41,856 nucleotides of DNA from Tissierellia bacterium (GCA_012843025.1 DURT01000010.1:1-41856), one strand, 5' to 3'. Shown: positions 1 through 41,856, counted from the stretch's first letter. The notes: generated by a model not told the origin, from the sequence alone. A program made the numbers and translations.

Positions 1-144
1 GCTGGATTTTAAAATATTTTCAAAATCAACAGTCTTACTCTTATATCCAGGCGTAGAATAATTTGCAATATTCTCCATTGTTATTTGCTGTCTCAGCCAA
101 AGTCCGTCCAAAGTTTTATTTAATAAATCTAAGTTTACACTCAC
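1..144 (-). CDS. flgB: Flagellar basal-body rod protein FlgB, N-terminal 48 residues (cut by window edge)
   Basis: Translating the minus strand from a GTG at 144 gives 48 residues beginning VSVNLDLLNK, with the rod-protein signature NIAN..TPGYK at residues 27-36 followed by VDFE. This is the FlgB N-terminus, the helix that starts the proximal rod of the basal body. A GGGGG ribosome binding site lies about seven bases upstream of the GTG. The rest of the gene lies beyond base 1. In clostridia flgB opens the large early flagellar operon (flgB-flgC-fliE-fliF and so on), so this is probably the 5' end of that operon. It sits behind a cyclic-di-GMP riboswitch and a terminator, which suggests that the whole operon is controlled by premature termination. 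Confidence 0.9.
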   Translation of the reverse strand, partial: MSVNLDLLNKTLDGLWLRQQITMENIANYSTPGYKSKTVDFENILKSS

Positions 145-185
145 TTTTTATACCCCCATATTTAGTGATTATTCAATATATGCCT

Positions 186-237
186 ATAAAAGAAAAGGAA
201 TATATAACTGCCATGCTGACTATTACTTATATATTCC
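186..237 (-). terminator. Intrinsic terminator in the flgB leader (riboswitch expression platform)
   Basis: A perfect 11-bp stem (197-207 with 227-237, GGAATATATAA/TTATATATTCC) is followed on the minus strand by TTTTCTTTTA. It lies between the riboswitch aptamer and the flgB start, so it is the likely expression platform. The base of its 5' arm (CTGGA, minus strand of 235-239) can alternatively pair with TCCAG at the aptamer's 3' edge (minus strand of 262-266), which would be a plausible antiterminator. Confidence 0.85.
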
Positions 238-252
238 AGACACAAAAAATAC

Positions 253-351
253 TAAGTATAGCTGGATGGCAACTGGCTGCCTTGGATTAGATCTTTAGGC
301 CCTATAGCTTTGTGTCACTACCTTTCGATAGTTTTACCCTTTACATACTTA
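253..351 (-). promoter_or_regulatory. Cyclic-di-GMP-I (GEMM) riboswitch aptamer
   Basis: On the minus strand the element shows the GEMM-I landmarks in order: GGGTAAAAC, a stem capped by the GNRA-type loop in ACTATCGAAAGGTAGT, GACACAAAGC, AGGGCCTAAAG (tetraloop-receptor side) and GGCAGCCAGTTGCC. The closing P1 helix is a perfect 7-bp pair, TAAGTAT (345-351) with ATACTTA (253-259). The family binds cyclic di-GMP, the second messenger that switches cells from swimming to attachment. Placed before flgB with a terminator downstream, it most simply acts as an OFF switch, as described for the C. difficile flgB leader. The direction of switching is inferred. Confidence 0.93.
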
Positions 352-394
352 TTGCTATAAATTATTAAATTGTAACATTTTCTTAATTAAAAGC

Positions 395-423
395 ATTATA
401 AAGGAAATTTCGACAAAATGCAA
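395..423 (-). promoter_or_regulatory. Sigma-A type promoter for the flgB leader
   Basis: A perfect -10 TATAAT (395-400) lies 17 bases from a -35-like TTGCAT (418-423, 3 of 6 matches). A start near 388 gives a leader of about 245 bases containing the riboswitch and terminator. No sigma-28-like motif is seen here, consistent with an early flagellar operon. Confidence 0.65.
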
Positions 424-430
424 GCATCTT

Positions 431-477
431 TTACATTATTTGTAATGCATACACCCTAAGCATATAGTGTAACTATA
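431..477. other. Two short palindromes upstream of the flgB promoter
   Basis: TTACA-N5-TGTAA (431-445) and TATAGT-GTA-ACTATA (463-477) lie just upstream of the -35 element in the otherwise empty 145-660 interval. They look like operator half-site pairs but match no regulator I can name. A further 8-bp hairpin, TTTTCCAT/ATGGAAAA, lies at 502-520. Confidence 0.35.
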
Positions 478-532
478 CATTTTGCATTTTATAAATATAC
501 GTTTTCCATTTGATGGAAAAGCGGTTTTTTCA

Positions 533-574
533 ATAAAAAACAGCATGGATAAATGAATATATATCCATACTGTT
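533..574 (-). terminator. Terminator of the flgM-csrA operon
   Basis: On the minus strand the 13-bp stem AACAGTATGGATA/TATCCATGCTGTT (539-551 with 562-574, one G-U pair) is followed by TTTTTTATTG. It lies about 90 bases past the csrA stop codon and separates the late operon from the flgB leader. Confidence 0.85.
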
Positions 575-662
575 AATGAATAGTAATTTTTGCACCACAA
601 AAAACCTATAATTATTAATTTTCATACTAAAATATTAAACAAATTTAAAATATTTTATTCTA

Positions 663-893
663 TTATTCCCTTTTAATTTGCTTCTTTACATCTTTTAAGC
701 TTATCTTTTTCGTTTTTTCGGAGGCTTTAATATTAAATTCGCAGGTTTCTGCCAATTCTTTTCTGGTAATTTTTATGTGGGCTGGAGCGTTAATAGCTAC
801 TTGAACTTTATCATGTTGTATATCGGTAATAATTATTTCTATATCTTCTCCAATAAGTATGGACTCGGATACTTTTCTTTTTATTACTAACAT
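663..893 (-). CDS. csrA: Carbon storage regulator CsrA
   Basis: A 76-residue CsrA/RsmA-family translational regulator. The homodimer binds GGA-containing loops over ribosome binding sites; in Bacillus it represses flagellin mRNA. The N-terminus MLVIKRKVSESI and the RNA-binding arginine Arg44 in HIKITRKEL are intact, and the length is typical (about 60-75 aa) with a basic C-terminal tail. A strong GGAGGGGAAGGA precedes the ATG. The start overlaps the fliW stop by seven bases, so the two are translationally coupled. This fits the known partner switch in which FliW sequesters CsrA until flagellin is exported. No flagellin gene lies in this window. Confidence 0.96.
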   Translation of the reverse strand: MLVIKRKVSESILIGEDIEIIITDIQHDKVQVAINAPAHIKITRKELAETCEFNIKASEKTKKISLKDVKKQIKRE

Positions 894-1339
894 TCCTTCC
901 CCTCCTCAGTGGCTATAATACCGTATCTGAGCGGGTAGGAGTTTTGCAGTATAACCTGCTTTGCCTTCCTGTTTTTCGGATTTATAGCAATGGGGCTTTT
1001 CAGATTAACCACGGAATCTTTAATATTCTCTGCAATTATTGCTATTACCAAATACTTCAATTCCGTTTCCTCATGAACATCAAGGTCAAGTAAATCCTCC
1101 TCTAAAAGAATTGGATTGTAGGTATTAAAAATAGCATAAGGATCCACCAATACAAAAGATAGGTCACTATTATCTAAGGATTGAAGAAACATTACAGTAT
1201 CTTCTGGTTCATCCTTCAGTATTACATACCTTTTATAGTTTTCAAACCCGTATAAACCGCAGGTGAAATGTATTATATCCTCTTCTTTGATTGCTATTTC
1301 TCCAAAGTCTTTTGTTTTTAAAATAATTTCTTTACACAA
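887..1339 (-). CDS. fliW: Flagellar assembly factor FliW
   Basis: A 150-residue FliW. It binds either newly made flagellin or CsrA and so couples flagellin translation to secretion. Conserved features include the start KTKDFGEIAIKEEDIIHF, GLYGFENYKRYV, the LVDPY segment and LKSPIAINPKNRKAKQVIL near the C-terminus. The length is close to the Bacillus protein. It starts with TTG behind an AAGGAG, overlaps the preceding yviE-like gene by eight bases and overlaps csrA by seven. The fliW-csrA order within a flgM-flgK-flgL operon matches the Bacillus and Clostridium arrangement. Confidence 0.96.
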   Translation of the reverse strand: MCKEIILKTKDFGEIAIKEEDIIHFTCGLYGFENYKRYVILKDEPEDTVMFLQSLDNSDLSFVLVDPYAIFNTYNPILLEEDLLDLDVHEETELKYLVIAIIAENIKDSVVNLKSPIAINPKNRKAKQVILQNSYPLRYGIIATEEGKEC

Positions 1340-1937
1340 GGGTATCTATCTCCTTATAATTTGGGTCAGCACTGGGAGGAACAAATATGGGAGTTCCTTT
1401 ATATGTTATTTCTATTTTAGGGTATTCCTTTATTATCATCTCTATACTCCATGGAATATAGTTCATTTTAGGTTTTTCAATATTCCAATCATAATTAAGC
1501 TTATCTTTCTCAAAGTTTATGGAAGTATCCCCTATATCCCAGGAAATATCCGGACCAACCTTAGGTACAAACGACAGGTTAAAGTTCAGGTTGCTGAAGA
1601 TCCTTCTCATAGCTATTTCTGGCAAGGGATTTTCCGTAAAGTTTTTGAGCATATAATTACCTTCTTTTGCATAGTTTGCCGTTGCTTCATATGCGGCCTT
1701 AATACCCTTTTTAGAATAATCTTCCACAGAACGCATGGCACTTTTAATACCGGCAGAATATCTTGCTTCTACAGTGTCAATATTTAATCTGGTAGGTTTT
1801 TTAGCAATTTTTAACCCTCCCCTGTCTCTTATAAGTTTAAAAGAGGGGTTGGTTTGGTCTATTTCATATTTTGCCCTATTTATTTTGAGTTCATATGATA
1901 TGGGAGTTGTTTTAATTTCTAAAAGTGGTTCCACCAT
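1332..1937 (-). CDS. DUF6470 (YviE-like) flagellar-operon protein
   Basis: A 201-residue soluble protein without signal peptide or membrane segment. The N-terminus MVEPLLEIKTTPISYELKI and the C-terminal PKIEITYKGTPIFVPPSADP are hallmarks of the YviE/DUF6470 family, which sits between flgL and fliW in many Firmicutes. The molecular role is not established; constant linkage to hook-filament junction genes points to filament assembly. It starts at ATG with AAGGGGTGA upstream, 13 bases after flgL, and overlaps fliW by eight bases, so it is part of the operon. Confidence 0.85.
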   Translation of the reverse strand: MVEPLLEIKTTPISYELKINRAKYEIDQTNPSFKLIRDRGGLKIAKKPTRLNIDTVEARYSAGIKSAMRSVEDYSKKGIKAAYEATANYAKEGNYMLKNFTENPLPEIAMRRIFSNLNFNLSFVPKVGPDISWDIGDTSINFEKDKLNYDWNIEKPKMNYIPWSIEMIIKEYPKIEITYKGTPIFVPPSADPNYKEIDTLV

Positions 1938-1950
1938 ATGTCACCCCTTG

Positions 1951-2937
1951 TTACTTTATAAAATCTATAAAACTGTTTTGGAGAATCTTATTACCCATTG
2001 CCAAGGCTGCATTATAGGAGTATTCCTGCATCTTGAAATCTATTATTGCCTCCGCTGGGTCTACATGTTCAACATCTAATATTTTCTTGTTCAAATTAAA
2101 TTGATTGTCTTCATTTCTGGTTTTCAAATAATTCAAGTAATTAACTTTTGAACCTAAGTCTGTAACTCGAACTAACACCTGCTTTTTCTGTTCTTCAAAT
2201 TTTTCTAAGTAAGGTGATATGTTGTCCATAGAAAAATCTTCTCTTAAAAGTTGTTCTTTTATATCTCCTATTAACGTATAAAGATTATTTGCAATGCCGT
2301 CTTTTTCTCCATATCCCATAAATTTTAAACCAGACATGGATATATCAAATACTGTATCTGAGTTTAAATCTTCACCATTAAAGGTTATACCTAAACCTAA
2401 GTCAATATTTATTACTTCATCTTCTAATTCTTTTAGCACTGCCTCATTTGCCGGCAGGTTCACATTGTATCCTTTGAAATACAACTCTCCGTCTTTTACG
2501 GTAAATGGCAATTCATCCTTGCTGGTTCCACCGAAAATATATCTATCTTCGAATTTAGCATTTAAAGATGTTAGTATGGATGCCTGGAGATTTTCCAATT
2601 CCTTGGCTATAATCTCTCTGTCTTCAGGTCCCTTGGTTCCCGTGATTCCTTTTAAGTAGGAAGTATATACTGTTTCTAAATTATTGCTTATTTCCATTAA
2701 AGAAGATTCGGCAGCCGTTAAAAATGATTCTACATCTCGAATATTTCCGTCATATATTTCTGTAGATCTATACTCTCTTCTAAGCTTGTATGCCTTTATA
2801 GCGGATACCGGATCATCTGAGCCTTTGAAAAACTTCCTGCCGGTATATACCTTTTCATTCAAATAATTCATTTCTTTTGCCGATTTATTTAAGTTTCTTA
2901 TATATCGGTTTGTCATCATACCGGTTGTTATTCTCAT
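1951..2937 (-). CDS. flgL: Flagellar hook-associated protein 3 FlgL
   Basis: A 328-residue FlgL, the second hook-filament junction protein that adapts the hook to the flagellin filament. The N-terminal D0/D1 helix MRITTGMMTNRYIRNLNKS, the GRKFFKGSDDPVSAIKAYKLR segment and the C-terminal helix ending in AALAMGNKILQNSFIDFI are characteristic. The central part is the variable surface domain. It lies two bases after the flgK stop codon, so translation is probably coupled. Confidence 0.96.
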   Translation of the reverse strand: MRITTGMMTNRYIRNLNKSAKEMNYLNEKVYTGRKFFKGSDDPVSAIKAYKLRREYRSTEIYDGNIRDVESFLTAAESSLMEISNNLETVYTSYLKGITGTKGPEDREIIAKELENLQASILTSLNAKFEDRYIFGGTSKDELPFTVKDGELYFKGYNVNLPANEAVLKELEDEVINIDLGLGITFNGEDLNSDTVFDISMSGLKFMGYGEKDGIANNLYTLIGDIKEQLLREDFSMDNISPYLEKFEEQKKQVLVRVTDLGSKVNYLNYLKTRNEDNQFNLNKKILDVEHVDPAEAIIDFKMQEYSYNAALAMGNKILQNSFIDFIK

Positions 2938-2939
2938 AA

Positions 2940-4559
2940 TTACACTCCCATTCTATTAATTAGTGTATCTAACATTTCATCTAATGTAATCATCAATCTT
3001 GCTGCCGCATTGTAAGATTTGCTATACTGTAATAAATTTACTCCTTCTTCGTTTAAATCAACACTAGACATACTGTTCCTTGCATAATCAATATGAAACT
3101 GTGTTTCTGAATATGTTTCAAAAGATGTTTCAGTACTGCTAACCTGAAGATTTAACTTGGTAGTGGTAAAGGATAAAAACTCCTGAAAGGTTCCTTTAAA
3201 TAATGGTGTACCATCTTCTGTTGCGTAATCCTCTGGTTTTTGGAAACTATTTATCATTCTTAATATATTGTCTGTTGCTCCTGAATTATCACCTTTTGGT
3301 GGTAACTTAGTGTTTGTTATATAGGAATCAGTTGCATTTGCCCAAGCATCTGATACTTTTATATTTCCCGCTGTTATTGGCTTAGTATTATCCTTTGGTT
3401 CAAACAAGTCTTTATCTTCGTAAATATAATTATCATCAGCATCTTTAATGGGATTTCCATCTGCATCTAATTTCAAACTTTTGTTTAAATCATTCATTAT
3501 GGTTGCAAATTTATTAGCTAAGGTATCTAGCATGTTCTGATAATACAGAATACCGGTAGACTTATCAAAATCATCGCCAGTTGATGGGGCAAATTCACCT
3601 TTTCCATTTAAAAACTTCAAAAATCCGTGTACTTTGCCGCCATTTATGTTTATATTTTCAAATACAGCTTTATCGTCACTATCTTTTATTAATTCACCTG
3701 TCGTATCTCTCTTAGTGATTCCTATATTAATTCTGTCGCCATCTTCAATGACTTTTAATTGATTGAAATTATTTTTGTCTACAATTGTTACATCGCTACC
3801 ATCCTGGTACTTGCTACCTTTTAATTTAATAACCAACTCGTCAATGGACTTTCCTCCTCCGATATCTAGAGGCACTATTTCAACTTCTATGTCTAAATAG
3901 CTTGATAGTTCGTCAATGAGCATATTTCTTTGGTCATTTAATTCCAAAGCCGGGTTACCGCTTATATTGCTCTCTCGTATTTGCCTGTTTAATTTGGCAA
4001 TATTTTCTGCTATGTCATTAATTTCCATGACCCCAATTTCTAAATAGGTCAGTTGCTGTTCTTTTATAGTTTCTATTTCCTTGGAGTAGTTATTAAACAT
4101 TTGAGCAAGTATTTGGGCAGATGTTCTTACAACACCTTCCAAGACAGGGTCTGAGGGACTTGATGTAAGGGAATGGAGCTGTTTTAATAAATCTGAAAAT
4201 TGAGCGTCTAAACCATCTTTTGTTATTTCATCAAATATCATTTCTAAATCTCTCAAGGCTTCCAATTGAACATACTCACTTCCGGATTTAGCTGCTTCCA
4301 TTCTATATCTTAAATCCAAAAAAGGATCCCTGATCTGGCTTACTCCTTTAGCTTCCACTCCTTGTCCTATTATTATCCCTGATGTTCCAAACTTCATGTT
4401 GATTGCATTAAGGGATACGGAATTTATGTCAAGACGCTGTCGAGTATAACCTGAAGTATTAACATTTGATATATTTTGGCCTACTACGTCTAAGGCATAT
4501 TGATTTACTTTCAATGCTCCTGTTGCTGTTTTGTATCCTATAAAAGTTGGTCTTAACAT
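2940..4559 (-). CDS. flgK: Flagellar hook-associated protein 1 FlgK
   Basis: A 539-residue FlgK, the first hook-filament junction protein. The N-terminal rod-type motif (ALDVVGQNISNVNTSGYTRQ, residues 22-41) and the C-terminal helix (SVDLNEEGVNLLQYSKSYNAAAR) are the conserved D0/D1 parts that pack together. The middle holds a variable Asp/Lys-rich domain. An AAAGGAGAAGCT precedes the ATG. It follows the flgN-like gene by 10 bases and its probable chaperone is encoded there. Confidence 0.97.
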   Translation of the reverse strand: MLRPTFIGYKTATGALKVNQYALDVVGQNISNVNTSGYTRQRLDINSVSLNAINMKFGTSGIIIGQGVEAKGVSQIRDPFLDLRYRMEAAKSGSEYVQLEALRDLEMIFDEITKDGLDAQFSDLLKQLHSLTSSPSDPVLEGVVRTSAQILAQMFNNYSKEIETIKEQQLTYLEIGVMEINDIAENIAKLNRQIRESNISGNPALELNDQRNMLIDELSSYLDIEVEIVPLDIGGGKSIDELVIKLKGSKYQDGSDVTIVDKNNFNQLKVIEDGDRINIGITKRDTTGELIKDSDDKAVFENININGGKVHGFLKFLNGKGEFAPSTGDDFDKSTGILYYQNMLDTLANKFATIMNDLNKSLKLDADGNPIKDADDNYIYEDKDLFEPKDNTKPITAGNIKVSDAWANATDSYITNTKLPPKGDNSGATDNILRMINSFQKPEDYATEDGTPLFKGTFQEFLSFTTTKLNLQVSSTETSFETYSETQFHIDYARNSMSSVDLNEEGVNLLQYSKSYNAAARLMITLDEMLDTLINRMGV

Positions 4560-4569
4560 AGCTTCTCCT

Positions 4570-5025
4570 TTATATTTTACGGGAAATTAACAAGCTCTTA
4601 GGGGGATTATCATTACTTTTCCCGCTGGTATATGTGTTTTCTTTTTCCCCTAAATCCTTCATTGCTTTATCTATTCTACGAAGTTGCACTTCTATTACTG
4701 TCTTGTTTAAACTGTTAATTTTCTTTAATTCAGCTAAAATATCATTTAATTCATCCTGCAGTTTCTTAAATTCATCCTGTTTCTCTTCCATAGTATCAAT
4801 TATTTCACTTAGGGACCTATTTCCCAAATTCATGGAATTAAACAGCTTTTCCCTTTTCTGTTCCAAACCTCTCATCTTCATATAAAAGACCTGTTCTTCT
4901 GATACTATGCGGTCTAATGTTTCTATGTCATTTTTAATAGCTGCTTCGTGTTTATCGTATTCTAAATCTAAGCAGGACTTGTATAATTGAATCATTTCTC
5001 TCAATATATCTCGCAATTCATTCAT
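4570..5025 (-). CDS. flgN: FlgN-family flagellar export chaperone
   Basis: A 151-residue, almost wholly helical and strongly coiled-coil protein with typical FlgN composition and length. FlgN chaperones FlgK and FlgL to the flagellar export gate in the cytoplasm. The family is recognised mainly by helical pattern and by its position between flgM and flgK, both of which hold here. It ends in a polar tail after residue 130. An AGAGGTTAAGT precedes the ATG. Confidence 0.85.
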   Translation of the reverse strand: MNELRDILREMIQLYKSCLDLEYDKHEAAIKNDIETLDRIVSEEQVFYMKMRGLEQKREKLFNSMNLGNRSLSEIIDTMEEKQDEFKKLQDELNDILAELKKINSLNKTVIEVQLRRIDKAMKDLGEKENTYTSGKSNDNPPKSLLISRKI

Positions 5026-5034
5026 ACTTAACCT

Positions 5035-5313
5035 CTATTTCAACATTTTTTTGACTATTTCTTCCGCATCGATTCTGTAGGTATTATTTTTTATGCTGTC
5101 TTTTATTTTGTTAATTTTTTCGGCACTAGTATCTTCACTGATCTTTGATACAATGTTTTTCTTAATAGAGTTTAAGCTGAAATTATCATTCTTTCCATTC
5201 CTGCTCTTTATTTCTACAACATCGTACTTCTTTGATATATTTACTTCTTCGTTCTTAACTGCCTTAAGATTGCTTTTATAACTCATGTAATTATTGATAT
5301 TTTGGATTTTCAT
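5035..5313 (-). CDS. flgM: Anti-sigma-28 factor FlgM
   Basis: A 92-residue FlgM, which holds sigma-28 (SigD/FliA) inactive until the hook is complete. The family-defining C-terminal helix pair is clear in KINKIKDSIKNNTYRIDAEE followed by IVKKMLK, the region that contacts sigma-28. The frame is open seven codons further to 5334, but GAGGTACTGTA sits correctly before the ATG at 5313 and the extension would run into the promoter. It heads the late flagellar operon, and its own sigma-28-like promoter would give the usual feedback loop. Confidence 0.93.
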   Translation of the reverse strand: MKIQNINNYMSYKSNLKAVKNEEVNISKKYDVVEIKSRNGKNDNFSLNSIKKNIVSKISEDTSAEKINKIKDSIKNNTYRIDAEEIVKKMLK

Positions 5314-5346
5314 TACAGTACCTCTACTATTCATACTTCATTATAT

Positions 5347-5373
5347 TTTTCGTCCGAAACAGAAAAAAGTTTA
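5347..5373 (-). promoter_or_regulatory. Sigma-28 (SigD) type promoter for flgM operon
   Basis: On the minus strand TAAA (5370-5373), a 15-base spacer and GACGAAAA (5347-5354) match the consensus TAAA-N15-GCCGATAA at 4/4 and 6/8 positions. The expected start is about 25 bases before the flgM ATG. Confidence 0.75.
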
Positions 5374-5378
5374 TAAGT

Positions 5379-5849
5379 TCATGCAATATTCATTATTTTT
5401 TCTTCATCTATCACTAACAATACTTGGTCGTTTTTCTGACCCTTTGCCACCCCGATTACGTAACCATCCTTATGTACCTTTTTTATTTCATCGGTTCTCT
5501 CATATTCGTTAATATTTTCTACGGATAAAACTTGATCCACCAAAAGCCCCAAAAGTAAATTATCTTTTTCTAATATTACTGCCATTTCCTTGCTTTCCTT
5601 TGAATCTTTAACCACTTCTCCGTTTTCTTTAAGGTCCAGTAATAGTTTTAAATTAATAAGGGGAACTACGTTTCCTCTTAAATGTATTAGTCCTTCAATG
5701 TAATGGGGAACATTAGGAACGAAAGTAATTTCCTCTGGTTTAATTACTATTGATGTTATCATTCTGCTGTTAAGGGTATATAGTTTTTCATTAAGTCTAA
5801 ATATCAGCCAAGGTATTTCATCTACTACATTTACTATATTATCATTCAT
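5379..5849 (-). CDS. cheW: CheW-like chemotaxis adaptor (first paralogue)
   Basis: A CheW-domain protein of about 156 residues. CheW links chemoreceptors to the CheA kinase on the inner face of the membrane. The paired SH3-like subdomains are visible, with VPNVPHYIEGLIHLRGNVVP (residues about 40-60), LINLKLLL and the C-terminal LLGLLVDQVL segment. The frame opens at 5855, but the GAGGAG is too close to that ATG, so 5849 is preferred. The start overlaps the stop of the upstream cheW paralogue by eight bases, indicating translational coupling. The sequence is diverged from the upstream copy, so the two probably serve different receptor arrays or are functionally split. Confidence 0.88.
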   Translation of the reverse strand: MNDNIVNVVDEIPWLIFRLNEKLYTLNSRMITSIVIKPEEITFVPNVPHYIEGLIHLRGNVVPLINLKLLLDLKENGEVVKDSKESKEMAVILEKDNLLLGLLVDQVLSVENINEYERTDEIKKVHKDGYVIGVAKGQKNDQVLLVIDEEKIMNIA

Positions 5850-6414
5850 TTTCATGCTCCTCTTCTTGCTCTTCTTCTTGACCTTCTACTTGTTCTTCCT
5901 CATCATAACCTCCGGTTATGAAATCTATTTCTTTTTCATTAAGAATTTTATTAAGGTCAATTAGAATAATTATTTTATCATTTAATCTGGCAATTCCATT
6001 AATATAGCTATTACCACCATCAGAACCCACTTGGGGAGGATCAGTAATATTTTCATGGGGTATATCCGTTACTTCGTTAACGGAGTCTACTATAAATCCC
6101 ATGTAAGTACCATCGATGTGGGTAATAATTATACATTGTCTTTCGCTTACTATTTCCTCTTTTTTCAACCGAATTCTTACATCGATTAAGGGAATTATGG
6201 TATCTCTGAAACTTATTACACCTTTTACATACTTTGGAAACTCCGGTACTTCCGTAACTTCTTGCATACCAGATATCTGTACTACCTGGGAAATAGATAT
6301 TCCAAACAATTGATCATCCACAAAAAAGGTTAAATATTTATCACTTTGAATGTCTGCATCATCAATAAAATCATATTCATCATATTCTTCATAAAAGTTA
6401 TTTAATTTTTCCAC
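5842..6414 (-). CDS. cheW: CheW chemotaxis adaptor with acidic C-terminal tail (second paralogue)
   Basis: A 190-residue CheW. Residues about 25-165 carry the CheW fold (YLTFFVDDQLFGISISQV, VPEFPKYVKGVISFRDTIIPLIDV, GFIVDSVNEV, INGIARLNDKIIILIDL). It is extended by an N-terminal acidic stretch (EEYDEYDFIDDAD) and a C-terminal Glu-rich tail, which are unusual for CheW. It starts at GTG behind AGGTGG. A sigma-28-like promoter directly upstream makes the two-gene cheW unit part of the late motility regulon. Confidence 0.93.
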   Translation of the reverse strand: MEKLNNFYEEYDEYDFIDDADIQSDKYLTFFVDDQLFGISISQVVQISGMQEVTEVPEFPKYVKGVISFRDTIIPLIDVRIRLKKEEIVSERQCIIITHIDGTYMGFIVDSVNEVTDIPHENITDPPQVGSDGGNSYINGIARLNDKIIILIDLNKILNEKEIDFITGGYDEEEQVEGQEEEQEEEHENE

Positions 6415-6444
6415 AAAGCCACCTCGTACACTTTTCTTAATATA

Positions 6445-6471
6445 TTATCGTCATTTTTTAGTAAAATGTTA
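6445..6471 (-). promoter_or_regulatory. Sigma-28 (SigD) type promoter for the cheW pair
   Basis: On the minus strand TAAC (6468-6471), a 15-base spacer and GACGATAA (6445-6452) match TAAA-N15-GCCGATAA at 3/4 and 7/8 positions. The GTG of cheW is about 30 bases downstream of the -10 element. Confidence 0.75.
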
Positions 6472-6495
6472 GAAGAATAATCAAAAAACTTTAAT

Positions 6496-6529
6496 GAAAA
6501 AAGAAGCTTCTCAATAATGAAAAGCTTCT
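6496..6529 (-). terminator. groESL operon terminator
   Basis: On the minus strand AGAAGCTT/AAGCTTCT (6502-6509 with 6522-6529) is followed by TTTTTTC. It ends the groES-groEL transcript about 40 bases after the groEL stop codon. Confidence 0.85.
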
Positions 6530-6569
6530 GTAGTGATATTATAATAAAGAGGCAGCAATATCTAGGATA

Positions 6570-8574
<2,005 letters not shown>

Positions 8575-8586
8575 CATCTACAGTTA

Positions 8587-8615
8587 ATATTACTAATTTG
8601 TCATTATGTTTTCAA
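8587..8615 (-). promoter_or_regulatory. Sigma-A promoter of groESL
   Basis: TTGAAA (8610-8615), a 17-base spacer and TAATAT (8587-8592) on the minus strand lie immediately upstream of CIRCE, the usual spacing for HrcA-repressed promoters. Confidence 0.75.
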
Positions 8616-8820
8616 GTTTTATTTTTCTTGATTTGAAGTTAAATTTCCTATAATTTTCATTATATGGTAGCCATATCTTTATTTTGCTTTGAATTGCTTT
8701 GCTTTTCTTTTCCATTGTTTCCAAAACAGGAAAATGTATCTTTTTATTAAAATTTTAGATGTATTTTATGCAATAGTGTTGTATAATTAAGTAATAGTAT
8801 AACACATAGGAGGTAATAAA

Positions 8821-9750
8821 ATGGCTTTAATAACTTCTAAGGAAATGTTTAAAAAGGCGTATGAAGGGGGCTACGCCGTAGGAGCCTTCAATGTTAATAA
8901 CATGGAAATTATACAAGGTATTGTAGAAGCAGCAAAAGAGGAAAATTCACCCCTTATTCTGCAGGTTTCTGCTGGAGCAAGGAAGTATGCAAACCCAATT
9001 TATTTAAAAAAGCTTGTTGAAGCAGCAATGGAAGAATCAGGTTTGGATATTGTTCTCCACTTGGATCATGGTGAAGATTTTGAAATTTGTAAACAATGTG
9101 TAGATGATGGGTTTACTTCCGTAATGATTGACGGCTCCAAATATCCTTTTGAAGAAAATATAGAACTTACTAAAAGAGTGGTTGATTATGCTCACTCAAA
9201 GGGAGTTGTGGTGGAAGCAGAACTAGGCAGGTTGGCTGGTATAGAAGATGCAGTAAACGTAGATGCAAGGGATGCTACCTTTACTGACCCTGATCAGGCA
9301 GTGGAATTTGTAGAAAGAACAGGCGTAGATTCCTTGGCAATTGCTATCGGAACCAGTCACGGTGCCTATAAGTTCAAAGGAGAACCACAATTAGATTTTG
9401 AAAGATTGGAAGCTATAACAAAACTTCTGCCAGGCTTTCCCTTAGTTCTTCACGGTGCCTCATCAGTACCTAAAGAATTTGTTGACCTGTGTAACAAGTA
9501 TGGCGGTGAAATACCAGGAGCTGCTGGTGTTCCTGAAGAAATGTTAAGACGGGCTGCTAAAATGGGAGTGTGCAAAATAAATATTGATACAGACTTAAGG
9601 CTTGCCCTTACTGCATCCATAAGAAAATTTTTCGTTGAGAATCCTTCTGAATTTGATCCGAGAAAATACTTAGGACCGGGAAGAACAGCCATTAAAGATA
9701 TGGTTGCTCACAAAATGAGAAATGTTTTAGGTTGCAGCAACAAAAGATAG
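8821..9750 (+). CDS. fba: Class II fructose-1,6-bisphosphate aldolase
   Basis: A 309-residue class II (metal-dependent) aldolase that interconverts fructose-1,6-bisphosphate with dihydroxyacetone phosphate and glyceraldehyde-3-phosphate in glycolysis. The zinc-ligand motif HLDHGEDFE (residues about 80-88), VEAELGRLAG, the GTSHGAYKF ligand segment, LHGASSVP and the phosphate-binding INIDTDLR are all present. An AGGAGG precedes the ATG. TATAAT and TATAAC boxes lie at about 8784-8802, without a convincing -35. The 8641-8820 upstream interval holds nothing else I can name. The gene is monocistronic and ends in a hairpin shared with the convergent CDF gene. Confidence 0.97.
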   Translation: MALITSKEMFKKAYEGGYAVGAFNVNNMEIIQGIVEAAKEENSPLILQVSAGARKYANPIYLKKLVEAAMEESGLDIVLHLDHGEDFEICKQCVDDGFTSVMIDGSKYPFEENIELTKRVVDYAHSKGVVVEAELGRLAGIEDAVNVDARDATFTDPDQAVEFVERTGVDSLAIAIGTSHGAYKFKGEPQLDFERLEAITKLLPGFPLVLHGASSVPKEFVDLCNKYGGEIPGAAGVPEEMLRRAAKMGVCKINIDTDLRLALTASIRKFFVENPSEFDPRKYLGPGRTAIKDMVAHKMRNVLGCSNKR

Positions 9751-9769
9751 GCTGAGATTATCAGCCTAT
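9747..9769. terminator. Shared terminator hairpin between convergent fba and CDF genes
   Basis: The 9-bp stem ATAGGCTGA/TCAGCCTAT (9747-9755 with 9761-9769) contains the fba stop codon in one arm and the CDF gene stop codon in the other. The plus side continues TTCATTTT and the minus side CTTTTG, so it is probably bidirectional with weak U-tracts. Confidence 0.7.
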
Positions 9770-10962
9770 TTCATTTTAGGTGAATTCATATAGGTTGAAA
9801 CATAGTTTCTATCAATTTTTACCACGGGGAAATATGTTTCATTCTCCTTTTTTACTTTCTTATCAATTAATTTAACCAACTCTGAAGAAGCCATTTTAAA
9901 ACTATCAGGTACTTCCAAGTCAAATATCAAATTAGTATGGGTTTCTCCAATAGCTGCCCTGAAATCATGGATACTTAAGCTTTCATCGATGGATTTAATA
10001 ACTTTTTCCGTCATCTTTTTCAATGAGTTTATTTCTTTATCATCGGTAATTACCGGATCTAAATGAATTACAAGATTAATACCCAACTCCCTCGAAAAGT
10101 CTCTTTCAATATTATCTATTAAATCATGGGATTTCAATATATCATCCTTAGCATCCACCTCTACGTGAACAGTTGAAAAGTGCCTATTAGGTCCGTAGTT
10201 ATGTACAATTAAGTCGTGAATGTTTATTACTCCCTCATAGGATAGTAGCATCTTTTCTATTGATTTCTGGAATTCTTCGTCTGGCATTTCTCCCAAAAGC
10301 GGATTTAAAATGTCCCTTATAATATCAAATCCTGAGTATAAAATAAACAGAGCCACTAAAATTCCCCCGTATCCATCCACCTGGTAGCCTGTTAGTTCTG
10401 ATATTATTACAGAGAGAAGAACAGCTGCCGTGGCGACTACATCGTTTTTGGAATCTGTGGAAGATGCTATAAGGGTTGAGGAAGAGATTTTATTGCCTAA
10501 TTTTTTGTAGAACAAACTAAGCCAGAGCTTTGAAAGAATTGATAAAATTAGTACTATTATCATTGCAGGGGAAAATATGATTTTTTCAGGATTAATTATT
10601 TTCTTGAAGGATGTTTCTAAAAGTTCAAAACCAACCAAAAGAATTGCAATTCCTAATATCATCCCCGTCAGATATTCTATTCGGGCATGGCCGAAGGGAT
10701 GGTTATCATCTGCCGGCTTACCTGACATTTTAAAGCCTATAAAAGTTATTACAGATGAAATTCCATCAGATAAATTATTTACCCCATCTGCTATAACAGA
10801 AATACTGTTGAATAATATTCCCGTTATTATTTTTGCTGCACTTAATAAAGCATTTACTATTATTCCTACAACACTTGCAGTTATACCGTAAGCCTCTCTT
10901 ACTTCCGCATCCTTTACATCTTTATAATTTTTTATGAATTTTCTAATAATAAAATTGGTCAT
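9766..10962 (-). CDS. Cation diffusion facilitator, Mn(II)-type (MntE-like)
   Basis: A 398-residue CDF-family antiporter with six predicted membrane helices followed by a cytoplasmic domain (about 215 on) that is longer than in zinc CDFs. The transport-site positions read Asn62-x3-Asp66 in TM2 (ADGVNNLSD) and Asp170-x3-Asp174 in TM5 (SSTDSKNDV). This is the N-D-D-D set associated with manganese-exporting MntE proteins; zinc members have His in these places. The HPFGHARIEYL loop is conserved. It probably exports Mn(II), possibly Fe(II). GGGAG precedes the ATG. An unusual leader element (10987-11047) lies immediately upstream. Confidence 0.88.
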   Translation of the reverse strand: MTNFIIRKFIKNYKDVKDAEVREAYGITASVVGIIVNALLSAAKIITGILFNSISVIADGVNNLSDGISSVITFIGFKMSGKPADDNHPFGHARIEYLTGMILGIAILLVGFELLETSFKKIINPEKIIFSPAMIIVLILSILSKLWLSLFYKKLGNKISSSTLIASSTDSKNDVVATAAVLLSVIISELTGYQVDGYGGILVALFILYSGFDIIRDILNPLLGEMPDEEFQKSIEKMLLSYEGVINIHDLIVHNYGPNRHFSTVHVEVDAKDDILKSHDLIDNIERDFSRELGINLVIHLDPVITDDKEINSLKKMTEKVIKSIDESLSIHDFRAAIGETHTNLIFDLEVPDSFKMASSELVKLIDKKVKKENETYFPVVKIDRNYVSTYMNSPKMK

Positions 10963-10986
10963 TTTTTTCTCCCAATACTCTCCTTA

Positions 10987-11047
10987 CCAATATCAAATAA
11001 GAACCCCACTCAACGCAATCAAGGAGCTGGGGTACCCGGGAACCTTT
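10987..11047 (-). other. Structured leader element, copy 1 (before CDF gene)
   Basis: On the minus strand AAGGTTCCCGGG, a hairpin (ACCCCA.CTC / GAG.TGGGGT) and TGGGGTTCTTATTTGATATTGG lie directly before the CDF ribosome binding site. The same flanks occur at 28854-28917 before the HAD phosphatase gene, with a different hairpin sequence that still pairs. In both places an intrinsic terminator and TTTTATT lie just upstream. This looks like a conserved cis-RNA element, possibly a riboswitch. I cannot assign it to a known class. Confidence 0.5.
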
Positions 11048-11054
11048 TTTCTAC

Positions 11055-11089
11055 GCAATAAAATACCTAAGGAATTATTCCTCAGGTAT
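11055..11089 (-). terminator. Terminator downstream of coaX
   Basis: On the minus strand ATACCTGAGGAAT/ATTCCTTAGGTAT (13 bp with one G-U pair, 11063-11075 with 11077-11089) is followed by TTTATTG. The helix must open to leave a loop of about seven bases. It ends the S-component-coaX transcript before the CDF leader. Confidence 0.7.
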
Positions 11090-11118
11090 AAAATACTATA
11101 CTATATTTTTGTTGTCAA

Positions 11119-11898
11119 TCATTTCTTATCTTTACAGTTTTTGTCATGAATTATTTTTAAGCCTTTAAACAGAAGCATAGGATCAAATATGTCAATTGCA
11201 TCTGTTTCATCTGCTATGAGTCTGCCCAGTCCTCCAGTTGCCACTACTTTTATATTTTCGTTATTTAATTCTTCTTTCACCTTTTTTATAATATATTCGA
11301 CTTGTCCTATATAGCCGTAAACTAATCCAGCCTGCATACTGGTAATAGTATTTCTTGCAAGTATGGTATCCGGCTTTTTAATTTCAATTTTCGGCAGCTG
11401 GGCTGTTCTTTGCCACAGCGCATCCGCAGAAATCTGAATACCGGGAGATGTAATACCGTATCTGTATTCTCCTTTTTCACTTACCACATCATAGGTAGTT
11501 GCTGTACCAAAGTCTACTACCATCAAAGGTCCACCATATTCTTCATAGGCAGCAACCAAGCCTACAATTCTGTCAGCACCAACTTCTTTGGGGTTTTCAG
11601 TTGCTATTGTAATTCCCGTCTTAGTTCCTGGACCTACAATTAAAGGTTCTATATTGAAAAATTTCTTCATTGCATTTTCAAAAGAATACATTACATTGGG
11701 AACTACAGAGGAAACTACTATACTGTTTATTTTTTTATAATCAATATCATTATACTTTAATAAATTTAACAGGAAGATACCATATTCATCTGAAGTTTTC
11801 TTTTCCTTCGTAACCATTCTCCAGCTTCCTATTAATTCATCATCCCTGTAAATACCTATTACTATATTGGTATTTCCTATATCTACAACTAATATCAT
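11119..11898 (-). CDS. coaX: Type III pantothenate kinase
   Basis: A 259-residue CoaX that phosphorylates pantothenate, the first step of coenzyme A synthesis, by the ASKHA fold rather than the CoaA fold. The phosphate loop [17 protein letters not shown] starts the protein, and [26 protein letters not shown] and [11 protein letters not shown] follow in the expected order. The type III enzyme needs a monovalent cation and resists CoA feedback, as known for the family. It lies 10 bases after the ECF S-component gene, so the two are cotranscribed, linking uptake with phosphorylation. Confidence 0.96.
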
Positions 11899-11908
11899 AA
11901 TTTTCTCC

Positions 11909-12496
11909 TTATTTGTTATTTACTTTACGGTAAATGCTGACTACCGCCGATGTTCCTATTCCTGCAACGGTACTTTCTATTAAGGCACTGGTAGAAACCA
12001 AAAACAGTGCAAAGGCAGCAAAGGTAGTACCTAAGCCAAATTCGCTACTTATGGCTACAACCCTTTCGCTATAAATTAGGTACAGCATTAGTATTACCAA
12101 CCCTGTATTTGTCAAGGCTCCAGATACTCCGGCAAGGAACAAGGAAACTGTTTTGGACCTGATTATTTTTTGGAATAAAGTATTTACGTAATAAGGAACA
12201 ACACCTATAAAAATCCTAGGTAGAATTGACACTAAGGGATTTAAAAATAAATAATCTAAAGGTGATGCAGGAGCAAATAATGCTCTCAACAAGGTAGTAG
12301 TTCCTGCCAAACCTCCCATCAATGCTCCTGCCTTAGGTCCATATATTATACTAGTTACAATGGTAGGCAAGAAAATCAATAGAGCCATTGATGCGGATGT
12401 GGTAGGAAGTACTGTCATAGCAACAAAAACAATTGTCAGCGACAACATAACTCCTATAAAAGTGAGTTTGTGTGTGTTTTGATTTGTGTTATTCAT
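11909..12496 (-). CDS. ECF transporter S-component, probably for pantothenate (PanT-like)
   Basis: A 195-residue integral membrane protein with five or six hydrophobic helices and the compact layout of ECF substrate-binding (S) components (helix at about 13-33, [20 protein letters not shown] at 52-71, [14 protein letters not shown] loop, C-terminal helix ending in VYRKVNNK-like basic tail). Such proteins bind a vitamin and use a shared ECF energising module encoded elsewhere. Fusion in one operon with coaX makes pantothenate the likely substrate. The substrate is inferred from context only. GGAGG precedes the ATG. Confidence 0.8.
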
Positions 12497-12514
12497 TTTT
12501 ATCCTCCAAAATAT

Positions 12515-12553
12515 TTGTTCTCATTCTAAAAGATATGAGACAAGCATATTATA
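12515..12553 (-). promoter_or_regulatory. -10 box and leader hairpin of the S-component-coaX operon
   Basis: A perfect TATAAT (minus strand of 12548-12553) has no convincing -35. Just downstream, TTGTCTCAT and ATGAGAACAA (12535-12543 with 12515-12524) can pair with one bulged A, leaving a 10-base loop, immediately before the ribosome binding site. A regulatory role is possible but unproven. Confidence 0.45.
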
Positions 12554-12594
12554 ACATAAATATAAAATTTAGAAATAGTTTTTTCAGTTTTAGA

Positions 12595-13125
12595 TTATTC
12601 TTTTCTTAATTCGTCAATAGGTTTTGTTGTAATCTTATTTCTGTCCAATTTTAACAAAGAAATTGCCTTTTCTAAATCTTCATAGGAGGAAACTTCGATT
12701 TCAAGATAAGGTTTAGAATAGGTATAATCATCCCAGGTATCTATTTCGAATACTATATTATCATAAACATATGACCTTCGATGTTTGTATCCAGGCCTTT
12801 TCCGTTTATATCCCAATAATTCAATTATTTTCGCAGTACTTTCCCAGTCAGATATATCTGTTTCAATTTCTTCATTAACCCTTAAAGAGTCCCTCTTGAT
12901 ACTTCTTTTGAATGTCATGGTATTTTTGATTTCCCCGGTTAAATTATTCTCGGTTCTTCTTATTCTTAAGTATCCATTGTACTTTTTTTTTAAAACACCA
13001 TCCTCTGTATCAAATCTGTAGTTAATTTGATTTTCATCTTTAATAAGAACTGCTCCTAATTCAATTAACTTTCTTTCAATTTCTTCTTTGTCTATATCTA
13101 AGACCTTAACTTCCTTCTCTTTCAT
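12595..13125 (-). CDS. CYTH-domain protein (CyaB/thiamine-triphosphatase type)
   Basis: A 176-residue single-domain CYTH protein. The family's signature ExExK appears at the N-terminus (KEKEVKVLD), followed by alternating charged residues on beta strands: YLRIRR, TFKRSI, RVNEEIETDI, KHRRSYVYDNIVFEIDTWD and YLEIEV. These line the triphosphate tunnel and bind metal ions. Members hydrolyse inorganic or organic triphosphates; a few are class IV adenylate cyclases. The substrate cannot be told from sequence. It is a monocistronic gene, divergent from the ThrE genes. Confidence 0.88.
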   Translation of the reverse strand: MKEKEVKVLDIDKEEIERKLIELGAVLIKDENQINYRFDTEDGVLKKKYNGYLRIRRTENNLTGEIKNTMTFKRSIKRDSLRVNEEIETDISDWESTAKIIELLGYKRKRPGYKHRRSYVYDNIVFEIDTWDDYTYSKPYLEIEVSSYEDLEKAISLLKLDRNKITTKPIDELRKE

Positions 13126-13144
13126 ACTAGCCTCCTACTAGGCA

Positions 13145-13153
13145 ATTATACCA
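13145..13153 (-). promoter_or_regulatory. Extended -10 promoter of the CYTH gene
   Basis: On the minus strand TGG-TATAAT forms an extended -10 (TGnTATAAT) without a good -35. The predicted start lies only about a dozen bases before the coding region's AGGAGG, so the leader is very short. Confidence 0.5.
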
Positions 13154-13198
13154 CAACTATTTGCTCTAATAAATATAATAATACCCTTTTGAAATTAA

Positions 13199-13227
13199 TT
13201 GAATAATACTTTTTTCAATGTTATAAT
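13199..13227 (+). promoter_or_regulatory. Sigma-A promoter of the ThrE-type exporter genes
   Basis: TTGAAT (13199-13204), a 17-base spacer and a perfect TATAAT (13222-13227) lie 30 bases before the TTG start. Confidence 0.75.
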
Positions 13228-13257
13228 TTTACTGACTATAATAAGGGGAGTGATATT

Positions 13258-14028
13258 TTGGAATACGATGTAGGTAAGTTGTTGAGAGTTTTAAAACTGT
13301 CCGCACAGATTATATTGGAAAATGGTGGCGAAACCTATCGTGCAGAAGAAACTATTGATTTTATTTGCAAGTCATTTAATGTTCAGGAAGTAGAGTCTAT
13401 TGCCACTCCCACAGGAATATATATATCAGTTTCCATACAGGGGAATGATAACAATACACTGGTTAAAAGAATCAGCAAAAGGACCATAAATTTGCAAAAA
13501 ATACATTCAGTTAACAATATTTCAAGGCTCCTTTCCCTGCACTCCATTACTTTGGATGAGGCCTTAAGAGAATTGGAACATATTAAAAACAACAACGAAA
13601 AAGATAAATACTCCCTCTTGTATGTAGGCTTATCCTCAGCATTCTTTACAGTATTATTTGGAGGAGGATTATTGGAGTTTTTCACTGGACTATTTGCAGG
13701 AATACTAGTTGGAATAATATCTGAAAGTTTTACCAACCTTCATTCCTATCACTTCTTTTCAAATACTGTTTCCGGTGCCGTTATCGCATTCTTGGCAATT
13801 GCAGTAACCACCCTGACAAAGACAGGAAATTACAACCCTATAATAGTAGGTTGTATGATGCCTCTTCTGCCGGGACTTGCAATGACTAATGCAATACGAG
13901 ACACCATGAGGGGAGACTTAATTTCAGGTATGGCAAGAACAACGGAAGTGCTCTTAGTAGCAGCGTCCTTAGCTGCTGGTGCAGGAGTTGTTTTATACCT
14001 GGCCTATACTGTTAACATTCTTAGTTAG
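13258..14028 (+). CDS. Threonine/serine exporter ThrE family, N-terminal half (DUF1212, YjjP-like)
   Basis: A 256-residue protein with a cytoplasmic N-terminal domain (VGKLLRVLKLSAQIILENGG.ETYRAEETI, ESIATPTGIYISV) and five hydrophobic helices from about residue 118. This is the N-terminal half of the ThrE exporter, which in many Firmicutes is split into two proteins, as here. The start is TTG with GGGGAG eight bases upstream. The start of the partner gene follows after eight bases. Transport of threonine and serine out of the cell is known for Corynebacterium ThrE; other small metabolites (succinate for YjjPB) are alternatives. Confidence 0.9.
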   Translation: MEYDVGKLLRVLKLSAQIILENGGETYRAEETIDFICKSFNVQEVESIATPTGIYISVSIQGNDNNTLVKRISKRTINLQKIHSVNNISRLLSLHSITLDEALRELEHIKNNNEKDKYSLLYVGLSSAFFTVLFGGGLLEFFTGLFAGILVGIISESFTNLHSYHFFSNTVSGAVIAFLAIAVTTLTKTGNYNPIIVGCMMPLLPGLAMTNAIRDTMRGDLISGMARTTEVLLVAASLAAGAGVVLYLAYTVNILS

Positions 14029-14036
14029 GAGGTTGT

Positions 14037-14477
14037 ATGTTAAAAATTATTTTAGACCTATTCTACTGTTTTATAGCAACTTTATTCTTTGCCTTAATAA
14101 TGAATGCTCCAAAAAAGACTATCCTGCATTCATCCCTCTTTGCAGCTGTAGGATATTTAATATATATAAACCTTTCAGATTTTGTGAGCCCTACCTTGGG
14201 TTTTTTCTCAGGCACCGCCTTTATTGCAATGATGGGGGAAATATCTGCCCGCAAGTTTAAAATGCCAGCCACAATATTTATTTTCCCTGCAGTAATTCCC
14301 ATAGTACCCGGATTTGGCCTTTATGAAACTATGTTGGCAATTGTTCAGAACAATATATTCTTAGCCCTTGAAATAGGAACCAATACAATATTAAATATTG
14401 CCGCAATGGCAATGGCTATGGCATTGGTTAGTATATTGGCGGGAAAAATAAAATATAGAAAAACAAAAATGTTTTAA
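14037..14477 (+). CDS. Threonine/serine exporter ThrE family, C-terminal half (DUF3815, YjjB-like)
   Basis: A 146-residue membrane protein with four or five helices. Recognisable family segments are FVSPTLGFFSGTAFIAMMGEISARKFKMPATIF and IPIVPGFGLYETM, found in the C-terminal ThrE half. It is translated from an AGGAGG overlapping the stop region of the upstream half and probably forms a heteromeric exporter with it. The pair is a complete functional unit. Confidence 0.9.
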   Translation: MLKIILDLFYCFIATLFFALIMNAPKKTILHSSLFAAVGYLIYINLSDFVSPTLGFFSGTAFIAMMGEISARKFKMPATIFIFPAVIPIVPGFGLYETMLAIVQNNIFLALEIGTNTILNIAAMAMAMALVSILAGKIKYRKTKMF

Positions 14478-14500
14478 AATACCCTGTTCGGGTATATAAT
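14472..14500 (+). promoter_or_regulatory. dfx promoter with an internal ATACCC/GGGTAT dyad
   Basis: TATAAT (14495-14500) is 17 bases from a weak -35 TTTTAA (14472-14477). The spacer is filled by the inverted repeat ATACCC-TGTTC-GGGTAT (14479-14495). The dyad lacks a U-tract, so it is more operator-like than a terminator. It resembles the TACCC..GGGTA dyads bound by CsoR/CstR-family repressors, but this is an inference. Confidence 0.5.
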
Positions 14501-14530
14501 AAATGTTAATATAAATATTGGAGGTAGAAT

Positions 14531-14917
14531 ATGTGTCGTAAAGAAAAATTCTTCATCTGTGAAACTTGCGGAAACTTAGTGGAACTGGTACTAGAAGGGG
14601 GCGGAACTCTGGTTTGCTGTGGTAACGAAATGAAAGAACTTATTGGAAACGTTGAAGAAGCTTCCTATGAAAAACATATACCAGAAGTTAAAGTGGACGG
14701 TAATAAGGTAAGAGTACAAATAGGCAGCGTAATCCACCCCATGACTGAAGAGCACTATATACAATTTATTTATCTAGTAACAAAATTAGGTGTACAAAGA
14801 GTATGCTTATCACCGGGAGAAGATCCTATTGCTGAATTTGTTTTAGCAGAAGGAGACGAAGTGGTAGCAGCATATGAATTTTGCAATCTCCACGGACTTT
14901 GGAAAAAAGAAATGTAA
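14531..14917 (+). CDS. dfx: Desulfoferrodoxin (superoxide reductase)
   Basis: A 128-residue two-iron desulfoferrodoxin that reduces superoxide to peroxide without making oxygen, a typical defence in strict anaerobes. The N-terminal desulforedoxin domain has Cys10, Cys13, Cys29 and Cys30 for the rubredoxin-type iron. The catalytic iron ligands are His49, His69, His75, Cys118 and His121 (EKHIP, IHPM, EEHY, CNLHG), with Glu47 and Lys48 alongside. All are intact. GGAGG precedes the ATG. It has its own promoter region carrying an inverted repeat. Confidence 0.98.
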   Translation: MCRKEKFFICETCGNLVELVLEGGGTLVCCGNEMKELIGNVEEASYEKHIPEVKVDGNKVRVQIGSVIHPMTEEHYIQFIYLVTKLGVQRVCLSPGEDPIAEFVLAEGDEVVAAYEFCNLHGLWKKEM

Positions 14918-14978
14918 TTATAACCTCTACTATACGAAAATAGAGGAAGTGTCCCAATTGTATAGTTTGAGTCCCTCC

Positions 14979-15017
14979 AAAAAGACAAGGATTTGAATTT
15001 CAAATCCTTGTCTTTTA
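14979..15017. terminator. Bidirectional terminator between dfx and metG
   Basis: A perfect inverted repeat of 16 bp (14982-14997 with 14999-15014, AAGACAAGGATTTGAA) extends by A/T pairs to a TTTTA on the plus side and TTTTT on the minus side. It ends the convergent dfx and metG transcripts. A smaller CCTCTA/TAGAGG hairpin lies just upstream near 14926-14946. Confidence 0.9.
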
Positions 15018-16943
15018 TGATATTTTTGCCCCGCTGGGTATATCTTCAAGAGTAGATACTACTGATAATTTATCACCGATTTCAGCTGACAATATCATGC
15101 CCTGAGATTCAATTCCTCTTAAGGTTACAGGTTTTAAGTTATAAATCATTACAACTTTCTTACCCACTAATTCCTCCGGCTTATAATACTCTGCTATGCC
15201 GGAAACTACCTGTCGGCTTTCTTCTCCGATTTTCAGCTGGAATACTAATAACTTATCTGCCTTTGGATGTTTCTCAACTTTTATTACTTCTGCAACTCTT
15301 ATATCTAATTTTTCAAAGTCATCAATAGTTACATAATTGTCTTCTTCCTTCATTTCAGCTAGTGTTTTTTCTTCATTTAACTTGTTTATTTCTTCCATTT
15401 TATTTGCTGAATCAATTCTTGCAAATAAGATTTCAGGTTTTCCTACCTTTTGTCCAGGAACCATTCCATTGAAACTTAGAAGAGATTCCCAGTCCCTCTT
15501 GTCTGTATTAAGCTGATTTAATATCTTTTCTCCTGTTTCCGGCAAGAAAGGTTCTAAAAGCACTGCTGCAATTCTTATGGATTCAAGAAGATTGTATAAA
15601 ACCGTTCCTAATCTTTCTTTTTTGCTTTCATCCCTGCCTAAAATCCAAGGCTGAGTTTCGTCAATGTACTTGTTGCTTCTTCTAAGAAGAGTGAATATTT
15701 CACTGATGGACTCAGACACCTTTAATTCATCCATTTTTTTCTCAACTTTTAAAGGTGTTTCCAAAGCTAAATTAATTAATTCCTGGTCTATAGGTTCAGG
15801 AGCAGTAGGGGCTACCACTTCCCCTCCAAAATATTTGTTGGTCATGGATATGGTTCTGTTTACCAAATTACCTAAAATATTTGCCAAATCAGAGTTAATT
15901 CTTTCAATTAACAATTCATAGGTCAGAGTGCCATCTGATGCAAAAGGCATTTCGTGAAGAACAAAGTATCTGACAGCATCAACACCGAATAACTCAACTA
16001 AATCGTCGGCGTAAATTACATTTCCTTTTGACTTGCTCATCTTTCCATCCCCTATTAAGAGCCAGGGATGACCGAAAACCTGTTTTGGAAGCTCTATTCC
16101 TAGTGCCATTAACAATGTAGGCCAATAAATAGTATGGAATCTTAAAATATCCTTACCTATTAAATGAACGTCTGCAGGCCAATATTTCCTATATAGTTCC
16201 CCATGATTGCATTCATCTGGATCATAGCCTAAGAATGTTATATAGTTACTCAAAGCATCTATCCATACATAAACCACATGGCCTTCATCAAAAGTAACAG
16301 GTATTCCCCAATCGAAGGAAGTTCTTGATACACACAAATCCTGCAATCCCGGTTTAATGAAATTATTAACCATTTCATTTTTACGTGATTCAGGTTGAAT
16401 AAATTTAGGATTTTCTTCAATATGCTTTATAAGTCTGTCAGCATACTTGCTCATTTTAAAGAAATATGCTTCTTCCCTTGCCTTGTGTACTTCTCTGCCG
16501 CAATCAGGACACTTTCCATCCACTAGTTGAGAATCTGTAAAAAAAGCTTCATCTGGTGTACAGTACCAGCCTTCGTAATATCCCTTGTATATATCTCCCT
16601 GGTCATATAGTTTCTTAAATATTTTTTGTACAATTTTAATATGTTCTGGGTCTGTTGTTCTTACGAATTTGTCATAACTTGTGTTCATTAAATCCCAAAT
16701 TCTTTTAATTTCAGCAGCAACTTCATCTACGAATTCCTTAGGTGTTTTTCCTGCTTCTTTAGCCTTTTGTTGTATTTTTTGTCCGTGTTCGTCGGTACCT
16801 GTTTGGAAATATACATCATAACCGTTTAATTTTTTAAATCTTACAATAGCATCTGCAAGAACTATTTCATAAGTATTACCGATATGAGGCTTGCCAGATG
16901 TATAAGCAATTGCCGTAGTTAAATAAAATTTGCCTTTGTTCAT
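15015..16943 (-). CDS. metG: Methionyl-tRNA synthetase
   Basis: A 642-residue class I MetRS that charges tRNA-Met. The HIGH motif is PHIGN (residues 19-23), the zinc-binding knuckle has CTPDE and CPDCGREVHK, and KMSKSKGNV carries the ATP-binding lysines (about 300). The anticodon-binding helices follow, and the last 100 residues form an EMAP/OB-type tRNA-binding domain (FEKLDIRVAEVIKVEKHPKADKL), as in the long dimeric bacterial form. AAGGAGG precedes the ATG. The gene is controlled by a T-box leader with a Met specifier. Confidence 0.98.
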   Translation of the reverse strand: MNKGKFYLTTAIAYTSGKPHIGNTYEIVLADAIVRFKKLNGYDVYFQTGTDEHGQKIQQKAKEAGKTPKEFVDEVAAEIKRIWDLMNTSYDKFVRTTDPEHIKIVQKIFKKLYDQGDIYKGYYEGWYCTPDEAFFTDSQLVDGKCPDCGREVHKAREEAYFFKMSKYADRLIKHIEENPKFIQPESRKNEMVNNFIKPGLQDLCVSRTSFDWGIPVTFDEGHVVYVWIDALSNYITFLGYDPDECNHGELYRKYWPADVHLIGKDILRFHTIYWPTLLMALGIELPKQVFGHPWLLIGDGKMSKSKGNVIYADDLVELFGVDAVRYFVLHEMPFASDGTLTYELLIERINSDLANILGNLVNRTISMTNKYFGGEVVAPTAPEPIDQELINLALETPLKVEKKMDELKVSESISEIFTLLRRSNKYIDETQPWILGRDESKKERLGTVLYNLLESIRIAAVLLEPFLPETGEKILNQLNTDKRDWESLLSFNGMVPGQKVGKPEILFARIDSANKMEEINKLNEEKTLAEMKEEDNYVTIDDFEKLDIRVAEVIKVEKHPKADKLLVFQLKIGEESRQVVSGIAEYYKPEELVGKKVVMIYNLKPVTLRGIESQGMILSAEIGDKLSVVSTLEDIPSGAKIS

Positions 16944-16959
16944 ATTTTCCTCCTTGTAA

Positions 16960-16989
16960 TAATAAAACCTCTTAGCATAAGCTAAGAGG
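16960..16989 (-). terminator. T-box terminator hairpin of metG
   Basis: On the minus strand CCTCTTAGC-TTAT-GCTAAGAGG (16968-16976 with 16981-16989) is followed by TTTTATTATT, just before the metG ribosome binding site. It competes with the T-box antiterminator. Confidence 0.9.
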
Positions 16990-17215
16990 CGAAATTTCGC
17001 GTTACCACTCTTATTCGCACATATTTCACAATACGTGCCTCAGCAGGTTTTAAACCTTGTATTATAACGTATACTTACGGCGTACCCTAACAAAAGCTCA
17101 GGTACGAAGCTCCAAGGCCATCTTCGCTTTAAAACCAAGACGCCGGTTCCCACCAAACCCGGTTCTCTGGAGTATGATTTTAAAACTACTCTTCTTATCA
17201 TCGCTTCTTAATATG
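16968..17215 (-). promoter_or_regulatory. T-box riboswitch leader with Met (AUG) specifier
   Basis: On the minus strand the order is the AGTA-type stem I element (GATAAGAAGAGTAG, 17186-17199), the distal loops CAGAGAACCGGG and GGTGGGAACC, the specifier context GAAG-ATG-GCCTTGGAGC (specifier codon at 17119-17121), and the T-box sequence AGAGTGGTAACGCG (16998-17011) that forms the antiterminator. The terminator follows. Uncharged tRNA-Met is expected to turn metG on. Confidence 0.93.
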
Positions 17216-17227
17216 CATTTTTATATG

Positions 17228-17256
17228 ACTATACATAAATATATTATTTTTGTCAA
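17228..17256 (-). promoter_or_regulatory. Sigma-A promoter of the metG T-box transcript
   Basis: A perfect -35 TTGACA (17251-17256), a 17-base spacer and TATAGT (17228-17233) on the minus strand. This is the strongest promoter match in the window and starts transcription near 17221. Confidence 0.85.
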
Positions 17257-17324
17257 CATAAATATTCTTATCCTGTTACTTTAAGGCATTTTTCCCGTTT
17301 GGAAATAATTTATTCTAATCAATC

Positions 17325-17552
17325 TTACCATCTAAAAATCAATCCCAGACACTTTAGTATCAAGACTATTATTCCTATAACAATTGCTGGAATTAACAGA
17401 AGTCCTATCCCTAAGGGAATTAACGCAAAAATGACAATTATCCCCACTACTGTACTTAATATAGAAAATATTATTTTAAACAGCAAGACACTTGCCTTAA
17501 AACCTGCCACAATGAATATAAAAAATATTATTAATCCCAATAATATATCCAT
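17325..17552 (-). CDS. Small membrane protein of unknown function
   Basis: A 75-residue, almost wholly hydrophobic protein (MDILLGLIIFFIFIVAG start, then SILSTVVGIIVIFALIPLGIGLLLIPAIVIGIIVLILK) with two or three predicted membrane helices and a basic end FRW. The frame opens at 17591, but GGGAGG sits six bases before the ATG at 17552. I recognise no family. It resembles short Firmicute membrane proteins of the envelope-stress type only in size and hydrophobicity. It lies alone between pepP and the metG leader. Confidence 0.65.
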   Translation of the reverse strand: MDILLGLIIFFIFIVAGFKASVLLFKIIFSILSTVVGIIVIFALIPLGIGLLLIPAIVIGIIVLILKCLGLIFRW

Positions 17553-17652
17553 ACTATCCTCCCATAATACCTTATAATAATATATTACCAAGAATATGTT
17601 TATAAACCATTAGTTAAAAATTAAAATTTGATTAAATTCTAGGATGGGAGCA

Positions 17653-18885
17653 TTACATGAAATTTTCTATATCATTTACAGTCTTAATAATATCTTTAGA
17701 CAGATTAATTATACCATCTTTCTTAACCCAGACATCGTCTTCTATCCGGATACCTATTCCTTCTTCCTTTATATAAAGTCCCGGCTCCACAGTGTAAACA
17801 TTGTTTTCCTGTATAGTTTTGTCCCTTCTCCTGTAGTCGTGAACGTCCAATCCCAAAGGATGACCAAAGCTATGATAAAAATACTTACTAACTTCTGAGT
17901 CGTCTTTTATTAATTTAAGCTTTTTTAATTCCTTGGCAAAATAATCTTTAACTTTATTATTCACATCTGCTTCAAGAGCCCCTGGATGCATTGCACTTAT
18001 AATTACTTCCTGGGCTTCTAATACTACATTGTAAATATCCTTTTGCCTTTGAGTAAACTTTCCATTCACTGGATAGGTACGGGTAATATCAGAGGCATAG
18101 TTGTTTGACAGGGCTCCCAAGTCTAGCAGTATGAGATCCCCATCTTCCATCCTCCGCTGTAAATCAACATAGTGGAGTATTACTGCGTTTTCACTGGAAG
18201 CAGCAATAGTTTGAAAGCTGGGCTTTGAATTTTTAAGCATGAGTTGGTATTCAAAGTTCGCCCTTACCTGGTATTCATACATTCCTGGTTTTAAATTTTT
18301 CATGACGAATTCCAATGCTTCCTTGGTATATGTTATTGCTTTCTTTATTTCTTCTACTTCCTCTTCCGACTTGCTACTTCTTAGTTCCACCATAATATCC
18401 AATGAATTTTTTATGTTTAAAGCGGGATAGTTCTTTCTTAATAAGTTAGCAAGATTTCTGTAACTATCAGAAGGCTCATCTGGATCTGTCAAGTATGAAT
18501 AAATATATAAATTGTCCGGTCTGTTGCTGTTTATTCCCTGAAAAAGTTCATCAATAAAATCATTTCGGTTTCTAATACTCTTTATACCTGAAACTTCCGC
18601 TGCTTCCTCCTTACGCATCAGTATACCGTACCATTTTTCAAAATGTTCATCTAGGGCAGGTATGTACAAAGTTTCAGTTATCTTGCCAGAAATTTTGCTT
18701 ATTAATAATACCATGTTTTCTCTACTAATACCCGTAAGGTAGTAGAAGTTTCTGTCAACAGAAAATTCATAGTATTGGTCTGCCGTCTCTCTGGGTGCTC
18801 TTCCCGAGAAAAATATAGCAAGGGAGTAGTCTTCCATATTTTCAGCAAATTTAGCTCTGTTATTTATAAAAAAAGATGTTTTCAT
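17653..18885 (-). CDS. Xaa-Pro aminopeptidase (M24 family)
   Basis: A 410-residue PepP-type peptidase that releases N-terminal residues preceding proline. An N-terminal creatinase-like domain (1-165) is followed by a pita-bread catalytic domain. The five dinuclear metal ligands are Asp255 (LLDLG), Asp266 (YASDITRTYPV), His342 (GHPLGLDVHD), Glu367 (TVEPGLYI) and Glu382 (IRIEDDV). GGAGGAATA precedes the ATG, 33 bases after glpK, with no terminator seen between them, so cotranscription with glpK is possible. Confidence 0.93.
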   Translation of the reverse strand: MKTSFFINNRAKFAENMEDYSLAIFFSGRAPRETADQYYEFSVDRNFYYLTGISRENMVLLISKISGKITETLYIPALDEHFEKWYGILMRKEEAAEVSGIKSIRNRNDFIDELFQGINSNRPDNLYIYSYLTDPDEPSDSYRNLANLLRKNYPALNIKNSLDIMVELRSSKSEEEVEEIKKAITYTKEALEFVMKNLKPGMYEYQVRANFEYQLMLKNSKPSFQTIAASSENAVILHYVDLQRRMEDGDLILLDLGALSNNYASDITRTYPVNGKFTQRQKDIYNVVLEAQEVIISAMHPGALEADVNNKVKDYFAKELKKLKLIKDDSEVSKYFYHSFGHPLGLDVHDYRRRDKTIQENNVYTVEPGLYIKEEGIGIRIEDDVWVKKDGIINLSKDIIKTVNDIENFM

Positions 18886-18918
18886 TATTCCTCCAAAATT
18901 TGTTTAAGCTGTTCATCC

Positions 18919-20403
<1,485 letters not shown>

Positions 20404-20425
20404 CTACCTCATATCTTTTGATTCA

Positions 20426-20454
20426 ATTATATACTTAAAGTAATAAATATTCAA
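20426..20454 (-). promoter_or_regulatory. Sigma-A promoter of glpK
   Basis: TTGAAT (20449-20454), a 17-base spacer and a perfect TATAAT (20426-20431) on the minus strand, about 30 bases before the ATG. Confidence 0.75.
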
Positions 20455-20472
20455 CTATCCATCTTAAGGCTT

Positions 20473-20498
20473 AAAAAAAGAAGCCTCTTAGGGCTTCT
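20473..20498 (-). terminator. Terminator of the DUF1858-DUF438 transcript
   Basis: On the minus strand AGAAGCC/GGCTTCT (20492-20498 with 20479-20485) is followed by TTTTTT, just after the DUF438 stop codon. Confidence 0.88.
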
Positions 20499-20503
20499 AT
20501 ACC

Positions 20504-21703
20504 TTATTCTGAAACCAATCTCTTTTCTCCTGTTATCTCTTGTATTGGCTTAATATCCTGGGTAACTTCCACGACACCCAAGTACTCCCCTTTGTCGTTT
20601 CTTACGGCGAAATATCTTATATAAACGTATTTATCACCCATTTTAATCCAAAAATCTTCATGATCTTTCTTTCCTGATTTTAAATCTTCCACTATACCTT
20701 CCACTATATGGACACTGGCAGGCGGGTGGCAATTTGAAACATTTCTACCTATGATAGTCTTGGTTCTTGCAAAAATCCTTTCACTGCTTTGGGAGAAATA
20801 TCTTACCGTATCGTCACTTCCCACAAATGTAATGTCTAAGGGCAAAGTATTAAGCATGTATGTTAGTTCTTCCTTGTTAAATACTCCCGTAGGCAGTACT
20901 ATGGCTCCCGGTTCCTTTATATCTTCTTTATATTCCTCTTTAGCTTCCTGGTTAGGCACCCATACTGGAATAGAGTCTAATATTTCACCAATTTCGCTAC
21001 TATCATCGGCAACCTTCTTCCATTCATCCTGAGTCATGGTATCTAAAAGCATAGGAAGCATTATATTTTCTTCTTTAAATATCATTTCAAGTACTCTGTT
21101 AAGAAATTCTTGCAGAGCCTTTTTAAGTTCTTGATTATAAAATCCCTGGGATAAATCAGTCTTAAGCATGTTTAAATCATCGCGGATTTCATCATCCACC
21201 CCCCACATAACCTGGGGAGGTGCAGTCATGCCGTACTTCTCCATATAAGGAAACAGAAGATTTTCTTTCTTTGAGTAATGAATATCGATAATGGACAATG
21301 AATCCAATCCCTTTAATATATTTTGCCTGGAATTTTCATCAAATTTTTCTAAGAAGGGATTGATTTCCTCTTCAATAATTTTTTCTATTTTTCTGTTTTC
21401 TAACATTAATACATTAGCAGGATGTCCTGGAATTTTGGTAGGGTCTGTTTCCCGATGTATTTCTTCAATGGAACCTTTAAACACTGCTGCATGAACGTCG
21501 CAAAGTCTTTGAACTTCTGAAATCGGCAACCCTTCCCTGATTAAAGCCTGCTCCGCCTCAGATATTTCAGTAGCTGAAACACCGGTAAAGGCTTTCTCAA
21601 ATTTTTGTTTTACTTCATCAACTGTCTTTCCTTCGTGAAGCTCCCTGATTATTTCCTTAATAACATTTTTTCGATATTCTCTGTTGTTAATATTTTCACT
21701 CAT
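20504..21703 (-). CDS. DUF438 protein with hemerythrin-like and PAS domains
   Basis: A 399-residue cytoplasmic protein. Residues about 15-85 are the DUF438 N-terminal domain (IIRELHEGKTVDEVKQKFE), residues about 88-230 a hemerythrin-like four-helix domain (DVHAAVF, PGHPANVL, IDIHYSKKENLLFPYM with the H-x3-E type metal ligands, EENIMLPML), and residues about 265-390 a PAS domain (NTLPLDITFVGSDDTVRYFSQSSERIFART, NCHPPASVHIVEGIV). The combination suggests sensing of oxygen, NO or redox state, but no output domain is present. The DUF1858 partner gene lies 49 bases upstream, a common pairing in anaerobic Firmicutes. Confidence 0.9.
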   Translation of the reverse strand: MSENINNREYRKNVIKEIIRELHEGKTVDEVKQKFEKAFTGVSATEISEAEQALIREGLPISEVQRLCDVHAAVFKGSIEEIHRETDPTKIPGHPANVLMLENRKIEKIIEEEINPFLEKFDENSRQNILKGLDSLSIIDIHYSKKENLLFPYMEKYGMTAPPQVMWGVDDEIRDDLNMLKTDLSQGFYNQELKKALQEFLNRVLEMIFKEENIMLPMLLDTMTQDEWKKVADDSSEIGEILDSIPVWVPNQEAKEEYKEDIKEPGAIVLPTGVFNKEELTYMLNTLPLDITFVGSDDTVRYFSQSSERIFARTKTIIGRNVSNCHPPASVHIVEGIVEDLKSGKKDHEDFWIKMGDKYVYIRYFAVRNDKGEYLGVVEVTQDIKPIQEITGEKRLVSE

Positions 21704-21752
21704 AATTACTCCTTTATTTATATTATATATAACATTTATTATATTTCTTATA

Positions 21753-21977
21753 TTATTCTTTTATTTCATATCCTCTTTTTATGAGTTCTTTTTTCACTTC
21801 ATCCAAACTAAGACCCTTTGCCTTAGCACCCTTGGGAATTGTCATAAATCTTCCAGCAGTAGTGAGCATACCGGGATTTGTAATGTCTTTAAACCCTATC
21901 TCGGCCAAGATATGAGAAATATTATTATCTTCCTTCCACAGTTCATAAACGGTTTTTCTGAAATCTATCACCTTCAA
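21753..21977 (-). CDS. DUF1858 domain protein
   Basis: A 74-residue single-domain protein (VIDFRKTVYELWKEDNNISHILAEIGFKDI, then the LTTAGRFMTIPKGAKAKG core and a C-terminal helix). DUF1858 domains often occur next to or fused with DUF438 or hemerythrin-type proteins. The function is unknown; a helper in the sensing of redox or nitric oxide by the downstream protein is plausible. It begins with TTG behind AGGAGGCGG, and it heads the two-gene operon. Confidence 0.88.
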   Translation of the reverse strand: MKVIDFRKTVYELWKEDNNISHILAEIGFKDITNPGMLTTAGRFMTIPKGAKAKGLSLDEVKKELIKRGYEIKE

Positions 21978-22052
21978 ATTTTCCGCCTCCTTTATCTTAT
22001 ACTTTAATTTATACCTAATTTACAACCTTTTAAACATTTTCCCAGTAATATA

Positions 22053-22087
22053 ATTAATTATTACATTCTTATTATTAATTATTACAT
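22053..22087. repeat. Two 14-bp direct repeats spaced 21 bp, in a divergent promoter region
   Basis: ATTAATTATTACAT occurs at 22053-22066 and again at 22074-22087, exactly 21 bases apart, so both copies face the same side of the helix. They lie between the DUF1858 gene (minus) and the CuAO-N gene (plus). This layout fits a tandem operator. The rest of 21978-22164 is AT-rich, with a TATAAT at 22129-22134 that may serve the plus-strand gene. Confidence 0.5.
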
Positions 22088-22164
22088 CCGTCATATTTTT
22101 TGTTGATTTATTTTCATGCATACTATATTATAATTTCGAGGAATAAAATAAAAGGGAGGCTATA

Positions 22165-23514
22165 ATGAAAAAATTTGTATTTGTTTTTAGTTTGGTTTTA
22201 ATGTTGGTATTAACATCTGTTACGGCTTTTGCAGATGAAATCATTATAAGGGTTGATTCCGTTGAAGTAGAATTTAATGATGATTTAGGATTTCCCTTTA
22301 TCGATGAAAATAACCGAACTCAGGTTCCTTTCAGGGCAACCTTGGAGAAATATGGTGCAAAAGTTGATTGGAACGAAGAAAATAAAACTGCAATTGCAAG
22401 CAAAGACGACATTACTGTTGAAGTTCCCATAGGTGAAAATTACATAGTAAAAGACGGTGAAAAAATAGCTGTTGATACGGCAGCAAGAATTGTTAACGGA
22501 AGAACATACCTTCCCATAAGGGCTGTCATTGAAGCCTTCGGTTCAGAAGTTCAATGGGATGCTGCTTTAAATACTGTAGTAATAACTAGAGAACCTGTTG
22601 ATGCAAAGGCTATTTATTTAGAAGCTGCAGAAAAATCTACCTCCTGGAAAAATTATGACGTTAAAGCTTTGTTAAATATGTCCATGGAAGCTCCTGACGA
22701 TGAAGGAAGACTACAAAGTATGAAAATGAATATGGACATGGATATGACAGTTTTCATGGATCCTTTTAAAGCTAAAATTATAGTTGATATTCCCGTTACC
22801 GTGATGGATACAGAATTTATGGAAATGATGATGGAAATGTACATGGTAGTTGATGAAGAAGGCTACACTACCTATACTGGAACCAAGGATTATACGGGAG
22901 AATTCACGTGGTTTAAGCAAACAATGAAGGATGAAGTATTCACTGACCTTCTGAAATACAGTAAAAACACAACCCTTCCAAATAATGAATTAACACAAAA
23001 ATATACAAAGGATGTTAAATATTTCGGCAACTACACTGATGAAACAGGAAGAACCTTGTTAAGACTTGAATATACCATGTCAGGAGACATATATAAGGAA
23101 CTCTTCGAAGGATATGAGGAAGCAATGCCGGAACCAACCAATGAACAGGAAAAAATGACCTATGAGGCTATAAAAGTACTCATTAACGCTGACCTTGGGG
23201 ATATAACATTCATCGTATATATTGATGAAGAAACCGGTGAAATGGTAAAAATGGAAATGGATTTAGCCAGCATGGTTAAATCAATTGTATCCCAAATGTC
23301 TTTAATCATGGGAGGAATGCCTCAAGAAGTAATGGATATATTAAATAATTTAAAAGCAGAAATGGTAGCGGAATATCTAAACATCAATGAAGCTGCAGAT
23401 TTTGAAATACCAGAAGCTGCATTGAATGCTCCGGATGTAACAGAAATGCTTGAAAATTTAGAGCAGTATGAAGAACTCCCAACAGAAGAAGATATACAAG
23501 ATGAAGTAAGATAA
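22165..23514 (+). CDS. Secreted copper-amine-oxidase-N domain protein
   Basis: A 449-residue exported protein. Residues 1-23 are a signal peptide (cleavage expected after FA). Residues about 25-138 are a copper-amine-oxidase N-terminal (CuAO-N1) domain with the paired motifs QVPFRATLEKYGAKVDW and YLPIRAVIEAFGSEVQW. Despite the name, this domain has no enzyme activity and is a common surface module in clostridia. The remaining 300 residues, rich in Met, Asp and Glu, resemble the lipoprotein-like LolA/DUF6612 type, only weakly. There is no sortase signal or lipobox. GGGAGG precedes the ATG, and a terminator follows. Confidence 0.8.
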   Translation: MKKFVFVFSLVLMLVLTSVTAFADEIIIRVDSVEVEFNDDLGFPFIDENNRTQVPFRATLEKYGAKVDWNEENKTAIASKDDITVEVPIGENYIVKDGEKIAVDTAARIVNGRTYLPIRAVIEAFGSEVQWDAALNTVVITREPVDAKAIYLEAAEKSTSWKNYDVKALLNMSMEAPDDEGRLQSMKMNMDMDMTVFMDPFKAKIIVDIPVTVMDTEFMEMMMEMYMVVDEEGYTTYTGTKDYTGEFTWFKQTMKDEVFTDLLKYSKNTTLPNNELTQKYTKDVKYFGNYTDETGRTLLRLEYTMSGDIYKELFEGYEEAMPEPTNEQEKMTYEAIKVLINADLGDITFIVYIDEETGEMVKMEMDLASMVKSIVSQMSLIMGGMPQEVMDILNNLKAEMVAEYLNINEAADFEIPEAALNAPDVTEMLENLEQYEELPTEEDIQDEVR

Positions 23515-23521
23515 ATTCAAT

Positions 23522-23549
23522 AAGTGCACCATGAGTGCACTTTATTTTT
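23522..23549 (+). terminator. Terminator after the CuAO-N gene
   Basis: AAGTGCAC/GTGCACTT (23522-23529 with 23535-23542) followed by TATTTTT, eight bases after the stop codon. Confidence 0.88.
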
Positions 23550-23601
23550 GATAAATTACCCGGGAAATGTTAATATTAGTTAGCAACTATAGGAGGACAA
23601 A

Positions 23602-24762
23602 ATGAAAATATTAATATACCTTTTGTTACTTTTACAATTATCAGGATGTATTATAGTACCTCAAGTACCTAAAGATGAAATCCCTGACAAAAAAATTGAA
23701 ACTCCAGAAGAACCTGAAGAAGCAGAAGTTTCTGAAAAGGATTTGTTTTATGAATATGAAGAAGAAGCCAAGCACCTCCTGCAGAAAATGTCTATAGAAG
23801 AAAAAATAGGCCAAATGTTTTTAGTCCGATGTCCTGAAGATGAAAAATTAGACATGTACTTAACTATGAATCCTGGTGGATTCATAATGTTTGGAAGAGA
23901 CTTTGCCGGTAAAACGAAGGAGGAAGTTATAGGTAACATAGATTATTTCCAAAAAAACAGCCTCATACCCATGATTGTCGGGGTTGATGAGGAGGGAGGA
24001 ACAGTAGTAAGAGTAAGTTCTAATCCAAACTTGGCAGAAGAGCCCTTTAAATCTCCCCAGGAGCTATTTAATTTAGGAGGTTATGAAGAAATTAGAAGAG
24101 ATACGGAAGAAAAATCAAAACTCTTAAAATCTCTGGGCATTAATTTAAACTTAAGCCCTGTTGCAGATATATCAACGGATCCCTATGATTTTATTTTTGA
24201 CAGGTCCTTTGGAAAACCCGCAGAAGAAACTGCACAATTTGTAAAAGTCGTGGTAGAAACAGCAAAGGAAAACAAAATTTCTTCTGCATTAAAACACTTT
24301 CCTGGCTATGGAAACAATGCAGATACTCATACGAGTTCTGCCTATGATAAAAGACCTTACGAAGAATTCCTTAACAGGGATTTTATTCCTTTTAAAGAAG
24401 GAATTGAAGCTAATGCAGAATGTGTCTTAGTTTCCCACAATATTGTAGAATCCATAGACCCTGAATTTCCTGCCTCTCTTTCTAAAAAGGCTATAGATAT
24501 TTTAAAAAATGATCTGAATTTTACGGGCATAGTAATGACCGACGACCTGTCCATGGGGGCAATATCCGAATTCAGTACAATTTACCCTCCGGAAGTAATG
24601 GCAGTTATGGCAGGAAACGACATGTTAATAGTTACTGACTTTGAAACAGGATATAATTCCCTTTTATCTGCCGTAAAAGAAGAAATTATTCCTGAAGAGA
24701 GAATTAATGAGTCTGTCCTTAAAATATTAAAATGGAAGTTTTACTTAGAATTATTTACTTAG
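23602..24762 (+). CDS. nagZ: Beta-N-acetylhexosaminidase, GH3 family lipoprotein (NagZ-like)
   Basis: A 386-residue lipoprotein: a hydrophobic signal ends in the lipobox LSGC with Cys16 as the anchor, then an acidic spacer (to about 50) and a GH3 barrel. NagZ removes N-acetylglucosamine from muropeptides during cell-wall recycling. The barrel has KHFPGYG with the acid/base dyad Asp241-Thr-His243 and the nucleophile motif TDDLSM (residues 313-318), as in NagZ rather than beta-glucosidases. A substitution to Tyr (KHFPGY, usually KHFPGH) is minor. Being extracellular, it probably acts on peptidoglycan fragments outside the membrane, as in Bacillus. AGGAGG precedes the ATG. Confidence 0.9.
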   Translation: MKILIYLLLLLQLSGCIIVPQVPKDEIPDKKIETPEEPEEAEVSEKDLFYEYEEEAKHLLQKMSIEEKIGQMFLVRCPEDEKLDMYLTMNPGGFIMFGRDFAGKTKEEVIGNIDYFQKNSLIPMIVGVDEEGGTVVRVSSNPNLAEEPFKSPQELFNLGGYEEIRRDTEEKSKLLKSLGINLNLSPVADISTDPYDFIFDRSFGKPAEETAQFVKVVVETAKENKISSALKHFPGYGNNADTHTSSAYDKRPYEEFLNRDFIPFKEGIEANAECVLVSHNIVESIDPEFPASLSKKAIDILKNDLNFTGIVMTDDLSMGAISEFSTIYPPEVMAVMAGNDMLIVTDFETGYNSLLSAVKEEIIPEERINESVLKILKWKFYLELFT

Positions 24763-24781
24763 AAATATATATTCAAAGAAT

Positions 24782-24819
24782 AAGACCCTACCCCAAGGTA
24801 AACAAAAGGGTCTTTTTTT
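24782..24819 (+). terminator. Terminator after nagZ
   Basis: AAGACCCT/AGGGTCTT (24782-24789 with 24807-24814) followed by TTTTT. The 24820-24976 region upstream of the next gene contains a TATAAT near 24944 and no other named element. Confidence 0.88.
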
Positions 24820-24976
24820 GTTTTTCCTGAAACTTTTGTCGTTTTTATTCGTCTAATAGATAATATGACATTATTCTCTATAATAAAGCATAATAATTTC
24901 ATCAACTATTAATCAATCTATTTCTTTTTTCCAAAAAATAGTATATAATTAAACAAACCGTCAGGAAGGTGATAGA

Positions 24977-26686
24977 ATGAAACGAACTTTTAAAGTTTTG
25001 AATATTCTTTTAATATTAGTTGTAGTTTTTACTCTTAATGACAATGCTTTAGCCTATGAAGCAGGAGATTATGAGGAATTGGAAAATATAGTTTTAGAAC
25101 AAATGAGGAAATATAACCCTAATTTCAAAATAAATTATACCGGTTCTTTAGACAATATTGAAGAAGTGTTAAAAAATATCCTTAAAAAGGATATTTATGT
25201 TAATTCCAATGTCAGCAAGGTGGGTTGGGAGATAACAAGTAATAGAAATTCAAGCAATATTAATATTAATGTTTCTTATATTATAACTCCCCAGGAAAGA
25301 ATGGAAGCTGATAAAAAAATTGACGAAATACTATCACATATAATAAAACCTTACATGAATGACCATGAAAAGGTAAAGGCTGTACATGATTATATTGTTT
25401 TAAGGGGAAAGTATGATACAAGCTTTACCTATTATTCCGATTATGACCTGCTGGTAGAAGGAACATCCGTTTGTAACGGATATGCTCTTTTAACTTATAA
25501 TATGCTCAATAAGTTGAATATTCCCGTTAAATTGGTTTCTGGTACAGCAGAAGGTGAAAATCATATATGGAATATGGTTAAATTAGGTACACACTGGTTC
25601 CATTTAGATACTAGCTGGAATGACCCTCTGCCAGACAAGGGGAATATTTCATACAAGTACTATATGCTTACAGAAAAAGAGATTTCCATGGACCATACAA
25701 TCGACGAAGAGTTAAACATTCCCAAATCAACAAAAAGGTACTATGATTACCTTAAGGAATTATCCTATGACAAACTCCTGGCAGAAACAGGATTAGATAT
25801 GTATGATGAAGTAAATACAGCTAAAAGCGAAACTGAATTAATAAGTATATTAAGCCGTAAAATTAAGTACAGACCCCTTAAAATTTCAGTACGATTTGAT
25901 AAGTCCATTACCCAAGACGGTATAAACAACGGTATGTCACAATTGTTGAGGAACGATTATATATCGGTAATTGAATACTGTATTACAGACAGTGATAATA
26001 CTGGAGAATGGAGTGTCTTGGATTTATTTATTAAGTATAAAGAGACACCGGAAAAAATTATAGTAGATTTCCCAAAGAAGGTATACAATATTGCTTCAGA
26101 AGTAAATTTCAGAGTTTATGCCCAATACGGTGATATGAAAACAGATATAACAAAAGATGTTCTTATATATCCCTATGATAGGAATAAGTTAAATGTTTAC
26201 AATGGAACTTTAAAGTTCAAGGAAGCTGGAAACTACAATTTATTATTCGAATTCCAGGGGCTTAACGAAACAGTATCCATTACTGGATTAAATTCAGAAG
26301 CATTTAAGTATATAACGGATAAAAAGCCTGACAACTATGTAAATGTAAAAGTTTATGACCAATACATTGATTTCAGTTCTGTAAATCAATGGCCAATTAT
26401 TGAAAAAGGCCGGACTATGGTTCCTTTAAGAGCAGTATTTGAAGTATTGAACTGCAATGTTAAATGGGAAGAATCAACAAAGTCGGCAGTGGTGGAATTT
26501 GGTTCCACAAAAATAATTATTCCTGCTGACAGTACTACAGCATATATAAATGGTAAAATAAACACTTTAGATGTACCTGCAAAAATAGTAAATAACCGAA
26601 TTATGGTACCCCTTAGATTTGTCAGCGAAGCAATTGATAAAACCGTTATTTGGGATGATGAAAACAAGACAGTATTAATTTATTAA
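24977..26686 (+). CDS. Secreted transglutaminase-like protein with C-terminal CuAO-N domain
   Basis: A 569-residue exported protein. A signal peptide covers 1-26 (ALA cleavage). Residues about 100-230 form a transglutaminase-like cysteine-protease fold with the catalytic triad Cys166 (TSVCNGYA), His196 (NHIWNMV) and Asp211 (FHLDTSWND). Residues about 450-569 are a CuAO-N domain with TMVPLRAVFEVLNCNVKW and IMVPLRFVSEAIDKTVIW. Proteins of this shape are common on clostridial surfaces and probably act on cell-wall or surface peptides; the substrate is not known. The CuAO-N module echoes the neighbouring gene at 22165. AGGAAGGTGATAGA precedes the ATG. Confidence 0.85.
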   Translation: MKRTFKVLNILLILVVVFTLNDNALAYEAGDYEELENIVLEQMRKYNPNFKINYTGSLDNIEEVLKNILKKDIYVNSNVSKVGWEITSNRNSSNININVSYIITPQERMEADKKIDEILSHIIKPYMNDHEKVKAVHDYIVLRGKYDTSFTYYSDYDLLVEGTSVCNGYALLTYNMLNKLNIPVKLVSGTAEGENHIWNMVKLGTHWFHLDTSWNDPLPDKGNISYKYYMLTEKEISMDHTIDEELNIPKSTKRYYDYLKELSYDKLLAETGLDMYDEVNTAKSETELISILSRKIKYRPLKISVRFDKSITQDGINNGMSQLLRNDYISVIEYCITDSDNTGEWSVLDLFIKYKETPEKIIVDFPKKVYNIASEVNFRVYAQYGDMKTDITKDVLIYPYDRNKLNVYNGTLKFKEAGNYNLLFEFQGLNETVSITGLNSEAFKYITDKKPDNYVNVKVYDQYIDFSSVNQWPIIEKGRTMVPLRAVFEVLNCNVKWEESTKSAVVEFGSTKIIIPADSTTAYINGKINTLDVPAKIVNNRIMVPLRFVSEAIDKTVIWDDENKTVLIY

Positions 26687-26687
26687 G

Positions 26688-26727
26688 AAAAACAGGATAC
26701 ATTAATCCTTTTGAATTTGCTGTTTTT
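26688..26727 (+). terminator. Probable terminator after the transglutaminase gene
   Basis: AAAAACAG/CTGTTTTT (26688-26695 with 26720-26727) with an internal GGAT/ATCC pair (26695-26698 with 26705-26708). It is AT-rich and thus less certain than the other terminators. Confidence 0.55.
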
Positions 26728-26732
26728 AACAT

Positions 26733-26755
26733 AATAAAGGGCACATTACGTGCCC
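26733..26755 (-). terminator. Terminator of ctpA-like gene
   Basis: GGGCAC/GTGCCC (26739-26744 with 26750-26755) on the minus strand is followed by TTTATTATG, directly after the protease stop codon. Confidence 0.75.
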
Positions 26756-26756
26756 A

Positions 26757-27983
26757 TTATTGTTTTTCTTTTAATACCTCTACAGCCTTTTGAAGTTGAT
26801 TATCCGTTTCGTAAAATTCATATCCGTAGCCTTCTGCATCCTCGTTTAGCTGAACTTCAATATCCGGCTCGATTCCAATACCATGGATGTTAATTCCATT
26901 AGGAGTGAAGTATTCGGAAACAGTCATCTTAATTCCTTCACCTTCATTGCCAAACCTCTGAACTTTTTGAACTATTCCTTTTCCGAATGTCTTGGTACCT
27001 ATTAGTATTGCCCTTTCCGTATCTTTCATTGCCCCTGCCATAATTTCTGATGCACTTGCACTTCCTTCATTTATTAAAAGGACCAGGGGAATATCTTCTT
27101 TACTACTATCTGACTTATAATATTGTATTTCTCCTGATTTTGCTTTAGTGTAGGTTACTATTCCTTCATCTAAAAACATATTGGTTATTTCAACAGTGGA
27201 ATCAATCATTCCTCCTGGATTATACCTTAAATCAATAATTAAGCCTTCCATTCCTTTATTTTTAAGGGTTTTATAAGCATTATTAAAATCTTTTGCTGTC
27301 TGCATATCGAAGGAAGTAATCCTGATATAACCTATATTATCCTCTATCATTGCAGCCTTTATGGACTTAATTTTAATAGTTTCCCTGTTAACATCTACAT
27401 CGAAAATACCATGTTCACCATTGGAATCTACTCTTTGAATTGTTAAAGTTACACTTGTTCCCGGTTCACCTTTCATTATTTTAACTGCTGCATCAATTTG
27501 TTCTGCGGTAAATTCTGTTCCGTTTATTCTGATAATTTTATCTCCGGTTTTTAACCCAGCTTTTTCAGCAGGTGTATCTTCAATAGGTGATACAATTAAT
27601 ATTTTATTGTCATCACTGGGAGCTATGTATACTCCTATGCCTTCATATGAACCTTCCGTATCCTGCCTAAGAGCTGCATATTCTTCCTTTGACAAGTATT
27701 GGGTATAAGGATCTCCCAATGCCTTTAAGCTACCTGCCAATGCTCCTTCAAGCATTGTTTCATCATCAGCTTCATACAAGAATTCCTTATGAACAATTTG
27801 CATGATATTTTCTAATTTTGCATACTTATCATGCATTTCTTTCAATTTTCTATATGTATTTTCCGAAATTATTACTTTTTGTCCTATTTCAACCATGAAC
27901 ACATTGCCAAGCGTTAAAGTAACAAAGGCAGTCAACAAAACAACTACAATAATAGTAAAAATATATTTTCTCTTGGATACCAT
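26757..27983 (-). CDS. Carboxyl-terminal processing protease (S41, CtpA-type)
   Basis: A 408-residue S41 protease. Residues 7-30 form a signal anchor, residues about 110-185 a PDZ domain (GIGVYIAPSDDNKILI, EDTPAEKAGLKTGDKIIRINGTE), and the rest is the catalytic domain. The Ser-Lys dyad is in NEGSASASEI (residues 305-314) and in TFGKG (Lys335). Such enzymes cleave C-terminal tails of envelope proteins outside the membrane. GGGAGTGAGTAG precedes the ATG. It is a single-gene unit. Confidence 0.93.
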   Translation of the reverse strand: MVSKRKYIFTIIVVVLLTAFVTLTLGNVFMVEIGQKVIISENTYRKLKEMHDKYAKLENIMQIVHKEFLYEADDETMLEGALAGSLKALGDPYTQYLSKEEYAALRQDTEGSYEGIGVYIAPSDDNKILIVSPIEDTPAEKAGLKTGDKIIRINGTEFTAEQIDAAVKIMKGEPGTSVTLTIQRVDSNGEHGIFDVDVNRETIKIKSIKAAMIEDNIGYIRITSFDMQTAKDFNNAYKTLKNKGMEGLIIDLRYNPGGMIDSTVEITNMFLDEGIVTYTKAKSGEIQYYKSDSSKEDIPLVLLINEGSASASEIMAGAMKDTERAILIGTKTFGKGIVQKVQRFGNEGEGIKMTVSEYFTPNGINIHGIGIEPDIEVQLNEDAEGYGYEFYETDNQLQKAVEVLKEKQ

Positions 27984-28170
27984 CTACTCACTCCCGCTAT
28001 TAAAGTTAAGCTCACTATTGCTTATATCTATTTATATGCCATGCTATATTATTTTATCCTAATTATATTAATACAGCCTTAATGATATACTTGATATTAT
28101 AACATAAATATATATAAATAAAAATGTTTTATTGTATTTAAAATTCAACTTCTTAGAGGTCTCAAGTCCT

Positions 28171-28199
28171 AAAAAAAAATGTACCCTAGCAGTACATTT
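28171..28199 (-). terminator. Terminator of the HAD phosphatase gene
   Basis: On the minus strand AAATGTAC/GTACATTT (28192-28199 with 28177-28184) is followed by TTTTTT. The first arm overlaps the gene's stop codon. Confidence 0.88.
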
Positions 28200-28839
28200 A
28201 TAATAATTCCCTGAAAGTTTCAATGAATTTGTCACTTATCTTTTCTATCTTTTCTCTTTCAGCTTCAAATACCTCATCATAAACTCCAATTGTATAAAAA
28301 CCTGCTTCTTTAGCAGTCTTTATGGCGAAGTAGGCATCTTCGTAAACTACTGTTTCAGATGGTGTTGCCTTTAATTTCTCCACTGCATAATAAAATATAT
28401 CTGGTTTGTGTTTTCCCACTCCCACCTCCTCACAACTGCTGACAAAAGAAAAGTATTTGAGTATGTCGTTTCTCTCTAAGGCAGCCATTGCTAAATTTAA
28501 GGAAGAGGCTGTTGCAACACACATCAGGGCACCTTCATCCTTTGATTTTTGTAAGTATTCTTTCACATAAGGTTTCAGTTTTAATTCATATTTATACTTG
28601 TATTCTACTAGTTTTTTCATATCATCTAATATTTCCTCTGCTGTGGACTTAAGACCAAATGCTTCTATAAAGTATTCTGCTGCCTTCTCCAAGGTCATAG
28701 TGGACAATATTTCACTTAAATTTTCAGGAGGCCTAATTCCAATATGCAAGAGATAGTTCTTTCCAAAGTCCTTCCATAAAAACATTGAATCCAGTAGAGT
28801 GCCGTCCATATCAAAAATCTTGTATTTATAGTTCTTCAT
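28198..28839 (-). CDS. HAD-family phosphatase (beta-phosphoglucomutase-like subgroup)
   Basis: A 213-residue HAD hydrolase. The motifs are DMDGTLLD (the two catalytic aspartates, residues 10-17), a helical cap domain, VATASS (motif II threonine), GKHKPD (motif III lysine) and VVYEDAYFAI (motif IV acids). These belong to the sugar-phosphatase/phosphoglucomutase subgroup, so a small phosphorylated metabolite is the likely substrate. The frame opens at 28878, but AAGGAG sits just before the ATG at 28839. The start follows a structured leader element shared with the CDF gene, which could mean common regulation. Confidence 0.88.
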   Translation of the reverse strand: MKNYKYKIFDMDGTLLDSMFLWKDFGKNYLLHIGIRPPENLSEILSTMTLEKAAEYFIEAFGLKSTAEEILDDMKKLVEYKYKYELKLKPYVKEYLQKSKDEGALMCVATASSLNLAMAALERNDILKYFSFVSSCEEVGVGKHKPDIFYYAVEKLKATPSETVVYEDAYFAIKTAKEAGFYTIGVYDEVFEAEREKIEKISDKFIETFRELL

Positions 28840-28853
28840 ATTTTCTCCTTGTT

Positions 28854-28917
28854 CCATATTAATTAGAACCCTACCCAAGAAGACAATCCGAAATTGCTCT
28901 TGGGCTCGGGAACCTTG
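28854..28917 (-). other. Structured leader element, copy 2 (before HAD phosphatase gene)
   Basis: On the minus strand AAGGTTCCCGAG, a hairpin CCCAAGA.CAAT-TTCGG-ATTG.TCTTGGG, then TAGGGTTCTAATTAATATGG precede the phosphatase ribosome binding site. The flanks match the element at 10987-11047 while the hairpin differs in sequence but still pairs, a sign of a conserved structure. GTTCC in the 5' flank can also pair with GGAAC next to the ribosome binding site. Confidence 0.5.
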
Positions 28918-28924
28918 TTGACAT

Positions 28925-28955
28925 AATAAAAAACCCTTACAAGAAGTATGTAAGG
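28925..28955 (-). terminator. Terminator of tRNA-Arg
   Basis: On the minus strand CCTTACA/TGTAAGG (28949-28955 with 28935-28941) is followed by GTTTTTTATT, seven bases after the tRNA. Confidence 0.88.
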
Positions 28956-28961
28956 ATTTTA

Positions 28962-29034
28962 TGAGCCATGAGGGATTCGAACCCCCGACGAACAGATTCG
29001 AAGTCTGCCACTCTATCCCCTGAGCTAATGGCCC
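28962..29034 (-). tRNA. tRNA-Arg, anticodon UCG
   Basis: A 73-base gene folding into a full cloverleaf: acceptor GGGCCAT/ATGGCTC, D-arm starting GCTC, anticodon arm GCAGA-CTTCGAA-TCTGT with anticodon TCG (reads CGA), T-arm GGGGG-TTCGAAT-CCCTC, and discriminator A. The CCA end is not encoded. It has its own promoter and terminator. Confidence 0.96.
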
Positions 29035-29045
29035 CTAGCTCATAG

Positions 29046-29074
29046 ATTATAATATAAATGACAACTTTTTTCAA
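29046..29074 (-). promoter_or_regulatory. Sigma-A promoter of tRNA-Arg
   Basis: TTGAAA (29069-29074), a 17-base spacer and a perfect TATAAT (29046-29051) on the minus strand, ending 11 bases before the tRNA 5' end. Confidence 0.85.
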
Positions 29075-29153
29075 TCCCTCATTTATTTTTATTGCAAATT
29101 TCCAACAAGTCTAAATTATTTATTGTCAAATAAGTAAATATAGTGAGGAACGG

Positions 29154-29453
29154 TTATATTTCTATATCCAACAAGTATGAACTTAAGCTTTTACCGTGTT
29201 TATCTAATGCCAATGATCTTGTAACACCGCCGCCTAAGGCATCATACATTACAAAGTTCAGGGCTCCTAATTGGGGAAGCTCATATCTTACAACCTCACC
29301 TTTTACAATATCTTTGAACCATTTTTTAACGAGATCAGCTGTTACTTTTTCTTTTATTAATTCATAGTCTTTAATATCGTATACTATGAGAGATACATTG
29401 GAAATATTGCCCTTATCTCCAGTTCTTGAATGTGCTATTTCCCATAACTTCAT
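29154..29453 (-). CDS. AtuA-like C-terminal-type small protein
   Basis: A 99-residue protein of the AtuA-like family (start KLWEIAHSRTGDKGNISNVSLI, then VVRYELPQLGALNFVMYDALGGGVTRSL). In some organisms this domain is fused to the C-terminus of AtuA; here it is a separate gene. Its ATG overlaps the AtuA stop by one base (TAATG), so the two are translationally coupled and probably form a complex. The reaction is unknown. The gene ends the sigma-54 operon, and 29075-29153 shows no obvious terminator. Confidence 0.9.
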   Translation of the reverse strand: MKLWEIAHSRTGDKGNISNVSLIVYDIKDYELIKEKVTADLVKKWFKDIVKGEVVRYELPQLGALNFVMYDALGGGVTRSLALDKHGKSLSSYLLDIEI

Positions 29454-30793
29454 TACTGTACCTCCTTATATACTACTTTAGCTTCCACATCTGTACGATT
29501 AATTAATATTGAAGCTACAGATACAATTTCGCTCACTGATTTTGTAGCTCCACCGCCGCCTGCAGGACCATTTGTATACAGTGTTTCCACTTCATTTCCT
29601 ATCTTAGCTGCGTCACTCTTATTCTTAGTTCTTGCTGCAACTCTTAACCTAACTTCTTCAGGTGTATTATACTTTCTTTCACTGTTTTTATAAATTGAAT
29701 TAATTCCTATAAAGTCAATTCTCAACTCATCATATTTTACATTAGTTAGTTTAAGTCTTTTTTCAACAATCTCAGCTGCTAATTTAGCTCTTTCCAAACA
29801 TCCAGGACCAGCGTAGCTTATTTCTCCCTCACCTATGAAGCAGTCCTTGTAGCCTATGCTTACTTTTAATGTATCTGTCTTTTCTCTTCCTGTAGCTCCC
29901 TTAACTTCCACTATATCTTTGTCCTTTTGAGTAAATGTTACCTTGGAAAAGTCAGCTATACAGTCTGGTGTTAGGTAGCTTGAAGGGTCATGAATTTCGT
30001 ACAATAGCTGTTCTATCAATGTATCTTTATTTACAACTCCTCCCGAGCCTTCAACCTTTGTTATTATACAGTCCCCATCTTCACTTACTTCTGCAATAGG
30101 AAAACCTAACTCCCAAGGTCTTTCTACATCTTTTTTGCCTGGCTCCGCATAGTATCCACCTGTAGCCTGACCACCACATTCAAGCAAATGCCCTATTAAG
30201 GTTCCCTTGCCAAGCAATTCATAATTATTTAAGTCCCATCCGAATTCATAAACTAAGGGGGCCAAAAATAGTGCTGGATCTGAAACCCTTCCTGTAATTA
30301 TTATATCTGCTCCATTTTTTAATGCCTCTAAAATACCGTCAATACCCATGTAGACATTGGCTGATATAATACCGTCTAATTCAGCAAGGGGCTTGCCTGT
30401 TTCCCAAACAATAGTATCTTTGTATTTATCTAATTTATCTGTTACATCATCACCGTATACTGCAGCTACTTTTAGTCCTTTCAATCCTTTTTCTTCTGCC
30501 ATTCTAGATACTAGATCAGCAGCACTTTGAGGATTGGCGGCTCCCATATTTGTAATAACTTTTACCTTATGTTTGTGGGCAAGAGGAAGAACTTTATCCA
30601 TTCTGTGCTCTAAAAGTCCATTATATCCTTTGCTTGGGTCGGCTAATTTAGCTTTTTGTGCTATAGCAATTGTTCTTTCTGCCAAGCATTCAAAACTTAT
30701 ATAGTCTATATGACCTTTTTCTATTAATTCTAATGCGGGTTCTAATCTGTCGCCGGCATAGCCGGCACCAGACCCTATTCTTATTTTTTTCAA
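29453..30793 (-). CDS. AtuA family protein (DUF1446)
   Basis: A 446-residue protein of the DUF1446/AtuA family. The N-terminus is KIRIGSGAGYAGDRLEPAL, and further family marks are HIDYISFECLAERT, ADIIITGRVSDPALFLAPL, LECGGQATGGYY and TNGPAGGGGATKSV near the C-terminus. It was named for acyclic terpene utilization in Pseudomonas, but most members, including this one, lie near carboxylate transporters, so terpene use is unlikely here. It starts at TTG behind AGGAGG. The catalytic role is unknown; a hydroxy- or tricarboxylate-type substrate is an inference from the adjacent CitMHS gene. Confidence 0.92.
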   Translation of the reverse strand: MKKIRIGSGAGYAGDRLEPALELIEKGHIDYISFECLAERTIAIAQKAKLADPSKGYNGLLEHRMDKVLPLAHKHKVKVITNMGAANPQSAADLVSRMAEEKGLKGLKVAAVYGDDVTDKLDKYKDTIVWETGKPLAELDGIISANVYMGIDGILEALKNGADIIITGRVSDPALFLAPLVYEFGWDLNNYELLGKGTLIGHLLECGGQATGGYYAEPGKKDVERPWELGFPIAEVSEDGDCIITKVEGSGGVVNKDTLIEQLLYEIHDPSSYLTPDCIADFSKVTFTQKDKDIVEVKGATGREKTDTLKVSIGYKDCFIGEGEISYAGPGCLERAKLAAEIVEKRLKLTNVKYDELRIDFIGINSIYKNSERKYNTPEEVRLRVAARTKNKSDAAKIGNEVETLYTNGPAGGGGATKSVSEIVSVASILINRTDVEAKVVYKEVQ

Positions 30794-30808
30794 TTCACTA
30801 CCTCCTTT

Positions 30809-32107
30809 TTAAAATGCGATTACCCCTATTACTATAGATACTATTAGCATTACAATTGTAACTAAAAAGGCTAATGGGATAGTCTTTTTCTGATGTTCTC
30901 CAAAGTCTACTCCTGCTAAACCTATTAACAAGAATGTTGAAGCTGTTAATGGGCTTACTGGGAAACCTGTAGTCATTTGTCCTAATATTGCTGCCCTACC
31001 AATCATTATAGGATCTATTCCGAATTGAGCCGCTGTACTTGTTAGTACAGGTAGTACTCCAAAGTAGAATGAGTCAGGATCGAACAGTAAACTCATAGGC
31101 ATAGCTAATATACCAGTAACTGCCGGTATAAATCTTCCCAAAGATGTTGGTATTAATTTTACCATTACTTCTGACATTGCCGTGATCATACCCGTTTCTT
31201 TCATTATTCCTGTAAATGCACCTGCAGCAAAGAGAACACTGGCCATCATCAAAGCTGCCTTAGCATGGGCATCAACACGTGCTTTTTGTTCTTTAACATC
31301 TGGATAATTTATAACTATTGCTATACAAAATGCAAACATAAATACAACCTGTGGCGGGAATAAATTAGAGATCATTATTCCTATAGCAGCAATAATTAAT
31401 AATATATTTACTGCAAACAATTTTGGTCTTTGTAGTTTTAATTTTTCAGAATCAACTTCTTGTTCTGTATTTCCTACATTAGCAAGTTTAACATCTCCAA
31501 TTCTTGCTTTTTCCTTCTTCCCTATAAATGCCGCTATCAGCAAAACAGTAATTAAACCTACTAGAACAGGTATCAAAACAGGATTAAATAAATCTGTTAC
31601 AGGAACGTTTAATGATGTTGCTGCTCTTAATGTAGGTCCACCCCATGGTACAATATTCATGGTACCTGCTGACAAGGCAACTATAGTTGCTAATGATGTT
31701 CTGCTCATACCTACAGCATCATACAAGGGTAATACTGCTGGTATTGTCACCAAAAATGTTACAGCCCCTGAACCGTCTAAGTGAACTAACATGGCTAATA
31801 CTGCTGTTCCAATTGCAATTTTTACAGGGTCACTTCCAACAGCTTTTATTATTTTTTTAATTATTGGATCAAAGGTACCGGCATCACTTAAAACACCAAA
31901 GAATAAAATAGCAAATATAAACATAACTCCTGTAGGTGCTATTGTTTTAATGCCATTGGTAATAAATCCACCCACCTCAAAACCAAACCCGGCAATCAAT
32001 GCCATAAGTGTAGGTACGGCTACAAGTGCAACCGTGGGTGTTAGCTTTTTTGTCATTACTGCAACTAATAATAATACTACTGATAAAAATCCTAATATTG
32101 CTAACAT
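30809..32107 (-). CDS. CitMHS-family tricarboxylate transporter
   Basis: A 432-residue transporter of the CitM family (Mg- or Ca-citrate:proton symport in Bacillus). It has about 11-12 hydrophobic helices. Characteristic segments include TPTVALVAVPTLMALIAGF, the DGSGAVTFLVTIPAVLPLY loop, NIVPWGGPTLRAAT, and the repeat LFDPDSFYFGVLPVL with TGFPVSPLTASTFLLIGLAGVDFGEHQK near the C-terminus. AGGAGGG precedes the ATG. It is the first gene of the sigma-54 operon and is presumably induced together with the AtuA pair. The metal-carboxylate substrate is inferred. Confidence 0.93.
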   Translation of the reverse strand: MLAILGFLSVVLLLVAVMTKKLTPTVALVAVPTLMALIAGFGFEVGGFITNGIKTIAPTGVMFIFAILFFGVLSDAGTFDPIIKKIIKAVGSDPVKIAIGTAVLAMLVHLDGSGAVTFLVTIPAVLPLYDAVGMSRTSLATIVALSAGTMNIVPWGGPTLRAATSLNVPVTDLFNPVLIPVLVGLITVLLIAAFIGKKEKARIGDVKLANVGNTEQEVDSEKLKLQRPKLFAVNILLIIAAIGIMISNLFPPQVVFMFAFCIAIVINYPDVKEQKARVDAHAKAALMMASVLFAAGAFTGIMKETGMITAMSEVMVKLIPTSLGRFIPAVTGILAMPMSLLFDPDSFYFGVLPVLTSTAAQFGIDPIMIGRAAILGQMTTGFPVSPLTASTFLLIGLAGVDFGEHQKKTIPLAFLVTIVMLIVSIVIGVIAF

Positions 32108-32149
32108 AAAACCCTCCTAATATTATGTAATTTATGTAATTATATTAAC

Positions 32150-32165
32150 AGCAATTACCATGCCA
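32150..32165 (-). promoter_or_regulatory. Sigma-54 (-24/-12) promoter of the CitMHS-AtuA operon
   Basis: On the minus strand TGGCAT-GGTAA-TTGCT matches TGGCAC-N5-TTGCW at every invariant position (GG and GC are correctly spaced). It is about 45 bases upstream of the transporter ATG. Confidence 0.9.
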
Positions 32166-32273
32166 ATTTACAAAAAATTTATTTGTTTAATTTTCAACTA
32201 TTATTATTAACACTAATCTCAAAAAATATCACGATTTCCAAAATTTTAGAATTTTTATCGTTAATGTTAAACA

Positions 32274-32305
32274 TTTGTCAGTCACGCTCTTGTTTTTATG
32301 ACAAA
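32274..32305. promoter_or_regulatory. Candidate activator site (TTTGTCA-N18-TGACAAA)
   Basis: An inverted repeat with 7-base arms (32274-32280 and 32299-32305) lies roughly 110-155 bases upstream of the -24/-12 promoter, the usual position for enhancer-binding proteins. TATGACAAAAT here (32297-32307) recurs at 33746-33756 within the promoter of the activator gene. Confidence 0.5.
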
Positions 32306-32359
32306 ATAAAAACTTCTAAGAAATTAGAAACTTTTATTTTTATTTCTAATTTCTTAGAA
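32304..32359 (-). terminator. Terminator of the sigma-54 activator gene
   Basis: A perfect 17-bp stem (32314-32330 with 32343-32359) followed on the minus strand by GTTTTTATTTTG, 17 bases after the activator's stop codon. It insulates the operon from the activator transcript. Confidence 0.93.
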
Positions 32360-32375
32360 ACTGCTTAGCCGTCTT

Positions 32376-33707
32376 TTATTTTAGTTTATTATACAAGGTA
32401 GCCAATGATATTCCAAGACTATTTGCTGCTTTTCTTTTACCTTCAATAGTGTCACCATAAAACTCTATTCGTTTAATGATCTCTTTCTTTTCAACTTCCC
32501 TAATTATATCGTTTAATTTATACCTGCTATTTTCTGCTTTTTCAGCTTGTATTCTTACAGGCAAATGTTCATGTTTTATAACATTGTCTTCCATCATATT
32601 TATTGCAAATTCAAGTGCATTTATTAACTCCCTAACATTCCCAGGCCATTCGTAATTATATAATGCTTTTTCCGCTTCACGACTCAAAATAATATCTTTT
32701 TTAAAATCGTTTTTATAAGGGCTTAAAAAATTATTTATTAAAGGAAGAATATCATCTTTCCTTTCTCTCAAAGGAGGTATTATTAAAGGAAAGACAGATA
32801 TTCTATAATACAAATCATGTCTGAAGCTACCATTACTAACCATTTCTTCAAGGTTCTTGTTTGTTGCCGCTATAACCCTTACATCTATAGATGTTTCTTT
32901 AACACTTCCTACTCTTCTTATAGTTCCCTCTTGAAGGGTTCTTAATAATTTTGCTTGTACTTCATAATCCATTTCTGATATTTCATCCAAAAATATAGTT
33001 CCCTTATTTGCAGCTTCAAACAAACCCATTTTGCCTTCTTTTTTAGCTCCGGTAAAGGCCCCTTCCTCATAGCCGAAAAGTTCGCTATCCAATAAGTTTC
33101 CATTAAAAGAAGCGCAATTAACAGCTATAAAGGGACCATGGGCTCTGTCTGATTCGTTATGTATGGCATTTGCATACAATTCTTTTCCAGTTCCGCTTTC
33201 CCCCATTATCAATACAGTGATATCCTTGTTAGCTATTCTTTTAATCGTATTCTTTACTTTTATTGAGCTTTCATCCACAGAAATTATATCATTTAATGTA
33301 TGCTTTGCCTTTTGGATTGCTTTAATTCTACTTTCAAGGGACTTTACTTTTGATTTATACTTATCTATATCTTGATATAACTTATAAATATCATCTATGG
33401 TACTTACAACCGATATAGCTCCAATTAATTCTGAATTTTCAAATATTGGTGACATATTTACTGAATAATGAATTCCATATTCTTCTCTTAGGGCACCGAC
33501 AATTGGTTTTTTAGTTCTTAAAACATTTTGTAGTCTTGCTCCTGGTCTAATATCCCTTAACCTATTGCCTACTATTTCATCATAGGTAACTTTTGTAATT
33601 CTTGTATATGCTGGATTTATATATCTAACAATTTCATTGGTATCAATAATTAAGATTCCATCATATAAGTTGTCAAAAATTAATTTAATCCAATTGTCTA
33701 TTTTCAT
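32376..33707 (-). CDS. Sigma-54-dependent transcriptional activator (PAS-AAA+-Fis HTH)
   Basis: A 443-residue enhancer-binding protein. Residues about 6-105 form a PAS domain (NLYDGILIIDTNEIVRYINPAY), then a short coiled linker. The AAA+ domain has Walker A GESGTGKE (169-176), the sigma-54-contacting loop GAFTGA (216-221), Walker B GTIFLDE (236-242) and the arginine-finger segment FRHDLYYRI (295-303). A Fis-type helix-turn-helix covers about 412-443 (KRKAANSLGISLATLYNKLK). The PAS domain probably senses a ligand related to the operon's substrate. It is the obvious activator of the adjacent -24/-12 promoter. AAAGAGG precedes the ATG. Confidence 0.96.
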   Translation of the reverse strand: MKIDNWIKLIFDNLYDGILIIDTNEIVRYINPAYTRITKVTYDEIVGNRLRDIRPGARLQNVLRTKKPIVGALREEYGIHYSVNMSPIFENSELIGAISVVSTIDDIYKLYQDIDKYKSKVKSLESRIKAIQKAKHTLNDIISVDESSIKVKNTIKRIANKDITVLIMGESGTGKELYANAIHNESDRAHGPFIAVNCASFNGNLLDSELFGYEEGAFTGAKKEGKMGLFEAANKGTIFLDEISEMDYEVQAKLLRTLQEGTIRRVGSVKETSIDVRVIAATNKNLEEMVSNGSFRHDLYYRISVFPLIIPPLRERKDDILPLINNFLSPYKNDFKKDIILSREAEKALYNYEWPGNVRELINALEFAINMMEDNVIKHEHLPVRIQAEKAENSRYKLNDIIREVEKKEIIKRIEFYGDTIEGKRKAANSLGISLATLYNKLK

Positions 33708-33735
33708 ATTTACCTCTTTTAAAGTTCTTGTGTAT

Positions 33736-33764
33736 ATTTTACCACTATGACAAAATTATTACAA
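33736..33764 (-). promoter_or_regulatory. Sigma-A promoter of the activator gene, overlapping a candidate autoregulatory site
   Basis: TTGTAA (33759-33764), a 17-base spacer and TAAAAT (33736-33741) on the minus strand. The spacer contains TATGACAAAAT (33746-33756), identical to a sequence in the candidate activator site at 32297-32307. Binding there would repress the activator's own gene. Confidence 0.6.
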
Positions 33765-33834
33765 TACTCATAGAATCTATTTTAGTTGCATCTTTATTTT
33801 AAATCAATAAGGACAATAATTTCAATAAAAAATG

Positions 33835-33890
33835 AGGACTTGCGTCCTTAGACTGCTGTCAAATAACAAACCCGCTAAAATAGCGGGTTT
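33835..33890 (-). terminator. Tandem terminators after ybjQ
   Basis: On the minus strand AAACCCGCTA/TAGCGGGTTT (33868-33877 with 33881-33890) is followed by GTTATTTG, and a second hairpin AGGAC/GTCCT (33835-33839 with 33844-33848) is followed by TTTTTTATTG. The 33891-33964 region beyond holds nothing further. Confidence 0.8.
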
Positions 33891-33964
33891 ATCAATGATC
33901 TGAATTAGAACCTATCAGTCTAATTTAGTTTACATTTACTACCTGTAAATTTTCAATGTGAATC

Positions 33965-34288
33965 TTATTCTACTACAACAGCTGTTCCAGAAACTGTAAC
34001 CATGAGCATATCGTTTCCCTGTCCAAGGACTTCATAATCTACATCAACACCTACCACTGCATTTGCTCCCATGGACATTGCCCTGCTTTCCATTTCTAAC
34101 AATGCATTTTCCCGCGCTTCAATCAGTTCCCCTTCATATGAACGGGATCTTCCGCCAAAAAAATTAGTCAGTCCTGCAGCAATATCCTTTACAAAATTAA
34201 CACCTGAAATAACTTCACCAAATACAATTCCCTTGTATTCAACAATTTTTTTACCTTCTACATTGGGCGTTGTAGTTATTATCATCAT
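33965..34288 (-). CDS. YbjQ-family (DUF74) heavy-metal-binding-type protein
   Basis: A 107-residue YbjQ protein ([25 protein letters not shown] start, [33 protein letters not shown] centre, [10 protein letters not shown] end), the usual length for the family. The family forms ring-shaped oligomers; its function is unknown, and the heavy-metal link in the name is weak. The frame is open further to 34372, giving a hydrophobic N-terminus, but GGAGG directly precedes the tandem ATGs at 34291 and 34288, so the extension is not part of the gene. It lies 80 bases beyond the four-gene operon. Confidence 0.88.
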
Positions 34289-34368
34289 ACCCTCCGATAT
34301 ATTTATTGGTATAAACATTATACCATAAATAGGAAGCATAAAAAACAGAAAAAGGAAGAAATTTAAAA

Positions 34369-36564
34369 TCAAATTCTTACATATCGTTTCCCAGGGTCTA
34401 TGGATAAATCAGGCTTAATCCCATTATAGGCCTGAGAAAGCAATGGAATCAACTCATCTACAATAATATTGCTTTCCATGTCAGAAACCCCCTGGGAAAG
34501 AAGTCCAGCCTTGAACAACTTTATAAAGGTACCAGTGAAACACTGGGCCCATATTTTGGGGTTGTTAGGGTTATTTACATTATTATATGAAACTTTATAG
34601 TTATCGTCTATCATGCTATACTTCCATGCTCCCAAAAATGCATTTTCAATTTTATCTCTCAACTCATCCTTAGGTTCATCAAAGGCAAGCATATTTAAGG
34701 GCATGAAATAAGGTGCCTTACTTCTGATATTGTGGTATTTATAGTTATGATATTCCAATGTGTAATTAAATATAAAATTACCGCTGTGGTTTCTATATTT
34801 ATTAAGAATATTCATTATATCTGTAGTTAAAAACTTTTTTATTTTCGGTGCATTTAGAAATTTTTCAACTCCTGAATAAGCCTTGGATATATCGAAGGGT
34901 ATAGCTTTAAAAACGGGAAAGGCTCCCGCAATATCTAATAAACCCTTACACATACCAATTAGTGTTTGTACGTTTTCATCACTGTTATCATATGATTCCT
35001 TAAATTTATTTAGCTGTCTGTCTTTCAAAATTTTAACTTCCTGGCAATAATAGGACATTTTTTGAATTATTTCATCACTGACTTTGTACTTTCTTTGCTG
35101 CAAATTGTTTGTTTTCTTACTGCTTTTTTGGTTTTTTGAAGTAGCAGGCTTATCCAACAAATTTGCAACATCTTTGCCATAAGCCTCCGTTAATCTTTTC
35201 ATTTCAGCGATAATTTCTTTTAGATATTGCTCCCCTCGAATTATTCTTTCTTCAAGTAACTTTAATTCGTCTGCTTCATTTGATATTTCAATTTGTTCAG
35301 GTTCTTCTCCTATTATTTCATAGAGAAGGTCGCTAACCTGCAAACTGAAATCTGAATACTTTGCAATATCCTCTTCAGAAATAGTTGTGCTGTCTAATAT
35401 AATGTCATATATAACATAGAAGCTTCTGTATAAAGATCTGAAATCATATTCTGAGCATAGTTTCCTAACCATTCTTGCTACTATGCCATATACAGCCAAA
35501 TTTGTATAGTGGCTTCGGTAGGTCCAGCGGTCGCTATCATCAGCAAAATATTTGTCATTTTCATGAACAATAATATATTTATAAGGATCGTCGCAATGTT
35601 TTTCCCAATCATCCTTTAAAATTTTCAGATTTGCTCCAAATTCAGTAAAATAGTTTTCATAAAGGACCATTACCTGGTCAACTATATTTAAGGGTATTTC
35701 TTTCAGGCCTGTTTCTAATTTGTTATACAGATAGCGGGTAAAATCTTTAAGGACATTGTAATCTGTCATCTCCCTGCGAAATCTTTGGGCATATTTTCTT
35801 AATTCATTTATATATTTCTTGTTACCTTTACCGCCCCTACTTTTATTTGATGTGCCGAAGGGAACTGTAAAGCCCTTGAAAGTGGAAGCACCACCTATAG
35901 ATTTCTGCATGCTATCCTTGCTAGTTGCTGCTCCAATACTTTTATTTAACTTATTAACAAAGTCATCCTTTAAGTTATCAATAGTCCTGACTGATTCATG
36001 GGTAAATAACTGAACTCCCTGGCTTATTGCTTCCGCTAAGGGCAGAAATGCAATATAGATTTTATTGTCTTCAGCTAATTTGTTGATGGAACTAATATAA
36101 CTATCCCCTAACTCTTCCATGCTTCTTGAAAAATCCTCAAATTTATCTTTAATTACAGAAAACATGATTTCATCAGCTTCAGGTGTATCGGTACCATTTA
36201 AAGGTAATAATTCAAACTTGCTGTTTTTCTTAGTTAACAGTTCAATTATATCATTTTCTACTTTCCGCGCATATTCCTCTGCTTCTTCCCCTGCTCCAAG
36301 ATTTTTTAAATAACCTAATAAGGAAGACTGTGAGTCTCCCCATATTGAAACCAATTTTGGATTAAGTTCTTCACATATAGTAACATTGTATAATTTAAGG
36401 AATTCATTTATTATAATGCCAATTTTCTCATAGTTGGTCTTTAAAAAGATTTCTTCTAAACTAGATTTTAACTCCTGGGTTTTCTTGTTGGATTCATTTA
36501 TATAATTTTCAGCCAAATCAATAAAAACTTTGGCTGTTTCTTCGCTAAAATTAATATTCATCAT
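34369..36564 (-). CDS. Large helical protein of the FtsK-type operon, unknown function
   Basis: A protein of about 731 residues, highly helical and charged, with no signal peptide or membrane helix. I recognise no family. Its first ~215 residues align with almost the full 240-aa product of the gene at 38812: for instance both have an ETAK/EEAQ start, a KTQE/ETQK region, a [17 protein letters not shown] block, an DTPE/DTPD segment and a shared DDF..KLN end. A basic low-complexity linker ([11 protein letters not shown]) follows, and another polar linker lies near the middle ([11 protein letters not shown]). The ATG is chosen at 36564 because GGGGG lies six bases upstream; it overlaps the FtsK gene stop by 14 bases. 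An ATG at 36561 is also possible. Confidence 0.8.
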
Positions 36565-38791
36565 ATTCATCCCCCAATATGTCGTCAAAATTCAGTGATG
36601 GAGCAATACTTTCTGATAACTTGATTCTGTATTTCTTAAAGGATCTCTCTGTATTTAAACTTTTTATTTTTAAATCTAATACAATTGAATTATGAGCTTT
36701 GTTTGTATAAGTAATCCCACATCTGTCATATATTTTTTGATTGTTGCCACCTGCAAAAACATAGTCACAACATCCCAATACACTGCGGAAATTATTATCA
36801 TCACTAGTTGAAAATATTATAAAAAGCATATTTACATCCATACCATTTTTTAAAGTAGACGTAAAACCCCTAGGAAGAGTATCTAAGCTATCTATTCCAC
36901 TGATCCATACTATATAGGGACTGAAAAGTTCAAATAAGTCATTTGTCTGGGCATTATATTTATAGTAGTAGATCATGGGATCAGTAAGAGCTGCATAACC
37001 ATCATCAAGGGATAGGAGTTTTTCGCATATGCCTGGTATATCATACAACTTTGCATCAGAAAAATGCTTCAACCCTTCCTTTATTGCCTCCTCAACATTG
37101 GTGCCCTTTGCTTTACCTAGTTCTGTGAAATATATTTTTATAAATTCACCTGGGGAAAATGAATTTTGCAAACTCTGCTCTATAATTTTTCTTTGTTTGA
37201 ATAAGAAGTCAATATCCGTCAAATAATCTGGGCTTTCAAGCACAGTTACATTCTCTATATCAGAAAGTATATTATACTTGTTGGCAACAACCCGGTTTAA
37301 AGAAAAATAAATATGATTGTAGCCATTGCCATCATATTCTCTGTGGGACTTACCAAAGTTAACAGCTAGCAACTTCTGCATATAAGCCAAATCATCCACT
37401 TCCGGAGAAACTACGGCAATATTTTTATTTAATCCTCTTTCAAGAAATAATGTTTCTAAATCTATTTTTCTGTTTCTATATAGGACAGACTCGCCAAGTG
37501 TCAATAAATCAAAATATCTTCCATCACTGTTAGTTACTGTATCACGACGAACGTCTATAATTCTGTCAAGTATATTTTGTAATACTGAAATATCCTTTCT
37601 TGAATCTTCTTGATAGAATTTCTTCGTCTTGCAAAATTTAAACTTATCTCCCTCTATAGTGATGTTTTTTAAATAGGAATAAAAGTAACTTTCTTTTTGA
37701 TCACCTGTATCAGTTACTTTGTTATCATCTGCAATAAAGGGAACCCTGAATAATTTGTTATCAGCTGCACTTCCTGAGGCAGTATTGACGTAAACATTTC
37801 CTACTTCCAGATCTGCTGCTGCAGAATTTCCCAAAATTGCCGTTGAAACTTCAGCATCACAGGGAAGGGCAAAACGTATCTTAAAGTTTGCCAATGCTTT
37901 ACCTGAAAGGGCTCCTGACATTTCCTGACTGGCAAAAATAAGATGAAAACCAGTAGCACGTCCTAATTTTATAATTGATGTCAATAAATTTTGAATAATA
38001 CTTCCTTCCCTGTTTGTGGCCTCTAAAAACATTTGCTGGAATTCATCTACTAGTAAAACTACCCTTGGTAGAACCACTCCATATTTTTCTCTGAAATCAG
38101 TTATTTTTTGAAGACCTAAGCGGGCAAATAAATCCTGTCGTGCATACATACATTCAACAATATACTCTATAAGAGATATAACATACCTGATTTCACTGGT
38201 TGCAGCACATGCTTTAATATGTGAAGTCTGGTATTTTGTCATATACCTGCTAAGTTCAACTTTTTTGAAATCAACTAAGTACAAGTCCAACTCCCAGGGC
38301 GGGTATTCAGCCAACATATTAAAAATTAGGTTGTTGAGAAAAACAGACTTACCAGAACCTGTTCTTCCTACTACTACTCCATGGACAGCAAAATCTCCCA
38401 TTTCAACTGCAATTGGATTGCTCTTTTCATTATCTAACAAACCTGGTCTCAGGTTAACACCTTTTAAAGTTGAATTGAACCAAAAACCCTTCTCCGGAAC
38501 CTTGTTTAGTGAAACAGTTTCAAAAGATTTAAGCATATGTAAGAACTTGCTGTTACACAGCTCCTGGTTGTCGGATATATCATCAAATTGTTTTATAAAT
38601 GTAATTGGTTCCGGACATATAAGTGCTTTTGCCCCATCTTCATAATAGATGGGGCTAATTTCCTTTTCAAATTTACCTGGCTGAGTGCTTAACATCTCAA
38701 ACCAATCTTTTCTGAATTTTTCGTGTCTTAATCTCTTAGCTTCAATTGCTTCTTCCGCCATTCTTTTAGCAACATTGCTCAGTAGTGACAT
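36551..38791 (-). CDS. FtsK/SpoIIIE-type ATPase (EssC-like, no membrane segments)
   Basis: A 746-residue protein with an FtsK/SpoIIIE domain at about 115-355: Walker A GRTGSGKS (142-149), LDLYLVDFKK (about 167-176), Walker B VVLLVDEF (244-251) and ASQEMSG (287-293). All catalytic residues are intact. The C-terminal half contains a second, degenerate ATPase-like fold (IAVVSPEVDD, IVWISGIDSLDTLP, MLFIIFSTSDD). No membrane helix, FHA or gamma domain is seen, so it is neither cell-division FtsK nor a complete EssC. The frame opens at 38803 with TTG, but GGAGG sits five bases before the ATG at 38791. It belongs to an operon with a membrane pseudo-ATPase. Confidence 0.9.
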   Translation of the reverse strand: MSLLSNVAKRMAEEAIEAKRLRHEKFRKDWFEMLSTQPGKFEKEISPIYYEDGAKALICPEPITFIKQFDDISDNQELCNSKFLHMLKSFETVSLNKVPEKGFWFNSTLKGVNLRPGLLDNEKSNPIAVEMGDFAVHGVVVGRTGSGKSVFLNNLIFNMLAEYPPWELDLYLVDFKKVELSRYMTKYQTSHIKACAATSEIRYVISLIEYIVECMYARQDLFARLGLQKITDFREKYGVVLPRVVLLVDEFQQMFLEATNREGSIIQNLLTSIIKLGRATGFHLIFASQEMSGALSGKALANFKIRFALPCDAEVSTAILGNSAAADLEVGNVYVNTASGSAADNKLFRVPFIADDNKVTDTGDQKESYFYSYLKNITIEGDKFKFCKTKKFYQEDSRKDISVLQNILDRIIDVRRDTVTNSDGRYFDLLTLGESVLYRNRKIDLETLFLERGLNKNIAVVSPEVDDLAYMQKLLAVNFGKSHREYDGNGYNHIYFSLNRVVANKYNILSDIENVTVLESPDYLTDIDFLFKQRKIIEQSLQNSFSPGEFIKIYFTELGKAKGTNVEEAIKEGLKHFSDAKLYDIPGICEKLLSLDDGYAALTDPMIYYYKYNAQTNDLFELFSPYIVWISGIDSLDTLPRGFTSTLKNGMDVNMLFIIFSTSDDNNFRSVLGCCDYVFAGGNNQKIYDRCGITYTNKAHNSIVLDLKIKSLNTERSFKKYRIKLSESIAPSLNFDDILGDEYDEY

Positions 38792-38811
38792 ACTTACCTC
38801 CAACTCAATAT

Positions 38812-39534
38812 TTAAGCTTTAAAAATACCTGACAATCCCCTGAATTTTTCTGCACTTTCCTGGACAACATTGCTCATGGCCTGTTTAACATCATCTGATC
38901 TTTGGATATTAATATTAAGTTTTTCGCTAAAATCATCCCTCAACATATCGACTTTATTGGCGAATTCTTCGAATGTACCTATTATTGAATCCAATGTTTC
39001 TGCAACTACAGCCTGAATCGTATAAAAAGCTGTATTCTCTTCACCTTCGTTTTCAATGGTTGTCAAATATTTTGATTTTATTTCTTCTAACTTATTGCTA
39101 TAATCCTTCGTATAATCTATAAGTAATTCATAATCCTCTTTGGATACATCCGGTGTATCTGTTGCAACATGAAGCTCTTCCAAGGGACTTGCAAACATTT
39201 CATCTATAACATTTTCAAGACTTCTTTCCAGTCCTACTGCCGTTCTGTAGGCATCCTCTCCTCCTTCCATGGTTTCTATAAAAGCATGAAGGCTGGACTC
39301 AGATTCCACCCAATCTCCGAAATACTTTTTAATATCATAGCGCAGGGTTTCATTGTAAAATTTAATACTATCATTAGCTGCATTCACCATGGGCAAAAAC
39401 TTTGTTTTCTCACATAAAGCGTTCATCTTATCAAGGTATTTTTGTGTTTCCGAATTAGTATCCTCAATAGCGCTTTGATACAAGGAAATTATTTGCTGTT
39501 GTGCTTCCTCTTTAAAACTAAACTTATTAGACAT
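38812..39534 (-). CDS. Helical 240-aa protein of the FtsK-type operon, unknown function
   Basis: A 240-residue acidic, all-helical soluble protein (KEEAQQQIISLYQSAIED start, SDDVKQAMSNVVQESAEKFRG end). No signal peptide, membrane segment or named family was recognised. It is a stand-alone version of the N-terminal domain of the fourth gene's product. It may be an adaptor or cargo of the ATPase; it lacks a clear W-x-G motif, so it cannot be called a WXG100 protein. GGAGAAAGGAAA precedes the ATG. It lies 17 bases after the 752-aa gene and 20 bases before the FtsK gene. Confidence 0.8.
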   Translation of the reverse strand: MSNKFSFKEEAQQQIISLYQSAIEDTNSETQKYLDKMNALCEKTKFLPMVNAANDSIKFYNETLRYDIKKYFGDWVESESSLHAFIETMEGGEDAYRTAVGLERSLENVIDEMFASPLEELHVATDTPDVSKEDYELLIDYTKDYSNKLEEIKSKYLTTIENEGEENTAFYTIQAVVAETLDSIIGTFEEFANKVDMLRDDFSEKLNINIQRSDDVKQAMSNVVQESAEKFRGLSGIFKA

Positions 39535-39551
39535 TTTCCTTTCTCCTATTC

Positions 39552-41810
39552 CTAATATTTTGTAATTGAACAGTTTACATCATCAACTAAATAAATATTT
39601 TGTTGATTTATCATGTTCGCCAATTTTTCATAAATTGCAGCATTCTCAGTTTTATTTCCTGATTTATACTTGTTCCACTCCGATACATCAATAAAAAATA
39701 TAGGTAAGAAACCATACTTGTCCCCATCATACATAAGCCTTAAAATATCTTCGTTTACAATACTATGTATGCCTGAATTATCTCCTGAGGGAACCATAAC
39801 GTATACAATCTGATATTTAAATGGAGGATCTGAATCCTTAACTCTGATTCTATTAGCCTCAGCTATTGAACCTTTTGAACTGTTTACCACTTTCTTGATT
39901 TCTGCTTCAATTTGTTCAATTAATGCACGGAGCATAGAATTTTTTTCATAAACTTTAAGGATGGAACTATAGGCAGGTGACTGGAATGTCTTTGCACCTG
40001 TAACCGTATCCACCAAGCTTTGTTGAATTGTATTTATTGCATTTGTTCTGTAAAATCCTTCAATCAAGGACTTAAGGAAATTTTCAAGCTGTTGTGTAAC
40101 ATTCCCCATTCTGTTACTGTCATCTAACTCATATAAGAATATACTGGGTCTGTAGTTATGGTCAAAGACAGAGAAGGTTACAGCATCTGAATCCTTATTT
40201 AATTCCTGAATATATGTATTAGGGCTAAGTACTCCTTCAGTTTCTTCTACAGTTGGTATTTTGTCGAAACCCTCTGCTAATTTAGCACAAATTTCTTTAA
40301 ATTCATCTATTTCAGATACCAGTTTATCTAATTCTTCTGTAAGTCTGTTCAACTTTTTATCAAGATCCTTGTTTTCCTTATCCAAGGCCTTGAAGTCCTC
40401 TTCATACTGTCGGAGCATTCTTTCCCGAATAGTTTTTTCACCTGTACTGTTTAAATTGTTTACAGCACCATATTTCTCATTGTTTAAATTTTCTTTTTCC
40501 TTAGTCAGGTTCTTTATAGTTTCTAAATTGGATACTTTTTCATATTCTCTTTTATATTCATTTTTGGCTTTAGACAGTTCTTCTTTTGTTTCTTTAATTT
40601 TTGCTGTATATGTGTCAATATTCTTTACCGCTTGATTGTAGGTGCTGTTGGCTGCTTGTAAAGTAGATTTATAAGTGCTTTCTCTGTGTTTATAATCCTT
40701 TACAATTTGTTTCTCATGCTTTGTTCTTTCCTTACTTTTTTTGTTTAAAGCAATTGCCAGTGCTCTATTTTGTCTTAAGGCCAGTAAGGCTTCTTCTTCA
40801 GACTCGAGGTTTTTCAGCAACTTTGCTTTTTCGTCCCTTAGTCCAATATTTTCGCTAACTATAGTCTCATATTTTTCTAAATCAGAACTTAATTCAGCTA
40901 TTTTATTTTCATAGTAAGTTTTAATTTCATCTGTATCCCTGGTAGTTATATTTAGCTTAATTTTAGTATATTTTTCTACTATCCTATCTCCCTTTAAGAC
41001 AAAGAAGTAAAAATCTTTTCTCTCTACAAGTAACTGCATTAAATTATTTAAAGGCTTCTCCTTTATCCTATAAATATTGATAAGAAATGTAATGAAGGAT
41101 AAAAGTACAATTGCCCCTTTATAAAATTTCCCTATACCTGCAAATAAACCAATCAGGATACAAATCAAAGATATATAATTAACAACAGTTGATACAATTA
41201 GTCTCTTTCTAGGAATTATATCCATGGTATTTAAATTGGGATTAAAAATAATTTTAACTGCATCTTTAAAACCCAACCTATTATATACCGAGTCTCCCTC
41301 TTTAAACTTAATATCTTCTGGAACATCCAATTTGTATATATCTATATCATTTAAATCTTCTTTTACTGATTCCCACATTCCATCTAAGGCTGCCTTAACA
41401 TCAAAGTCGGGATATATTTTACTAATGCTATTAATATCATCTTTGACTTTTGCAGTATAAGATTTTAATTTTTGAATTTGTTCCCTATTCTTTTTAAGAA
41501 TTTCGAAATATTTTTTTTCGTTTGAGTTCTGACTATTTTTGATTTTGTTAATTTTGTCATCAACATTCTTTATCTTTTTATCAAACTCAGCCTCAATACT
41601 TTTGATTTCTTTTTTCAATGCATCTTTTACATACTTGTCAAAATTTTTTTCATGGTCTTCTGTAAGAGCATTGAGTTTTTCCTGATTTACTCTTAACTTG
41701 CTTTCTACATCAGCAATTCTTTGTCTTAAATCTTCTACCTTATTGCTGTTTTCTTTAAGAATTTTTTGTTTTTCAACATAGTTTTGATAATTAACTTCCA
41801 CTCCAGCCAT
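39552..41810 (-). CDS. Membrane coiled-coil protein with degenerate FtsK-like ATPase domain
   Basis: A 752-residue protein. Residues about 10-130 form a coiled coil, two membrane helices lie at about 204-226 and 232-248, and a second long coiled coil covers about 295-515. Residues about 545-752 align with the FtsK domain of the next-but-one gene: TQQLENFLKSLIEGF (572-586) matches the helix after Walker A, INTIQQSLVD the strand LDLYLVD, and KYQIVYVMVPSG (665-676) the Walker B strand. The Walker A is replaced by DDSNRMGN and the Walker B acids by VPS, so it should not hydrolyse ATP. GGGGAG precedes the ATG. It is the first gene of the operon seen here; 41811-41856 holds only AT-rich upstream DNA. 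Confidence 0.82.
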   Translation of the reverse strand: MAGVEVNYQNYVEKQKILKENSNKVEDLRQRIADVESKLRVNQEKLNALTEDHEKNFDKYVKDALKKEIKSIEAEFDKKIKNVDDKINKIKNSQNSNEKKYFEILKKNREQIQKLKSYTAKVKDDINSISKIYPDFDVKAALDGMWESVKEDLNDIDIYKLDVPEDIKFKEGDSVYNRLGFKDAVKIIFNPNLNTMDIIPRKRLIVSTVVNYISLICILIGLFAGIGKFYKGAIVLLSFITFLINIYRIKEKPLNNLMQLLVERKDFYFFVLKGDRIVEKYTKIKLNITTRDTDEIKTYYENKIAELSSDLEKYETIVSENIGLRDEKAKLLKNLESEEEALLALRQNRALAIALNKKSKERTKHEKQIVKDYKHRESTYKSTLQAANSTYNQAVKNIDTYTAKIKETKEELSKAKNEYKREYEKVSNLETIKNLTKEKENLNNEKYGAVNNLNSTGEKTIRERMLRQYEEDFKALDKENKDLDKKLNRLTEELDKLVSEIDEFKEICAKLAEGFDKIPTVEETEGVLSPNTYIQELNKDSDAVTFSVFDHNYRPSIFLYELDDSNRMGNVTQQLENFLKSLIEGFYRTNAINTIQQSLVDTVTGAKTFQSPAYSSILKVYEKNSMLRALIEQIEAEIKKVVNSSKGSIAEANRIRVKDSDPPFKYQIVYVMVPSGDNSGIHSIVNEDILRLMYDGDKYGFLPIFFIDVSEWNKYKSGNKTENAAIYEKLANMINQQNIYLVDDVNCSITKY

Positions 41811-41856
41811 TTTTCTCCCCTTGATTATTTTTTTACCAATTTTAGAAATGATAATA

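What the first reader, a model, noticed from the sequence alone, without database searches (positions are those of the whole stretch)
34369..41810. Four-gene operon around an FtsK-type ATPase: candidate undescribed translocation system
The tightly packed genes (17- and 20-base gaps, then a 14-base overlap) encode a membrane coiled-coil pseudo-ATPase, a helical protein, an active FtsK/SpoIIIE ATPase and a larger helical protein. The parts resemble a split EssC-like secretion or DNA-pumping machine, but no T7SS core partner (EssB, EsaA, WXG100) is recognised here. Upstream genes outside the window may complete it.
Basis: partly seen in the sequence, partly recalled or inferred. Interest (0 to 1): 0.8.

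Follow-up and report, generated by a model that had tools for sequence, protein, structure and literature searches.

The report
Split type VII-like toxin export operon
Four side-by-side genes, kept together in rare Clostridia, look like a small undescribed relative of the type VII secretion machine: its motor is split between two genes, and in sister loci it travels with bacterial toxins, so it probably pumps toxin-carrying proteins out of the cell.

Summary
Four co-directional genes (41810 down to 34369, minus strand), each behind a good ribosome-binding site, encode CC752 (coiled coil, membrane hairpin, C-terminal domain without Walker A), H240 (helical), FtsK750 (one active FtsK domain) and B (helical). 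Thirteen further loci in Clostridia carry the same ordered set, nine of them with B. In the 13 genomes searched, H-domain genes lie only inside these loci.

- CC752's C-terminal domain folds like EccC/EssC/FtsK ATPases, so the motor is split over two genes.
- B begins with a paralogue of H240.
- In three related loci B carries toxin domains: papain-fold deamidase (two) or ADP-ribosyltransferase (one). Both deamidase toxins are followed by homologous candidate immunity genes.

Best explanation (about 0.7): a type VII-like export machine for polymorphic toxins, with H-family domains replacing WXG100/LXG. EssB is absent from all 11 genomes searched and WXG100 from 10. The ATPases form their own clade. 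The nearest described systems are mobile 'solo-WXG' coiled-coil EssC-like ATPases, single polypeptides without membrane helices.

The window's own B has no recognisable toxin domain, and secretion is untested. New variant of a known kind.

The parts
39552..41810 (-). CC752: membrane-anchored coiled-coil protein with a C-terminal pseudo-ATPase domain (752 aa, ATG, RBS GGGGAG)
   Evidence: ORF; RBS; same position in 12 of 13 related loci, the thirteenth (L011) being cut by a contig end
41064..41201 (-). Hydrophobic segment of CC752, residues 204-249, probably a two-helix membrane hairpin; relatives have one to about four such helices
   Evidence: Kyte-Doolittle scan
39552..40259 (-). CC752 residues 518-752: degenerate FtsK/EccC-type ATPase domain, no Walker A
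   Evidence: AF2 model pLDDT 83.9, pTM 0.86; Foldseek top hits EccC, EssC, TcpA, FtsK, E 5e-6 to 1e-4; no GxxxxGK[ST] in any of 10 CC proteins
38812..39534 (-). H240: helical protein with two long hairpins; proposed partner or targeting protein in place of WXG100/LXG
   Evidence: AF2 pLDDT 88; conserved in every locus
36551..38791 (-). FtsK-type ATPase (746 aa from ATG 38791; ORF open from TTG 38803)
   Evidence: PF01580 6.5e-26; 39-50% identical over full length to the nine relatives aligned
38345..38368 (-). Walker A GRTGSGKS of the active domain
   Evidence: Pattern and invariance
38039..38056 (-). Walker B LLVDEF of the active domain
36551..37522 (-). C-terminal part of FtsK750 (from residue 428 of the ORF): conserved, no P-loop; possibly a degenerate third ATPase domain
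   Evidence: Conserved; hhalign to the third domain of relatives only E 0.006; no PDB sequence match: inconclusive
34369..36564 (-). B: larger helical protein (731 aa from ATG 36564; ORF open from TTG 36588), probable exported effector or toxin carrier
   Evidence: Homologues in 9 of 13 other loci; toxin domains in three of them
35854..36564 (-). N-terminal H domain of B, paralogue of H240
   Evidence: E 1.3e-17, 27% identity over B residues 12-240; profile E 5e-67 (that profile includes this sequence)
34369..35001 (-). C-terminal domain of B shared with L015, L014 and the end of L008's toxin protein; function unknown

Best explanation
The operon encodes a compact type VII-like export machine for polymorphic toxins. 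CC752 sits in the membrane by its hydrophobic hairpin, multimerises through its coiled coils and presents a dead FtsK-type ring (domain D1) to the cytoplasm. FtsK750 docks on it as the ATP-burning motor (active D2, plus a degenerate C-terminal part). H240 and the homologous N-terminal H domain of B pair as helical hairpins and act as the export signal, as LXG domains and Lap/WXG100 partners do in T7SSb. ATP hydrolysis then drives B across the membrane. In relatives B carries a toxin domain, and a neighbouring gene probably protects the producer. Shown here: operon and co-conservation; the FtsK/EccC fold of CC752's C-terminus (predicted model); the intact motor motifs; the H240-B paralogy; toxin domains in three relatives with catalytic motifs in place; a homologous candidate immunity gene after both papain-fold toxins. 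Inferred: membrane assembly, H-H pairing, secretion itself, protein rather than DNA as cargo, antibacterial targets, and that the window's B is an effector.
For: Co-conservation: order CC-H-FtsK-(B) in 13 further loci. In 392 genomes of one order the FtsK profile finds four genomes and the H profile finds the same four, plus one weak partial match in a fifth. H-domain proteins occur only inside these loci in all 13 genomes searched. Toxins: B of L006 and L031 match PF15644 papain-fold toxin/glutamine deamidase (1.8e-14, 3.6e-16) with C, H and D motifs in place. B of L008 matches PF03496 ADP-ribosyltransferase (6.6e-18) with R, STT and ExE motifs, placed between segments homologous to the B proteins of the window and of L014. 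The candidate immunity genes of L006 and L031 are homologous (E 2.5e-14). Motor: closest to T7SS and FtsK ATPases; CC752's C-terminus best matches EccC and EssC structures. Genetic logic: one export-type domain shared by a stand-alone partner and by toxin N-termini.
Against: The window's own B has no recognisable toxin domain and no clear immunity gene; the next gene, YbjQ, has its own RBS and a -10-like site. B is missing from four loci (L009, L010, L011, L013; L010 ends shortly after FtsK). H240 does not match WXG100 or LXG by profile (one below-cut-off, one-helix match in L008's H) and has no significant fold match. No channel protein other than CC752 is conserved. The tree keeps the ATPases apart from EssC/EccC. 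Nothing experimental exists.
Confidence: 0.7

Rival explanations
1. An intracellular conflict or phage-defence complex: CC752 and FtsK750 form a membrane-bound sensor or motor that releases or activates B-borne toxins inside the same cell, with no secretion, much as distantly related coiled-coil EssC-like ATPases sit in CoCoNuT and TerY-P loci.
For: Distant relatives lie in TerY-P type neighbourhoods (L018; PMC11090510). Patchy, rare distribution. Weak PADLOC matches to HEC-01A and HEC-01B (E 0.03 and 0.005).
Against: Membrane anchor in CC752. Toxins of polymorphic-toxin type followed by candidate immunity genes. No nuclease, sensor or CARF gene recurs next to the operon. The CoCoNuT authors themselves read the WXG100-linked ATPases as implicated in defensive protein secretion.
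Confidence: 0.17
2. A DNA-pumping machine (chromosome, plasmid or conjugative DNA translocase) with accessory helical proteins.
For: FtsK-family motor; structural similarity of the pseudo-domain also to TcpA and FtsK.
Against: No DNA-binding gamma domain match, and no relaxase or replication gene recurs nearby. The genome has its own FtsK/SpoIIIE elsewhere. Not in the phage or plasmid collections except as distant ATPase homology, nor in viral contigs. Toxin domains fused to B are unexplained.
Confidence: 0.05
3. A diverged member of an already named T7SS subtype (T7SSb to T7SSj).
For: FtsK750 matches the EssC and EccC models (3e-23 and 4e-21) and EccC/YukB sequences in the PDB.
Against: Scores are 10-15% of the models' cut-offs. 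No EssB in 11 genomes, WXG100 in 1 of 11. The motor is split and has no TM or FHA part. Own clade, 98/96. All named subtypes have a membrane-bound EssC/EccC with four NTPase domains (PMC11217815).
Confidence: 0.06

Closest known systems
Mobile 'solo-WXG' T7SS / CoCoNuT-associated EssC-like ATPases (Zhang et al. 2012, Table 1 note 6, PMC3482391; eLife 2024, PMC11090510); here L017 Helicobacter, L018 Caballeronia, L019 Rhodococcus
   Same: Coiled coil plus FtsK-type domains of which only one is active; nearest ATPases outside the family by profile score (123-157 bits against 44-94 for FtsK, EssC and EccC domains); small helical partner genes; toxin genes such as WHH/colicin DNase with SMI1/KNR4 in L017. 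Pseudo-D1 relation to CC752's C-terminus: hhalign E 4e-5 to 5e-4.
   Different: There one polypeptide without membrane helices and a 90-aa WXG100 protein; here D1 is on a separate membrane coiled-coil protein, H240 replaces WXG100, and B carries an H domain. Separate clade in the tree.
T7SSb (EssC/YukB) with LXG toxins and Lap partners
   Same: FtsK-type motor with degenerate domains; helical N-terminal targeting domain on variable toxins; small helical partner gene close by; immunity gene downstream.
   Different: No EssB in the genome; no EsaA, EssA or WXG100 gene seen in the locus; motor split; H family unrelated by profile to LXG or WXG100.
T7SSc-T7SSj (Garrett et al. 2024, PMC11217815)
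   Same: Rare Bacillota T7SS variants with different accessory sets and candidate toxin substrates.
   Different: All keep a membrane-bound TsxC with four NTPase domains and (all but T7SSi in the published figure) an identified TsxA WXG100 protein; this system has neither.
Polymorphic toxin systems (Tox-PL1/PF15644, ADP-ribosyltransferase)
   Same: Conserved N-terminal domain with exchangeable toxin domains and adjacent candidate immunity genes.
   Different: The N-terminal trafficking-type domain (H) has no significant match in Pfam, PHROGs, NCBIfam or PADLOC.

Membership tests
T7SSb | Single EssC with membrane helices, FHA domains and tandem FtsK domains | tested here: not met
   FtsK750 has one active FtsK domain and no FHA match; the membrane helices and the pseudo-domain lie on CC752
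T7SSb | EssB/YukC | tested here: not met
   PF10140 absent in 11 of 11 genomes; B. subtilis control rings
T7SSb | WXG100 protein EsxA | tested here: not met
   PF06013 absent in the window's genome and in 10 of 11 genomes overall; H family gives only one below-cut-off, one-helix match
T7SSb | EsaB/YukD, EssA, EsaA | not tested
   No genome-wide search made; no such gene noticed next to the operon or its relatives
T7SSb | LXG-domain substrates | tested here: not met
   PF04740 absent from the window's genome; no H or B protein matches it
T7SSa-j as a whole | ATPase groups with EccC/EssC | tested here: inconclusive
   Own clade 98/96; root unresolved; only one EssC and one EccC included, both on long branches
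Solo-WXG / coiled-coil EssC-like ATPase | Three FtsK domains, only the middle one active | tested here: inconclusive
   D1 pseudo-domain by fold, D2 active, D3 not shown; spread over two genes
Solo-WXG / coiled-coil EssC-like ATPase | Cytosolic: no transmembrane helices | tested here: not met
   Hydrophobic helices in all 13 CC proteins examined
Polymorphic toxin system | Shared N-terminal domain with variable toxin domains behind it | tested here: met
   H domain at the N-terminus of B except in L014 (possibly incomplete) and L012's second B; papain-fold or ART domains in L006, L031, L008. Met by the family; not by the window's own B.
Polymorphic toxin system | Cognate immunity gene downstream of the toxin | tested here: inconclusive
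   Homologous genes after both papain-fold toxins; none recognisable in the window, L015, L032 or L033
FtsK/SpoIIIE DNA translocase | Winged-helix gamma domain for DNA recognition | tested here: not met
   No such match among Pfam hits of FtsK750; own FtsK elsewhere in the genome
Any T7SS | Demonstrated ATP-dependent protein export | not testable with these tools
   Needs experiment

The most novel reading that the evidence does not exclude
A secretion machine of its own kind in which the membrane conduit and the dead half of the motor form one protein (CC752) and the active half is a separate soluble ATPase. Its dedicated two-hairpin targeting family (H) duplicated to give both partner and cargo signal. 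It did not descend from the EssC/WXG100 core and should be named apart from T7SSa-j.
Probability: 0.3. Interest if true: 0.85.

Novelty: new variant of a known kind. Interest (0 to 1): 0.72.

Why it matters
In the Clostridia genomes examined here the usual LXG and WXG100 systems are rare or absent, so how such bacteria would deliver toxins is unclear. A four-gene, EssB-free system with a split motor would be a much smaller model for how FtsK-type ATPases push helical cargo across membranes. It separates in two genes what EssC does in one: membrane anchoring with a dead ATPase ring, and ATP hydrolysis. The H-domain profile also offers a handle for finding new toxins and their immunity genes.

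Tried and rejected
- Upstream genes: the window is the whole contig, and its last 127 bases match no other contig, so upstream genes cannot be read. Relatives show no shared upstream gene except HTH regulators.
- YbjQ as fifth gene: the 4-base overlap is an artefact of a TTG start. The gene has its own RBS and ATG at 34288-34286 and a -10-like site. Not counted as part.
- H240 as WXG100/LXG by profile or fold: not supported.
- Phage or plasmid origin: no full-length relative in the phage or plasmid collections or in viral contigs.
- PDB sequence search for the pseudo-domain, the FtsK C-terminus and the B C-terminus: nothing. Only the fold comparison showed the ATPase relation of CC752.
- L007's FtsK and B are frame-shifted in that assembly and were left out of the FtsK and B alignments.
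- L014's B lacks a recognisable H domain; its ORF may be incomplete at the start.
- Literature: no description of this arrangement found in the held library. Most subscription papers are not covered.

Full report
Observation. The four genes are at the reported coordinates on the minus strand. The window is one complete contig of 41856 bases in a 97-contig genome, so what lies upstream of CC752 is unknown. The last 127 bases match no other contig.

Parts. FtsK750 has a single recognised FtsK domain (PF01580, 6.5e-26) with intact Walker A and B motifs. Its best curated models are EssC and EccC, far below their cut-offs, and its best PDB sequences are EccC and YukB. CC752 has two coiled-coil stretches, a hydrophobic hairpin at residues 204-249 and a C-terminal domain without Walker A. 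That domain was modelled from an alignment of ten sequences at pLDDT 84 and pTM 0.86. It matches EccC (ATPases 2 and 3), EccCb1-D2, EssC, TcpA and the FtsK motor with Foldseek E 5e-6 to 1e-4; sequence search alone found nothing. H240 is all-helical with two long hairpins (pLDDT 88) and no significant fold match.

Co-conservation. One scan of about 85,000 genomes gave ten related loci in Clostridia MAGs. A sampled order gave a second copy in one of those genomes and two more genomes, so 13 loci besides the window were read. Nine have the order CC-H-FtsK-B. L009, L010 and L013 have CC-(Cys-rich protein)-H-FtsK without B. L011 begins inside the operon and has two H genes before FtsK. Gaps are short throughout except between CC and H in L032. 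In 392 genomes the FtsK profile finds four genomes and the H profile the same four plus one weak partial hit. H-domain genes occur only inside these loci in the 13 genomes searched. The system is rare: apart from the window's own genome, none of 391 genomes of its class at E 1e-60, and about 1% in the sampled order.

Function. B proteins of two loci (L006, L031) end in a papain-fold toxin/glutamine deamidase domain (PF15644, above cut-off), and a third (L008) holds an ADP-ribosyltransferase domain (PF03496, above cut-off), with catalytic motifs present. In L008 that domain lies between a long N-terminal stretch homologous to the window's B and a C-terminal stretch homologous to L014's B. The gene after each papain-fold toxin is homologous between the two loci (E 2.5e-14), as expected of immunity genes. 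The L006/L007/L031 group also shares a large Sel1-repeat protein downstream. The window's B has no recognised toxin domain and is homologous along its length to L015's B; whether it is an effector with an unknown domain or a carrier is open.

Relation to known systems. EssB is absent from 11 genomes and WXG100 from 10 of 11; LXG is absent from the window's genome. The ATPases form one clade (98/96) apart from FtsK, EssC/EccC and WXG100-linked relatives (few reference rows, some long branches). The nearest outsiders by profile are coiled-coil FtsK proteins on Helicobacter, Caballeronia and Rhodococcus plasmids; small WXG100-type genes sit beside them (that in the Rhodococcus locus is judged by eye). 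They match the 'mobile versions of T7SS' with three FtsK domains, only the middle active, noted in 2012 (PMC3482391), and the CoCoNuT-linked EssC-like ATPases with N-terminal coiled coils and no membrane helices (PMC11090510). The pseudo-D1 of those proteins and CC752's C-terminus align at E 4e-5 to 5e-4. The simplest reading is that the window's operon is a split, membrane-anchored version of that layout with its own targeting family. None of T7SSa-j (PMC11217815) has this architecture.

Mechanism. Most likely CC752 is the membrane platform and dead ring, FtsK750 the motor, H240 the partner, and B the cargo. ATP-dependent export of B is inferred from family logic, not shown. Intracellular conflict is the main rival. 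DNA pumping and membership of a named T7SS subtype are less likely.

Noticed in passing
L017:5029-9431 (Helicobacter sp. NHP19-012 plasmid): 89-aa WXG100-like protein, 340-aa coiled-coil protein ending in a WHH/colicin-type DNase domain, SMI1/KNR4 protein and a coiled-coil FtsK ATPase in one operon: a Gram-negative type VII-like toxin locus.
   Followed up: partly
L008 and L031 (both in genome G573): One genome carries two copies of the system with different toxins (ADP-ribosyltransferase and papain-fold); the FtsK protein of L008 has an extra N-terminal ATPase domain with intact Walker A.
   Followed up: partly
L009:8415-9200, L010:8368-9159, L013:8317-9138: A Cys-rich protein of about 265 aa sits between CC and H in the loci without B; most H proteins of this subclade end in W....F[LMI].
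   Followed up: no
L006:15542-18406, L031:587-3646, L007:13993-15702: Large Sel1-repeat protein (with a weak zinc-ribbon match in L006), 33-44% identical, shared downstream of the operon in one subclade; Sel1 or zinc-ribbon genes also flank L012 and L009.
   Followed up: partly
window:33965-34372: YbjQ-family gene directly after B with its own ribosome-binding site and -10-like site; the TTG-started N-terminal extension that overlaps B is probably not real.
   Followed up: yes
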